Shown here: piece after piece, positions 1 to 55,824 of the stretch
How the letters are laid out: every line of letters starts with the position of its first letter
Position numbering within the stretch: position 1 is the first letter of the stretch
NCBI GenBank assembly: GCA_029433265.1
Contig: JAQTHT010000010.1
Span: 1 to 55,824 of the forward strand
Reading direction: 5' to 3'
DNA length: 55,824 bases
From: Leuconostocaceae bacterium ESL0958
Lineage (GTDB): Bacteria; Bacillota; Bacilli; Lactobacillales; Lactobacillaceae
The notes under the pieces: model-generated
What the model was told of the DNA's origin: nothing
The model's input: the letters and a program-made list of their open reading frames with translations, nothing else
Database searches by the model: none
Program-made: the position numbers and the translations under genes

Positions 1-1
1 A

Positions 2-106
2 CTATTTTACGAGAAAGTTGATCAATGGATCTTTTTTTATTTATCAGGGGTGTTGCACTTCAATTGTAAATTCACCGTACATACTAGATGGCTTTTTGCT
101 ATTTAA
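2..106 (+). mobile_element. Possible 3' end of an IS30-like transposase with terminal repeat
   Basis: An open frame runs in from the window edge and stops with TAA at 104-106. The stretch GTTGCACTTCAATTGTAAA resembles the outer end of IS30-family elements in lactic acid bacteria, where the last transposase codons lie next to the terminal repeat. Only the extreme end is in view, there are no catalytic residues, and the family assignment is from memory of such ends. It may be chance AT-rich sequence. Confidence 0.3.
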
Positions 107-187
107 AATTATATTCGTTGCCTGCTTTTTCCCAGCCGGATGGTATACAGCAGAAAAATTGTCAAAACATAATCCAAAAAATAAAGA

Positions 188-233
188 ATAACCTGCACCC
201 GTAAATTCTATACAAATTACGGGTACAGGTTAT
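188..233 (-). terminator. Rho-independent terminator
   Basis: A 17-bp inverted repeat (ATAACCTGCACCCGTAA and its complement with one G-T pair) is separated by a 12-nt loop. On the minus strand it is followed by a T-rich tract, so it fits as terminator of the small gene ending at 377. It could also work for plus-strand transcripts. Between it and 377 (234-376) I see only a 27-codon minus open frame without a ribosome site and no convincing gene. Confidence 0.65.
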
Positions 234-376
234 TTATATCATGCTTATTGATTCTGGAAAGGGCAATAGTGAGTTTCTCAATTATAACTTACGCCAGTTC
301 TCAAAAAATAAAAGCGCACTATCGGTTGTTATCTCAATATTTAGAGGGATTACGACGTCAATTAATCATTCGCTAA

Positions 377-562
377 CTAGCGCTGTTTGTGTTTGAATTT
401 ATCACTAAGATATAGAAACAAACTGTAAAAAAAAGTAAATCCAATAACCGAATTGACATTATATAGGATAGCGGTGTGTGAAATTAAGTTGAGTACTAAC
501 TGGGTAAACGCCACAATCAAGAAAGCATAGATTATGTTCTTTACTAGTTTTTTATTCAACAT
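377..562 (-). CDS. Small two-helix membrane protein, 61 residues, unknown function
   Basis: The start at 562 was chosen because GGAAAGGAGG sits directly upstream; a longer frame to 688 lacks a ribosome site. The protein has a basic N-terminus (KK, K8), one hydrophobic segment at about 9-28, a second at about 38-52, and a basic tail ending KFKHKQR. Size, charge and two-helix shape resemble bacteriocin immunity proteins or other short accessory membrane proteins, but there is no diagnostic motif and no bacteriocin precursor nearby. It is much more AT-rich than the rest of the window and lies among gene remnants, which suggests acquired DNA. I do not recognise the family. Confidence 0.55.
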   Translation of the reverse strand: MLNKKLVKNIIYAFLIVAFTQLVLNLISHTAILYNVNSVIGFTFFYSLFLYLSDKFKHKQR

Positions 563-653
563 TATCCTCCTTTCCAACATCCAATCAATATGGTAGATTC
601 TATCATTAATTCGAACGATAATTAAAAACAAACGCATGATATTGACGTATATT

Positions 654-840
654 CTAAAAATCACTATAGCTTTTAGGGTATTTATCAATCATCATTTCAT
701 GATTTTCGAGTATTTCTTCACCATAAATTCTTTGCCTGTTTCTTATCTTGAACTGCTAAAAGGAACAATTGCCCCTTCCAATCAAGATATCCTTTATAAA
801 CAGCGCAGCTTTTAGTAATATTAAGCACAAAGGTGATTGA
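654..840 (-). pseudogene. Possible frameshifted gene remnant
   Basis: On the minus strand two protein-like stretches lie in different frames and follow one another. The first contains YKGYLDWKGQLFLLAVQDKK and ends at a TGA. The second contains RIYGEEILENHEMMIDKYPK and ends at TAG (654-656). A single-base shift near the junction would join them into one C-terminal fragment. No start codon with a ribosome site was found, and I do not recognise the family. The remaining sequence between 562 and 900 holds nothing else I can support. Confidence 0.3.
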
Positions 841-872
841 AGGGAGTCAAAACGAAAATTTATTCGAAAACA

Positions 873-1145
873 ATGTTCAAACAGTGACAATATTTTTCGA
901 TGGTTTACGCCGTCGTATTTCTAGTAGACAATATCGCTGAATTCTTTATGATGCGCACGACGGGCACAACCACCAGTCTCACTGGTGTGCAATTGACCAG
1001 TTATGACGTCCATGACCGCATACTAAGTGCCTTCACATTGGGCCTACCCGTAGTAGCCACTTACTTGGTGACTCTCTTCCTTTTTATGGTTCTTTGTGCT
1101 GTTTTTCTTGTCGCTAAAAACCGAAAAACTGTTACCAAAGGCTAG
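873..1145 (+). pseudogene. Membrane protein gene with early in-frame stop, or short CDS from 900
   Basis: From an ATG at 900 an 81-residue frame encodes two hydrophobic segments (about 1-17 and 43-72) joined by a polar Thr-rich loop, with a basic tail ending KNRKTVTKG. No Shine-Dalgarno precedes 900. In the same frame an ATG at 873 would add MFKQ, then a TGA at 885-887, then QYFS before the Met at 900. Reading the TGA as TGG would give a plausible longer N-terminus, so this may be a decayed gene. Codon use is nearer to the host than the AT-rich DNA to its left. A terminator follows at 1204-1240. Function unknown. Confidence 0.4.
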
Positions 1146-1203
1146 CATGGCCGCTTGGTATAAGATTGCAAAAACGCTTGACTAGCCATTACAAAGCCCA
1201 CAC

Positions 1204-1240
1204 AAACAGCCCGAAAGTCGCACTGACTTTCGGGCTGTTT
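1204..1240. terminator. Bidirectional terminator
   Basis: A perfect 16-bp stem (AAACAGCCCGAAAGTC) with a 5-nt loop lies between the convergent genes at 900-1145 (plus) and 1269-2114 (minus). A/T runs on both sides allow use in either direction. Confidence 0.85.
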
Positions 1241-1268
1241 ATCTACCGGTGGTAGTCATTCCCTTTGT

Positions 1269-2114
1269 CTACTTTTGGTTTTGCGCCTTTTGGTCACCCT
1301 GCTCAGATTGTTGCTTTAGTAGCTTGGCCAAAGTCGCGGCCTGGCCGGTAGTGGGCATGGATTCCTTGTCAGCGATAATTAGGTTAGCTGGTGATTGCGC
1401 CAGGCTCTTGAAGGCGTCAATGGATTGATTATTAAAATAGCGACCATCGGCATCATTCAAAGCTGATTGCACCTTTTCAATGCGGTAAGCTTCTGCATCT
1501 GCTGCGGTTTCGGTTGCTGCGGCATTGGCCTTGGCTGTGGCAATCAGCGCATCGTTATTTGCCTTGGTCCGTAAGGCAATGGAACGGGCATCCCCCTCTG
1601 CCTGAGAAATGGCGGCCACTCGTTCCCGATCAGCCTTGAGCTGAGTATCCATGGCAGATTGAATGGCTTGGGAAGGTTTCAATTCATCGATGTTAATCCG
1701 GTCCACGTTAATGCCATAGGTATTAGTCAAATCACCAATCGCTTCAGCCAAATCAGCATTAATCTGTGAGGTGGACCCTAGGGCTTCATTTAATTCCATC
1801 CGGCCAATAATGTCCCGAAGATGCCCACGTACCAGTTGTTTCATGGACTCAACAGAGTCCGTGTTTTCATACATATACTTCTGTGGGTCCGTGACGTGGA
1901 AGTTCAACGTTACCGTAGCTGAAATATCAGCATTATCCTTGGTAATGACCGAGTACCCTTGTAGTTTTAAGGGTTGCAGCGCCAAAGGCACAATCCGAAT
2001 GGCCTGAAGCAGCGGTAACTTGAACTGCAGGCCGGAAGAACGGGTGTTCGAATACTTCCCCAGTGTTTCGACTAGGCCGACACAGTTCTGCGGTACGATT
2101 TTAAAAAATAACAT
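1269..2114 (-). CDS. SPFH/band 7 (stomatin-prohibitin) family protein lacking an N-terminal anchor
   Basis: The 281-residue protein opens with KIVPQ and LGKYSNTRSSGLQFKLPLL, the usual start of the SPFH domain, which extends to about residue 165 (KDNADISATVTLNFHVTD, RMELNEALGS, YGINVDRINIDELKP). A long Ala/Glu/Lys-rich helical region (about 165-235: ADRERVAAISQAEGDARSIA, then repeated Ala/Thr) should form the coiled coil by which these proteins assemble into rings. Family members normally carry an N-terminal membrane segment; here only MLFF precedes the domain. The start follows GGAAAGGATG. The NfeD-like gene ends one base upstream, so the two are translationally linked. SPFH proteins organise membrane microdomains; a cytoplasmic or peripherally bound form is inferred here. 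Confidence 0.85.
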   Translation of the reverse strand: MLFFKIVPQNCVGLVETLGKYSNTRSSGLQFKLPLLQAIRIVPLALQPLKLQGYSVITKDNADISATVTLNFHVTDPQKYMYENTDSVESMKQLVRGHLRDIIGRMELNEALGSTSQINADLAEAIGDLTNTYGINVDRINIDELKPSQAIQSAMDTQLKADRERVAAISQAEGDARSIALRTKANNDALIATAKANAAATETAADAEAYRIEKVQSALNDADGRYFNNQSIDAFKSLAQSPANLIIADKESMPTTGQAATLAKLLKQQSEQGDQKAQNQK

Positions 2115-2115
2115 C

Positions 2116-2304
2116 TTACATCCTTTCCATGACTAATTCATTTCCTGCCACAGCAATAATCTGATACGTGGCTGACTGTTCTGGCTGGGCCCCATCGACC
2201 AAGCGATAATGATAAAAATCGCCAATTACTCGTACTAGGCCCGCTTGGAAGACGGCACCTGGTACGGTTCTGTTGAGCAAATTTTTTTCTTCAAAACTTT
2301 CCAT
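2116..2304 (-). CDS. NfeD-like OB-fold protein, 62 residues, no membrane part
   Basis: The start at 2304 follows GGGAGGCG; longer frames lack this. The pattern of a Gly/Ala-Val-Phe turn, LVRVIGDFYHYRLVDG and a final IIAVAGNELVMERM fits the C-terminal OB-fold of NfeD, including the closing 'V-G-x-x-L-V-v-E' strand. Typical NfeD proteins add several membrane helices and sometimes a serine protease; these are absent. It directly precedes an SPFH gene with a 1-nt gap, which is the classical NfeD/stomatin pairing and the best support for the call. A promoter (TGGACC-18-TATAAT) lies at 2365-2394. The fold assignment is by pattern, so the exact family remains uncertain. Confidence 0.6.
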   Translation of the reverse strand: MESFEEKNLLNRTVPGAVFQAGLVRVIGDFYHYRLVDGAQPEQSATYQIIAVAGNELVMERM

Positions 2305-2364
2305 GGTCGCCTCCCTGAACCACTCAGCGCAAACAAGTGCGCATTTGAACAAAGTACTGCTTTC

Positions 2365-2394
2365 ATTATAACCGCTTCCCCCGGTACAGGTCCA
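2365..2394 (-). promoter_or_regulatory. Promoter of the NfeD-like/SPFH pair
   Basis: Minus-strand TGGACC, 18-nt spacer, TATAAT, located about 60 bases before the chosen start of the NfeD-like gene. Confidence 0.55.
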
Positions 2395-2461
2395 GCCGAG
2401 CACACACAGTGCTCAATTGATTTTACGTTCTACAGCCTTATGGACCTAGCGTGCCCATCAT

Positions 2462-2500
2462 AAAAGCCCGCAATTTGGTTGATCCAGATTACGGGCTTTT
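2462..2500 (-). terminator. Terminator downstream of the lysine permease
   Basis: AAAAGCCCG and CGGGCTTTT form a stem around a 21-nt loop just after the permease stop codon. The T tract is short, so strength is moderate. Confidence 0.55.
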
Positions 2501-2526
2501 CATTTAATACCGGTCAGGTCACATGT

Positions 2527-3981
2527 CTATTCCTCGCGGGCCGGCTTTTCCAAGTTAACTTCCTGAAGCGGAATCACCTTGGTCTTATTTTTAATTTTAT
2601 AAATCAGATAGGGAATAACAAAGATTGGCACTGCTAGGTAGGTGACGGCAATTTTTTCCCAGTCAAAGTGAATAAAGGAGTCGGGGTCCTGGAAGATAAT
2701 CACGACAATGGCCATCACCAGGGCTAGGATAGGCCCAAATGGGAATAACCGGGCCCGATAGACCAAGTTATCCACACTTTTCCCTTGTGCCACGTAGGCC
2801 CGCCGGAAACGCAGATGGGCAATGGCAATGCCCATCCAGGCCAAGAAACCGGTCAGGCCAGAGGCGGCCACCAACCAAGTATAAATTTCTTCGCCACCCT
2901 TCATGTTCGACAGGAAGGCCAGCATCCCCACCAGCATCGTCAATACCAGCGCTGCTAGCGGAACGCCCTGCTTCGTTAATTTCGCAAAAATCTTAGGCGC
3001 CTGGCCCTTTTGTGCCAAAGCATAAAGCGTTCGTGTGGAAGCGTAGGTACCAGAGTTTGCCGCAGATAGAACAGAAGTCAAAATCACGGCGTTCATCAGG
3101 GAAGCTGCAAAGGCAATGCCGGCGTTCTTAAAGACGATGGTAAAGGGTGACATCACGACGTTGCCGGAATCTGCAGCAGAGAGCAAACGAGGATCTTGGT
3201 AGTAAACCAGCGCAGAAATCACAAAGATTGCGCCAATGTAGAAGAGTAGGATCCGCCAGAAGACGGAGTGGATGGCCTTAGGCACTGATTTTTCAGCATC
3301 CTCCGCCTCGCCGGCGGTAATCCCGATCAGTTCCGTTCCTTGGAAGGAAAAACCGGCCACAACAAAGACGGAAAGCACCGCCTGCCAGCCACCAACAAAG
3401 CCGTGATTGCCGACCGTCAAGTTCTTCGTCACGTCCACGTTCGCATGGACAATGCCAAAGATGGCCAAAACCCCGATAAAGAGGAAGAAGCAGATGGTAA
3501 CCACTTTAATCAATGATAACCAGAACTCGGTTTCGCCAAAAGTGGAGACCGAGAACAAATTAATCAAGAAGATGAGCACGAGGGCAATGGCTGAGAAGAT
3601 CCAAGAAGGGACATCCGGCAGCCAGAACTGCGCCACCAACCCAACCGTGGCGGTGTCGACGGCCAGTGTAATGGCCCAGTTAAACCAGTAATTCCAGCCA
3701 AGTGCAAAACCAAAGGCCGGATCGACGAAGCGGCTGCCGTATTCTGAAAAAGAACCGGAGGTTGGCAAATAAGTGGCCATTTCTCCGAGAGAGGTCATCA
3801 GGAAGAAAACCATAATGCCAATCAATAGATAGGCCAGCATGGCGCCAAAGGGGCCTGCTTGTGAAACCGAGGCACCAGAGGAAAGGAAAAGGCCAGTCCC
3901 AATGGACCCCCCCAACGCAATCATGGAGACGTGCCTGGTCTTCAGTTGGTGTTTGATACTGTTATGCTGCTGTTCTGTCAT
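2527..3981 (-). CDS. lysP: Amino acid permease, LysP-type lysine importer
   Basis: The 484-residue protein belongs to the amino acid-polyamine-organocation superfamily: the N-terminal motif ALGGSIGTGLFLSSG starts helix 1 and about 12 hydrophobic segments follow. GFSFQGTELIGITAGEAEDA around residue 220 is the family's conserved block. The start at 3981 follows AAAGGAG; upstream codons are inside the riboswitch region. The lysine riboswitch and terminator directly in front identify lysine as the regulating and probably transported amino acid, which sequence similarity alone would not settle against other cationic or bulky substrates. It should be expressed when lysine is low. The promoter lies inside the 3' end of the preceding gene. 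Confidence 0.88.
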   Translation of the reverse strand: MTEQQHNSIKHQLKTRHVSMIALGGSIGTGLFLSSGASVSQAGPFGAMLAYLLIGIMVFFLMTSLGEMATYLPTSGSFSEYGSRFVDPAFGFALGWNYWFNWAITLAVDTATVGLVAQFWLPDVPSWIFSAIALVLIFLINLFSVSTFGETEFWLSLIKVVTICFFLFIGVLAIFGIVHANVDVTKNLTVGNHGFVGGWQAVLSVFVVAGFSFQGTELIGITAGEAEDAEKSVPKAIHSVFWRILLFYIGAIFVISALVYYQDPRLLSAADSGNVVMSPFTIVFKNAGIAFAASLMNAVILTSVLSAANSGTYASTRTLYALAQKGQAPKIFAKLTKQGVPLAALVLTMLVGMLAFLSNMKGGEEIYTWLVAASGLTGFLAWMGIAIAHLRFRRAYVAQGKSVDNLVYRARLFPFGPILALVMAIVVIIFQDPDSFIHFDWEKIAVTYLAVPIFVIPYLIYKIKNKTKVIPLQEVNLEKPAREE

Positions 3982-4014
3982 GGTCAGACTCCTTTTGCTT
4001 GTTTCACAAACAAC

Positions 4015-4046
4015 AAAAAACCTACTTTTGTCCAAACAAAAGTAGG
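4015..4046 (-). terminator. Expression-platform terminator of the lysine riboswitch
   Basis: CCTACTTTTG and CAAAAGTAGG pair around a 6-nt loop, followed on the minus strand by six T residues. It lies between the L-box aptamer and the permease start, the expected place for lysine-dependent termination. Confidence 0.85.
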
Positions 4047-4236
4047 CGGTTAGTCTTCGTTTCATTCAAATTGCAAAGCGCACCGTTGAAAAACGACAGT
4101 CCAGTGGGTCTTCCCCACTGTCCCAGGCCGCCGTCTACCAAACGACACCCTTCGGCGACCGCACCTTTCCCCAACGTTCAACGTCCTGGTGGACTCCCGC
4201 TGGTTACTCATCTTGGTCGCAACCTCTTTGTTTGTT
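4047..4236 (-). ncRNA. Lysine riboswitch (L-box)
   Basis: Read on the minus strand, the leader contains the conserved L-box segments in order: AGGTTGCGACCAAGATGAGT, then GGGGAAAGGTGCGGTCGCCG with AAGGG, then CCTGGGACAGTGGGGAAGAC with CCACTGGACTGTCG, and a closing CTTTG that pairs with CAAAG at the 5' end. This five-helix aptamer binds L-lysine in the RNA itself. The downstream hairpin at 4015-4046 makes transcription termination the likely output. It controls the permease at 2527-3981. Confidence 0.92.
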
Positions 4237-4242
4237 GGCTAT

Positions 4243-4271
4243 ATCATAGCACCCTTAAATTTGCCCGTCAA
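4243..4271 (-). promoter_or_regulatory. Promoter of the lysine riboswitch and permease
   Basis: Minus-strand TTGACG, 17-nt spacer, TATGAT. The -35 box and most of the spacer lie inside the last codons of the membrane protein gene ending at 4255; the start site should fall near 4236, right at the aptamer's 5' edge. Confidence 0.75.
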
Positions 4272-4911
4272 CCTGAAATTGTTTTTGCCAGTGAGCCGCA
4301 CGGCGCAGGTAAGCCCGGGCGGTCTTCTGGTAAAACCAGTAGGCCAGAAGCCAGGCGCCTAGTGCAGACAGGCCATCGACATTGGCCAAAGCGACCTGTG
4401 CCAGAGCAGCGCCGAGCCAAAAAAGGACAAGGAGTGTCTGGCAGACAGCTTTTTTGTGGCCCTGGTCTGACAAGCGGCGCACAACAATGTGATCAATCTG
4501 CAGGCAAAGCTGGGCCAACAAGACGAGTCCCACATCCGGCATCGTCTGGACCGCTGCCATGCCGCCTGCAAATGTCAGTGAAACAAGCAGTGAGGTCAGT
4601 AGAGCAAGCAGCGCCAAGAGCCCCTGGACGATGAGCGACCAGACAGCCCCCAAGCGAAAGTTAAGGAACCAAAGAAAGGCCGCCCAAAGTAGGCTATCAA
4701 GGACAAGCATCGGCCAGGTAGACAAGAAACGGAGACAGGAGAAGACCCCCTGTAAAGGGCCTATCACCATCAGCTGGGCCAAAATGGATAACGCACTATT
4801 GAGCACAGTGACCGTCGTTTCATTGAAGCGCAGTAAGAGCGCCAGCACAAGAAAAGCCGCCAAAGCGCTGGCGGCACGAAGCGGGTGCAATTGTTTTTTT
4901 AGAATTAACAA
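4255..4911 (-). CDS. Polytopic membrane protein, 218 residues, unknown function
   Basis: The protein is very Leu/Ala-rich, with about six predicted membrane segments (roughly 12-28, 35-55, 66-85, 90-112, 122-137, 155-190) and a basic C-terminal tail (KTARAYLRRAAHWQKQ). No transporter or enzyme motif is recognised. A TTG start at 4911 is supported by AAAGGGGG just upstream, which directly follows the trpS stop codon, so it is probably co-transcribed with trpS. Its own 3' end hosts the promoter of the lysine riboswitch. Trp and amino-acid context is suggestive only. Confidence 0.7.
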   Translation of the reverse strand: MLILKKQLHPLRAASALAAFLVLALLLRFNETTVTVLNSALSILAQLMVIGPLQGVFSCLRFLSTWPMLVLDSLLWAAFLWFLNFRLGAVWSLIVQGLLALLALLTSLLVSLTFAGGMAAVQTMPDVGLVLLAQLCLQIDHIVVRRLSDQGHKKAVCQTLLVLFWLGAALAQVALANVDGLSALGAWLLAYWFYQKTARAYLRRAAHWQKQFQVDGQI

Positions 4912-4923
4912 TGGCGGCCCCCT

Positions 4924-5967
<1,044 letters not shown>

Positions 5968-5975
5968 CTACTGCT

Positions 5976-6004
5976 ATTATAACGAAAAGCGAAGCGGCTT
6001 GCAC
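5976..6004 (-). promoter_or_regulatory. trpS promoter, sharing its -35 hexamer with the panE promoter
   Basis: Minus-strand GTGCAA, 17-nt spacer, TATAAT. The -35 is poor, and it is the same six bases (5999-6004) that form the -35 of the divergent panE promoter. Confidence 0.5.
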
Positions 6005-6027
6005 TTTCCCATTCAAATTGCTATATT
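5999..6027 (+). promoter_or_regulatory. panE promoter
   Basis: TTGCAC, 17-nt spacer, TATATT with a TGC extension before the -10. It lies about 50 bases before the panE start. Confidence 0.65.
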
Positions 6028-6077
6028 ATGAGTCAAAAATTAGTGTTTTTTAATAACAGTAACGGAGGAGATTGATG

Positions 6078-7064
6078 ATGAAATATGCAGTGGTTGGTGC
6101 CGGCGCAATGGGCTTGCGCTATGGCTTGTTGTTGCAAGAAGTGGCCGGCTGCCCCGTCGACTTCGTGGAACCCACACAGGCCAGCTTGGATAAAATTCAT
6201 GCGCAAGGCGACGTCGTCTACCAGTCCCGGGACCATCAGGACCGGCACGAAGTCCCCGTCAACATCTACTCACCAGAGGAATATAATGGGAATCCCGATG
6301 TTTGGATTTTCTTTATGAAACAGATGCAGTTAGCGGACACGTTGCAACGAGTGGCGCCCAAATTCAAAGCCCACCAAGTGGCCGTTGGGGCCATGAACGG
6401 CATGGGCCATATTGAAAAGCTGCAGCAATACTTTACCGATGACCGCATTATCGGCGGCACCGCCATGATTGCGACCGTCCTCAATGACTTTGGGGACGTC
6501 GACTTTATTGGCGCGGCTAACTCCGGTAGCTCCGCCTATGCGAACGTTTCCGAAACGGAAACCGAGGCGGCCAAAGCCGTCATGGCGGATTTCCAGGCCG
6601 CCCAACTCAACCCTTCCTTCAGTAACAACTTAATGGGTACGTTGTGTACCAAAGTCTTCTTCAATGCGGTGGAAAACAGTATCGCCACCATGTTCCAGGC
6701 CCGCATGGGTGAACTGATGGCCTATGATGACTTTGCCGCCAATATCGCCCAGCCGCTCGTATCCGAAGCTTACGCGGCAGCCGCTGCGGCTGGCATTACC
6801 TTATTGGAAAGCCAAGAAGCAATGGTCGCTTCCACCGTTAGCATCGCCAAAAACGTGGTACCATTGCACTTCCCTTCCATGTACCAGGACTTTGTCAAAG
6901 GCCGACCCACAGAAGTTGACTACATCAATGGTTGGATTGCCAACCTAGCGGAAAAGCACGGTTTGACGGCTCCAACCCAGCGTTTTGTCACCAGTCTGGT
7001 TCATCTAGCCGAAGAAATGCGCCAATTCAATCCACCCGTGAACCAATTAGCTGTTCACGATTAA
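6078..7064 (+). CDS. panE: 2-dehydropantoate 2-reductase (ketopantoate reductase) family
   Basis: The 328-residue enzyme of the ApbA/PanE family reduces 2-dehydropantoate to pantoate with NADPH, a step towards CoA; in lactic acid bacteria homologues may instead reduce branched 2-keto acids. The N-terminal KYAVVGAGAMGLRYG is the Rossmann GxGxxG site. CTKVFFNAVENSIATM around residue 195-210 carries the catalytic Lys and conserved Asn, and the C-terminal all-alpha domain follows. Of two adjacent ATGs, 6078 is preferred because GGAGGAG lies 7 bases upstream. It is monocistronic, ends at a shared terminator, and is one of the few genes on the lagging strand. No other pantothenate genes are adjacent. 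Confidence 0.85.
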   Translation: MKYAVVGAGAMGLRYGLLLQEVAGCPVDFVEPTQASLDKIHAQGDVVYQSRDHQDRHEVPVNIYSPEEYNGNPDVWIFFMKQMQLADTLQRVAPKFKAHQVAVGAMNGMGHIEKLQQYFTDDRIIGGTAMIATVLNDFGDVDFIGAANSGSSAYANVSETETEAAKAVMADFQAAQLNPSFSNNLMGTLCTKVFFNAVENSIATMFQARMGELMAYDDFAANIAQPLVSEAYAAAAAAGITLLESQEAMVASTVSIAKNVVPLHFPSMYQDFVKGRPTEVDYINGWIANLAEKHGLTAPTQRFVTSLVHLAEEMRQFNPPVNQLAVHD

Positions 7065-7073
7065 TGAAAATAA

Positions 7074-7103
7074 AGAAGCGTCCCGCAAGTGCGGGACGCT
7101 TCT
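7074..7103. terminator. Bidirectional terminator between panE and kup
   Basis: AGAAGCGTCCCGCA pairs perfectly with its complement across a 2-nt gap, with T runs on both sides, between two convergent genes. Confidence 0.9.
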
Positions 7104-7107
7104 TTAT

Positions 7108-9120
7108 TTATTCGTCACTAGGCTGATTCTTCACTGCTAACTGCTTAATTTTGGAAGCCTGCTTGTGCTCGATAAAGAGTGGCACCACCTCTTCCACCGT
7201 ATCCGACATGCGCAGCCGGTAGAAGTAGCGGAGATGGACGGAGTGCGACTGCAACCAGACCCGCCCCCCAATCAAGAGCCGGTCCCAAGAGGAAATTTGC
7301 GAAACTGTCTTCAGGTCGGTGTAGTAGTTATTGGTCAAAATATACTTAAAGTCCCCAACCGACCGGTTCTTATCCAGTCCATAAGGAATTTTCTGTGGGG
7401 CAAGGTAGCCCTGCTTGACCAATGTCTTGGCAATCTGGCGAATATAGTATTCGACCTGTGGATCAACTTTGAAGCCCAGATTTAGAACCAGGCGAACCAT
7501 GTTCGGACTGCCCATCAAATCCACGGAATAAGACTTTTCATAAGGATTAATGGATTCCTTAATCGTCACGAACCAGTAAACTTTGGCCCGCTTAGGCCGG
7601 GCCCCCAGCAGGGAATAAATAACGGACTTTTTAATCATATAGTCATCGTGCACGTTGACGATATAGACCAAATTGTTGGCCATCATCGGCTCCCGTTCAT
7701 CCTGGCTGAGCTGCATCAACTGACGGCGGTAGTGCTTCAAGGACAGGTATTCGTTGTTGTAGGACAGCGCTTCCCGGCGTTTATTACCGTAGTACCAGAA
7801 GACCATGACCGCCAAAATCAATAGCATCAAGAGGACGGTAAAATAACCGCCGTGCAAGAATTTACCAAGACTGGCAATCAAAAAGAGACTTTCCAAGCAG
7901 CCAAAGATCAGGGCAAAAATCACGGCATAAATGGTCTTACTGTGGGCATGAATGAAGACCGTCAAGAGCAAAGTCGTCATCAGCATGGTGACCGTAATGG
8001 CCAAGCCATAAGCCGCTTCCATGTTGTGGGAGGTCTTGAAGAAGAGTACAACGCCAACCCCTGCAAAGAAGAGCAGCCAGTTTACCAGGGAAATATACAT
8101 TTGCCCCCGGAAAGCATTCGGATAGGCAATCCGCAGCCGGGGCATCATTTTCAAAGAAATCGCCTCGGAAACCAGCGTAAAGGCGCCCGTAATCAAGGCC
8201 TGGGAAGCAATGATGGCGGCAATGGTACTCAAAACCACACCAACCAGTCGCCACTGGTTGGGCAAAATATCAAAGAAGAGGTTGAGCTGCTGACTACCCG
8301 GCCGGTGCATAATGGTCCAAGCACCCTGCCCCATGTAATTGAGAATCAACATACTGTAGACAAAGGGCCAACTCAGGTAAATATTGCGTTTACCGACGTG
8401 GCCCATGTCTGAATAAAGCGCTTCCGCCCCAGTCGTCGCCAGGAAAATATTTCCTAGAATCAAGAGCCCTGAGCGGTTGTCCGGACTAAAGAGCGTCTGC
8501 ACAGCATAAACGGGCGAGAGCGCCTTCAGAACGGCCGGATAGTGCAGTACTTGTAAGAGGCCAAAGAAGCCAATGAACGTAAACCAAATCAGCATCAAAG
8601 GCCCAAAGAGTTTCCCAATCTTCGTCGTGCCCTTCCGCTGGAGGGCAAAGACAAAGAGCAAAATCATGAGGACAACCGGCACCACAAAATCAATACCGGC
8701 AGGAAAGACCAGACTGCCAAAGTGCTGCCCCGCTAACCCTTCTACGGCAGAGGTCACCGTCACAGCCGGGGTCAACGCCCCGTCAGCCAGTAGGGCAGCA
8801 CCACCAATCATGGCTGGCAGAATCAGCCATTTCATGTTGCTGGTGCGCACTTTACTATAAAGGGAGAAAATGCCCCCTTCTCCATGGTTATCGGCCCGTA
8901 AGGCAATCAAGACGTACTTGACGGTCGTAATCAACATCAAGGTCCAAAAAACCAATGAAATCGAGCCAATTACCAGGCCCTCAAGGTTACTACTATGGGC
9001 ATTGCCAGCAATAATGGCATTCATGGTGTACAAAGGAGAAGTCCCGATATCACCGTAAACAATCCCCAGGGCAATTAGGAAAGCCCCGTACTGCAACTTA
9101 TGCTTCTGTTGACTTTTCAT
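7108..9120 (-). CDS. kup: Potassium uptake protein, Kup/KUP family
   Basis: The 670-residue protein is a KUP/HAK/KT proton-coupled potassium importer of the cytoplasmic membrane. The N-terminal ALGIVYGDIGTSPLYTMNAI is the family signature, and about 12 membrane segments extend to residue ~440, followed by a cytoplasmic C-terminal domain of about 220 residues. Length is normal. The start follows TAGGAG. A long leader (9121-9462) precedes it. In related bacteria Kup proteins are controlled by c-di-AMP, but I see no sequence basis for that here. Confidence 0.93.
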   Translation of the reverse strand: MKSQQKHKLQYGAFLIALGIVYGDIGTSPLYTMNAIIAGNAHSSNLEGLVIGSISLVFWTLMLITTVKYVLIALRADNHGEGGIFSLYSKVRTSNMKWLILPAMIGGAALLADGALTPAVTVTSAVEGLAGQHFGSLVFPAGIDFVVPVVLMILLFVFALQRKGTTKIGKLFGPLMLIWFTFIGFFGLLQVLHYPAVLKALSPVYAVQTLFSPDNRSGLLILGNIFLATTGAEALYSDMGHVGKRNIYLSWPFVYSMLILNYMGQGAWTIMHRPGSQQLNLFFDILPNQWRLVGVVLSTIAAIIASQALITGAFTLVSEAISLKMMPRLRIAYPNAFRGQMYISLVNWLLFFAGVGVVLFFKTSHNMEAAYGLAITVTMLMTTLLLTVFIHAHSKTIYAVIFALIFGCLESLFLIASLGKFLHGGYFTVLLMLLILAVMVFWYYGNKRREALSYNNEYLSLKHYRRQLMQLSQDEREPMMANNLVYIVNVHDDYMIKKSVIYSLLGARPKRAKVYWFVTIKESINPYEKSYSVDLMGSPNMVRLVLNLGFKVDPQVEYYIRQIAKTLVKQGYLAPQKIPYGLDKNRSVGDFKYILTNNYYTDLKTVSQISSWDRLLIGGRVWLQSHSVHLRYFYRLRMSDTVEEVVPLFIEHKQASKIKQLAVKNQPSDE

Positions 9121-9462
9121 TTGTTACTCCTACTCGTGTTAGCAACAGCACCAAGCTAGGCTAAGTGACTGCAGCAGAACCAAACAGCATGAGTCTACCG
9201 CGTTCTGCCCGTTGATACAAGGACCAGTTCGCCTTCTTTGGTAAACAATCGTAATGCTGGCTGTTTAAACATCAGCAAAAATAATGAACCTGGCACTAGG
9301 CTCGCTAGTTTCTAGGCCGGGTACCGTGCAGCAAAGCACTGTAGCGATTTTGTAGCGCAAAAAAGCAATTCCTTAGTTCCACCTATTTTTAGGTCGTCCA
9401 ACCGATGCTGAATCGGCCTCTGCCAATTTCTTACAAAGGCCGTCATAGCAACAATTACAAAC
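9121..9462 (-). other. Long non-coding leader/intergenic region upstream of kup
   Basis: About 340 bases without a gene. On the minus strand it contains short hairpins such as GTGCTTTGCTGCAC and GGCCTAGAAACTAGCGAGCC, so it may be a structured leader. It does not show the conserved blocks of the c-di-AMP (ydaO) riboswitch or of another class I know. No convincing promoter was found. Confidence 0.35.
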
Positions 9463-9497
9463 AAAAAAGGCTCCACACCAACAAACGGTGTAGAACC
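9463..9497 (-). terminator. Terminator of tRNA-Glu
   Basis: GGTTCTACACC and GGTGTGGAGCC form the stem on the minus strand, followed by TTTTTTG, 8 bases after the tRNA. Confidence 0.85.
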
Positions 9498-9504
9498 TAA
9501 TTAG

Positions 9505-9576
9505 TAGCCCGTGAGAGAATCGAACTCTCGATTCCGCCGTGAAAGGGCAGCGTCTTAGCCACTTGACCAACGGGCC
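9505..9576 (-). tRNA. tRNA-Glu (anticodon TTC)
   Basis: The 72-nt minus-strand sequence folds into a standard cloverleaf: acceptor GGCCCGT/ACGGGCT, D arm GTCAAGTGGCTAAGAC, anticodon loop CTTTCAC with TTC, and T arm GAGAGTTCGATTCTCTC. CCA is not encoded. It has its own promoter and terminator, so it is a single-gene transcript. Confidence 0.95.
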
Positions 9577-9618
9577 TTGGTCAGTTGTTATCAACAATCG
9601 CTCGTTGACAACTATTTA

Positions 9619-9647
9619 ATAATAACAAGGACCAGTAAAAAGGTCAA
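9619..9647 (-). promoter_or_regulatory. Promoter of tRNA-Glu
   Basis: Minus-strand TTGACC, 17-nt spacer, TATTAT, about 40 bases before the tRNA. Confidence 0.75.
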
Positions 9648-9671
9648 GCATAATTGACTATTTTTTCTAAA

Positions 9672-10613
9672 TTAATACCAGTGATACTGATTGTGGTGCT
9701 GCAAAGCCTTTTGTGCGGAACCATAACGGCTAGCGATGTACTTTTGCATGGCTTGTAGTTGATCCTGGTAATCAGTGGAAGCACCGCCAAAGCGCCGTTG
9801 AATATCGGGTGATAACTGGCCGAGACCAAAGTAAATGCCATTCCGAGCATGGACATTGCCGCTAGACTCGCGACGAATGATTTCTTGCAAAGCCTGGTTT
9901 TCGTCACTGTTTTCAGTATTGGCAGCAGGCGCAGTCGCCACAGCAGGCTGGGCAGCGGCTTGGTTATTGGCTGGCGTTGCCGCTACTGCCGTTGCCTGGG
10001 CTTGATCACTAGCCGTATTGGCGCTGGCCGTGACCGGGGCGGCCTGTTCAGCTGCTGCCGCAGTTGGCATTGTTGCCTGCTGGTTATCGGCACTAGCTGG
10101 CGCTTGCTGGTTAGTGTCGGGCGTTTGCTTTTGCGCGCTGCCCTGGTCCGCTGCTGCGGTCGTCTGGGCCAGCTGGCTTGGTGCCTGCAGTTGCAGTACC
10201 TGGCCAATTGTCAAAGCATCTGGGTTGGCGATGTGATTGAGTTGCGCCAACTGAGCTACGGAAACATGGAAGCGTTGGGCCAACGTCCACAGGTTGTCCC
10301 CTGCCTGCACTGTATAGTTTTGACCGTCTGTCTGGGCCGCAGGCTGTGCTGCAACCGGTGTAGCTGTTGCTGCGGGCTGCTGTGCTTGGCCAATGACCAG
10401 CTGTTCCCCGGTAAAAATCTGATCCAAGTTCTGAATGTTGTTTTGGCGGGCCAAGTCAGTCACCGTCAGATTGTACTGCTTGGCAATGGCCGTCAACGTG
10501 TCCCCAGCTTGAATGGTGTGGCTTTGTCCTTGATCAGCATGGGCGACTTGCTGTCCGGCGAGAACGGACCCGGCCAGCCCGGCAGCAAAGAGGGCGGTTT
10601 TTTTGATATTCAT
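9672..10613 (-). CDS. Secreted LysM cell-wall protein with C-terminal lysozyme-like (Apf-type) domain
   Basis: The 313-residue protein starts with a signal peptide (KK, hydrophobic AALFAAGLAGSVLAG-like core, probable cleavage after AHA near residue 26). Two LysM domains follow at about 32-75 and 98-143, each with the YxVQAGDxL-type opening; they bind peptidoglycan glycan. A Gln/Ala/Thr linker (about 145-240) precedes a 70-residue C-terminal domain with IIRRESSGN and a terminal YHWY, as in aggregation-promoting-factor and small transglycosylase-like proteins. The Glu in RRES is the likely catalytic acid. The start follows AAAAGGAG. A direct repeat TTAAGA-N5-TTAAGA in the leader suggests control by an OmpR-type regulator. 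Confidence 0.85.
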   Translation of the reverse strand: MNIKKTALFAAGLAGSVLAGQQVAHADQGQSHTIQAGDTLTAIAKQYNLTVTDLARQNNIQNLDQIFTGEQLVIGQAQQPAATATPVAAQPAAQTDGQNYTVQAGDNLWTLAQRFHVSVAQLAQLNHIANPDALTIGQVLQLQAPSQLAQTTAAADQGSAQKQTPDTNQQAPASADNQQATMPTAAAAEQAAPVTASANTASDQAQATAVAATPANNQAAAQPAVATAPAANTENSDENQALQEIIRRESSGNVHARNGIYFGLGQLSPDIQRRFGGASTDYQDQLQAMQKYIASRYGSAQKALQHHNQYHWY

Positions 10614-10633
10614 ACTTGCTCCTTTTCAAAAAA

Positions 10634-10650
10634 TCTTAAGGTATTCTTAA
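10634..10650 (-). promoter_or_regulatory. Direct repeat, possible OmpR-type regulator site
   Basis: On the minus strand TTAAGA repeats with 11-base periodicity (TTAAGAATACCTTAAGA) between the promoter and the start codon of the LysM gene. Spacing matches WalR/PhoP-type sites, though the hexamer differs from the WalR consensus. Confidence 0.35.
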
Positions 10651-10679
10651 AGAAATAGTCATTATTCATAGGATTCACT

Positions 10680-10706
10680 ATCATAATAACGCAAAAGACC
10701 CGTCAA
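10680..10706 (-). promoter_or_regulatory. Promoter of the LysM gene
   Basis: Minus-strand TTGACG, 15-nt spacer, TATGAT. The spacer is shorter than usual. Confidence 0.45.
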
Positions 10707-10732
10707 AAGCCAGTTGAACACCAAAAAAAACA

Positions 10733-10757
10733 CAAAAAAAGGAACTCTGCGAGTTCC
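10733..10757 (-). terminator. Terminator of the atp operon
   Basis: GGAACTCTGCGAGTTCC forms a short stem just after atpC, followed on the minus strand by a run of seven T residues. Confidence 0.9.
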
Positions 10758-10767
10758 TTTTGATCAA

Positions 10768-11211
10768 TTATTGACCGTTTCGAATCGACGCAACGTGAAT
10801 TCGGTTGACGGCGCGCATCAAAGCGATACGGGCCTTTTCCATTTCATGCTGGTTGGCCACTTCTTGGGCCTTCTGTAACCGATCCTCAGCCCGCTTCTTC
10901 GCGTTCTCAGCTCGGTTCACGTCAATTTCATCGGCGACTTCGGCTGAATCAGCAATGACCGTCAACACGTTCTTTGAAAATTCAGCAACCCCGCCGTTCA
11001 CGGCCAAAGATTTACTTTGACCATCTTTTTTTACGACTAACTCATGAATCGCTAACGCGGCCAAGATAGGCTCGTGATTAGCCATAACACCAATCTGCCC
11101 ACCTTGTGTATTAATCGTTGCAATTGTCACTTGGTCTTGGTCGTAGATGAGCCCTTCCGGGGTCACAATTTTCACTGTGAAACCCGTTTGACGCTTCTCT
11201 TCGTCAGCCAT
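10768..11211 (-). CDS. atpC: F1Fo ATP synthase subunit epsilon
   Basis: The 147-residue protein contains the N-terminal beta-sandwich (VKIVTPEGLIYDQDQVTIAT, then GQIGVMANHEPILAAL) and a C-terminal two-helix region rich in Glu/Lys/Ala. It belongs to the central stalk, couples gamma to the c-ring and regulates ATPase activity. It is last in the atpBEFHAGDC operon, 11 bases after atpD, with a Shine-Dalgarno AAGGGGG. In fermentative lactic acid bacteria the enzyme mainly hydrolyses ATP to export protons. Confidence 0.95.
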   Translation of the reverse strand: MADEEKRQTGFTVKIVTPEGLIYDQDQVTIATINTQGGQIGVMANHEPILAALAIHELVVKKDGQSKSLAVNGGVAEFSKNVLTVIADSAEVADEIDVNRAENAKKRAEDRLQKAQEVANQHEMEKARIALMRAVNRIHVASIRNGQ

Positions 11212-11222
11212 GTCTTACCCCC

Positions 11223-12662
<1,440 letters not shown>

Positions 12663-13586
12663 TTATTCCAAAGCGACCATTCCACCAGTAATTTCGGTGA
12701 TTTCAGTCGTAATTTGTGCTTGACGAGCACGGTTATACTGCAGGCTAAGCGTACCAATGATGTCTTTGGCAGAGTCAGTGGCAGAGGACATGGCAGTGGA
12801 AGAAGCCGCATGCTCAGCCGTTTTGGCATCCAAGATTGCTTCAAAAATCAAAGCTTGGACATACTGTGGTAAGACCACATTCAAAACTGCCGTTGAATCG
12901 GGCTCAGAATCGTAGGCGGATTGCACCGTATACTGATTCTCATGCTCACTATCATCCTCTGCTCGATTGCCTTCCATTTTGGCCAAGGTATCCTTGGTCA
13001 AAGGCAGCAACTGCAAATCCTGATACTTAGCCGTCAGACGGTTGACGAAGTGGTTATAAACCAAATGCAATTCATCAAAGGCCTTTGCTTCATACAGGGA
13101 CATCACGGTCTTGAGTGCCTGCCGCAATTCATTGAAGGTTGGCACATCCGAAACACCGCGATGGTCCAGGACAACCGTGTAGCCCCGCTTTTTGTAAAAT
13201 TCAGCACCATTGCCACCAATGGCTAAGATAACCGCATTATCTGGCGTCAAATTGTTCCGCTCTAAGAGGGCGTTGGTCTGCTTAATGACATTGGCATTGT
13301 AAGAACCAACCATCCCCTTATCAGAGGTCACAATCAAAACCCCAGTCTTTTTCACTGGCCGCTTGTCGACCATGGGAATGTGGGAAGCATCAACGTTATC
13401 CAAGAGATGCGCCTCTACCAAATGTTCCACCACAACCTTCAAACGGTCGGCATACTGGTGGTAACCAGGGGCAGCGTGCTGAATTTGATTCAGTTTCGCC
13501 GTGGACACTAGTTCCACAGCGGCCGTAATTTGCTTCGTCTTCGTTGTCGAAGCAATCCGCCGTTTAATATCTTGTAAAGAAGCCAT
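12663..13586 (-). CDS. atpG: F1Fo ATP synthase subunit gamma
   Basis: The 307-residue rotary shaft subunit has the conserved N-terminal helix ([20 protein letters not shown]) and C-terminal helix ([19 protein letters not shown]), which form the coiled coil inside the alpha3beta3 ring. The central Rossmann-like part contains [17 protein letters not shown]-type sequence. An acidic insert near residue 205-225 (EDDSEHENQ) is common in lactic acid bacteria. AAGGAGG precedes the start. Confidence 0.96.
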
Positions 13587-13595
13587 GTTGCCTCC

Positions 13596-15113
13596 TTATG
13601 CTTGGTCTGAACCGGCAGAGAAACCACTCTTAAATGCTTGCAGGGCACGGTCCATCTTGTCTTGGTCTGGCAAAGCCTTGGTCGTAACGATTTCTTGCAA
13701 CAGATCCTTTTCACTAGCATCCAAGTAAGCAATCAATTCGTCTTGGAAACGCTGCAAGTCTTCCACTGCTACGTCATCCAAATAACCATGGGTCAAGGAA
13801 TAGAGTACGAAGACCTGGTGCTGCATCGCCATTGGCTTGTGCAAAGGCTGCTTCAACAGTTCAACTGTGCGCTTACCACGTTCCAGCTTAGCCTGCGTAG
13901 CAGCATCCAAATCGGAGCCGAACTGCGCGAAAGATTCCAATTCGCGATAAGAAGCCAAATCCAAACGCAACGTTCCGGAAACCTTCTTCATCGCCTTGGT
14001 TTGTGCATCACCACCGACACGGGAAACAGAAGTACCGGCATCAATGGCTGGTCGGATACCCGCATAGAAGGAGTCAGAATCCAAGAAGATCTGACCATCG
14101 GTGATGGAAATAACATTGGTTGGGATATAAGCAGAGACATCCCCAGCCTGGGTTTCGATAATTGGCAGCGCAGTCATGGAACCGCCCCCCAATTCGTCTG
14201 ACAACTTGGCTGCTCGTTCAAGCAAACGAGAGTGCAAGTAGAAGACATCCCCAGGGTAAGCTTCACGGCCAGGTGGCCGACGGAGAATCAAGGACATTTC
14301 ACGGTAAGCCGTCGCTTGCTTCGACAAATCATCAAAGACAATCAATACGTGCTTGCCGTTGTACATGAATTCTTCACCAATTGCTGCCCCGGCATAAGGT
14401 GCCAAGTAGAGCAAAGCTGCGGCTTCAGCTGGTCCAGCTGAAACAACAGTGGTGTATTCCATTGCGCCCAAACGCTTCAACGTTTCCACTTGTTCACGAA
14501 CCGTGGAGTCCTTTTGACCGATGGCTACGTACACAACCAACATGTCTTGGTCTTTTTGGTTCAAAATCGTATCAATCGCGATGGAAGTCTTACCAGTCTT
14601 CCGGTCACCAATGATCAATTCACGCTGACCACGGCCAATTGGTACAAGGGAATCAATCGCCTTGATTCCTGTCTGCAGTGGTTCTGAAACCGACTGCCGT
14701 TCCATAATCCCCGGTGCCTTCACTTCAACAGGACGGGTCTTTGTTGTCTTCAAGTCGCCAGCGCCATCAATGGGTTGCCCCAAAGCGTTCACGACACGCC
14801 CGATTAGTTCTTCACCAACTGGCACTTCAATCACGTGTCCAGTCCGCTTAACTGTGTCCCCTTGGCGAATCCCTTCGGAACTACCTAAGATGATAATTCC
14901 GACTTCGTTTTCTTCCAAGTTTTGGACCATTCCATAGGCCCCATTTTCAAAGGTCAACAATTCACTGGACAAGGCGTTGGCCAAACCGGTTGCCCGGGCC
15001 ACACCGTCACCAATGTAGGTAACCGTTCCAATTTCATCCACAGTCAGTTTTGTGTCGAACTTTTCGAGCTGCTGCTTGATTAAAGCAGATATTTCTTCAG
15101 CTTGAATCGCCAT
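13596..15113 (-). CDS. atpA: F1Fo ATP synthase subunit alpha
   Basis: The 505-residue subunit binds non-catalytic nucleotide. It shows the Walker A GDRKTGKT near residue 170 (Lys where Gln is usual), [12 protein letters not shown], and the alpha signature [14 protein letters not shown] near 365. The N-terminal domain ([20 protein letters not shown]) binds the delta subunit. Length is standard, spacing to atpH is 12 bases and to atpG 9 bases. Confidence 0.98.
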
Positions 15114-15125
15114 ATCATTTCCTCA

Positions 15126-15665
15126 CTAACCTAGTAACTCTGCCTTGATTTGCGCAATCTTGTTCTGCAATGAACCATCAATCAAGAGGGCATCGGAGCG
15201 CATCACAACGCCACCAATCAGCGCTGGGTCCACCTCAAAGTCAGCCAGGACCTCTTTGGCCCCTGCTTTCTTCTGGAAGGCTGCCGTTAGGCGCTGCTTT
15301 TGGTCATCATCGATTGCTGTTGCCGTCTTAATCAAAACAGGCACAATGCCACGTCGTGCTTGATCAAGCGCGACAAACCGTTCTACCACTGCTGGGAAGA
15401 AGTCAAAATGGTGGTGTGCTAACAGCACCTTCAACAGGTTCAAGACACCCGCTGTTGCTTGGCCGGCTAACTTATCGAGCAAGTCTTCCTGATCCGCCAT
15501 CGAAATGGTTTGTGCCTGCAACAGGGCGGTCAACTTTGGCTGCTCCGCTAGCACCTGTACCAGTACTAACAGGTCATCCTTGATGGCCGCTGTTTGATTT
15601 TCTTCTTCAGCAAAAGACAAGATTGCCTGGGCATATTGGTCGACAATTTTTTCTTTCTTGGCCAT
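15126..15665 (-). CDS. atpH: F1Fo ATP synthase subunit delta
   Basis: The 179-residue peripheral-stalk subunit has the N-terminal helical domain (VDQYAQAILSFAEEEN) and the C-terminal family motif VDPALIGGVVMRSDALLIDGS before a final LQNKIAQIKAELLG. It links the b subunits to the top of F1. GGAGGGG precedes the start, and it sits 10 bases after atpF. Confidence 0.95.
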   Translation of the reverse strand: MAKKEKIVDQYAQAILSFAEEENQTAAIKDDLLVLVQVLAEQPKLTALLQAQTISMADQEDLLDKLAGQATAGVLNLLKVLLAHHHFDFFPAVVERFVALDQARRGIVPVLIKTATAIDDDQKQRLTAAFQKKAGAKEVLADFEVDPALIGGVVMRSDALLIDGSLQNKIAQIKAELLG

Positions 15666-15674
15666 ATCCCCTCC

Positions 15675-16184
15675 TTACTGCTGGTCTAATTCTGCCAAAT
15701 AGGCATCAATTAGCGCCCGCTGGTCATCGGCGGATAGTTCCTTTTGCATTAACTTCGATGCAATCGTCACAGAAAGCGCTGCGACATCATTTTTCGCTGA
15801 TGCAAGGGCTTCTTGCTTCGCTTGTGCTGCATCTCTTTCTGCTGCTTGCTTCATACCCTGAACTTGGTCATTGGTCGTCTGCAAGAGCGCGTCGGATTGA
15901 TCCTTCGCTTTCTTCTTCGCAGCCGCAATCACCTGGCCAGCTTCATCCTTGCTAGCCTTGAGTTCTTGCGCTCTTTTTTCAACCAGCTCTGTGGCTTGTT
16001 GATTGGCTTCTTGGGCACTGTCCAAATCATGGTTAATCTTATCTGCACGTTCGTCTAAGACCTTGGTTAACGGTCCATAGGCAACGTGCTTTAAAATGGC
16101 CATCAGCAGAAGGAAAGCGACAATAATAAAGACCATATCACCGAGTGGCATCGCCTTTGTCATTGATAATGTTTGTACCATCAT
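15675..16184 (-). CDS. atpF: F1Fo ATP synthase subunit b
   Basis: The 169-residue protein has one N-terminal membrane helix (about 15-33, GDMVFIIVAFLLLMAILK) and a long charged helix (about 40-150) that dimerises as the peripheral stalk. The C-terminus (SADDQRALIDAYLAEL) contacts delta. Two ATGs are adjacent (16184 and 16181) behind GGAGGGAG; either may be used. Confidence 0.95.
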   Translation of the reverse strand: MMVQTLSMTKAMPLGDMVFIIVAFLLLMAILKHVAYGPLTKVLDERADKINHDLDSAQEANQQATELVEKRAQELKASKDEAGQVIAAAKKKAKDQSDALLQTTNDQVQGMKQAAERDAAQAKQEALASAKNDVAALSVTIASKLMQKELSADDQRALIDAYLAELDQQ

Positions 16185-16207
16185 CTATCTCCCTCCGAAG
16201 AGTTTTC

Positions 16208-16522
<315 letters not shown>

Positions 16523-16528
16523 CTAGGG

Positions 16529-17245
16529 CTATTCTTCGCCAGAAAGCTGCGCCGTGAAGACGGCAGTCAGCATCACGAAGACATAGGCCTGGATACCACC
16601 GATCAACAGTGAAAAGGCTTGCCAGGCCATTTCCAGTGGCAGGGCGGCAATCATGCCAAAGCCGTGCCAAGAAAAGGCCATCGAGGCCAGCAAGTTTAAC
16701 ATCAGCTCACCGGCAAAGATGTTTCCAAACAGCCGCAGTGCTAACGTCAAAAAGTTCGTAACCTGTTCGACCACATTTAAGGGGAACATAGCCGCATAAG
16801 GCTTGAAGAACATATTCTTCAAGTAACCACCGAGCCCCAGTGTTTTGACACCAGTGCCGTGGGCCAACATCAAAGACATGATGGCCAGGGTAAAGGCAAT
16901 CAAAGGATCAGCCGTTGGTGACTTAATGATGGTCACATCGTTCCCTAGTTTTACCTGTAAGAGCAGCCCCATTTCATTGGCAATGAAAAGGAACAAGAAC
17001 AGGGTAAAACTATAGAGGCCAAACTGTCGGGCCAAGTTGCTTGGCAACTGATCCCCCAAGATGCCCTTCACGAAGTCCAAAACATACTCAATGACGTTTT
17101 GCCCCCGGGAAGGCCGGACAGCCACTTTCCTGGTTAGGACCGCTGCCAGCAGTACGACCAAGGACATGGCCAATAGGGTGGAAACAATGGTCGTCCAAGT
17201 GAAGGTCAAGCCCAGCAACTCGAAGGTTGATGTCGGTTCATCCAT
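16529..17245 (-). CDS. atpB: F1Fo ATP synthase subunit a
   Basis: The 238-residue membrane subunit forms the proton half-channels. LTLALRLFGNIFAGELML around 165-182 carries the essential Arg next to the c-ring, and five to six membrane helices are evident. The start at 17245 (MDEPTSTFELLG) follows AGAAAGGAG. It is the first gene of the operon; the accessory gene atpI, often upstream, is not present before it. Confidence 0.97.
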   Translation of the reverse strand: MDEPTSTFELLGLTFTWTTIVSTLLAMSLVVLLAAVLTRKVAVRPSRGQNVIEYVLDFVKGILGDQLPSNLARQFGLYSFTLFLFLFIANEMGLLLQVKLGNDVTIIKSPTADPLIAFTLAIMSLMLAHGTGVKTLGLGGYLKNMFFKPYAAMFPLNVVEQVTNFLTLALRLFGNIFAGELMLNLLASMAFSWHGFGMIAALPLEMAWQAFSLLIGGIQAYVFVMLTAVFTAQLSGEE

Positions 17246-17318
17246 CGGTTTTCTCCTTTCTAAAAAACTTTTATTTTGATGACAAAGCGTTGGGCGCATT
17301 CCTCAAAATATAAGTCCA

Positions 17319-17347
17319 ATAATACGCCCCCCTTTTTGTAAATACAA
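17319..17347 (-). promoter_or_regulatory. Promoter of the atp operon
   Basis: Minus-strand TTGTAT, 17-nt spacer, TATTAT, about 75 bases before atpB. Confidence 0.55.
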
Positions 17348-17615
17348 GCTGCCTAATTAATTTTTCACAACATTTTCCCTTTTTTTATAAAGAAAACTCA
17401 GTTAAGCAACAGTTTTACAAATATGTCGAAAAAAGCCCAGATGACGGCCTTTATATGTAAATTGTTACAAAAAGTAAAGGCGCTCCTCACCCAAAAAAGC
17501 CTTTTTCTTAGAAAGAAGGAAGCGGTGTTAACACAGTTTGTGATTTTTAAATCAAATTAACTGAGGCCTTTGGTTGGAATTTGCACAAAAGGCCCAACGG
17601 ACTGCCCTGCTTTGC

Positions 17616-17621
17616 TATACT
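17616..17621 (+). promoter_or_regulatory. Extended -10 promoter of the YeiH-type gene
   Basis: TGC-TATACT about 45 bases before the start codon. The -35 position is weak and adjoins the GGCCTTT inverted repeat. Confidence 0.5.
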
Positions 17622-17667
17622 AGTTCTGGTACACAATAGCAAAATATCACAAAATGGAGTAGCGCAG

Positions 17668-18672
17668 ATGCGAATTCAAAAAGAACAGTATAGCGGGATT
17701 GTCCTCGCCTTTCTCGTGGCCCTCGTCGGCCTAATCTTGGGCCACTACTGGCCCAGTCTGGGACCAGAAACGCTGGCCATGCTGGTGGGCATTATCCTGG
17801 GCAACACCCTTTTTCAAAACAGCCGTTATGGGAGCGGGGTCAAATGGGCTGAAAAATATCCCATTGAAATGGCCATTGCCCTCCTCGGCTTCAACCTGAC
17901 CTTCCAGACCATTGCCCGCCTAAAAGTGGCAGGCGTCGCTTTGATTGTCATCAACATGGTCTTGGTCATTACACTGGTTTACTGGCTAGGAAAAAAGCTC
18001 TTTCACACCAGCCAGGAGGAAAGCCTCTTGATGGCCGCGGGCAACGCCGTTTGTGGCTCTTCCGCCATTGCAGCAGTGGCCCCAGCCATCCAAGCCAATG
18101 ATGAAAAAAGGCGAACAGCCGTCGCGACCGTGTCGTTGACCGGGATGGTCCTGGTCCTTACTTTACCGGCCCTGGTGAAGGTGCTCTTCCCTGGCCAAAA
18201 TCTTGTCAGCGGCGCTTTAATTGGTGCAACAGTCCAATCTGTCGGCCAGGTAGTTGGTGCCGGCTCCTTAGTCAATGCCAGCGTCGCCACCTATGCCACG
18301 CTCTTTAAGCTGCTCCGAGTCTTACTATTGGTCGTCGTCGTTTTTGTCTTTCAAAAAATCGCAGACAAAAGCAGCTCAGCGCAAGAACAGCAGGCTGCCA
18401 GCGGTAAAGCCAAGTGGTTCAACCTGCCCTGGTACATTACCGCCCTTTTAATCCTGCTCGTCATCAATACCTGCTTCCTAGTCCCCAGTCCCGTGAAAAC
18501 CGGGGCTCACAACGTGACCTCCTTTTTTGGCGTGGTGAACTTGGCCGCCATCGGGCTCAACCTGAAATGGGCCACGATTAAAAAGTCTGGCCTTCGCTTC
18601 TTGTCCTACGGGCTCTTAGTGGGTTGCTGCCAAGTCCTCTTAGCACTGGCCCTCATTTATTTACTCTACTAA
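17668..18672 (+). CDS. YeiH/UPF0324 family membrane protein, putative anion exporter
   Basis: The 334-residue protein has about ten membrane segments and the family's conserved GNAVCGSSAIAAVAP near residue 130 and VGQVVGAGSLV near 195. Homologues are annotated as putative sulfate exporters, but transport has not been settled for most members. The start at 17668 follows TGGAG, 8 bases upstream; the longer frame from 17581 lacks a ribosome site. In proteobacteria the gene neighbours a LysR regulator; none is present here, though palindromes upstream could bind a repressor. Monocistronic, on the lagging strand, ending at a bidirectional terminator. Confidence 0.85.
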   Translation: MRIQKEQYSGIVLAFLVALVGLILGHYWPSLGPETLAMLVGIILGNTLFQNSRYGSGVKWAEKYPIEMAIALLGFNLTFQTIARLKVAGVALIVINMVLVITLVYWLGKKLFHTSQEESLLMAAGNAVCGSSAIAAVAPAIQANDEKRRTAVATVSLTGMVLVLTLPALVKVLFPGQNLVSGALIGATVQSVGQVVGAGSLVNASVATYATLFKLLRVLLLVVVVFVFQKIADKSSSAQEQQAASGKAKWFNLPWYITALLILLVINTCFLVPSPVKTGAHNVTSFFGVVNLAAIGLNLKWATIKKSGLRFLSYGLLVGCCQVLLALALIYLLY

Positions 18673-18683
18673 TAACTAGCAAT

Positions 18684-18720
18684 AGCAAAAAAGCCGAGAA
18701 AATCTTCTCGGCTTTTTGCT
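18684..18720. terminator. Bidirectional terminator
   Basis: AGCAAAAAAGCCGAGAA pairs with TTCTCGGCTTTTTGCT around a 4-nt loop between convergent genes; it overlaps the uracil permease stop by two bases. Confidence 0.9.
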
Positions 18721-20008
18721 ATGCTTCACTCCGCGCTTTGGCAGGCAAAATGAGTTGTAGGACGACCGCCAGAACGGTGGCTAGGGCCAGACCAGAAAAA
18801 TCCAGTTGCGACGACACCTGCCAGTGGAAATTGCCGATGCCAATGACCAAAACAGGGGCGGCAATCATCAAATTACGTTTCTCACTGTAATTAACCTGAT
18901 TATCAATCAAAACCTGCAAACCTGCGACAGCAATCACGCCGTACAAGACCAGGCCGACCCCGCCAGTAACGGCCCCTGGTACCGATTGAATCAGTGCTGC
19001 GACTTTGCCGATGAAAGCTAAGATCATGGCCAAACAGGCCGCGCCCCCAATCACCCAGATGGAGTAGACCCGAGACAATTGCAGGACGCCCACATTTTCA
19101 CCATAAGACGTAACAGCTGGGCCGCCAATGAGGCCTGCTGCGACCGAAGCCAGCCCGTCGCCGGCCAGGGTGCTTTGCAGACCGGGATTAGCAAACAAGT
19201 CCCGGTCCGTGATTTTGGATAGGACCAGGAGGTGCCCTAGGTGCTCTGACAGCGTCACAATAGCTAAGGGCGCCATCGTCAGCATGGCCACTGGGTAAAA
19301 GGTCCAGTTTTGATGGGGACCACCAACAATACTTTGAAAATGCGGCCAAGCAAACCAGTGGGCCTGGCCAACGGGAGTGAGATCAACCAGCCCGAAGAGC
19401 AGGGCAGCTAAGTAGCCCACGATGATGCCCAGCAAAACGGGCATTAGCCCTAGGAAGCCGGACAAGTAGATGTTGGCCACAATGGTGGCTAGAACCGTAA
19501 TAGCGGCCACCGCAAAGACCTTCCCGTCATACTGGCCGTGAACCGTCGTTGCCGAACTAGCTGCTGTCTGAGCCAGGGAAAGGCCAATGACCATAATGAT
19601 GGGGCCGACGACTGCTGGTGGAAAGACCTGGTTAATCCAGGCCGTGCCATAAAAATGAATGACGGCTGCCAGGACTAGGTAAACAAAGCCGACCGCCATC
19701 ACCCCCTGACCAACGGCCGGATAACCGCTGGTCTTTAAGAGCGCCGCCATGGGAATGATAAAGGCAAAGGAGGAACCCAGATAGGCCGGGACCTTCCCCC
19801 GCGTACTCAGCATGTGGAGTAGCGTACCAACCCCTGATGAGAAGAGGGCCACGCCCGGATTTAAGCCGACCAAGAGTGGGACCAAAATAGTGGCCCCGAA
19901 CATGGAAAATAAGTGTTGAAAGGAAAGGGCAAGCCCAGTCCAAAACGGGGGCCGTTGATCGACGTCATAAATGGCGCCATTTGCGTTCTGCTGTCGTTGA
20001 TTAGTCAT
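18719..20008 (-). CDS. uraA: Uracil permease, UraA/NCS2 family
   Basis: The 429-residue nucleobase:cation symporter has 14 membrane segments in an inverted repeat. Diagnostic stretches match UraA: ALAIVTLSEHLGH with the substrate-binding Glu around residue 250, then GGPAVTSYGENVGVLQLSRV near 290-310 with the second Glu, and GGVGLVLYGVIA. It imports uracil for salvage. GAGGTTACAGAG precedes the start. No pyr genes or PyrR attenuator are adjacent, so uracil control is not evident. Confidence 0.92.
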   Translation of the reverse strand: MTNQRQQNANGAIYDVDQRPPFWTGLALSFQHLFSMFGATILVPLLVGLNPGVALFSSGVGTLLHMLSTRGKVPAYLGSSFAFIIPMAALLKTSGYPAVGQGVMAVGFVYLVLAAVIHFYGTAWINQVFPPAVVGPIIMVIGLSLAQTAASSATTVHGQYDGKVFAVAAITVLATIVANIYLSGFLGLMPVLLGIIVGYLAALLFGLVDLTPVGQAHWFAWPHFQSIVGGPHQNWTFYPVAMLTMAPLAIVTLSEHLGHLLVLSKITDRDLFANPGLQSTLAGDGLASVAAGLIGGPAVTSYGENVGVLQLSRVYSIWVIGGAACLAMILAFIGKVAALIQSVPGAVTGGVGLVLYGVIAVAGLQVLIDNQVNYSEKRNLMIAAPVLVIGIGNFHWQVSSQLDFSGLALATVLAVVLQLILPAKARSEA

Positions 20009-20039
20009 CTCTGTAACCTCTTAATCATGTTTTATTGTA

Positions 20040-20072
20040 AAAAAAAGGACTTGGTGCTGACCAAGTACCTTT
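20040..20072 (-). terminator. Terminator of gpmA
   Basis: AAAGGTACTTGGT and ACCAAGTCCTTT pair on the minus strand with a 4-nt loop, followed by a long T run, 11 bases after gpmA. Confidence 0.88.
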
Positions 20073-20083
20073 GCAACCATCTA

Positions 20084-20800
20084 TTAGTCGCCCAATACCT
20101 TCTTGGACTTAATGGACAAATCTGCTTCATCCAAGTCATAAACCAATGGTTGACCGTTGGCGATTTCAACGGACAGGATGTCGTCATCCGCAATCTTTTC
20201 CAAATGCTTCACGAGCGCACGCAGTGAGTTACCGTGGGCAGCAATGACCACGTCCTTACCCGCCTGCAAGTCCTGCTTGATGTGGGCTTCGAAGAATGGC
20301 AATACACGGGCCAAGGTCACCTTCAAGTTTTCACCCAATGGCAATTCGCCATAAGGTACATCAGCATAACGGGCATCAAAGGCTGGATAAGTCTTCCCCT
20401 GCACCGTTACTTCCTTTTCGTAGGAGTCCAACATTGGTGGCAAAACGTCGTATGAACGGCGCCAGATGTGCACTTGTTCGTCGCCCCACTTTTCAGCAGC
20501 TTCTGCCTTGTTTTGTCCTTGCAAAGCGCCATAGTGACGTTCGTTCAAACGCCATGACTTCATTTCTGGGACATACAACTGGCCGGCTTCCGCCAAGGCC
20601 AAGTGCAGTGTCGTGATGGCCCGAGTCAAAACAGAAGTATAGGCTTGGTCGAAGACCAATCCCTCTTCCTTCAACAACTGGCCGGCATGCTTGGCTTGTT
20701 CAATTCCCTTTTCGGACAAGTTGGTATCCACCCAACCGTTAAACAAGTTCAAGGCGTTCCATTCACTTTGGCCGTGACGAATCAAAACTAATTTTGCCAT
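20084..20800 (-). CDS. gpmA: 2,3-bisphosphoglycerate-dependent phosphoglycerate mutase
   Basis: The 238-residue glycolytic enzyme interconverts 3- and 2-phosphoglycerate. The active-site loop [10 protein letters not shown] places the phosphorylated His at residue 9, and [29 protein letters not shown] (with catalytic Glu) and [15 protein letters not shown] (second His) follow in order. Length is normal for the dPGM type. AAAAAGGAG precedes the start and a TATAAT lies upstream. Confidence 0.97.
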
Positions 20801-20880
20801 GTTTTCCTACTCCTTTTTGTATCAACGAATTAGCTACATTATACAACAAGTACCAGCAGAATTCATAACCGTCGGCAAAC

Positions 20881-20909
20881 AAAAAACCCACAGCCGAAGC
20901 TGTGGGTTT
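20881..20909 (-). terminator. Terminator of the cold-shock gene
   Basis: AACCCACAGC/GCTGTGGGTT with a 4-nt loop and a minus-strand T run, 11 bases after the stop. Confidence 0.9.
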
Positions 20910-20919
20910 GGTGAAGGAA

Positions 20920-21120
20920 TTAGTCCTTCACGATGTTAACGGCTTGCAAACCGCGATCTGAGCTTTCAACATCGAAAGATACGGCTTGGCCGTCTTCCAA
21001 AGTCTTGAAGCCATCACCTTGGATAGCGGAGAAGTGTGCAAATACATCTTCACCATTTTCACGAGTAATGAAGCCGTAGCCCTTTTCGCTGTTAAACCAC
21101 TTGACAGTGCCTTTTTCCAT
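20920..21120 (-). CDS. csp: Cold-shock protein
   Basis: The 66-residue single-domain protein shows both RNA-binding motifs, KGYGFI (residues 13-18, RNP1 region) and VFAHFS (26-31, RNP2 region), and the N-terminal [11 protein letters not shown]. It binds single-stranded nucleic acid and acts as an RNA chaperone. The promoter at 21229-21257 leaves a leader of about 100 bases, typical of csp genes, whose leader structure tunes translation with temperature. AAGGAG precedes the start. Confidence 0.97.
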
Positions 21121-21228
21121 GATTGTTTCTCCTTGGGGTCATCCCATTCTAGTGTCTGTAATGAAAATATTTTGGTATGACGCCTTCCGAAAAAAACAAA
21201 TCAAAATCAAAAACTTTATTACAGGGAT

Positions 21229-21257
21229 AATGTACCACAGAAATTGGTCACTGGCAA
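21229..21257 (-). promoter_or_regulatory. Promoter of the cold-shock gene
   Basis: Minus-strand TTGCCA, 17-nt spacer, TACATT. It overlaps no gene and gives a leader of about 100 bases. Confidence 0.7.
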
Positions 21258-21278
21258 TGTTTATTTGCAAGATTCGTC

Positions 21279-21944
21279 TTATTGACCAAGCAATTGCTTG
21301 TACAAAGCGACTGTTTGCCGACCCGCTTCGTCCGGATCTTCCGCAGCCATCTGCTTGCTTGCCTGTAATTGGCTAGCAAAATCAGGATCCTGCATCTTTT
21401 CCTTGACCAAACTTTGCAGCTTCATCCCATCTTGGACAGACATAGCCAACCAGTTGGCTGGTAATTGATAGGACACGTCGCGGTGCTTCAAATCATAGTT
21501 ATTGCCGGCAATACCGAACATGAACTTGTAGAAGTTGTTCTTATAAACATAGCGCTGCGCCTTGGTTACCTGGTAAGCCTTGTTGCCGTCAATGTTTTCA
21601 ATCTTTGTTGACGTCTGCAAGTCTGGCTTTGCCGTAACTGGCTTTTGTGCATCCGCACTGGCCCGGTAGACATAGACCTTTTCCTTACCAGAAGTACCAA
21701 TTTGCTGATAAGACAAAATACCGTAGTTATTCTGCCCTTGCGCTGAGTAAATTTCTTTCTTGGTGGTCTTCGTTTGTACTTCCATCCCGTAGTGCTCATG
21801 CATGTTGGCAATCACACCGGCAATGGAAACAACCGTTAAGGCGGCAAAAATCAGTGTCAAAGGATAGCGCAAGCTACCCTTTGAAATCAGCATCCAAGAA
21901 ATAAAGGTGAGTACCAAGAAAATAAAGATTAGAAAGATAATCAT
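21279..21944 (-). CDS. DUF4811-type membrane-anchored protein, partner of the DHA2 pump
   Basis: The 221-residue protein has two N-terminal hydrophobic segments (about 1-19 and 26-45) and a soluble part facing out, with NNYGILSYQQIG, YVYKNNFYKFMFGI and an alpha-helical tail rich in Gln/Asp. It fits the DUF4811 family, found mostly in lactobacilli directly downstream of a DHA2 transporter; no biochemical role is established. Here it begins 2 bases after the pump's stop, and the ribosome site GGAAAGGAGG lies within the pump's last codons, so the two are translationally coupled. Confidence 0.75.
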   Translation of the reverse strand: MIIFLIFIFLVLTFISWMLISKGSLRYPLTLIFAALTVVSIAGVIANMHEHYGMEVQTKTTKKEIYSAQGQNNYGILSYQQIGTSGKEKVYVYRASADAQKPVTAKPDLQTSTKIENIDGNKAYQVTKAQRYVYKNNFYKFMFGIAGNNYDLKHRDVSYQLPANWLAMSVQDGMKLQSLVKEKMQDPDFASQLQASKQMAAEDPDEAGRQTVALYKQLLGQ

Positions 21945-21946
21945 CC

Positions 21947-23452
21947 TTAGTCCTCCTTTCCAGGCTTTGGATTAACCTTACCACTGTGCATGAAAAAGGA
22001 AAGTAGGAAGGCCAACAGTGCAAAGCCAGAAGCCAGCAAGAAGGAGGCGTGGAAGCCATCCAAACTAGCATTCAGTGCTTGGTGCCCAAAGGCCAGTGGG
22101 TCCTGCCCCTTCAAGCTGTTGCTTGGCATGTTGTTGTTAATCGTATTTTGCATCACGGAAGCCATCAAAGCCGTTCCCAAAGAAGCAGCGATTTGACGAG
22201 TCGTGTTGTTGACGGCCGTTCCTTGTGCGGACTGTGCCCGACCCAAGGCGCCCATGGCAGAAGAAGTCAATGGCATCATCGTGATTCCAACACCAGCCAT
22301 CCGGACCATGTAGAGCACCACGATGTAAAGCGTTGGTGTCGTATCCGTCAAGAAGTAGAAAGGCAATGTGCCGGCCAAAATCGTGGCAAAACCAAACATG
22401 GCCAATGGCTTAGCGCCGTACTTATCGTAGAGACTACCTGCAATTGGTGACAAAACCCCAATCATCAAGGCCCCTGGCAACAAAGTCAAACCAGAGTGCA
22501 AGGCAGAAAGACCCCGAACCTGCTGGATATAGATTGGTAGCACCATTTCCACCCCAATCATGGCCACGAAGGTCAAGGAAACCAAAATGGTGGTAATGGT
22601 AAACTGCTTGTTCTTAAAGACCATCATGTCCAAGAACGGCTTGTCCATGTGTGCTTGGTGCCGGGTAAATTCGATAATGATCAAAATACCAATGATAATT
22701 GGTGCGATGACCCAGGCGAAGTTTCCCCAGCCGTGGTCGGAAACCATGGCAGAACCAAAGAGCACAAAACCAAAGCCGGCCGTTGATTCGATCAAAGAAC
22801 GAACATTCAACTTGACCTTTTGCGTTGGCAAAACGTCCTTGAAGTAAACAGCAGACAAGAGCAGGACAATAATCGTGATTGGCAAAACCAAAGTAAAGAT
22901 GGAACGCCAGTCACCACCCCAGCTCAAACCAAAAATATCGTGCTGCTTATCTAAAATCCAACCGGACAGCGTTGGGCCGATGGCTGGGGCCATACCAATG
23001 ACCAAACCAACCATTCCCAAAGCCTTTCCACGGGAATTTTCATCGAACAGCGACAGGGCCACGACCTGCATCAATGGCATGACGACACCAGCCGCCATGG
23101 CTTGCAGGGCGCGGGCTACCATCAAGATCCAGAAGGAACTCGTTGGTGTGCCGGCTGCAATCGCCGTCCCAATCGTAAAGACGGTCAGGGCGAGCAGATA
23201 GAGCCGCTTCGTTGGAATGCGGGTCGTCATGTAGGCAGACACCGGCACCATAATCCCGTTGACCATCAAGAAAATCGTGGATAACCACTGCACTTGGGCA
23301 GAGTCCACGTCAAAGGCCGTCATCAGAGCGGGCTGGGCCGTTCCAAGGGCGGTCTGCATCAAAATAATGGAGAAGGAACCAATCATGAGCAAGGCCATCA
23401 TAGCCAAGCGATTGACTGGCTGCTTCGTCGTATCTTTTGCGACTTGCGCCAT
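21947..23452 (-). CDS. DHA2-family (14-TM) major facilitator drug efflux pump
   Basis: The 501-residue transporter has the EmrB/QacA layout: motif D1-like ALGTAQPALMTAF in helix 1, TRIPTKRLYLLAL between helices 2 and 3, motif C-like GLVIGMAPAIGPTLSG in helix 5, and about 14 helices. Such pumps export cationic or lipophilic compounds with proton antiport. The upstream promoter is a perfect TTGACA-17-TATAAT, implying strong expression unless repressed. No TetR or MarR regulator is adjacent. The DUF4811 partner follows. Confidence 0.9.
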   Translation of the reverse strand: MAQVAKDTTKQPVNRLAMMALLMIGSFSIILMQTALGTAQPALMTAFDVDSAQVQWLSTIFLMVNGIMVPVSAYMTTRIPTKRLYLLALTVFTIGTAIAAGTPTSSFWILMVARALQAMAAGVVMPLMQVVALSLFDENSRGKALGMVGLVIGMAPAIGPTLSGWILDKQHDIFGLSWGGDWRSIFTLVLPITIIVLLLSAVYFKDVLPTQKVKLNVRSLIESTAGFGFVLFGSAMVSDHGWGNFAWVIAPIIIGILIIIEFTRHQAHMDKPFLDMMVFKNKQFTITTILVSLTFVAMIGVEMVLPIYIQQVRGLSALHSGLTLLPGALMIGVLSPIAGSLYDKYGAKPLAMFGFATILAGTLPFYFLTDTTPTLYIVVLYMVRMAGVGITMMPLTSSAMGALGRAQSAQGTAVNNTTRQIAASLGTALMASVMQNTINNNMPSNSLKGQDPLAFGHQALNASLDGFHASFLLASGFALLAFLLSFFMHSGKVNPKPGKED

Positions 23453-23494
23453 TTTACGCCTCCTTAAATTTCACATAATTAGGTACAAGAAGCC

Positions 23495-23523
23495 ATTATA
23501 TGGCGGGATAACAACTTTGTCAA
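23495..23523 (-). promoter_or_regulatory. Consensus promoter of the DHA2/DUF4811 operon
   Basis: TTGACA, exactly 17 nt, TATAAT on the minus strand. The -35 box ends one base from the stop codon of the upstream kinase gene. Confidence 0.9.
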
Positions 23524-24240
23524 CTAGGAAAGTTCGTGAAAGCGTTCCCACCTAGGGCCAGGCCTGAGCGCCTGCACCCGGTGATGGGAATCGAGGGATA
23601 GGACCCAATCGGCCTGCTCCCGGCTGGGCAGAATATAACGGTCGTAGTTAGCCTGGTTCGTTTCTGCCCAAATGGCGAGCGCCGTTGCAGCAAAGTCCCG
23701 CAGAGAGTAATCCAAGTACTGCTGCCGCCAGGAATCTGCCTGCTCCGCAGATTGAACAGTGGCCAGCATGTTGCGCTGCAAGTACCAGTTCTTGATATCA
23801 GTTAAGTCTGCCTCGAGAAAAACGGTCTGGTCGAGTAGCTCGGTCGGTAATTGGAGAGCAACCACCCCTTCAATAATCAAGACATCGGGCCGAGCGACTG
23901 CTTGTTGGGCCGCCTTATCAATATCGGCCAGGGTTTGCGAATACTGGCCGATTGTTTGAACGGCCTGGCCCGCTTGAAAGTTACGAATAAAATCAGCCAG
24001 TGCTGCTAGCCGGTAACTTTGTGGAAAGCCCTTTTCATGGAAAATACCGGCCGCCTGTAAGCTGGCATTGCTCCGTAAAAAGTCGTCAGTAGAAACCACC
24101 GTTGCCGTCAGGCCGCGTTGCCGCAGATCAGCTGCCAGATAGGCCGCCTGGGTCGATTTCCCGACAGCCACGGAACCGGTTAATCCAACCGTTAAAAAAG
24201 ACCCCTGGTGGGCCTCATAAATTTTTTGCGCTAGTGTCAT
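23524..24240 (-). CDS. coaA: Pantothenate kinase, type I (CoaA-like), short form
   Basis: The 238-residue P-loop kinase has GLTGSVAVGKST (Walker A, about 19-30), STDDFLRSNASLQAAG followed by HEKGFPQSYR, and near the C-terminus IWAETNQANYDRYILPSREQ, all matching type I pantothenate kinases. These phosphorylate pantothenate as the first step of CoA synthesis. It is about 70 residues shorter than typical CoaA at the N-terminus, so uridine-kinase-like relatives are an alternative, but the motif order favours CoaA. The start overlaps the helicase stop codon (ATGA), so it depends on HelD translation. Confidence 0.75.
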   Translation of the reverse strand: MTLAQKIYEAHQGSFLTVGLTGSVAVGKSTQAAYLAADLRQRGLTATVVSTDDFLRSNASLQAAGIFHEKGFPQSYRLAALADFIRNFQAGQAVQTIGQYSQTLADIDKAAQQAVARPDVLIIEGVVALQLPTELLDQTVFLEADLTDIKNWYLQRNMLATVQSAEQADSWRQQYLDYSLRDFAATALAIWAETNQANYDRYILPSREQADWVLSLDSHHRVQALRPGPRWERFHELS

Positions 24241-26609
24241 GCCATCGCCTTCTTTTCATATCGTGCTGCCGGTACAGTTGCCAATAGTGGCGTTGGTGTT
24301 TGCACGCCAATTAACGTCAGGCGGTGCATGGCCCGGGAAGCCACCGTGTAGAGCAACCGCCGTTGATCTTCGGTCTGGTAGTGCGCCGCGTCTGCCTGCC
24401 AGAGGACAACGGCATCGAATTCGAGTCCCTTGGCCAGATAGGAAGGAATAATCATAGCCCCTGGTGCCAATCGCTGATTTTCAGAATGAATCAGAGTGAC
24501 AGCAGGATCGGCCAGGGCCTCCTTGAGGGCAGTTGCCTCCGCCAAAGTCTGCGTGATAATGGCCGTCTTCAAACCAGCCGCCTGGTTAGCGGCCAGCTGA
24601 TCAGCCAAAATGGTCAGTGAACTAGCCGTGGTTTTGGCCATGCGCAGCACTGGCTTTTCCCCATCCCGGTGGAAGGCCTCGATTGTCTTGCCATCTGGCA
24701 GCAAGGCTTTCGAGAAAGCCGTAATCTGTTCAGTGGACCGGTAAGACTGGGTCAATTCGACGAAGTCGACTTTGTCTGGATCGAAGAGCGAAGCGAAGTC
24801 CGCTTCAAGTGAGTTCGCCCAGTCCTGGGTAAAGATGGCTTGGTTCAAATCGCCCAAAACCGTAAATTTAGCATTGGGGAAGGAGAACTTCAAGAAGGCT
24901 AACTGGAAGGGCGTGTAGTCCTGGATTTCATCAATAAAGAGATAACGAATATCCCGCTGACCGTGCTTACCTGTGATTAAATCATAGAGGTAGAGGTACA
25001 TGGTGGTCGTCGTCAAAGACAGGCGTCGCTCCTTCATTTCCGCCACCACCCGGTCGACATAGGCCGTCCATTCTTGTGGGCTGATGCCGAAGGCAGCTAA
25101 GTCCAAGTACTTTGGCAGTGCGTCTAACAGATCGACGAATTGCAAGTTCATGTTCAAAAAGCCGGCACGACGGACCCGTTTGGCCAATGGCGTCAACGCC
25201 CGCGTGACAATCTTCTTGGCCAAGTAATTGCGCTCCGCCTTATCGGAACGGAATGTTTTTTCGCTGTTACCAGCGCCCAGCTGGGCCTGCCGAGTCTGCG
25301 CGCCCGCATCCCCTTCTTCATCATCTCCCAGGCGACTTTGACCAGCACCAATCAGCGCATCGTATTCTTCCTTCGAAAGGTTTTCAATCGCTAATTCCAC
25401 CCAATCCTGCTTCATCTGGTGGGAAACTTGACCGCGCAAGGAACGCAGCAGTGCTTCCTGGGTTGCTTCTAGCCGCTGGGACAACTGGTAGTTTTGGTTA
25501 TATTGATAGTAAATATTCCGAATTGCTTCCTTGGAAAGCAGCGGCTCCCCTTGGAAAAGAATGGGCTTAACCCGCAGGCCGGCCTGATTCAAGGACTGGG
25601 CGTAATCTTGGACCGCTTGAAAGGCCTGCAAGGAACCAAGCATCCGGTCAATGTTCCGGTCCGCATCCTGGCGCTCAAAGCGATCAGCCAAGGTTTCCAC
25701 TTCAAAACGTGGCAGCCGCCGGCTGGCGTACTGATAGAAAGTCAGCTGTACCAGGTTTTGCTCGCCCAATTCAGGGAGCACTTGGTCCACGTAGTCGTTA
25801 AAGAGCTGGTTGGGCGAAAACATGACGACCTGTCCCGAGTTCAACTTACCCCGGTAGCGGTAGAGTAGGTAGGCGACCCGCTGCATGATGGCCGCCGTCT
25901 TACCAGATCCAGCTGCCCCCTGCACAAAGAGCAAATCAGCTGCCGTATTCCGGATAATTTTATTTTGCTCCTGTTGGATGGTGGTCACAATCGACTTCAT
26001 TTTCGTCGAGGATTCACCGGACAAGGCATTTAAGAGCATGGCATCGCCGATGGCCTCTTCTGTATCGAAGAGCGTGACAATGACGCCGTCTTCAATTTCG
26101 AACTGCCGCTTTAACGTGACATCCGCCTGCTGGGGGCCCGCTGGGGTCTGATAGTCGACCTGTCCTAGGCCGCCATCGTAGTAAATCGAAGCCACCGGAG
26201 TCCGCCAGTCGTAGACATAAAATTGACCCCCTTCATCAGAATAAGAAGCGAGCCCAATGTAAACCGTTTCAACCGCTTGCCCTTCCTCTGCCTGGTCATG
26301 AAAATCAATGCGGGCAAAGTAAGGCCGTTCCAGTTGCTTTTGCAGGGTCTCATAGCGGCGCTCGGCCCGGGATTTGGCATTTTCACGGTCAGCAATGGCC
26401 TGCTGCTGCTGGCGCACGGACATCGCCGTCTCCACAATGCCAGAATAGGTCCCCGTCTTGACGCGCACATCAGACCAGGCTGTTTCGGTATCAGCAAGGT
26501 TGCCTGCTGTTTTCTTAATTTCGGCTTGGGTTTCCGCTAACGAATGCTGCATCTTCCCCAAAGTTTGGTCTAAGTAACGCTGTTCAAAGTTAAGCTCTGA
26601 TTTTGCCAC
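24237..26609 (-). CDS. helD: HelD-like superfamily 1 helicase, RNA polymerase-associated
   Basis: The 790-residue UvrD-like protein has an N-terminal coiled coil (about 1-100), YVYDWRTPVASIYYD typical of HelD, Walker A FVQGAAGSGKTAAIMQRVAY near 230, a DEIQDYTPFQ box (helicase motif II) and SYRSTEQI (motif IV). HelD proteins enter RNA polymerase and release it from nucleic acid using ATP. A GTG start at 26609 is supported by AAGGAG. It overlaps coaA by 4 bases. DNA-repair helicase IV is the alternative older name for the family. Confidence 0.88.
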   Translation of the reverse strand: MAKSELNFEQRYLDQTLGKMQHSLAETQAEIKKTAGNLADTETAWSDVRVKTGTYSGIVETAMSVRQQQQAIADRENAKSRAERRYETLQKQLERPYFARIDFHDQAEEGQAVETVYIGLASYSDEGGQFYVYDWRTPVASIYYDGGLGQVDYQTPAGPQQADVTLKRQFEIEDGVIVTLFDTEEAIGDAMLLNALSGESSTKMKSIVTTIQQEQNKIIRNTAADLLFVQGAAGSGKTAAIMQRVAYLLYRYRGKLNSGQVVMFSPNQLFNDYVDQVLPELGEQNLVQLTFYQYASRRLPRFEVETLADRFERQDADRNIDRMLGSLQAFQAVQDYAQSLNQAGLRVKPILFQGEPLLSKEAIRNIYYQYNQNYQLSQRLEATQEALLRSLRGQVSHQMKQDWVELAIENLSKEEYDALIGAGQSRLGDDEEGDAGAQTRQAQLGAGNSEKTFRSDKAERNYLAKKIVTRALTPLAKRVRRAGFLNMNLQFVDLLDALPKYLDLAAFGISPQEWTAYVDRVVAEMKERRLSLTTTTMYLYLYDLITGKHGQRDIRYLFIDEIQDYTPFQLAFLKFSFPNAKFTVLGDLNQAIFTQDWANSLEADFASLFDPDKVDFVELTQSYRSTEQITAFSKALLPDGKTIEAFHRDGEKPVLRMAKTTASSLTILADQLAANQAAGLKTAIITQTLAEATALKEALADPAVTLIHSENQRLAPGAMIIPSYLAKGLEFDAVVLWQADAAHYQTEDQRRLLYTVASRAMHRLTLIGVQTPTPLLATVPAARYEKKAMA

Positions 26610-26699
26610 AATGGACTCCTTCTAAAAACAAGTTGGTATAATTATACGCTTTGTGCCCCCAAATGAAAAGGAGACAAGATCGCGGAAAAGAGCACAACA

Positions 26700-26726
26700 A
26701 AAAACGAGCCGCTCGCGCAGCCCGTT
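26700..26726 (-). terminator. Terminator of pgk
   Basis: AACGGGCTGC and GCGGCTCGTT pair on the minus strand with a 4-nt loop, followed by TTTTTTG, 12 bases after pgk. Confidence 0.8.
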
Positions 26727-26737
26727 CCTGAATTGCT

Positions 26738-27958
26738 TTACTTGTTCGTCAAAGATTGGATACCTGGCAATGGCTTCCCTTCCAAGTATTCCAAGGAAGC
26801 ACCGCCACCCGTTGAGATGTGGGACAACTTGTCCGCCACACCCAGAGTTTGAACGGCCGCCGTGGAATCACCACCACCAACGATGGTCGTCCCACCGTTT
26901 TCCGTAACGTCAACCAATTCTTCCCCAATAGCTAATGTACCCTTGGCAAAGTTGGCCATTTCAAAGACACCCATTGGGCCGTTCCAAACAACCGTCTTGG
27001 CATCGTTCAACACGTTCTTGAACAATTCAACGGACTTAGGACCGATATCAAGGCCCATGTAGCCATCAGGGATACCAGCAGCGCCGTCAACAACTTCCGT
27101 CTTGGCATCGTTTGAGAAGGCGTCGGCCGCAACGGAATCAACAGGCAAAACCAACTTGTCGCCGGCTTCCGCCATCAAATCCTTAGCAGTTTGTACCTTA
27201 TCTTCTTCGAACAAAGAGTTTCCAATCTTGTAACCCTTAGCTGCGTCGAATGTGTAGGCCATTCCACCACCAACGATGACTTTGTCAGCCTTCTTCAACA
27301 GTGACTGAACAACTTCAATCTTGTCAGAAACCTTAGCGCCACCAATGATAGCAACAAATGGACGCTTAGGGTTGTCCACAGCATCCCCCAAGAACTTGAT
27401 TTCCTTTTCCATCAAGTAACCAGCAGCGGCTTGGTCAACATTGGATGCAATTCCAACATTGGAAGCGTGGGAACGGTGGGCCGTTCCAAAGGCATCGTTG
27501 ATGAAGAGATCGTCACCAAGTGAAGCCCAGTACTTACCCAAGGCAGGATCGTTCTTTGATTCGAGCTTAACCTGTTCACCGTTCTTGACGTCTTCAAAAC
27601 GGGTGTTTTCAACCATCAAGACTTGACCATCTTTCAAGTCGTTGATTGCGGCTTCCAACTTAGCACCACGGGTTTCGGGCACGAAAATCACTTCTTGCCC
27701 CAACAATTCACCCAAACGCTTGGCAACAGGTGCCAATGACAGTTCCTTCTTGTCTTCTTCAGTCTTGATCCGACCCAAGTGTGAGAACAAGATGGCACGA
27801 CCATTTTCCTTGATGACGTGCTTAATGGTTGGCAAAGCAGCCACGATACGGTTATCGTTTCCAATAATACCGTCCTTGATAGGGACGTTAAAGTCCACTC
27901 GCATCAGTACTTTCTTACCGGCCAAATTCTTCAAATCTTGAACAGTCAATTTTGCCAT
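26738..27958 (-). CDS. pgk: Phosphoglycerate kinase
   Basis: The 406-residue glycolytic enzyme transfers phosphate from 1,3-bisphosphoglycerate to ADP. It shows [33 protein letters not shown], the hinge GGAKVSDKI, and the C-terminal nucleotide site NGPMGVFE and GGGDSTAAV. The start at 27958 follows GGGAGG; a longer frame is not supported. Codon choice is strongly optimised, as expected for an abundant protein. It is monocistronic, with promoter CAGACA-17-TATAAT. Confidence 0.97.
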
Positions 27959-27996
27959 GTGTGCCTCCCAAAGCTTTTCTTTATTTAACAAGACCA

Positions 27997-28025
27997 ATTA
28001 TAAAGCAAATATTAGCAAATGTCTG
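27997..28025 (-). promoter_or_regulatory. pgk promoter
   Basis: Minus-strand CAGACA, 17-nt spacer, TATAAT, about 40 bases before the start. Confidence 0.6.
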
Positions 28026-28052
28026 CATGCGCTACTAAATTTGTATGTTTTA

Positions 28053-28511
28053 TTACTTGCGGAGGTGCAGTTGCCAGGGGAAAGTCATATCAATGTCAAA
28101 CTCCTTACCAAATCGACGCAAAGCAAGAATGGCATTGATGATGACAAAAATTGAAAGGAGGATTAATATACTGGCGATTTTGCCCAAATAAATAATATTT
28201 AGCTGCTTGAAGAGAAGGGTTATGCCAAATAGAAGATCCAAAAAAGTTAGGGACCGTAAAACATGCCGTAGCAATTTTTTGACCGGGGCCTTTTCCAAAC
28301 TCTCTTGTACCTGTTGATCTTCTTTTAAAAAAACATCCAGGCTAACACCGAAGAAATCCGATAAGTGAATCAAATCTTTCATATTGGGATAGGTCTTCCC
28401 ATTTTCCCAAGAAGAGATGTTTTGTCGACTGGTATAAAACGCTTCAGCCACCTGCTTTTGAGTAATCCCTTTTTCCTGTCGCAATTGCTTTAATCGCTGA
28501 CCAAATTCCAT
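28053..28511 (-). CDS. XRE-family regulator with two C-terminal membrane helices
   Basis: The 152-residue protein starts with a Cro/CI-type helix-turn-helix (about 5-60: LKQLRQEKGITQKQVAEAFY, SRQNISSWENGKTYP). A linker leads to two hydrophobic segments (about 87-102 and 108-130), so it is probably membrane-tethered. AAGGAGG precedes the start. Its DNA is more AT-rich than the flanking pgk and tRNA genes, suggesting transfer. The target is unknown; the 400-base region upstream contains palindromes that could be its own operator. Confidence 0.85.
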   Translation of the reverse strand: MEFGQRLKQLRQEKGITQKQVAEAFYTSRQNISSWENGKTYPNMKDLIHLSDFFGVSLDVFLKEDQQVQESLEKAPVKKLLRHVLRSLTFLDLLFGITLLFKQLNIIYLGKIASILILLSIFVIINAILALRRFGKEFDIDMTFPWQLHLRK

Positions 28512-28879
28512 GTTGCTACCTCCTTAAATCGTTACTTTTAGCGTAAAGACTGACCTCATTACTAACAAGCAAAAATTCATTGCCTTGCAATTACTATGCC
28601 ATTTTAGCCCTTTAAAAAGGATGCTCCTTTGACCAATGTTCAATTCACCGTTTCGGTTCTTCGAATCGTTTGCGCCATTCCTTTCATTTTTGATCCATTC
28701 GTTTTTCATGAATTATTTCGTTATCCCCTGATCAGAGAAAGATTGGCCGAACCCCCCTCGTCATTAATAATCCTTGTACAGATCTCCATTAATTGAGAAC
28801 CGTTCAACTGATTGAATAACGTTCTGAAAACCATCTAAAAAGCGTAAGAAAGCAAGGATAATTTTTTTCTAAGACAACA
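28512..28879. other. AT-rich intergenic region upstream of the XRE gene
   Basis: No gene could be supported. The region carries two short perfect inverted repeats, ATTGC-CTT-GCAAT near 28580 and AAAGGATGCTCCTTT near 28617, which may be operator sites. A minus frame here (28524-28709) has no ribosome site. Confidence 0.4.
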
Positions 28880-28906
28880 AAAAAGCAGACCTTCCGGTCT
28901 GCTTTT
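28880..28906 (-). terminator. Terminator of the tRNA-Tyr/tRNA-Gln unit
   Basis: AGCAGACC/GGTCTGCT with a TTCC-type loop and minus-strand T run, 8 bases after tRNA-Gln. Confidence 0.88.
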
Positions 28907-28914
28907 CCAATTAA

Positions 28915-28986
28915 TTGCCCCTGCTGGGATCGAACCAGCGCATGGAGGTACCAAAAACCTCTGCCTTACCACTTGGCCAAGGGGCA
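28915..28986 (-). tRNA. tRNA-Gln (anticodon TTG)
   Basis: The 72-nt minus-strand sequence has acceptor TGCCCCT/AGGGGCA, anticodon stem GAGGT/ACCTC around TTTTGGT with TTG at 34-36, and T arm GCTGGTTCGATCCCAGC. CCA is not encoded. It is the second tRNA of a two-gene transcript. Confidence 0.93.
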
Positions 28987-29015
28987 GTTGCTTTTTATTT
29001 GCCAAAAGCAGGCAA

Positions 29016-29098
29016 TGGGAGCGGTAGGATTCGAACCTACGAACCCGAAGGAACGGAGTTACAGTCCGTCGCGTTTAGCCAGACTTCGCTACACTCCC
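29016..29098 (-). tRNA. tRNA-Tyr (anticodon GTA)
   Basis: The 83-nt minus-strand sequence has acceptor GGGAGTG/CGCTCCC, anticodon arm CGGACTGTAACTCCG with GTA, a long variable arm (class II) and T arm GTAGGTTCGAATCCTAC. CCA is not encoded. It lies 29 bases before tRNA-Gln on the same transcript. Confidence 0.95.
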
Positions 29099-29116
29099 CT
29101 GTCAAACAACTATTAC

Positions 29117-29145
29117 ATCGTAACAAGAATTAACGTGTTTGACAA
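29117..29145 (-). promoter_or_regulatory. Promoter of the tRNA-Tyr/tRNA-Gln unit
   Basis: Minus-strand TTGTCA, 17-nt spacer, TACGAT, starting right after the upstream pump gene. Confidence 0.7.
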
Positions 29146-29162
29146 GAATTTTTTCTAATTTT

Positions 29163-30557
29163 TTAGTTTTTTTGCTTCAACGTTTGGCTCCCGGCCGTCT
29201 TGCTGATGGTGCCCACTTCAAAGAAAGGATAGAGGGACAGCAAGCCAACCAGCACAAAGGTCCAGGAATAGGCCGCAGCAGGACTAACCGCCTGTTCTAA
29301 TAGGGCGACCAAAGTGGCCACCAGGCCAATCCCCAGTGCCTGGGCCAGCATTTGGACCACGGAAATCATGGTATTGCCGGCATTTTTCAGGCTTTTATCC
29401 AAATCAGCAAAGGCCAAGGTGTTGTAAGCCGTCAGGGCCAAGGACCGGCCAACTCCTGACAAAAAGGCCAGGAGGGCAATGGCATACTCGGGACTGTTGG
29501 CTGACAACGTCGCCAGGAAGAAAGTGGTCAAAGAAGCTAGTCCCAGCGCGATTAGCAAGGCATACTTATAACCTGTGCGTTCGATAATGGGCGTGGTAAA
29601 AGGTTTAATGCCTAAGTTCCCCAGGAAAATAAAGATCACAAAGGAACCCGCTTTAATAGGCGACCAGCCCAAGGAAACCTGCAAAAACAGGGTCAACAAG
29701 TAAGGCATGGCCCCAATCGTCATCCAAAAGATGGCCCCACCCGTTTGGAAAATCCGGAAGGTCTTAATCTGCAGAGGGGCTAAGGAAATGAGGGGGTGGT
29801 CAACGCGGGCCAAGTGTTTGAAGGCCGCATAGAAAAAGAAGAGTCCCAGGGCAAACAAGGCCAGTCCCAGTGGGAAGTTGGCCAGTCCGCGGGAAAGAAA
29901 TTCGGAGGCAACTAAGAGCCCAGCACCGCCGGCCGCCACAAAAAGGAAGCCAAAGAGGTCAAAGGGCGCTGCTTCAATTTCATTGTCATCATGAATGAAA
30001 TAGGCGCCTGCCAACAAAATACCGCAGCCAATGGGTAGATTTAGGTAAAAAATCCAGTGCCAAGACAGCGCTTCAATGATGTAGCCCCCCAAGAGCGGCG
30101 CAATGGCGGGCGCAATGAGCGCCGGCCAAATCAGATAAGACAAAATTTTTAAAATATTTTCTGGCGCCACGTTTTCCAAAATGATCAAACGGCCAACCGG
30201 CACCATTAAGGCCCCTGCCATTCCCTGTACGGCCCGCATCACCAGCAGATAGGCTAGGTTGTTAAAGAGGCCAACCAGGACTGAAGAAATGGTAAACAGC
30301 GCCACCGCCGCAAAAAAGAGGTATTTGCGCCGGACTTTCTTCGCCAACCAACCAGAGAGTGGAATAAAAATCGCCGCCGATAACATGTAGACGGAGACCA
30401 TCAATGAGGTCGTCGACTGACTGGCATCTATATCATGGGCAATGCTTGGCAAGGCCGTGGTCACAATGGTCGAATCCAGCATTTGCATAAAGAGGGCAAA
30501 GGCGACGACCAAGGCCGCCCTTTTTACCTCGACAAAGTTTTTTTCTTGTTCCTTCAT
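29163..30557 (-). CDS. DHA2-family major facilitator efflux pump (second copy type)
   Basis: The 464-residue transporter has FMQMLDSTIVTTALPSIAHD in helix 1 (the DHA2 motif D1), GWLAKKVRRKYLF between helices 2 and 3, and LIWPALIAPAIAPLLGG in helix 5 (motif C-like). About 14 helices are visible. The start at 30557 follows AAAAGGAG; a longer frame to 30644 lies in leader sequence. It is not closely similar to the pump at 21947-23452 and lacks a DUF4811 partner. Substrate unknown. No hairpin terminator follows; the tRNA promoter starts immediately. Confidence 0.88.
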   Translation of the reverse strand: MKEQEKNFVEVKRAALVVAFALFMQMLDSTIVTTALPSIAHDIDASQSTTSLMVSVYMLSAAIFIPLSGWLAKKVRRKYLFFAAVALFTISSVLVGLFNNLAYLLVMRAVQGMAGALMVPVGRLIILENVAPENILKILSYLIWPALIAPAIAPLLGGYIIEALSWHWIFYLNLPIGCGILLAGAYFIHDDNEIEAAPFDLFGFLFVAAGGAGLLVASEFLSRGLANFPLGLALFALGLFFFYAAFKHLARVDHPLISLAPLQIKTFRIFQTGGAIFWMTIGAMPYLLTLFLQVSLGWSPIKAGSFVIFIFLGNLGIKPFTTPIIERTGYKYALLIALGLASLTTFFLATLSANSPEYAIALLAFLSGVGRSLALTAYNTLAFADLDKSLKNAGNTMISVVQMLAQALGIGLVATLVALLEQAVSPAAAYSWTFVLVGLLSLYPFFEVGTISKTAGSQTLKQKN

Positions 30558-30612
30558 CACGATACTCCTTTTAAAAACACAGCAACTAGCATAGCACATC
30601 GCCTCAGCAAAG

Positions 30613-30642
30613 AAAAAAGACGACTGCCAAGCAGCAGCCGCC
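30613..30642 (-). terminator. Terminator downstream of the hemolysin III gene
   Basis: GGCGGCTGC and GGCAGTCGTC pair (with G-U pairs) on the minus strand, followed by TTTTTT, 12 bases after the stop. Confidence 0.65.
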
Positions 30643-30653
30643 AATGCGCACTA

Positions 30654-31298
30654 TCACATAAAGGTTTGATAAATGGATAAAAACATTAGCCCGGCTCCTA
30701 AAAGCACCATCAAGTGCCAGTAGACATGGCCCATGGGAATCTGGGGAACTAAATAGAAGATGGTGCCTAAGGAATAGGTGATGCCGCCCGCTAAGAGCAG
30801 GTAGAAGGCCGCCGGGGTGAGCGCGGTCCAAAGCAGGGGCATGGCGATAATAATCAGCCAGCCCATCACTAAGTAGATCAGCACCGACAGCCAAGGGTAG
30901 CGGCCCACAAAGTAAAAGTCATAAATTAACCCAGCCACCGTTAAGACTGCAATTGCTGCCCAAATTGACCAACCCCAAGCTGGTTGCAACACACACCAGG
31001 TATAAGGCGTGTAGGAGCCCAGAATCACCAAATAGATGCCAGCATGGTCTAGAATCTGAAACAGCCTAGCTGCCGGGGTAAAGACCAAGGCGTGAAAGAG
31101 GGTCGATGCCAGTAGGAAGAGCGCAATCGAGGCGACATAAAAAATAAGTGCCGCCCATTCCAAGGCCGTTGGCGCCTGCCGGCCAGCCTGGACCAGTAAT
31201 AAAATACCGGCTGCCATTGCCAGTAAAAAACCAAAACCGTGTGTAACGGCATTTAATACTTCATAAGTGATTTGATAACGACGACTATGTTTTTGCAT
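30654..31298 (-). CDS. Hemolysin III / PAQR-type membrane protein (TrhA-like)
   Basis: The 214-residue protein has seven predicted membrane helices and the family's metal-site pattern: NAVTHGFGF near residue 17-24, FHALVF near 67, HAGIYLVILGSYTP near 85-100, and MGHVYWHLMVLLGAG at the end. The conserved Ser/His/Asp residues coordinate zinc in the PAQR fold. Despite the name, a haemolytic role is doubtful; relatives have been linked to membrane lipid or energy state. It is monocistronic. Confidence 0.88.
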   Translation of the reverse strand: MQKHSRRYQITYEVLNAVTHGFGFLLAMAAGILLLVQAGRQAPTALEWAALIFYVASIALFLLASTLFHALVFTPAARLFQILDHAGIYLVILGSYTPYTWCVLQPAWGWSIWAAIAVLTVAGLIYDFYFVGRYPWLSVLIYLVMGWLIIIAMPLLWTALTPAAFYLLLAGGITYSLGTIFYLVPQIPMGHVYWHLMVLLGAGLMFLSIYQTFM

Positions 31299-31356
31299 CC
31301 GGTCTCTTCCCTTTTCTTTCGCTTTATTTTAACCAAATGAAATCAACCATACCAAT

Positions 31357-31385
31357 TTGACATTACCAGCCAATCTTTGTACAAT
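31357..31385 (+). promoter_or_regulatory. Promoter of the Fe-S biogenesis-like gene
   Basis: TTGACA, 17-nt spacer, TACAAT, about 45 bases before the start codon. Confidence 0.85.
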
Positions 31386-31429
31386 GAACTTGTTTAGTTG
31401 TTGCGGCAATGAATTGGAGGACTAGCTAT

Positions 31430-31777
31430 ATGAAAATTACTTTTACTGACACAGCCATTAACCGGCTCAAGAAGTTAATGAGCGACAACGATCGCATTGT
31501 CCTCGACTTTGACGATGGTGTTGGCCCTTTCTCTGATGAAGCAAACTGCACGTTGGCCCTTTCGTTCAACTTGCTCTTTGTTGGTCCTGACCACGATTTG
31601 TCAGAATTCGGCGCTACCATCGATTCCAACTTGGGCACGGTTTATGCCAAGCCTTACTCCTTGGATCAAATGGACGACGACATGACCGTTGATGTGAATG
31701 AGCAGTACTTGCGCTACTCATTAGCCGGTCGGGGTGGTGAACTCGACCCAGCCTTGGGCGTTAAAAAGATTGACTAA
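31430..31777 (+). CDS. Iron-sulfur cluster biosynthesis family protein (HesB/YqkB-like)
   Basis: The 115-residue protein opens with MKITFTDTAINRLKKLM, the usual start of the Fe-S biosynthesis (HesB/IscA) fold, then has short beta-strand blocks (RIVLDFDDGVG, LALSFNLLFVG) and LGTVYAKPYSLDQMDDDM. The only Cys is in EANC, so it lacks the three Cys of A-type carriers and resembles the YqkB-like branch common in Bacillota. An Fe-S role is therefore not certain. GGAGG precedes the start at 31430. Monocistronic, with a strong promoter, on the lagging strand. Confidence 0.8.
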   Translation: MKITFTDTAINRLKKLMSDNDRIVLDFDDGVGPFSDEANCTLALSFNLLFVGPDHDLSEFGATIDSNLGTVYAKPYSLDQMDDDMTVDVNEQYLRYSLAGRGGELDPALGVKKID

Positions 31778-31789
31778 TTGATTTTACTA

Positions 31790-31818
31790 AAAAGTCAGTG
31801 CCTCGGCACTGACTTTTT
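31790..31818. terminator. Bidirectional terminator
   Basis: AAAAGTCAGTGCC pairs perfectly with its complement around a 2- to 3-nt loop between convergent genes. Confidence 0.9.
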
Positions 31819-31832
31819 TTGCGTTCAAATGA

Positions 31833-32720
31833 TTATTTATCTGCCGCCATAACCGTCCAATCCTTGGACCAGAGTAAGGCCATGGCCTTTTCCCCAGTAT
31901 GCACCGTAATGACGGGATCCATCGGATACCGTTCAAATTGGACCGTCGGATAGGCCTGGGTCAATTCCTTGGCCCATTTTTCGGCTAACTTATCATTGTT
32001 CGCATCCAAAATATAGGCCCGAACAGGATAGTCCGCCTGTTTGAGATAGTCATCAAAGGATTCACGAATAATGCTCAATGCCCCGGACATCTTCCGCGCC
32101 TTGCCAACCGCGCCGATTTTGCCATCCCCTTGAATATCAAAGGCTAGCAGTGGCTTGATGTTGAGCAAACCGCCCACAAGTGCCTGGCCCCGGGATAGTC
32201 GACCAGTTCGTTTTAAGTGGGAAATATCATCCACAACGAACCGAGCTCCTAGGTGGGCTTGAAAGTCAGCAACCGCAGCCTCGATTGCCGGCAAAGAAGC
32301 CCCCTGCTCACCCAACGCCGCTGCCAGGAGCGCTTGGGCCCCTTCCGCCATGTTGGTCAAATGCGAGTCAATGACCGCCACCGGCAGTCCTTCAAAGCCC
32401 GCCGCCACGGCGCTGGCCGTTTGATAGGCCCCAGAAATACCGGCAGATAGTGTGACAATCACGGCCTGATCATAGCCGTCCTGTTTGGCCTGCGTCAGCG
32501 CCGCTTCCCAAGCAGCCGGCGCCGGCTGGGAAGTCGTCGGTAACACCTTGTGCTCTGCCATTACCTGCATTAATTCTGGCACCGTGTGTAGATCTCGATT
32601 GCCCAAATAAGCGTCTTGTCCAAATAAAATGGGAATGGGCACCTCTTGAATATGGTAATAATGTTGCTTGGTCAAAGGAATCGCGGCCGTTGAATCAACG
32701 ATTACTGCTGTTTTGGTCAT
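31833..32720 (-). CDS. DegV family fatty-acid-binding protein
   Basis: The 295-residue protein has the DegV start KTAVIVDSTAAIP, the TSQPAPAAW loop (TS(Q)P motif, about 62-70), TLSAGISGAYQTA near 90 and a C-terminal domain ending YPMDPVITVHTGEKAMAL, where the H-T-G block contacts the lipid carboxylate. Homologues (FakB) present fatty acids to the kinase FakA for phosphorylation. FakA is not in the window. It begins 24 bases after the second crcB gene with AGGGAGG, so it is probably co-transcribed with the crcB pair. Confidence 0.9.
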   Translation of the reverse strand: MTKTAVIVDSTAAIPLTKQHYYHIQEVPIPILFGQDAYLGNRDLHTVPELMQVMAEHKVLPTTSQPAPAAWEAALTQAKQDGYDQAVIVTLSAGISGAYQTASAVAAGFEGLPVAVIDSHLTNMAEGAQALLAAALGEQGASLPAIEAAVADFQAHLGARFVVDDISHLKRTGRLSRGQALVGGLLNIKPLLAFDIQGDGKIGAVGKARKMSGALSIIRESFDDYLKQADYPVRAYILDANNDKLAEKWAKELTQAYPTVQFERYPMDPVITVHTGEKAMALLWSKDWTVMAADK

Positions 32721-32744
32721 AAAATCCTCCCTAGGATAGTATTG

Positions 32745-33092
32745 TTACAGAAAATGATGCCCAATTGATAAGCCTAATTCTAATAGCACAAAACCAGCAA
32801 TCAACTGCCAGGCCAAATAAGCACAGCGGCGGCCAATACTAGGTTGCTGCCTGGCTTCGGTCATCATTGTGGAGAAAGTTGTGAGACCCGCTAAAAAGCC
32901 GGGCACTAAGAATATTTGGAGCGCGCCGCTGAGCACTGGACTAAACAAGCCCAACAGAAAACAGCCCGCTAGGTTAATCCAGGAAACCAGCGTCAAGAGC
33001 CGGCCCTGGTTGGGCACAGCCGTTAAGACCAAGTAGCGGCAAAAAGCCCCCAAGCCAGTCCCAACCATCACAAGTAATAGCTTAGTGAACAT
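32745..33092 (-). CDS. crcB2: Fluoride channel subunit CrcB/Fluc (second of pair)
   Basis: The 115-residue four-helix protein has GTGLGAFCRYL near the N-terminus, SWINLAGCFLLGL and the Fluc motif GLTTFSTMMTEA with the fluoride-lining Phe residues. Fluc channels are dual-topology dimers that export fluoride; when two genes occur in tandem, as here, they typically form a heterodimer with opposite orientations. It overlaps the first crcB by 11 bases. Confidence 0.88.
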   Translation of the reverse strand: MFTKLLLVMVGTGLGAFCRYLVLTAVPNQGRLLTLVSWINLAGCFLLGLFSPVLSGALQIFLVPGFLAGLTTFSTMMTEARQQPSIGRRCAYLAWQLIAGFVLLELGLSIGHHFL

Positions 33093-33498
33093 GACGCTCC
33101 TCCCGGTGAAAACGTTGCTGCACCAATTGTTCCGCCAGGTACACGGCCGCTAACGCAGCGAACAAGGTGGCAGCGAGGTACCCCCAGGCTAATAGTTGCC
33201 CTTGGGCCGCTCCTGCTGTTCGAAACTGGCTCATCAGGGTCCCAAAAGTGGTGTAGCCGCCTAAGAGTCCGGTCCCCAAAAAGGCTTGCAAAAAACGGGG
33301 CCCGGCCTGACTAGCTTTCATATAAGCCCCCAGATAAGCTAAGGCAAAAGTGCCTGTCACATTAATCAGCCAAGTCATCCAAATACTGGCGCCGACCTGG
33401 GGAATGGCCGTCAATAAATAACGGAGGCCACCCCCGAGCATCCCCCCTAAGAAGACTACCATCGCAGCGGTCCATTCTTCTTTTACTAACAACAGCAT
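33082..33498 (-). CDS. crcB1: Fluoride channel subunit CrcB/Fluc (first of pair)
   Basis: The 138-residue protein has FLGGMLGGGLRYLL, LINVTGTFALAYLG and GLLGGYTTFGTLMSQF, the four-helix Fluc layout. The first ATG at 33498 is only one base from AAAGGGG, so a nearby TTG or the Met of MVVFLGG may be the real start. A TGA-TATACT extended -10 lies upstream. No fluoride riboswitch was found in front. The longer C-terminal tail (HREERHVH) contains the start of crcB2. Confidence 0.85.
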   Translation of the reverse strand: MLLLVKEEWTAAMVVFLGGMLGGGLRYLLTAIPQVGASIWMTWLINVTGTFALAYLGAYMKASQAGPRFLQAFLGTGLLGGYTTFGTLMSQFRTAGAAQGQLLAWGYLAATLFAALAAVYLAEQLVQQRFHREERHVH

Positions 33499-33616
33499 GC
33501 CCCTTTCTGCAAAAGAATAGTTCTAGTATATCATAGTAGCGGAGGGCCAAATGCCTGCTAAAAGCCCTGGCTACCTTGGTAGTCGCTGCTATATTAAAAA
33601 ATAATGAATTTTTTGA

Positions 33617-33645
33617 TTGACAGTATCGCACTGCTCCTGTATGCT
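33617..33645 (+). promoter_or_regulatory. Promoter of the trpXYZ leader
   Basis: TTGACA, 17-nt spacer, TATGCT. Transcription should start near 33652, giving a leader of about 237 bases before trpX. Confidence 0.9.
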
Positions 33646-33682
33646 AAGATTAACTTTTAAATCACTGAAGGAGGACGTCACC

Positions 33683-33730
33683 ATGCGTCTCTTATCTGCA
33701 CAACTGAATCGCCAATGGTGGCGCCGGTAG
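33683..33730 (+). CDS. Tryptophan-rich leader peptide (15 residues) of trpXYZ
   Basis: The short frame MRLLSAQLNRQWWRR has a strong ribosome site (AAGGAGG, 8 bases upstream) and two adjacent Trp codons at positions 12-13 (33716-33721), three codons before the TAG. It follows a near-consensus promoter and precedes a terminator and a Trp-transporter-type operon. This is the classical layout of ribosome-mediated attenuation: slow decoding of Trp codons when Trp-tRNA is scarce changes downstream folding. It is too short to have a role as a protein. Coding is inferred from the signals, not proven. Confidence 0.8.
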   Translation: MRLLSAQLNRQWWRR

Positions 33731-33851
33731 GAACGCAGCTTGATCGGGAACGGACAGGCTGTGACAACAGTTTTGTCCCAACCGGCTCCTTTGCAATGCA
33801 TTAAAAGTCTGTTTGGGTTCAATTTATTTTACCCAGGCAGGCTTTTCTTTT
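33723..33851 (+). promoter_or_regulatory. Attenuator of trpXYZ with mutually exclusive hairpins
   Basis: A terminator is formed by AAAAGTCTGTTTGGG (33803-33817) and CCCAGGCAGGCTTTT (33832-33846), fully paired with G-U pairs and followed by CTTTTTC. A candidate antiterminator pairs CCCAA (33777-33781) with TTGGG (33813-33817). A third pairing, GCCGGT (33723-33728, directly after the Trp codons) with ACCGGC (33781-33786), would block it. A ribosome stalled at the Trp codons would cover GCCGGT and so favour antitermination. The pairings are read by eye. Confidence 0.65.
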
Positions 33852-33888
33852 TCTCTGAGACCTGTCTGGGTCGTCAAGGAGAGAAAGT

Positions 33889-34884
33889 ATGAACAAACGA
33901 TTACTAACGGCCATTAGTCTGATTACAGCCTTCTTGGTCTTGGCCTTCTTTACTGGCCAGCAAAACAACGGCAAAAAACACAAGGTCCCCACGGTGGGGA
34001 TCTTGCAGCTCGTCACCCACCCTGCTTTGGATCAAATCCATCAGGGGGTCGTCGCTGGTTTACAAGCAGGCGGCTACAAGGATGGGCAGAACGTTCACAT
34101 TAAGTATCAAAATGCGCAGGGCAATCAGGCCAACTTAAAGACGATGGCCCAAAACTTTGCCAATCAGGATATTGATCTTTCGGTTGGGATTACCACGCCC
34201 GCTGCGCTCTCCCTGGAAAAAGCCACTGGTCAAGGGACACCTCTAATTTTGGCCGGTATCACGGATCCCGTTGGTTCCCATTTAGCCAAGTCAAATGACA
34301 AGCCGGGCATGAACGTGACAGGCATCGCCGGTGATTCTCCTTATGAAAAGCAGGCAACGGTCATGCAAGAAGTCATGCCGAAGGCCAAGACCGTCGGCAT
34401 CGTCTCCACCTCTTCCGATCATGCGGGCACTTACCATGCCAAAAACATGACGAAGTTACTGGAAAAAAGAGGCTACAAAGTCAAGAACTACACCATTGCC
34501 TCGACCAACGACATGCAGCAAGTCGCCACGACCATGATGAGTCAAGTTGATGTGGTCTACGCACCGCAAGATAACGGCGTCGCCACAGCCATGAAGATTC
34601 TCGTGAGCGCTGGTAAAAAAGCTGGCGTACCCGTCTTCCCTGCCGCAGACACCATGGTCAAAGACGGCGGGGTCGCCTCCTATGCCGAGTCTCAATATGA
34701 AATTGGCTATCAAGCGGGCCGGCGGGCTGCCCGCGTTCTGAAAGGCGAGTCTGCTAAAAACATCCCAATTGAATCCATTACAAAGGGAACTTACGTCGTC
34801 AACAAAGAAAGTGCCGCTGATTTTGGCTTAACCATCCCAGATCAAATCATGCAGGCCGCACAAGCACACGGGGAGGTCTACTAA
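33889..34884 (+). CDS. trpX: ABC transporter substrate-binding protein, TrpX-like
   Basis: The 331-residue protein has an N-terminal hydrophobic segment (about 5-21) without a lipobox Cys, so it is probably anchored by an uncleaved helix. The rest has the two-lobe ABC_sub_bind fold: VGILQLVTHPALDQIHQGVV, VGITTPAALSL, ILAGITDPVGSHLA, VVYAPQDNGVATAM and a C-terminal GYQAGRRAARVL. This family forms the TrpXYZ importers of lactic acid bacteria and streptococci. The tandem-Trp leader in front supports tryptophan, not branched-chain amino acids, as ligand. AAGGAG precedes the start. Confidence 0.85.
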   Translation: MNKRLLTAISLITAFLVLAFFTGQQNNGKKHKVPTVGILQLVTHPALDQIHQGVVAGLQAGGYKDGQNVHIKYQNAQGNQANLKTMAQNFANQDIDLSVGITTPAALSLEKATGQGTPLILAGITDPVGSHLAKSNDKPGMNVTGIAGDSPYEKQATVMQEVMPKAKTVGIVSTSSDHAGTYHAKNMTKLLEKRGYKVKNYTIASTNDMQQVATTMMSQVDVVYAPQDNGVATAMKILVSAGKKAGVPVFPAADTMVKDGGVASYAESQYEIGYQAGRRAARVLKGESAKNIPIESITKGTYVVNKESAADFGLTIPDQIMQAAQAHGEVY

Positions 34885-34885
34885 T

Positions 34886-35785
34886 ATGTCTATTGTTGTT
34901 TCTAGTATTGCGCAGGGCCTACTCTGGGCCGTTCTGGGTCTGGCACTCTACCTGACCTTCCGTATTTTAAACTTTGCTGATTTGACCGTCGAAGGCTCCT
35001 TCCCACTGGGCGCCGCAACTGCCGTTGCGCTCATCGCCCATGGGACCAACCCCTACCTAGCCACGTTGGCTGCCATTGCCATTGGGGCGCTGGCGGGTCT
35101 GGTCACCGGCTTACTCTACACCAAAGGGAAAATTCCCGTCCTTCTAGCGGGTATCTTGGTCATGACCGCCTGCCTGTCGATTAACCTCCGGATTATGGGC
35201 GCTGCTAACATCTCCTTACTCAACCAGGAAACTATTTTCTCCGCCTCCTTCCTCCAGGACTTACCCAAGTACTTTGACGGTGTCGTCGTGGGCCTGATTA
35301 TTTTGACCGTCCTGATTAGCACCCTCATCTGGTTTTTACAAACGGAGCTGGGCCAGGCCTTTATTGCGACTGGTGATAATGCCAAAATGGCGGCTGCCTT
35401 TGGCATTAAAACCGACCAAATGACCATCATGGGGCTCATGGTCTCCAACGCCCTCATCGCCTTTGGGGGCGCCGTGATTGCCCAAAACAACGGTTTTGCC
35501 GACATCAACATGGGCATTGGCATTGTCGTCATCGCGCTGGCCTCTATCATTATTGGGGAGGTTTGCTTCGGGGAGCTCTCCCTCAACCAGCGGCTCGTGG
35601 CCATCGTGGTCGGCTCCATTATCTACCGCTTGGTCTTGCTCGCGGTCTTGCAGCTCGGTTTCTCAACCAACGACCTCAACTTGATTTCTTCCATTATTTT
35701 GGCTATCGCCATGATTTTGCCTCAAGCCCGGCACTATCTGAAACTCGACGGTATTCTTTCCCGAGGAGGTAACGCACATGACTAA
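34886..35785 (+). CDS. trpY: ABC transporter permease, TrpY-like
   Basis: The 299-residue permease resembles the branched-chain/BPD type-2 membrane domain, with about eight to nine helices. TFRILNFADLTVEGSFPLGA near the N-terminus and GLMVSNALIAFGGAVIAQNN near 190-210 (the region that contacts the ATPase) are conserved in TrpY/YtlD-like proteins. It starts one base after the trpX stop, with GGGGAGG inside the end of trpX, and overlaps trpZ by 8 bases. Confidence 0.88.
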   Translation: MSIVVSSIAQGLLWAVLGLALYLTFRILNFADLTVEGSFPLGAATAVALIAHGTNPYLATLAAIAIGALAGLVTGLLYTKGKIPVLLAGILVMTACLSINLRIMGAANISLLNQETIFSASFLQDLPKYFDGVVVGLIILTVLISTLIWFLQTELGQAFIATGDNAKMAAAFGIKTDQMTIMGLMVSNALIAFGGAVIAQNNGFADINMGIGIVVIALASIIIGEVCFGELSLNQRLVAIVVGSIIYRLVLLAVLQLGFSTNDLNLISSIILAIAMILPQARHYLKLDGILSRGGNAHD

Positions 35786-36533
35786 TCCAGTGATTGCCTT
35801 AAAGCAGGCCACCGTGACGGTTGGCCAAAACACTGATATTTTGAAGCAGGTCGACCTGGACATTTATCCGGGGGACTTCATTACGATTCTGGGTACGAAC
35901 GGCGCTGGTAAATCGACCCTTTTCAACAGCATTTCAGGTGATTTGACCCTGTCCTCCGGTCAGATCTTGCACCATGACCGCGACATTACGCAGGTCCCGG
36001 CCGTTAAAAGAACGCGCTTTATCGCCCGCGTTTTTCAGGACCCCAAGATGGGCACGGCACCGAGAATGACCGTAGCCGAAAACTTGCTCCTAGCTGAAAA
36101 GCGCGGCCAGCGGCGCACGCTCAGAAACCGGCATTTAACGGCCAACAAACTAGCCCAGTACTATGACATGACCAAGCAAATGGGCAACAACCTAGAGGAC
36201 CGGCTGCAGACTGCTGCTGGTGCGCTCTCCGGGGGACAGCGCCAAGCACTCTCCTTCCTCATGTCCATTCAAGTCAAACCGGAACTACTGCTCTTAGATG
36301 AGCACACGGCCGCCCTTGATCCGAAAACGGCGGCCCAACTTCTCCATGCCACCAACCAGCAAGTCACGGAGAACCAGCTTACCGCGCTGATGATTACCCA
36401 TAATTTGAAGGATGCCCTCCAGTATGGTAATCGGCTCCTCATTTTAAATGCCGGTAAGATTGTTCTCGATGTCCGCGACGAAGCTAAGAAAGCCCTGACT
36501 GAGCAGGAAGCACTGTCCTACTTCGTCAATTAA
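35778..36533 (+). CDS. trpZ: ABC transporter ATP-binding protein, TrpZ-like
   Basis: The 251-residue ATPase has Walker A GTNGAGKST (about 39-47), the signature LSGGQRQALS near 148-157 and Walker B LLLLDEHTAAL, where His follows the catalytic Glu as in this subfamily (DEHTAALDP). It energises TrpXY import. GAGGAGG precedes the start within trpY. A bidirectional terminator follows the stop. Confidence 0.93.
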   Translation: MTNPVIALKQATVTVGQNTDILKQVDLDIYPGDFITILGTNGAGKSTLFNSISGDLTLSSGQILHHDRDITQVPAVKRTRFIARVFQDPKMGTAPRMTVAENLLLAEKRGQRRTLRNRHLTANKLAQYYDMTKQMGNNLEDRLQTAAGALSGGQRQALSFLMSIQVKPELLLLDEHTAALDPKTAAQLLHATNQQVTENQLTALMITHNLKDALQYGNRLLILNAGKIVLDVRDEAKKALTEQEALSYFVN

Positions 36534-36543
36534 CAGCAAACAA

Positions 36544-36577
36544 AAAGGCAGCTAGTGTACCAACACTAGCTGCCTTT
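36544..36577. terminator. Bidirectional terminator
   Basis: AAAGGCAGCTAGTGT pairs with its full complement around a 4-nt loop between convergent genes. Confidence 0.92.
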
Positions 36578-36585
36578 TCTTGTGA

Positions 36586-36882
36586 TTAGAAGAAGCCTCC
36601 TTCTTCATTAATCCGGTCAAAGACTTCAAAAAGATGCTCTCTTTCTGTCAAATGGTATTTTTTATCCGTCCGATTAAACACAATCTCTGATTGAATGCGT
36701 TCCCCAGCCTGCATATCTGCCAAAAAATCACGGATTGCTTTAATATCCCGCTGGACCGTTTTTCGCCCCACAAAAAACATATCCTCAATCTGATCGACCG
36801 AGAGCGCTTGCTTGGAAATCAGAATCGAATAGAGCCGCAGAATCCGTTCTTTATCATTGTAGGCAACTTTTTTTTGAGGCAT
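36586..36882 (-). CDS. Small DeoR/HTH_11-type DNA-binding protein, 98 residues
   Basis: The start at 36882 (MPQKKVAYNDKERILRLYSI) follows TAGGAG; a longer frame to 36969 lacks a ribosome site. Residues 10-65 form a winged helix-turn-helix: RILRLYSILISKQALSVDQI then VGRKTVQRDIKAIRDFLAD, like the N-terminal domain of WYL or YafY-type regulators. The effector-binding WYL part is missing; the protein ends after a short acidic tail (FDRINEEGGFF). A TGC-TACAAT extended -10 lies just upstream. Targets unknown; the ABC-2 exporter operon upstream is a neighbour on the same strand but is separated by a terminator. Confidence 0.75.
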   Translation of the reverse strand: MPQKKVAYNDKERILRLYSILISKQALSVDQIEDMFFVGRKTVQRDIKAIRDFLADMQAGERIQSEIVFNRTDKKYHLTEREHLFEVFDRINEEGGFF

Positions 36883-36954
36883 GTGCTTTCTCCTACAGTT
36901 ATTGTAGCAAAGCAGTACAGAACAAGCTATCCCTTTCCCCGCGACTGCTTGCTC

Positions 36955-36987
36955 AAAAAAAAGCGCCATTCCAAGGAATAGCGCTTG
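36955..36987 (-). terminator. Terminator of the ABC-2 exporter operon
   Basis: AAGCGCTATTCC and GGAATGGCGCTT pair on the minus strand with a 2-nt loop and a run of eight T residues. Confidence 0.9.
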
Positions 36988-36999
36988 CCACCGTTGCCA

Positions 37000-37767
37000 T
37001 TAAACGGAGCGGCGGTTGAAGATGAAGTAGGACAACCAGTACATCACCACAATGTAGCCGAGGAGGACAACCCAGATCACCCAAGCGTCTGTGCCATAGT
37101 CAGCCCGGACAATGGTGTCTGCGACCTTAGAACCATCATAGGCCAGGACGGATTGATAAAGGTTGAAGGGGTTCCACTTCAAGGGGCTCCAGAAAGCCAC
37201 CAGGATAGAAGACAAAGAGGACAGTAGGCCGTTTCCAACTGAGACGACAATGCCCAAGGCAATGGCCGCACCAGAAGACTTAGCGATATTTGAAATTAAA
37301 ATCACCAAGGCAATCGTGTAGACGGCTGCCACAATATCGGAGCCAACCCCAACCCAAAGGCTGTGCCAGTCCAAATTCGTATTCTCACTGCCCTTTGTCG
37401 CAATGTAGAGCCCACGGCCAACCAACATGCCGACAATGGCTGCTGCTTCAATGACAATGAATTCTAAGAAGACCGTCATCAGCTTGGCCAGGAAAACCTG
37501 CAAACGGGAGTATTGCCGGGACAGCAAAGGTCGAATGGTCCCGAAGGTAAATTCTTGCGTGAAAGTCAGGGCGCCTAAGACGATAGCCGCCACTGAGATG
37601 ACGATTGACGCACCACCATAAGCCAGGTAGGCATCTGGTTGTGAAGCCTCCTTAACAAAGGTGGGCAAGACAATCACAGGGATTAAGAAAGTTAGCAAAG
37701 CCCAAATCCAAACACGATTTTGCTTATGCGCTTTCATCGCTTCTTGTTTTAATAGCGTTAACATCAT
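37000..37767 (-). CDS. ABC-2 type exporter permease
   Basis: The 255-residue protein has six membrane segments (about 22-38, 53-75, 100-122, 145-168, 174-192, 230-248) and the conserved TFTQEFTFGTIRPLLSRQYS after helix 2, typical of the BcrB/YtrC-like ABC-2 family. It pairs with the ATPase that ends 20 bases upstream. Two ATGs are adjacent after AAAGGAG. Substrate unknown; such pairs export antimicrobial peptides, lipids or other hydrophobic compounds. Confidence 0.85.
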   Translation of the reverse strand: MMLTLLKQEAMKAHKQNRVWIWALLTFLIPVIVLPTFVKEASQPDAYLAYGGASIVISVAAIVLGALTFTQEFTFGTIRPLLSRQYSRLQVFLAKLMTVFLEFIVIEAAAIVGMLVGRGLYIATKGSENTNLDWHSLWVGVGSDIVAAVYTIALVILISNIAKSSGAAIALGIVVSVGNGLLSSLSSILVAFWSPLKWNPFNLYQSVLAYDGSKVADTIVRADYGTDAWVIWVVLLGYIVVMYWLSYFIFNRRSV

Positions 37768-37787
37768 ATCTCCTTTATCGTGTTGGC

Positions 37788-38696
37788 TTATTGATTATCC
37801 GACTGCAAGACTTCCAGCAGGTGGTCTTCCAGGTTCGTCTGTGTCGTTTGAATATCATCAATGGTCAATCCAGCCGTCGTTGCCTTTTGCAAAACGAGCT
37901 GCGCCGTTACATCGCCGTCGACCGTAATGGCCACTCGGTTATTAAATTCATGCGCAGTCCAGCCATTTTCCTTGGCCAAATCCAGCATCTTTTGGTGGTC
38001 ATTGGTCGTGACTTGAATCTGAGCCTTATCTTCTGCCAGGAAATCCGCCATTGTACTCTTTCGAATGATCCGGCCTTTGTTGACAATCACCACATCGTCC
38101 GCCAGACGCTGCAATTCATCCAACAGATGGGAAGAAATCAGGAAGGAAACCCCCTTCTTTTCTGCCAAGTTAGAGATCAACGCACGGATGTCTCGAACAG
38201 ACTGTGGATCCAAGCCGTTCATCGGCTCATCCAAGACCACCAACTTTGGGTTGCGCACCAAAGCAATGGCAATGCCCAAACGCTGCTTCATCCCCAAGGA
38301 AAAATGCTTGGCCTTTCGCTTACCAAACTTTTCTCCGTCGATTTCCGTCATGTGCATGATTTCATCGATGTCGGCGGGATTGTCGACGTCCATGGCAAAG
38401 TACTTCATGTGATCACGGGCAGTGAAATTTGGGTAAATGGAAGGATATTCAATCAAGTTTCCCATCTCATTCAAAGAACTGTGATGAGATAGGCTCACTT
38501 TTTTACCATCAAAGCGAACTTCCCCGGCTGAGTAGCTCATCAAGCCGGTTATGGCCCGCATCGTGGTGGACTTTCCAGCCCCGTTTGGTCCAATCAGCCC
38601 AACAATGCGGCCGGGTTCCACTTGAAATGACACGTCATCCATGGCTTTATACGAACCGAAGTTCTTGGATACGTCGCGGAGTTCTAATAATGACAT
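37788..38696 (-). CDS. ABC exporter ATP-binding protein (BcrA-like)
   Basis: The 302-residue ATPase has Walker A GPNGAGKST (about 37-45), signature FSLGMKQRLGIA near 132-143, Walker B LVVLDEPMNGLD and an H-loop SSHLLDEL. A C-terminal extension of about 90 residues is typical of the BcrA/CcmA group. The start at 38696 follows AAAGGAG at 9-base spacing. It is first in a two-gene operon with the permease. No adjacent two-component system is present to mark it as a bacitracin-type resistance module. Confidence 0.9.
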   Translation of the reverse strand: MSLLELRDVSKNFGSYKAMDDVSFQVEPGRIVGLIGPNGAGKSTTMRAITGLMSYSAGEVRFDGKKVSLSHHSSLNEMGNLIEYPSIYPNFTARDHMKYFAMDVDNPADIDEIMHMTEIDGEKFGKRKAKHFSLGMKQRLGIAIALVRNPKLVVLDEPMNGLDPQSVRDIRALISNLAEKKGVSFLISSHLLDELQRLADDVVIVNKGRIIRKSTMADFLAEDKAQIQVTTNDHQKMLDLAKENGWTAHEFNNRVAITVDGDVTAQLVLQKATTAGLTIDDIQTTQTNLEDHLLEVLQSDNQ

Positions 38697-38818
38697 CGTC
38701 CATGTCTCCTTTATTTGTCTACGATTACACCCATTATGGCTTAGTTGGGCCAATGGTGTCAGAACACTCTCATTGTATGATAGTTGCCCTGCTTTTTCAA
38801 ATTATTCTAGACGAAACA

Positions 38819-38841
38819 AAAAAGCCCCAAAACTGGGGCTT
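38819..38841 (-). terminator. Terminator downstream of tyrS and the structured element
   Basis: AAGCCCCA and TGGGGCTT pair around an AGTT loop, followed on the minus strand by TTTTTTG. It lies about 160 bases after the tyrS stop. Confidence 0.85.
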
Positions 38842-38842
38842 A

Positions 38843-38930
38843 CTTGTCACATCCATCCCGGCATGGGAGAGAAGGTATAAAGTTAGGTTTAGAGAGAAGT
38901 ATTTATCGATATGCCGGAATGTCGGACAAG
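38843..38930 (-). other. Unassigned structured element with long inverted repeat
   Basis: Imperfect 20-base arms, CTTGTCACATCCATCCCGGC at 38843 and ATGCCGGAATGTCGGACAAG at 38911-38930, flank about 46 bases. A small hairpin GGCAAATGCC lies further upstream on the minus strand and a terminator directly downstream. No frame of useful length is present. It could be a structured 3' UTR of tyrS, a small RNA or a degenerate repeat element. Confidence 0.4.
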
Positions 38931-38999
38931 GTATGAGGCATTTGCCTATGACCACTAAATTACGCTTATTTTGTTAAATTAAGATTAAACAACAGTTGT

Positions 39000-40250
39000 T
39001 TATTTAACAACCGTCCCCAAGAAGTACTTCTTCTTACCCCGGCGGACCAATACATAGCGCCCTTCATACTGACTACTTGGTTCAATCACCGTGTCGACGG
39101 CTGTTTCCTTCTGTCCGTTAATAGTAATGGCGCCGTTTTGAACGTCTTCCCTTGCCTGCCGCTTGGACTTTTCGATACCAGCGGCCACGAGGAAGTCAAT
39201 GATATTTTGACTAGAAGCCGTTGTTTCGAAGCCAGGAACACCCGCAAAAACATCTTCGATTTCACGAACGGACAGGGCTGCTACGTCTCCCGAAAAGAGC
39301 ATTTGGGATAACTTCTCCGCTTCGGCCACAGCGTCCTGTCCATGAACAAAGGCGGTCACTTCTTCTGCCAATCGTTTCTGTCCCAAGCGGCCGCCTGGAT
39401 TTTCAGCGACCTCCTTTTCCAAGGCGGCAATTTCATCCTGGTCTAGGAAGGTAAAGTACTTCAAGTACTTGACCACATCGGCATCCGCCTGGTTATACCA
39501 GAACTGGTAGAACGTGTAAGGCGATGTCATTTCTGGATCCAACCAAATGGCATTTCCTTCTGATTTACCAAACTTTTTACCACTGGCATCGGTCATTAGT
39601 GGGATGGTCAAACCGTAGGCCTGTGCATCATTCCCTTCGACTGCATGAATCAAATCAATGCCCGCTGTAATATTTCCCCATTGGTCAGAACCACCAATTT
39701 CTAAACGAACATGTTCTTCTTGATAAAGGTGGAGAAAATCAATTGCTTGGAGGATTTGATACGTGAATTCGGTAAAGGAGATGCCGCTTTCCAAACGGGA
39801 AGCAATAATTTCCTTCTTCAACATGACATTAATGGAGAACAACTTTCCATAGTCCCGCAGGAAAGTTGGCAAAGTTAAGCTACCCAACCAATCGTTGTTA
39901 TTGACAATGCGCGTCCCATCAGAACCAAAGAGCTTGGTCACTTGCTTGGCAATTTTTTCTTCATTATAAGCCAGTGTTTCATCAGATAGTAGCTTTCGTT
40001 CTGTGGTTGGTCGTGGATCCCCAATGGAGCCCGTGGCGCCCCCAACAATAATGACTGCCTTACCACCCGCTCGTTGAAAACGTTTCAACACCATAAAGGG
40101 AATTAAGTGGCCCAAATGAAGGGAAGGCGCCGTTGGGTCAGCGCCGACATAAGCCCCAATTTGTCCGGCTGCCATCGCTTCCAACAACCCTTCCTCATCA
40201 GTGACCTGGTTCAAGGCGCCTCGCCAGTTCAAATCTTCAATAAAATTCAT
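39000..40250 (-). CDS. tyrS: Tyrosine--tRNA ligase
   Basis: The 416-residue class I synthetase has the HLGH form of the ATP motif (PSLHLGHLIP, near 42-51), GGSDQWGNITAG for tyrosine recognition near 190, KFGKS near 230 and a C-terminal S4 RNA-binding domain (residues ~350-416, KSKRQAREDVQNGAITINGQ). A T-box leader controls it, so it is induced when uncharged tRNA-Tyr accumulates. AAAGGAGG precedes the start. The only tRNA-Tyr seen in this window is at 29016-29098. Confidence 0.97.
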   Translation of the reverse strand: MNFIEDLNWRGALNQVTDEEGLLEAMAAGQIGAYVGADPTAPSLHLGHLIPFMVLKRFQRAGGKAVIIVGGATGSIGDPRPTTERKLLSDETLAYNEEKIAKQVTKLFGSDGTRIVNNNDWLGSLTLPTFLRDYGKLFSINVMLKKEIIASRLESGISFTEFTYQILQAIDFLHLYQEEHVRLEIGGSDQWGNITAGIDLIHAVEGNDAQAYGLTIPLMTDASGKKFGKSEGNAIWLDPEMTSPYTFYQFWYNQADADVVKYLKYFTFLDQDEIAALEKEVAENPGGRLGQKRLAEEVTAFVHGQDAVAEAEKLSQMLFSGDVAALSVREIEDVFAGVPGFETTASSQNIIDFLVAAGIEKSKRQAREDVQNGAITINGQKETAVDTVIEPSSQYEGRYVLVRRGKKKYFLGTVVK

Positions 40251-40271
40251 GTTTTCCTCCTTTAAATAAAA

Positions 40272-40467
40272 AAGCCCTAATCATCTCTGATTAGGGCGAA
40301 TGCTTTCCGCGGTACCACCTAACTTGCAAGTTACCTTGCCACTGTTCAGCCTTATCGCGGCCCACGTCATCTTGTTCTTCTGTGTAACTCAGTTTTGTTG
40401 GGATCTGCTCACAGCCAACGCAGACTCTCTGAAACACCAATGCTCAAAACCTTTGCCAGAAAATGAT
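40272..40467 (-). ncRNA. T-box riboswitch of tyrS
   Basis: The minus-strand leader of about 200 bases contains the T-box sequence GGTGGTACCGCGGAAAG (40303-40319), whose TGGT part pairs with the tRNA acceptor end. A terminator GCCCTAATCA-GAGA-TGATTAGGGC with a T run (40272-40297) follows. In the upstream half, GAGTTACACAG offers TAC as the tyrosine specifier codon. Uncharged tRNA-Tyr would stabilise the antiterminator and allow tyrS transcription. Confidence 0.93.
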
Positions 40468-40473
40468 GCCTTT

Positions 40474-40479
40474 ATTATA
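40474..40479 (-). promoter_or_regulatory. Extended -10 promoter of the T-box/tyrS transcript
   Basis: Minus-strand TGC-TATAAT, directly downstream of the esterase stop codon. The -35 is weak and would fall at the esterase's last codons. Confidence 0.65.
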
Positions 40480-40500
40480 GCAGAAATCAGGTTCCCTTGC

Positions 40501-41388
40501 CTATTCCGCCAAGAAAGCTTTTTTCTCTGTCAACACTTCATCATTGTCAAAATCAAAAATACCGTGATGCCCACCTGCTAGCCAGTACTGTTTAGCAGGA
40601 CGACCAACCAGCCGTTGATAACGTGCAGCCATATCCTCGCTTTGCTGAACTGGCACTACCTGATCAGCTGATCCCGCCAAAAGAAAGACGGGTGGCATTG
40701 CTGGCGTTAAATAATTGGCCGGGTTGGCAAAGGACACGCCGACCGGATCTGCATTGACTGCTTGACCGGCTAAAGCCAAACCCTCAAAAGAAATCGCTTG
40801 GCCGGATTCTGCATACTTGGGTTGAATACCGTTTGCCGCAAACTGATTGGCAAAACGGTCAAATTCGTAAGGACCATAATTGGCAATCACCCGCCGGATG
40901 GTTGGTAAACTTGCCAGCGCATCATCCGCTGCAATATGACCCAAGCGCACGCCAGCAGTAATCGAAGCGGCAGCTAGCATGACCAACTGCGCACCGGAGG
41001 ATTCACCAGATAAGGTGACATCTTCCATGTCGACTTTTAGTTCGCCCGCCCGACTCTTCAAGTTAGCCAAGACTGCTCTGATTTCTGCAATTTGATTTGG
41101 GAAAGAATAGTCATCACTACGAACCAGTTGATAATTCATCGAAACGATGGCATAGCCATCAGCCACCAATTTCAAACTTGGATTTAATTTAAAGGAAGAT
41201 TTGACACCACGAAGCAACCCCCCACCCTGCAAATCAAGAATAACAGGGAAAGGACCAGCACCAGCTGGCAAGTAAAGATCATAACGCTGGTGGTTTGCAG
41301 GACCGTAAGGCTGGTCTAGTACTCGTTCAGCAACCGTATCCGGAATCGTAGCTGCTTCAATTGTCACTTGCGCATCTTTAAATAACAT
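40501..41388 (-). CDS. Alpha/beta hydrolase, HSL-like esterase
   Basis: The 295-residue enzyme has the HGGG-like oxyanion region as LDLQGGGLLRGVK (about 51-63, Gln replacing His), the nucleophile elbow GESSGAQ near 129-135, the probable catalytic Asp in LLAGSADQVVPV and the His in GGHHGIFDFD near the C-terminus. It probably hydrolyses small acyl esters in the cytoplasm; substrate unknown. GAGGAGG precedes the start. Two parS sites lie in its 5' region, 13 to 66 bases before the start codon. Confidence 0.85.
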   Translation of the reverse strand: MLFKDAQVTIEAATIPDTVAERVLDQPYGPANHQRYDLYLPAGAGPFPVILDLQGGGLLRGVKSSFKLNPSLKLVADGYAIVSMNYQLVRSDDYSFPNQIAEIRAVLANLKSRAGELKVDMEDVTLSGESSGAQLVMLAAASITAGVRLGHIAADDALASLPTIRRVIANYGPYEFDRFANQFAANGIQPKYAESGQAISFEGLALAGQAVNADPVGVSFANPANYLTPAMPPVFLLAGSADQVVPVQQSEDMAARYQRLVGRPAKQYWLAGGHHGIFDFDNDEVLTEKKAFLAE

Positions 41389-41401
41389 AACGCCTCCTCA
41401 A

Positions 41402-41417
41402 TGTTCCACGTGGAACA
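41402..41417. promoter_or_regulatory. parS: parS site (ParB/Spo0J binding), copy 1
   Basis: TGTTCCACGTGGAACA is a perfect 16-bp palindrome that matches the ParB consensus TGTTNCACGTGNAACA. It lies about 3.5 kb from the dnaA-proximal DnaA boxes, the usual place for parS in Bacillota. ParB itself is not encoded in the window. Confidence 0.93.
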
Positions 41418-41438
41418 CAACTGCTAGCTAATAAAAAA

Positions 41439-41454
41439 TGTTCCACGTGGAACA
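41439..41454. promoter_or_regulatory. parS: parS site, copy 2
   Basis: An identical TGTTCCACGTGGAACA, 37 bp centre-to-centre from copy 1. Both lie in the intergenic DNA before the esterase gene. Confidence 0.93.
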
Positions 41455-41515
41455 TTTTAAGAAAGTTTAAAAGTATTAAGGTCAGTCCTCTTAATTGCTC
41501 GTCCTTTACTTTTCC

Positions 41516-41689
41516 TTAATTTTCTTCGTCGTTTTGGCGATTCCCCCAAAGGTAAACAACCAACAAAATGACCGTACCAAGATTAGCAAAGATCAAAGCC
41601 AAGTCTTCCGCCTTGAGAATCCAAGTCGTCAAAGACAGAAACATTAGTACTAAAGCCGTAATTGAAATGGTTACCGTTGATTTTTTCAT
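41516..41689 (-). CDS. Small membrane protein, 57 residues, coupled to the MscL-like gene
   Basis: The frame starts at an ATG whose last bases overlap the stop codon of the upstream MscL-like gene (ATGA), with AAAAGGAG 8 bases before. It encodes two membrane segments (about 6-25, ending TTWIL, and 29-48, NLGTVILLVVYLW) with a basic N-terminus (KK) and an acidic end (NDEEN). Good ribosome site, overlap and hydrophobic pattern support a real gene, although it is short. The overlap suggests it is made with the channel and may be a partner subunit or regulator. I do not recognise the family. Confidence 0.7.
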   Translation of the reverse strand: MKKSTVTISITALVLMFLSLTTWILKAEDLALIFANLGTVILLVVYLWGNRQNDEEN

Positions 41690-42195
41690 GAGTCCTTCTC
41701 CTTTTGTTGCTGCAGAGCAGTCAGCACTTCGCCCTGAAGGCGATTGTTTTCAGCGACGAGGCGGTTGTTTTCTTTTTGAATCGCCTGTAGATTCATCATG
41801 TCCACATGCGCTTCATCATAACCCCACATTTCTTCCTTATTCCCAATCAGCCAATTGTTGATGAACTGAATGGTGTAGAAGACAGCAAGTGCAATAAAGA
41901 TCAGCGTTAATGTCGAGTCCAGGAAGGTCTCGAAGGCGTTTTGCGTTGCCGTAAAGTTCGCTGGATGGCCAGCAGTAAATAGCCAGCGCCAAATGGCATA
42001 AAAAAGACGGGAAATGAAAGTGACTAAGTCCTTAACCGTTCCCCCGAAAGCATTACCGACCACCACCGAAATAACAAAAGTCAGCAAATTGGGCGCAAAA
42101 ATAAAGCGACGGAAAGCCGTCCAACCGTTATTTGATTTTTTCCAAAGGGCTTCGCCGTGCGACTTCAAGCTGGCTTGATGCTTATCTTTTGGCAT
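41686..42195 (-). CDS. mscL: MscL-like mechanosensitive channel family protein
   Basis: The 169-residue protein has an N-terminal basic part, a first membrane helix in RFIFAPNLLTFVISVVVGNA followed by FGGTVKDLV (like the MscL pore helix V-D-L-A-V-G-V-I-I-G-A-A-F-G pattern), a periplasmic loop, and a second helix TLIFIALAVFYTIQFINNWL. A C-terminal coiled coil (ENNRLVAENNRLQGEVLTAL) closes it, as in MscL pentamers. The resemblance is clear but the first helix is divergent. It is longer than usual MscL (about 130-150). The start at 42195 follows GGAGGAAAAGGT. It would release solutes during hypo-osmotic shock. Confidence 0.72.
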   Translation of the reverse strand: MPKDKHQASLKSHGEALWKKSNNGWTAFRRFIFAPNLLTFVISVVVGNAFGGTVKDLVTFISRLFYAIWRWLFTAGHPANFTATQNAFETFLDSTLTLIFIALAVFYTIQFINNWLIGNKEEMWGYDEAHVDMMNLQAIQKENNRLVAENNRLQGEVLTALQQQKEKDS

Positions 42196-42261
42196 ACCTT
42201 TTCCTCCAATAAATGAATCGTCACAAAACTTATTATACGACAGTTCGCAAGAAAACAAAAT

Positions 42262-42290
42262 AAAAAAGAGGGCACCAAATTGTACCCTCT
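42262..42290 (-). terminator. Terminator of the corA gene
   Basis: AGAGGGTAC and GTGCCCTCT pair on the minus strand, followed by TTTTTTATTT, shortly after the stop. Confidence 0.82.
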
Positions 42291-42298
42291 GTTATCCC

Positions 42299-43213
42299 TT
42301 ATTTTTTCAAAAAGCCGTAGCGGTGGAACAAATAAGTTGCCCCTGCCATCGATAAAATCATAATGATGATGGTCACCCACCAACCCGATTGATGCGCAGC
42401 AAAAGGGAGATAGTCCACGTTTTCTCCGTAAAAGCCGGAAACCATCGTCGGAATGGTAAAGACAATCGAATAAACGGTCAGCACTTTCATGGTCCAGTTT
42501 AGGTCTCGGTTTCCCAAGGAGCCTGTCGCATCAGAAACAGCATTAATCACTTCCATCGCTAGGCCTGCCATGTCTTTCGCTTGATCGACCTCAACCCGCA
42601 CTGCTTCGAGCAAGTCTTCGTCTTCTTCCGACATTTTATGGCCATCATTCCGGGCAATTTGTTCAAACATAATCAGATTGTTGGCTAATGAGTTCTGCAA
42701 ATAAATCATTTGAATTTGCAAATGCAACAAATCATTGGTTTGCTTGGTCAACATCTTACGATCGCCGAACTGCGCCTGAATGGCCCGTCGTTGCCGGTTG
42801 ATTTCCGTAATCTGATCCCCATACATAGTCATGAGTGGATAAAGCCCACTGATCAGAAATTGGAAGGCTGACTGGTCGCCAACCGCTGTTTTCGCTTCCC
42901 GGGCCAACAGTTCCTTTTTGATATAATCCGTGGCGCGATGCGTAAAGGTAAATAAATCCCCGTGAATAAAAACAATCCCAATTGGTCGCGTCAACACTGG
43001 TTCCGGTTGCGCAGAAATGACGTCAATAATGATTAAGGATTCATCCGCATCCGGATCATATTCCACGCGAACACTTTCATTATGGTCGGCCGCATACCCA
43101 ATCATGCGTTCAGTCAAGCCATGGTCATTAATCAAGACCTCTTGATCAGCTGGTGTCATGTCCGAAACGTGAAACCAGCGGAAGGCCTCCGTATGTTTTA
43201 ACATTTCAATCAT
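42299..43213 (-). CDS. corA: CorA-family divalent cation (Mg2+/Co2+) transporter
   Basis: The 304-residue protein has a cytoplasmic N-terminal domain of about 240 residues and two C-terminal membrane helices (about 244-262 and 274-295). The loop between them carries GFYGENVDYLPF; the GxN-type selectivity signature is present as YGENVD, not YGMN, as in many CorA-like members of lactic acid bacteria. Helices near 170-230 form the long stalk. GAGAGG precedes the start. Substrate may be Mg2+, Co2+ or Zn2+. Confidence 0.85.
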   Translation of the reverse strand: MIEMLKHTEAFRWFHVSDMTPADQEVLINDHGLTERMIGYAADHNESVRVEYDPDADESLIIIDVISAQPEPVLTRPIGIVFIHGDLFTFTHRATDYIKKELLAREAKTAVGDQSAFQFLISGLYPLMTMYGDQITEINRQRRAIQAQFGDRKMLTKQTNDLLHLQIQMIYLQNSLANNLIMFEQIARNDGHKMSEEDEDLLEAVRVEVDQAKDMAGLAMEVINAVSDATGSLGNRDLNWTMKVLTVYSIVFTIPTMVSGFYGENVDYLPFAAHQSGWWVTIIIMILSMAGATYLFHRYGFLKK

Positions 43214-43250
43214 GGTCGGCCACCTCTCCTAAACTACCTGGCAGCTGAAT

Positions 43251-44099
43251 TTACCGCTTCTTCTTTTTCTTGCCCCGTTGTGCCTTCTTAACCTTCCGAG
43301 CCATCTCCTTTTCCAATTGACGAGCTGCTTCCCGCTCCCGCCGCATCCGGAATGGATTTTGCAGGTAGAAGGTCTGAAAAGTCTGGAAAATATTACCAAC
43401 CACTAGGTAAACAGAAATAGCGGCTGGTACCGCAACTGCCGTAAAGAAGATGACGAAAGGAAAGAGATAAGGCATCACCTTGGTCATGGTCGTCTGCTGT
43501 GGATTCGCTTGCGTCGACAACCAGGAAGAAATAAAGGTAAAGAGTGCCGCCAAAATCGGCAAAATAAAGTAAGGATCCCGCTGTCCTAAGTTCAACCAGA
43601 AAAAGGAACCGGACCGCAAGATATGGGAATGCTGAATCCCCTGGTAGAGCGCAATCAAAACGGGCATCTGTACCAAGAGCGGCAGCATGGAGGCAAAGGG
43701 CGACACGCCATGCTCCTTATACAGGGCCTGTTGCGCGCCAGCCAAGAGTTGCCGACTTTCTGTATCCTTTCCAGGATACTTGGCTTGTAAGGCCTTTAAG
43801 TCCGCCTGGATGCTCTGCATTTTTTGCATGGAATCCACCTGGTAGACCATCAAAGGCAGAATGACAAAGCGGATCAAAATGGTGAAGACGACAATGCCCC
43901 AACCATAGGAGTTACCAAACCAGCCGGATACGCCAAGGATGGATCGGACGAAAAAAGCCACGAAGCCCCCCCAAAGGCCGGAACCAGCAACTGGTTCTAA
44001 ATAACTTAAGTCAGCGGCCATGATGACGAGAATGGCCGCCATTGCAATCAAGAGCGGGCCAAGGCCGATTGTTTTATACCATTTATTTAAGGTCTGCAT
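43251..44099 (-). CDS. yidC: Membrane protein insertase YidC/OxaA
   Basis: The 282-residue protein has the five-helix YidC core: GWGIVVFTILIRFVILPLMV with the conserved groove Arg, MQKMQSIQADLKALQAKY (cytoplasmic hairpin), FASMLPLLVQMPVLIALYQG and the C-terminal helices. The tail is very basic (KKVKKAQRGKKKKKR), which suits ribosome contact. Gram-positive YidC is usually a lipoprotein with an LxGC box; here AADLSYLEP stands at that place and no Cys is present. It follows rnpA by 8 bases. Confidence 0.95.
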   Translation of the reverse strand: MQTLNKWYKTIGLGPLLIAMAAILVIMAADLSYLEPVAGSGLWGGFVAFFVRSILGVSGWFGNSYGWGIVVFTILIRFVILPLMVYQVDSMQKMQSIQADLKALQAKYPGKDTESRQLLAGAQQALYKEHGVSPFASMLPLLVQMPVLIALYQGIQHSHILRSGSFFWLNLGQRDPYFILPILAALFTFISSWLSTQANPQQTTMTKVMPYLFPFVIFFTAVAVPAAISVYLVVGNIFQTFQTFYLQNPFRMRREREAARQLEKEMARKVKKAQRGKKKKKR

Positions 44100-44106
44100 G
44101 AGTAAA

Positions 44107-44448
44107 TTATTCCTTTATGATCTTAGCAAGCGTTAAAACATGCGTAATTTGCTGCTTAATAAACGCCTGGGATTGGTGCGCAACGGCTGGTCGGGCAATA
44201 ATCAAAAAATCCCGGTCTTTTGGCAAAATCGGTTTGAGTTCTAACATCGATTGGCGGATTCGCCGCTTGACGTGCACCCGGTCATGGGCCTTCCCTACTC
44301 GCTTACCGACTGACAGTCCTAAGCGAAAGTGCTTTTGGTCTTTTTTTTGCAGCTGATAGAGCACAAAGTATTTGTTGGCCACCGATTGGTGGTGGTCAAA
44401 GACAGTTTGAAACTCCGCTGGCTTTTTAATTCGAAAGGTTTTTCGCAT
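44107..44448 (-). CDS. rnpA: Ribonuclease P protein component
   Basis: The 113-residue basic protein has FRIKKPAEFQTVFDHHQSVA and SVGKRVGKAHDRVHVKRRIR; the last part is the RNR region, where the usual Asn is Val. LPKDRDFLIIARPAVA follows. It assists the RNase P RNA in trimming tRNA 5' ends. It lies between rpmH and yidC in the standard order. The ribosome site is weak, and a TATAAT at 44474-44479 may drive it separately from rpmH. Confidence 0.94.
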   Translation of the reverse strand: MRKTFRIKKPAEFQTVFDHHQSVANKYFVLYQLQKKDQKHFRLGLSVGKRVGKAHDRVHVKRRIRQSMLELKPILPKDRDFLIIARPAVAHQSQAFIKQQITHVLTLAKIIKE

Positions 44449-44473
44449 TGTGTTTGCCTATCAAAACTTTCCT

Positions 44474-44479
44474 ATTATA
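44474..44479 (-). promoter_or_regulatory. Possible internal -10 box for rnpA-yidC
   Basis: Minus-strand TATAAT, about 26 bases before rnpA and downstream of the rpmH hairpin. The -35 is weak. Confidence 0.4.
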
Positions 44480-44515
44480 TGTACGAAGTGGCGCTTTTTA
44501 GATGAAATTTAGAAA

Positions 44516-44542
44516 ATAAAAAGGCCACTGCATGCAGCGACC
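44516..44542 (-). terminator. Terminator or attenuator between rpmH and rnpA
   Basis: GGTCGCTGC and GCAGTGGCC pair on the minus strand (with G-U pairs) around AT, followed by TTTTT, just after rpmH. It would reduce read-through into rnpA. Confidence 0.65.
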
Positions 44543-44545
44543 TGT

Positions 44546-44680
44546 TTAGGCAGATAATACCTTGCGGCCCTTCGCACGGCGACGAGCCAATACCTTGCGA
44601 CCGTTGCTCGTGCTCATACGCTTACGGAAACCGTGAACGCGTGCGCGATGACGCTTCTTAGGTTGAAATGTACGCTTCAT
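44546..44680 (-). CDS. rpmH: 50S ribosomal protein L34
   Basis: The 44-residue protein [20 protein letters not shown]... ending KGRKVLSA is the complete, typical L34, a basic protein of the large ribosomal subunit. Two tandem promoters drive it from the dnaA side. It forms the usual divergent arrangement with dnaA around the origin. Confidence 0.98.
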
Positions 44681-44733
44681 TAGAAGAATCCTCCATCAAA
44701 ATTTTATTGTCAAAATCTTGCAATTCGCTGTTA

Positions 44734-44762
44734 ATCATACCATGGTTCCCCGCGGCAAGCAA
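44734..44762 (-). promoter_or_regulatory. rpmH promoter P2
   Basis: Minus-strand TTGCTT, 17-nt spacer, TATGAT, about 55 bases before rpmH. Confidence 0.7.
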
Positions 44763-44787
44763 GAAAAGCAAGTAATTTCCCTTAGCT

Positions 44788-44816
44788 ATTATAGACGAAG
44801 TCTGCCGGAAAGGCAA
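44788..44816 (-). promoter_or_regulatory. rpmH promoter P1
   Basis: Minus-strand TTGCCT, 17-nt spacer, TATAAT, upstream of P2. Confidence 0.75.
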
Positions 44817-44916
44817 AACCGATTTGACCCAGTCCTCCCCAGATTTATCCCCCAAAAATACCCGGGCTTGGGAAAAAAGAGAAAGAACGCGCACTTTTCC
44901 AAGACTAATCCAAAAG

Positions 44917-45122
44917 TTATCCACATATCCACAACCTGTTTGTCTATTTCTGGGGATAACGTGGATAAGTCCTTTGAAAGTGCCCTGCTATGCCCAGGCC
45001 TTGTGGATTGTCAGCGGATAAATTTCCCCCTGCTTTTTATTTTCCCCATTCCTTTGGATAAAATCCGCTTTTTTTCCCAGCCCTGTTAGCAACTAATCGC
45101 TTTGAACTTTTTCTGTGGATAA
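44917..45122. other. oriC: oriC, left part: DnaA-box cluster upstream of dnaA
   Basis: Perfect DnaA boxes are TTATCCACA at 44917-44925 and TGTGGATAA at 45114-45122. Near matches are ATATCCACA (44925-44933), TGGGGATAA (44951-44959) and CGTGGATAA (44960-44968). The cluster lies between rpmH and dnaA, as in the bipartite origins of Bacillota. The last box overlaps the -35 region of the dnaA promoter, so DnaA can repress its own gene. Confidence 0.9.
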
Positions 45123-45136
45123 CTTCTTCTTTTTGC

Positions 45137-45142
45137 TATAAT
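45137..45142 (+). promoter_or_regulatory. dnaA promoter (extended -10)
   Basis: TGC-TATAAT, about 35 bases before the dnaA start. The -35 position falls within the DnaA box at 45114-45122. Confidence 0.7.
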
Positions 45143-45175
45143 GAAGTCTAGTATTTTGACAAGGGAGATTTCCTC

Positions 45176-46564
45176 ATGGTGGACATCACAAAAGATCAAC
45201 TCTGGAACCAGCTCCAGGCCCGTTTTTTCAAAAAATTAGGCACTGTTTCCTACGAATCCTTCGTTGATCCCATTACACCGGTGGCTTTAGAAGAAGCTAA
45301 GATGACTTTAGCCGTGCCGGTCGACATGGTCGAACCCATCGAGACGGAGTGGCGGGACCGGCTCGCCATGACCTTCGTAGAAGAAGCCATGAACCTGACG
45401 GGCTCTTTCATCAAACCAGAAATTATTGCAGATAAGCCGTCGACAACAACCAGTCCAAGCCAGACAACAGAAACACCCAATCCACAGCAGGCCACAGATG
45501 CCCTCGCCTTTGACAAAACAGAGGGACTGGACCCACACTTTTCCTTTGAGACGTTCGTTTCTGGTTCAGGTAATGAAAATGCTCTGGCGATTGCCCAAGC
45601 CGTAGCAGAAGGCCCAGGTCAAGTCTACAACCCCTATGTCATTTATGGTGGCGTCGGCCTCGGCAAGACCCACCTCATGCAGGCAATCGGGAACGCCTAT
45701 GCTAAAAGTAATCCCGGCGCCAAGATTAAATATGCGACGGCCGAAGATTTCATGAATGACTACACGGAATCCCTCAGAAATGGAGGGAATTCTTCTGCCA
45801 CTGCCGAATTCAGGGCAAAATATCGCACGCTCGATATGCTCCTGATTGATGACATCCAGTTCTGGACAGGTAAGCATAAGAGTCAGGAAGAATTTTTTAA
45901 TACCTTCAATACGTTAGACAAGGCCAATAAACAAATTGTCATGACCTCTGACCGCTACCCCACTCAGATCCCGGACCTTTTGGACCGCTTAACTTCCCGC
46001 TTCGAAGTCGGGATTAGTCAGGACATTCAAAAACCAGACTTACCAACGCGAGTAGCAATCCTGCGCAACCTGCGCGACCAGAATGAGCTCGATGAGCTCG
46101 ACATGCCAAATGAGGTCCTGGACTTAATTGCAGAACGCACGGATAGCAATGTGCGAACGCTAACCGGAGCCTATCATAAGTTTGAGGCCCGGATTCGTTA
46201 TATGAATCAGCCCGCTGATCTGGCGACCGCCAATAGGATTTTGGAAGAGATGAACCAAAACGAAAAGCAGGAAGTCACGGTAGAACGGATTCAAGAAGTG
46301 GTGGCCGGCTACTACGCCCAGACAGTGGAGGAAATGCGGGGCAAGTCCCGTAAATCTGAGATTGCTTACGCCCGGCACGTCGCCATTTACCTAAGTCGGA
46401 CCATGACTGATAAATCCCTGCCCGCCCTAGGGGAACTCTTTGGGGGCCGTGACCATTCGTCGATTTCGCACGGCTATAATAAAATCGCTGATAAAGTTGA
46501 AGCGGACTACAAAATGAAGGAACTCATCAATGATTTAGCAGAAGAAATTAAAAGTGGGCAGTAA
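45176..46564 (+). CDS. dnaA: Chromosomal replication initiator DnaA
   Basis: The 462-residue initiator has domain I (about 1-85, DQLWNQLQARFFKKLG), a flexible Thr/Pro/Gln linker, the AAA+ core with Walker A GGVGLGKTH (about 158-166) and Walker B LLIDDIQF, and the C-terminal helix-turn-helix domain ending in LGELFGGRDHSSISHGYNKI, which reads the DnaA box. It binds boxes on both sides of its gene and opens the origin. The start at 45176 follows GGGAG. Length is normal. Confidence 0.98.
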   Translation: MVDITKDQLWNQLQARFFKKLGTVSYESFVDPITPVALEEAKMTLAVPVDMVEPIETEWRDRLAMTFVEEAMNLTGSFIKPEIIADKPSTTTSPSQTTETPNPQQATDALAFDKTEGLDPHFSFETFVSGSGNENALAIAQAVAEGPGQVYNPYVIYGGVGLGKTHLMQAIGNAYAKSNPGAKIKYATAEDFMNDYTESLRNGGNSSATAEFRAKYRTLDMLLIDDIQFWTGKHKSQEEFFNTFNTLDKANKQIVMTSDRYPTQIPDLLDRLTSRFEVGISQDIQKPDLPTRVAILRNLRDQNELDELDMPNEVLDLIAERTDSNVRTLTGAYHKFEARIRYMNQPADLATANRILEEMNQNEKQEVTVERIQEVVAGYYAQTVEEMRGKSRKSEIAYARHVAIYLSRTMTDKSLPALGELFGGRDHSSISHGYNKIADKVEADYKMKELINDLAEEIKSGQ

Positions 46565-46570
46565 GGCCCC

Positions 46571-46716
46571 TGTGGATAAGTTGGCACTTTTTCCGACCGG
46601 TTGGACCCAAGTTATCCACAGGCAAAATAGGCCATTCCCTAGGCTTGAACCTAGCTTTCAAAGAATCCACAGGCCCTACTACTACTACTAAGTTATTTTT
46701 TACTATTTATTCAGTA
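46571..46716. other. oriC: oriC, right part: DnaA boxes, DnaA-trios and unwinding region
   Basis: Between dnaA and dnaN lie TGTGGATAA (46571-46579), TTATCCACA (46612-46620) and a degenerate GAATCCACA (46663-46671). The last box is followed by GGCCC and then TACTACTACTACTAA (46677-46691), a clear run of DnaA-trios, and an AT-rich stretch to about 46716. This order (box, GC cluster, trios, AT-rich DNA) is the basal unwinding system described for bacterial origins, so strand opening probably occurs here. Confidence 0.85.
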
Positions 46717-46748
46717 CAACCAGCAGCCAAATAGAGGAGGCTTTTGTT

Positions 46749-47882
46749 ATGAACTTTACGATTAATCGACAAGCATTTGTTAAAGCATTGAATGATGTAG
46801 CACGCGCAATTTCTTCTCGTACCACAATTCCCATTTTGACCAATGTTAAATTAGAACTTAGTGATGAGCAGTTAACGTTAACGGGGTCCAATGCAGATAT
46901 CTCCATTCAAATCACCTTGGACAAGGCAGACCCCGATAACGAATTGATAATTGAAAGTACTGGCGGCATTACCTTGCCGGCCACCTTCTTTATCAATATT
47001 GTGAAACATCTGCCTGCCAATGAACTGCATTTGACTGTGGAAGGGCTGCAAGCTGTCATTACCTCTGGCACGGCTTCCTTTAAGATCAACGGGCAACCCG
47101 TTTCTTCCTATCCCAAGTTGCCTGAACTCGAAGAGGAACAGTCCTTAAAAATTTCTGCCGCTCAGTTAGTTGATATCATTGCCCAAACTAAGATTTCCGC
47201 CTCCACTCAGGAAAGTCGGCCAATCTTGACGGGGATTCATTTGGTACTAAAAGGGAATCAAATTAAAGCGGTGACCACTGATTCTCACCGCTTATCCCAA
47301 CGAATCGTCACGCTGATTGGCACGGATACCGCTGCCGATGCGGCCGTTATTATTCCAGCCAAGGCCTTTAATGAATTGCAGTCACTTTTGGAAGGCGAAA
47401 ACCGAGTCGAACTGAAGTTGTCAGCTAATCAGGCAGTCTTCTCCTTCGGTCAAACCACTTTCTATTCCAGAATTCTAGAAGGGAACTACCCGGCCACGGA
47501 CCGTTTAATTCCTAGTGAAGCCACAACGGAAATCAAGATTGATGCTGGCACGCTGTCCGGCGCTATTGATCGGGCCAGTCTGCTCTCCCATGAGTCCCGC
47601 AATAACGTAGTCTTGCTCACGATTGCGGATGGCCAGGCCCAACTATCTGGTAATTCTCAGGAAGTCGGTCAAGTCAAGGAAGTCTTGGCCCCTGATGCGA
47701 TCGTTGGCGAAAATTTGGAAATTTCCTTTAACCCAGATTACGTTCGGGATGCCCTACGAGTACTGCAGGGGCAAAAGGTCGAACTAAAGTTCACGACCAA
47801 CCTCAAGCCCTTTGTCATTATTCCCGAAGGTGAAACCGACAATAAGCAACTGCAGCTCATTACGCCCGTGCGAACTTTTTAA
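46749..47882 (+). CDS. dnaN: DNA polymerase III sliding clamp (beta subunit)
   Basis: The 377-residue protein has three repeated clamp domains; NFTINRQAFVKALNDVARAI at the start, GIHLVLKGNQIKAVTTDSHRL in the middle and a C-terminal QLITPVRTF match the beta clamp, whose last residues reach the client peptide pocket. It encircles DNA as a dimer. GAGGAGG precedes the start. A terminator at 47888-47912 separates it from yaaA. Confidence 0.97.
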   Translation: MNFTINRQAFVKALNDVARAISSRTTIPILTNVKLELSDEQLTLTGSNADISIQITLDKADPDNELIIESTGGITLPATFFINIVKHLPANELHLTVEGLQAVITSGTASFKINGQPVSSYPKLPELEEEQSLKISAAQLVDIIAQTKISASTQESRPILTGIHLVLKGNQIKAVTTDSHRLSQRIVTLIGTDTAADAAVIIPAKAFNELQSLLEGENRVELKLSANQAVFSFGQTTFYSRILEGNYPATDRLIPSEATTEIKIDAGTLSGAIDRASLLSHESRNNVVLLTIADGQAQLSGNSQEVGQVKEVLAPDAIVGENLEISFNPDYVRDALRVLQGQKVELKFTTNLKPFVIIPEGETDNKQLQLITPVRTF

Positions 47883-47887
47883 CGAAC

Positions 47888-47912
47888 AGCCTGATGCAAA
47901 TCAGGCTTTTTT
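47888..47912 (+). terminator. Terminator of dnaN
   Basis: AGCCTGAT-GCAA-ATCAGGCT followed by TTTTTT. Confidence 0.88.
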
Positions 47913-48053
47913 CGTGCGCTCAGGCAAAATCCGACCAGAGCAGACGCTGGCCCCTGTCATAAAATAAAAGAGGCAAGAACGGGGAATAAGGGGCTTTTAA
48001 AGCAAATGTGTTACAATATTAGGGTATGGACAACCAGGAATGAAGGGGGACTC

Positions 48054-48389
48054 ATGGCGGAGCGCATCACCATTAAAACGGACTACATTACCTTGGCCCA
48101 GTTGTTGAAGTTAGCCGACCTCATTGCAACCGGGGGCCAAGCCAAAGCTTTTTTGGCATCAGAGCCCGTCTTGGTCAACCAGGAAAGGGAGCAAAGGCGG
48201 GGCAAAAAGCTCTATCCCGGAGATCGTGTCAGCGTAGCTGGGCAGGACTTTGTCCTAGCCCACATGTCTGCGGCAGACCGAGCCGAAGCAGCGGAGCAGG
48301 CAGCCATCCTGGCCCGCTTTCAGAAAAAAACACAGCAGACGCGCCAGCCGGCCAATAAGAAACCGAGTGGACCAGGTTCGTGGAACTAA
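48054..48389 (+). CDS. yaaA: S4-domain RNA-binding protein YaaA
   Basis: The 111-residue protein has an S4-like fold at about 1-70 ([40 protein letters not shown]). The C-terminal extension is Ala/Gln/Lys-rich and probably disordered. It lies between dnaN and recF as in most Bacillota; its function may be in ribosome or RNA metabolism but is not settled. The start at 48054 follows AAGGGGGA, and a TGT-TACAAT extended -10 lies upstream. It overlaps recF by 10 bases. Confidence 0.9.
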
Positions 48390-49504
48390 CGCAGTTGGCC
48401 TTGCGCCATTTCCGGAATTATGACCAGGCGGTCCTCACCTTCCAGCCCGGGGTCAATGTATTCTTGGGACAAAATGCCCAAGGGAAGACGAACCTCTTGG
48501 AAGCCATTTATGCGCTCGCGCTGGCCCGGTCCCACCGCACCAAAAATGATAAGGATTTAATCGAATGGGGGCAGAAAGAAGCCCGCATTAGTGGCCGTGT
48601 CCAAAATCGCTTTGGGCAAACACCCCTCTCGCTGTCCTGGTCGGCTAGCGGGAAAAAGGCGCGCGTCAACCATCTCGACCAACCTCGCCTCTCCACCTAT
48701 GTGGGTCAGTTGAATGTGATTTTATTTGCACCAGAAGACCTAGACCTCGTGAAGGGCGCACCGACTGTTCGCCGGCGCTTCATTGATGTGGAGCTCGGCC
48801 AAATGAACCAGCGCTACTTGCAACAGTCGGCCCAGTATCGCAAAATTTTAAAAGAGCGGAATACGTATCTGAAACAGCTCGCCAACCGGCAGCAAAGCGA
48901 TGAGGTCTTTTTGCAGATTCTAACGGAGCAGCTCATTGAGGCCGCTGCCAAAGTGATGCTCGCCCGGGCTCGTTTTTTGGCTGACTTAGCGCAAGCTGCT
49001 CAGCCAATCCATGACCAAATCACCAAGGGACAGGAAAAATTGACCTTACACTACCAGACGGTCTTTGAGGTTAATCCGGATAGTAGCGAAGAAGCAGTAA
49101 AAGCAGCACTGGCAGCAGCTTTTGAGAAACAGGCCAAGCAAGAACGACTGCGGCAAACCACCTTGGTGGGGCCCCATCGGGATGACGTTCAGATCATCAT
49201 TAACGACCGGGATGTCGCAGATTTTGGTTCACAGGGGCAGCAGCGGACAGCTGCGCTATCCATCAAGCTAGCGGAGATTGACCTGATGTACCAGGAAACG
49301 GGCGAGTATCCCATCCTTCTACTCGATGATGTGCTCAGTGAGTTGGATGCCGAACGGCAAACCCACCTCCTGTTAGCGATTCAAGACCGGGTGCAAACAT
49401 TTCTCACGGCGCCCTCGCTGAGTGAGGTCGCCCGACAGTTAATTCATGAACCAAAGATTTTCAATGTGCAGGCAGGGCAAGTTACGGACAACGCCCCCGC
49501 CTAA
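48380..49504 (+). CDS. recF: DNA replication and repair protein RecF
   Basis: The 374-residue SMC-like ATPase has [20 protein letters not shown], Walker [15 protein letters not shown] (about 30-43), the signature [19 protein letters not shown] near 275 and Walker [12 protein letters not shown]. It loads RecA at single-strand gaps. A GTG start at 48380 lies inside the end of yaaA, with no strong ribosome site, so translation is probably coupled. gyrB follows 18 bases later. Confidence 0.96.
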
Positions 49505-51517
<2,013 letters not shown>

Positions 51518-51550
51518 GTCGCGTTACTGTACTTTTCGAGGAGTAAGTAA

Positions 51551-54022
51551 ATGCCAGAAGAACAAGGCAGTCGCATTCAAAATACCCATCTTTCCGACCA
51601 GATGAAGACCTCCTTCCTCTCTTATGCGATGTCTGTCATCGTGGCCCGGGCCTTGCCAGATGTCCGAGATGGATTGAAGCCGGTTCATCGGCGGATTTTG
51701 TATTCGATGATTGAACAGGGCAACACGCCCGACAAGCCCCATAAGAAATCAGCCCGCATTGTGGGGGATGTCATGGGAAAGTACCACCCCCACGGGGATT
51801 CAGCCATTTATGAATCCATGGTGCGGATGGCCCAGGATTTCTCTTACCGCTACATGCTGGCCGATGGTCACGGCAATTTTGGTTCGGTCGATGGAGATGG
51901 CGCTGCGGCGATGCGTTATACGGAGGCCCGGCTTTCCAAGGTAGCCATGGAAATGGTTCGGGACCTGAATAAGGACACCGTTGATTTCGTGCCAAACTAT
52001 GATGGCGAAGAACGGGAACCAGACGTCTTACCCGCCCGGATTCCGAACCTACTAGTGAACGGTGCGACGGGGATTGCGGTCGGCATGACCACTAACATCC
52101 CGACCCACAACCTGGGAGAAGTGATTTCCGCTCTACACATCCTGATGAATAATCCGGCAGCGACAACTGCTGACCTGATGGAGGCACTGCCCGGTCCCGA
52201 CTTCCCTACTGGTGGGATTGTCATGGGCAAGGCGGGCATTCGTAAGGCTTATGAAACGGGCCGCGGCACGATTACGGTTCGGGCCAAGGTCGACATTGAC
52301 AGCTCGGCCAATGGTCGGGAACAAATCATCGTGACCGAACTCCCCTACGCCGTTAATAAAGCCCGCTTGATTGAACGCATTTCAGAGCTCGTCCGGGACA
52401 AGAAACTGGACGGCATTACAGCCATCCGGGATGAATCTGACCGAGAAGGCCTACGAATTGCGATCGATGTTCGGCGGGATGCCTCCGCTTCGGTGATTTT
52501 AAATAACCTCTACAAGCAGACCCTCCTGCAGACTTCCTTTGCCTTTAACATGTTGGCCATCGACCACGGTGCGCCGAAGACGATGAACTTGAAGGAAATC
52601 CTGCAAGCCTACCTAGTGCACCAGCGTTCGGTCATCCGTCGGCGGACTAGCTTTGATTTGAAAAAGGCGGAAGCACGGGCCCACATCTTAGAAGGGCTGC
52701 GGATTGCGCTCGATCACATTGATGCTATTATCAAAATTATTCGTTCTTCCAAGACTTCGGAAGAAGCGAAGGGACGGTTAATTGCTGATTATGACCTGTC
52801 GGACAAGCAGTCACAGGCCATCTTGGACATGCGCTTGGTCCGGTTGACTGGATTAGAGCGGGACAAGCTCGAGGATGAGTACCAAAAGCTGGTGGCCTTG
52901 ATTGCCGACTTACGTGATATTCTGGCGCATGAGGAACGGATTGACCAACTGATTTATGACGAATTGTTGGAGATTCAGCACCGTTTTGGGGATGAACGTC
53001 GGACTGAATTGCAGGTTGGGGATTTGACCAGCATCGAAGACGAAGATCTGATTGAGCAAGAAGACGTCATCGTGACCTTGACTCATAACGGCTACATCAA
53101 GCGGGTGCCAGCCAATGAGTTTAAGGCGCAAAATCGTGGTGGCCGTGGCGTGCAAGGCATGAACTTGAACGACGAGGATTTTGTTGACCAACTTGTTTAC
53201 ACGTCGACCCATGATTCCCTCTTCTTCTTTACGAATAAGGGCAAGGTCTACCGGATGAAGGGTTATGAAATTCCTGAATACGGTCGGCAAGCCAAGGGAA
53301 TTCCCGTGATCAACCTGTTGAACTTTGATCAGGATGAAGCCATTCAGTCCCTGCTGACGGTCCAGGGGAATCCGGCCGAGAGCGACGAGAAACTCTTCTT
53401 TGTGACCCAAAACGGGGTTGTCAAGCGAACGGAAGTGCAAGACTTCGCCAATATTCGAACTTCTGGTTTGAAGGCGTTAACCTTGCGCGAAGGCGATGAG
53501 ATTCTCAAGGTTTTGGTGACCCATGGGGATGACGTTGTTACCATTGCAACGCGGACTGGCTACTCCGTCACCTTCTCTGAGCAGGAGGTCCGACTCATGG
53601 GTCGGACAGCCGCCGGTGTCCGGGGTGTGAACCTGCGGGCAGGCGATCAAGCAGTTGGTGCTGGCCTCTTAGGAGAACGGACCAAGGTCTTTGTCATTAC
53701 CGAAAATGGTTATGGCAAGCAGACCCCTGCCGCCGAATACCCAGTCAAGGGCCGTGGCGGTAAAGGCATCAAGACGGCGACCGTGACGGAAAAGAACGGA
53801 CCCGTCGCCGGGATGTTGACCGTGGATGGCCATGAAGACATTATGGTCACGACGGACCAAGGCGTCATGATCCGCTTTGGCGTGGACACGGTCAGTCAAA
53901 CTGGTCGCGCCACCCAGGGCGTGCGCCTGATTCGTCTAGAAGATGGTAGCAAGGTGGCCACGCTGACGAAATTGGCAGCGGTCGCTGATCTGGATGAAGA
54001 CGAAGATAATCGTGAATCCTAA
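51551..54022 (+). CDS. gyrA: DNA gyrase subunit A
   Basis: The 823-residue subunit has the winged-helix breakage domain with catalytic Tyr in [13 protein letters not shown] near 120, and the quinolone region [19 protein letters not shown] with Ser and Glu at the usual positions. The C-terminal beta-pinwheel shows repeated blades; [14 protein letters not shown] holds the GyrA box-like motif that distinguishes it from ParC. It ends with an acidic tail ([11 protein letters not shown]). CGAGGAG precedes the start. Confidence 0.98.
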
Positions 54023-54028
54023 TAGATA

Positions 54029-54069
54029 AAAAAAGCCTGCCGGTTGTTTCTGCAACCGGCAGGCTTTTT
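54029..54069. terminator. Bidirectional terminator after gyrA
   Basis: AAAAGCCTGCCGGTTG pairs with its full complement around a short loop between convergent genes. Confidence 0.93.
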
Positions 54070-54081
54070 GTTGGTTCGTGA

Positions 54082-54684
54082 TTAGTTGAAGTGACGGAAA
54101 CGGGTTTCGTCTGGCAAGAAGTCCTTGTCAGCGGCAGGGGCTTCGATGGAACCGAATGGCATTTCACCACGCAAGACCCAACTTTCAGGCAAGTCAAATG
54201 CTGCCCGAACAGCTTCGTCAATCAATGGGTTATAGTGCTGCAAGGAAGCGCCCAATCCCTCTTCTCGTAAGCGCAACCAAACGGCATAAAGGGCAATTCC
54301 GATGGATTCTTCGGCCCAACTGTCAAAGTTAGCGGCATAGCTTGGGAAGGCTTCTTTTAAGCCGTCCACAATCTTTTGATCCGTATAATAAAGGACCGTA
54401 CCGTAACCAGCCTTAAAGGCATGGTCCACTTTTTGCTTAGTTTGCGCAAAGGCCTCATCATCTTTGACGACTGCCCGTAGGGCGTCCAGGGTGATGTCCC
54501 AAAGCTTTTCGTGGGCGGCCCCCGTTAGGACTACCGCTTGCACAGACTGTGAGTTAAAGGGAGAAGGAGTTTCCTTGATGGTATCCTTGATGGTCTCGAA
54601 AAGACTGTCGTCGTCTTGGGTTACGTGCTTGCCCAAGGCATAAATTGAACGACGTTCTTTTTGTAGGTTGGTAAATGCTGACAT
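54082..54684 (-). CDS. Nitroreductase family oxidoreductase
   Basis: The 200-residue FMN-dependent protein starts FTNLQKERRSIYALGKHVTQ, the usual first helix with Arg contacts for FMN, then PSPFNSQSVQAVVLTG, SWAEESIGIALYAVWLRLRE and GLGASLQHYNPLID, and ends with an FGSIEAP-type loop. It resembles the HCN-type (YdgI/YodC-like) nitroreductases that use NAD(P)H to reduce nitro or quinone compounds. Native substrate unknown. GGAGG precedes the start. Confidence 0.9.
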   Translation of the reverse strand: MSAFTNLQKERRSIYALGKHVTQDDDSLFETIKDTIKETPSPFNSQSVQAVVLTGAAHEKLWDITLDALRAVVKDDEAFAQTKQKVDHAFKAGYGTVLYYTDQKIVDGLKEAFPSYAANFDSWAEESIGIALYAVWLRLREEGLGASLQHYNPLIDEAVRAAFDLPESWVLRGEMPFGSIEAPAADKDFLPDETRFRHFN

Positions 54685-54764
54685 AGTAGCCTCCTGCGTT
54701 CCTGTAATTTTTAAAAATACAAGTAAATTGTAAACCGCTCAGTCCAAAAAGACAAGTCAGTGCC

Positions 54765-55493
54765 CTATTCGAGTTCGGGATCAGTCGCGCGGGTCCAACG
54801 ACCGTAAGGTCTTACATTTTTGGCATAACGTCTGGAAACTGGTAATTGGACGCCGTTGGTTAGCAGCACAAGCTGTTGACTGGGGATGTACTCTTCTAAA
54901 TAGTTGAGGTTAATGCAGTAAGCAGCATGAATTTGGCAGAGGCAGTCATGGTAAGGGGCCATATCCTTTAGGTTGGCTCGAATTTTACGCGTGCGGTTGG
55001 CCTCATGGAGCAAAAGATGATGCGTCCCCTTTTCACTCGCGATATAAATTAATTGGGCTAGGTCAACCAGTTCCTGATGCTGGCCATTTGGAAAATGAAT
55101 CGGCAGGGGTCGTAATAGTCGGATTTGTTGTAAATTCCGGTAGGCCTGCTTGATAGCCCGGTGCAGCCGCTCTTGGTAGCGGAGATCATTGCTTTTCAAA
55201 ATAAAATCAATGGCACTGAGTTGATATTCAAAACAGAAATGCCCCAACTGTTCATCATGTGTTAGTAAAATGAGTTGGGCATCTGGGTCAAATAGTCGCA
55301 CTAAGCGAGCGGTTTGAAAGCCTGCTTCCGGATAACCTTTAATGGCTAGATTTAAAATGACGATTTGACCCCGCCGATCCTTCTTTAAAGCGGCCAGTAA
55401 GGCCTGGGGACTTTTACAAAAGATAGGGTTGGTCAGGATTCGATTTAAAAGACGCCGATCCTCTAGTTGATCGGCCAGGACATAATAGCTCAT
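54765..55493 (-). CDS. LytTR-family response regulator with degenerate receiver
   Basis: The 242-residue protein has a CheY-like domain (about 1-125) and a LytTR DNA-binding domain (about 140-235, IYIASEKGTHHLLLHEANRT, CLCQIHAAYCINLNYLEEYI). It resembles AgrA/ComE regulators: IVILNLAIKG aligns with their FLDIEIKG block, so the phospho-accepting Asp is Asn48, and the first acidic pair is reduced to ADQ (residues 7-9). Lys in DFILK is kept. It therefore probably acts without phosphorylation. No histidine kinase or peptide gene is adjacent. The start at 55493 fits TGGAG at 6-base spacing better than the ATG at 55505. A TATAAT lies at 55526-55531. Confidence 0.85.
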   Translation of the reverse strand: MSYYVLADQLEDRRLLNRILTNPIFCKSPQALLAALKKDRRGQIVILNLAIKGYPEAGFQTARLVRLFDPDAQLILLTHDEQLGHFCFEYQLSAIDFILKSNDLRYQERLHRAIKQAYRNLQQIRLLRPLPIHFPNGQHQELVDLAQLIYIASEKGTHHLLLHEANRTRKIRANLKDMAPYHDCLCQIHAAYCINLNYLEEYIPSQQLVLLTNGVQLPVSRRYAKNVRPYGRWTRATDPELE

Positions 55494-55525
55494 CACGAAC
55501 TCCATTCAGTATGAGTACTTGCCTA

Positions 55526-55531
55526 ATTATA
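55526..55531 (-). promoter_or_regulatory. -10 box upstream of the LytTR regulator
   Basis: Minus-strand TATAAT about 30 bases before the start. No good -35 hexamer is visible. Confidence 0.45.
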
Positions 55532-55692
55532 CGAAAAGAAAAAACTTAATTCAGTTATTTTGATAATAAGAGACGATATTTTTAAAAATGTCAAATAAAA
55601 CAGGACAAAACCCCTATCGTTTGTACAATAAAGAAAAGATAGGCTGCTAATAGGTGGTTTTGGTCAATCCAGTAAAAAAAATAAAAAAGTTG

Positions 55693-55721
55693 TTGACCAA
55701 AACAATTTCCCCTGGTATATT
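55693..55721 (+). promoter_or_regulatory. Strong promoter P1, probably of an rRNA operon
   Basis: TTGACC, 17-nt spacer, TATATT, preceded by AAAAAAGTTG like an UP element. It points to the right edge, where no gene starts within the window. The rest of 55494-55824 holds no gene. Confidence 0.8.
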
Positions 55722-55786
55722 AGATATTGTTCTCAGCGAGGCAAGGATGCTTCGGCTGAGGGCGAAAAACTCAATCAAAAAAGTTG

Positions 55787-55815
55787 TTGACAAGAAGTTG
55801 TCAACACGGTATGAT
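55787..55815 (+). promoter_or_regulatory. Strong promoter P2, probably of an rRNA operon
   Basis: TTGACA, 17-nt spacer, TATGAT, again preceded by AAAAAAGTTG. The spacing of about 94 bases from P1 and the repeated upstream A tract are typical of tandem rrn promoters. The -35 lies in the palindrome GTTGACAAGAAGTTGTCAAC. Confidence 0.82.
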
Positions 55816-55824
55816 AAATGAGTT

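Follow-up and report, generated by a model that had tools for sequence, protein, structure and literature searches.

In the trp attenuator of Proteobacteria, a short reading frame holds the regulatory codons and the position of the ribosome upon it chooses between an antiterminator and a terminator, and the his leader attenuator of the same bacteria is a chain of six segments. The his attenuators described in PMC9413887 likewise place regulatory codons in a short frame and let ribosome position choose between the two structures. Some His leaders of Bacillota are also described as leader-peptide attenuators replacing T-boxes (PMC2965389, PMC9413887), and in Streptococcus suis trpXYZ is described as controlled by a Trp T-box (PMC9382623). 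A further RNA, the ‘trpB motif’ (Rfam RF04312), was placed by Narunsky et al. 2024 among their strong candidates for riboswitches. It has over 900 representatives, spread over Firmicutes and Fusobacteria, and its commonest position is ahead of an uncharacterized ABC transporter; the passage on this motif leaves a classic attenuator possible and makes no mention of a leader frame (PMC11109978).

The DNA analyzed here (the window, 55,824 nucleotides) comes from a Fructobacillus genome of 1.3 Mb and carries a trpXYZ operon. Comparison with related sequences indicates that this operon, a predicted tryptophan importer, is very probably controlled by its leader through ribosome-mediated transcription attenuation, and the leader appears to be one corner of a larger family.

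The trpXYZ locus and its leader RNA

The features of the locus are as follows, segments a to h being parts of the leader RNA:

33617..33645 (+): promoter-like site, TTGACA, 17-base spacer, TATGCT (consensus scan, 10 of 12 letters)
33670..33675 (+): GGAGGA, ribosome-binding site for the leader frame (sequence)
33683..33730 (+): leader peptide frame MRLLSAQLNRQWWRR, 15 codons, ATG at 33683, stop TAG at 33728-33730
33716..33721 (+): Trp codons 12 and 13, the predicted regulatory codons (sequence)
33723..33729 (+): segment a, partner of e if uncovered by the ribosome (fold, covariation)
33735..33742 (+): segment b, free with a ribosome waiting at Trp and covered with a ribosome at the stop (fold, covariation)
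33752..33762 (+): segment c, partner of b through 33755-33762 and of d through 33752-33756 (fold, covariation)
33774..33778 (+): segment d, partner of c once b is covered (fold)
33775..33786 (+): segment e, antiterminator strand, overlapping d and partner of a (fold)
33803..33818 (+): segment f, terminator 5' arm, partner of e or g (fold, covariation)
33831..33846 (+): segment g, terminator 3' arm with a T-rich tract behind it (fold, covariation)
33861..33871 (+): segment h, possible partner of g when e holds f (g:h permutation test)
33889..34884 (+): trpX, substrate-binding protein (NF041285, 392.1 bits)
34886..35785 (+): trpY, permease, BPD_transp_2 (Pfam PF02653)
35778..36533 (+): trpZ, ATP-binding protein, ABC_tran (Pfam PF00005)

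The first-pass annotation of this DNA had described a consensus promoter, a 15-residue frame with a strong ribosome site and Trp codons at positions 12 and 13, and three overlapping pairings, and all of these were located. The promoter-like site has its -35 element at 33617-33622 and its -10 element at 33640-33645, and is one of two such sites found by the consensus scan in a 601-base region, compared with a shuffle mean of 0.6. The C-terminal residues NRQWWRR and the following stop are shared by all 12 loci of the same genus (L001-L012); in L015 (G004:C7), also from this genus, the trpX match contains one internal TAA. The pairings GCCGGT/ACCGGC and CCCAA/TTGGG and the 16-bp terminator stem (33803-33818/33831-33846) are present in the leader. 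The switch is completed by two more pairings, 33735-33742/33755-33762 and 33752-33756/33774-33778; neither these nor segment h had been listed in the first-pass annotation.

The TrpX protein exceeds the cut-off of the TrpX equivalog model NF041285 by a thin margin (392.1 against 390 bits), and on this match trpXYZ is predicted to encode a TrpXYZ importer. Tryptophan as the predicted substrate, for which the first-pass annotation had seen support in the leader, is backed by the same match and by the agreement between leader codons and transporter clade given below. No trpB match was found in the window's own genome, while 14 of 14 control genomes do have one, which is consistent with a need for tryptophan import. 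A strong inverted repeat ending in T at 36542-36578, 3' of trpZ, is probably the operon terminator. Two small adjoining membrane-protein frames (32745-33498, minus strand) diverge from trpX and resemble, as we take them, a CrcB/FluC fluoride channel pair. Elsewhere in the window there are a lysine riboswitch (4068-4236, minus strand, 101.3 bits), a match to the L31-Coriobacteria leader family that is odd for this taxon (22730-22762, plus strand, 35.3 against a cut-off of 33), and a T-box match (40289-40476, minus strand) that at 65 bits falls short of the cut-off of 93 and lies upstream of a frame at 39000-40250, presumably a tyrosyl-tRNA synthetase.

The folding of the leader RNA was more stable than that of all 200 dinucleotide shuffles (z -4.8). 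The switch was modeled on RNA cut at the end of f, with a ribosome masking 12 bases past the first base of the A-site codon, this mask being an assumption based on ribosome footprints. With the ribosome at Trp codon 12, b:c reached 0.97 and e:f 0.64; with the ribosome at the stop, c:d reached 0.90 and e:f fell to 0.13; and with no ribosome the values were 0.78 for a:e, 0.99 for b:c and 0.01 for e:f. In this model, therefore, the window fold up to f is predicted to switch along the expected logic. At full-length equilibrium the window's terminator always wins, so the choice between the folds would need to be made kinetically.

The same calculation was made for 94 leaders, over the eight best positions of f. 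In 79 of them, d/e was likelier to capture f with a ribosome waiting at Trp than with one at the stop; the mean probabilities were 0.76 at Trp, 0.36 at the stop and 0.46 without a ribosome, and both 0.5 thresholds were crossed by only 46 of the 94. Six Fructobacillus leaders (L005-L008, L010 and L012) stayed at or below 0.11 even with a stalled ribosome; the fold model as used here does not work for several close relatives of the window.

Spread and covariation of the leader

Relatives of TrpX were drawn from 41 genomes (37 with a match) and from a 295-genome sample of the order (243 with a match). A Trp-coded leader was found in 95 of 112 upstream regions, representing 47 genera and six families (f1, f2, f3, f5, f7 and f9), the leaders being chosen by eye out of filtered frames and the main set being selected for having a frame. 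Among named-record trpX loci the count was 25 of 25. The leaders carry one to three Trp codons in their last 11 residues. The first-pass annotation had proposed that conservation of the two adjacent Trp codons be checked across relatives: Trp codons as such are kept in the 47 genera, while the tandem is not essential, 48 of the 95 leaders having a single one. The peptides are 11 to 24 residues long, their N-terminal parts look unrelated, and a C-terminal motif, W-Q-S/N or W-W-R-R, recurs.

No Trp-coded frame was found by the filters in the remaining 17 of the 112 regions (L015, L020, L025, L041, L045, L063, L085-L089, L098, L106-L109 and L111). Of these, L111 is a repeat of L029, and the stretches taken for L015 and L025 cut the frame. 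L106-L109 precede paralogues, and the stretches L190, L198, L218 and L219 there are Tyr/Phe-coded. In genus g16, L085-L089 have no Trp frame, but L214-L216, from three other genomes, have one.

The Trp leaders were built into a covariance model, R1. The match of this model in the window spans 33716-33850 and begins at the Trp codons, and 198 of the 295 genomes sampled in the order have a match. The leader arrangement is common in the order, and the earlier view that such an attenuator is unusual in Bacillota did not hold. Among 398 genomes of the phylum, nine had an R1 match, including G000 and G032 of the order, and G669; the six others all scored 32.7-35.6 bits, and in two of them, G626 and G633, only short frames unlike those seen elsewhere were present. 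Note that searches over more than 40 genomes ran under stricter filters, with weak matches being lost.

Trp-coded leaders also precede trpB, in L153 (confirmed by TIGR00263) and in L202, where the gene is named by resemblance only. Several other loci were recorded in passing. L154 (G039:C1:612800-617700) has a Trp-coded leader nearly identical to that of L153 with no trpB frame behind it. In L155 (G086:C1:26500-30800), a Trp-coded leader is followed by a reverse-transcriptase-like frame, which we take to be group II intron-like, and then by trpX-like pieces. The Trp-coded leader of L203 (G113:C1:1157500-1160600), MTLVFISWQGWHRIK, has an unexpected target gene, presumably a PTS component. L274 is a Sedimentibacter record with a Trichococcus-like trpX and leader, perhaps owing to transfer or contamination.

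When the leaders were aligned at the Trp codon, the segments formed the chain a, b, c, d/e, f, g, with a:e, b:c, c:d, e:f and f:g as possible helices. Duplex energies within each molecule were better than in all 5000 re-pairings of segments between leaders for all five helices (one leader per genus, n = 47, a leader missing a segment being scored as zero energy). Within the window's family alone, none of 5000 permutations did as well for any of the five (21-23 leaders per helix). Outside this family (24 genera), four of the five were significant, and e:f was not (442/5000). The stem covariation that the first-pass annotation had suggested looking for was accordingly seen in all five helices, e:f outside the window's family being the part that failed.

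Individual base pairs were examined in an alignment of 44 of the 95 leaders, one or two per genus, from which leaders on a list of eleven poorly aligning ones, and then five more, were left out. Pairs changed on both sides numbered 17 of 23 for c:d and f:g, 11 of 14 for b:c and e:f, and 6 of 7 for a:e. The proportion of paired cells was 90.5%, 90.9% and 86.0%, respectively, against at most 49.6% in slid controls. The count of double-changed pairs was reached by 13 of 500 shuffles for c:d and f:g and by 23 of 500 for a:e, and the number of further pair types at a:e was reached by 15 of 500. A mutually exclusive antiterminator and terminator with covariation were thereby found, with the exception of e:f outside the family.

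A second terminator-like hairpin lies ahead of trpX in 39 of 45 genera, compared with 7 of 135 shuffles, and segment h overlaps it in 33 of the 45. Complementarity between g and h was better than in all 5000 re-pairings (one leader per genus, n = 45), and the result held inside the window's family, outside it, and among 16 leaders from Fructobacillus and three neighbouring genera. As g can pair with h, and h overlaps the second hairpin, a freed g could disarm the second terminator. In the window h is present, and the same hairpin test detected no second terminator. A window hairpin at 33847-33886 contains h and pairs with the trpX ribosome site, and on this predicted fold it may be a translational gate. 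Within the whole scheme, the pairing of g with h and the second gate are the least certain step.

Re-coded leaders and two Rfam families

Extra R1 matches revealed leaders that share this build and carry Tyr and Phe codons at the matching places (TGG-CAA-AAC-TGG-CGT-AGA-TAG compared with TAC-TTT-AGC-TAT-TTT-AGA-TAG). A model of these Tyr/Phe leaders (R2) matched 92 of 138 genomes of the order, its weaker matches including Trp-coded trpX leaders, and 2 of 338 genomes of the phylum, both inside the order. At the R2 loci a Tyr/Phe-coded frame was present in 32 of 34, ahead of a TrpX paralogue (16), aroE (15) or aroF (1), the other two being a trpX leader and a locus with no frame. At the R1 loci a Trp-coded frame preceded a TrpX-type substrate-binding protein in 30 of 31, the last one having no frame. 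The two loci yielding no frame by the filter are L313 and L135. Part of this R1/R2 result is given in advance, because the codon columns, as well as some of the scored loci, went into the two models. The Tyr/Phe set keeps helix a:e in 96.5% of cells despite the changed codons; here the further pair types were reached by 242 of 500 shuffles.

The protein tree and the RF04312 test described below are free of this built-in bias. In a tree of 58 substrate-binding proteins (17 further rows having been lost to a text filter), the 35 Trp-coded and the 23 Tyr/Phe-coded proteins are split by one branch with support 100. In BLAST comparisons, seven of the 31 R1 proteins came out a little closer to the paralogue reference than to the window's TrpX; the three of these present in the tree all group with TrpX. 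Of the proteins scanned with the TrpX model, the two Trp-coded ones passed, at 400 and 449 bits, and the six Tyr/Phe-coded ones, at 319-367 bits, fell below its cut-off of 390. Codon type agrees with transporter clade, with one change on the 58-protein tree.

The R1 match in G669 lies outside the class, and a search of 44 genomes around it gave 16 matches in nine genomes (34-50 bits). All 16 have a leader frame, of which five are Leu-coded, seven Phe-coded, two Tyr-coded and two Val/Phe-coded, and a strict residue count was passed by 11 of the 16 compared with 9 of 800 shuffles. Fourteen precede NSS symporter-like proteins and two an ABC permease, and of eight downstream proteins scanned seven gave SNF-family matches and one a BPD_transp_2 match. 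The protein behind a Leu-coded leader aligns with LeuT over residues 2 to 445 of 461, LeuT not being its best match, and the best solved relative of a Phe-coded example is 4us3, which we take to be MhsT. The Val/Phe-coded leaders in this other class (L324 and L327) read QVVFNSQF(R/I) and stand before a TrpY-type ABC permease.

The exchange of a and e between codon types was studied in 65 leaders of four codon types; e was found by pattern in 35 of the 47 Trp-leader genera, the window's genus being absent, and the 65 do not include the Tyr- and Val/Phe-coded leaders from the other class, four in all. Segment a paired with its own e better than in all 5000 re-pairings, and the Leu-type e pairs even better with the Tyr/Phe-type a than with its own. 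Segment e differs with codon type.

At both the gathering score and E 10, an Rfam search of the window leader gave no match. A reading as an unknown RNA family on this basis was dropped, as relatives match RF04312 and RF02863. Segments c, d/e, f and g of L029, L074 and L153 match RF04312 at 68.1-69.8 bits, and L022 does so at 52.7 bits, under the gathering score of 59. The RF04312 model starts at c and contains neither the leader frame nor segments a and b, so the presence of an upstream frame is a test not presupposed by the model. A Trp-coded frame with a ribosome site ending near the motif was found at 30 of 33 RF04312 loci, many of them met earlier through trpX, compared with 2.6% of shuffles; the three loci with no Trp frame are three sub-cut-off matches outside the order and are taken as chance. 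RF04312 was found in 69 of 118 genomes of the order, 26 over the cut-off, and in 4 of 299 genomes of the phylum, one over the cut-off, and many R1 matches in the order coincide with RF04312 matches when their places are compared by eye.

RF04312 itself did not hit the window leader (E up to 10), L001 (E up to 1) or the window's own genome (E 0.001). The window copy is too divergent for this model and is linked to the motif only via its relatives, through which the window element and the trpB motif would belong to the same RNA family. A second Rfam entry, sRNA_2410 (RF02863, Enterococcus), covers the Tyr/Phe-coded aroE leader (L183, 78.4 bits; L209, 65 bits). It is filed as an sRNA gene, whereas it is read here as the transcript of an attenuated aroE leader.

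Proposed mechanism, alternatives and related systems

The leader frames and their codons, the covariation of the helices and the co-occurrence of codon type with gene type were seen directly, and from these we infer translation, stalling, termination and a response to the amino acid. The leader frame would be translated behind the polymerase. When charged tRNA-Trp is short, the ribosome would wait at Trp 12 or 13, covering a only, so that b:c could form and d/e would be free to capture f, giving read-through into trpXYZ. When tryptophan is plentiful, the ribosome would reach the stop and cover both a and b; c:d and f:g would then form and transcription would end. Without translation, a:e and b:c would form and termination would be favoured again. 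In most relatives the freed g may pair into the second terminator via h, and one ribosome position may in this way open two gates. Re-coding would fit each family member to its downstream gene, with codons for Trp, Tyr/Phe, Phe or Leu. The broader proposition is likely, in our estimate: one scaffold would have spread through Bacillota as a codon-programmable module in which the codon cassette and segment e are exchanged (Trp, Tyr/Phe, Phe, Leu), the trpB motif would be its downstream half, and the stalled ribosome would open two serial terminators.

The ribosome-stalling attenuation proposed in the first-pass annotation is supported by the comparison, through the Trp codons in 47 genera and the helix covariation, and other readings of the leader were weighed against it. 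The trpB motif RNA might bind an amino-acid-related ligand directly, the frame being incidental, as its standing among the strong riboswitch candidates would suggest (PMC11109978). Set against this, the Rfam model spans only c to g, yet 30 of 33 of its loci have a Trp-coded frame upstream; what is conserved is a series of helices that exclude one another, and no separate conserved pocket was seen in the alignments; gene type tracks the codons of the frame; and the authors' own passage allows a classic attenuator (PMC11109978). A riboswitch is for these reasons very unlikely.

Lower still do we place an arrest peptide resembling TnaC, in which free tryptophan would bind the ribosome and nascent chain and block release at the stop. 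The recurrence of the short C-terminal motif (W-Q-S/N or W-W-R-R) fits such a peptide. A TnaC-type sensing peptide, though, is expected to hold its Trp-to-stop distance fixed. In the 95 leaders, the first tail Trp lies 4 to 9 codons from the stop (the lone value of 10, in L110, counts an earlier Trp), the N-terminal parts are unrelated, homologues replace the tail with Tyr/Phe or Leu codons, and the letters of the tail double as a strand of helix a:e, all of which makes this sort of arrest highly improbable.

A Trp T-box binding tRNA-Trp, as described for trpX of S. suis (PMC9382623), would bring about the same control, and the window's genome does hold 16 T-box matches, four of them over the cut-off; none of the 16 lies at the leader locus, where RF00230 gives no match even at E 10, and this reading has almost no probability left. 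The leader might also have decayed or be constitutive, keeping a plain terminator and conserved through relatedness only, and the weak e:f in the fold model of several Fructobacillus leaders points that way. This too has almost no probability left, as five helices covary across 47 genera and inside the family alone and the frame stays open despite unrelated N-terminal sequences.

On the attenuator reading, the trpB motif, an orphan candidate for a riboswitch represented over 900 times (PMC11109978), would gain a concrete, testable mechanism, and it is suggested that no ligand pocket need be sought in it. The leader codons would predict what unassigned importers carry: Trp in the TrpX clade, Tyr/Phe in its paralogue and Phe, Tyr or Leu in the NSS symporters. 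Leader-peptide attenuation would also be widespread where T-boxes are the expected device and occur in the same genome. Relative to the full-text literature in PMC, the novelty lies in treating the trpB motif as one half of a leader-peptide attenuator and in the re-coding of one scaffold; the mechanism itself is ordinary.

Among the known systems, the trpB motif differs in how it is filed, as a riboswitch candidate, and is read here as a leader-peptide attenuator. The S. suis T-box serves the same operon with the same expected response; there, the tRNA is described as bound directly (PMC9382623), whereas the window leader is predicted to be translated instead. In its use of exchangeable codons, the codon-programmable attenuator would be the translated counterpart of a T-box with an exchangeable specifier. 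The His attenuators of Bacillota serve another amino acid through runs of His codons (PMC2965389, PMC9413887) and are not known to be related to the window RNA. The trp and his attenuators of Proteobacteria have other sequences and other genes, and in comparison with them the window's family has a long-range a:e helix, often a single regulatory codon, often two terminators, and re-coded members.
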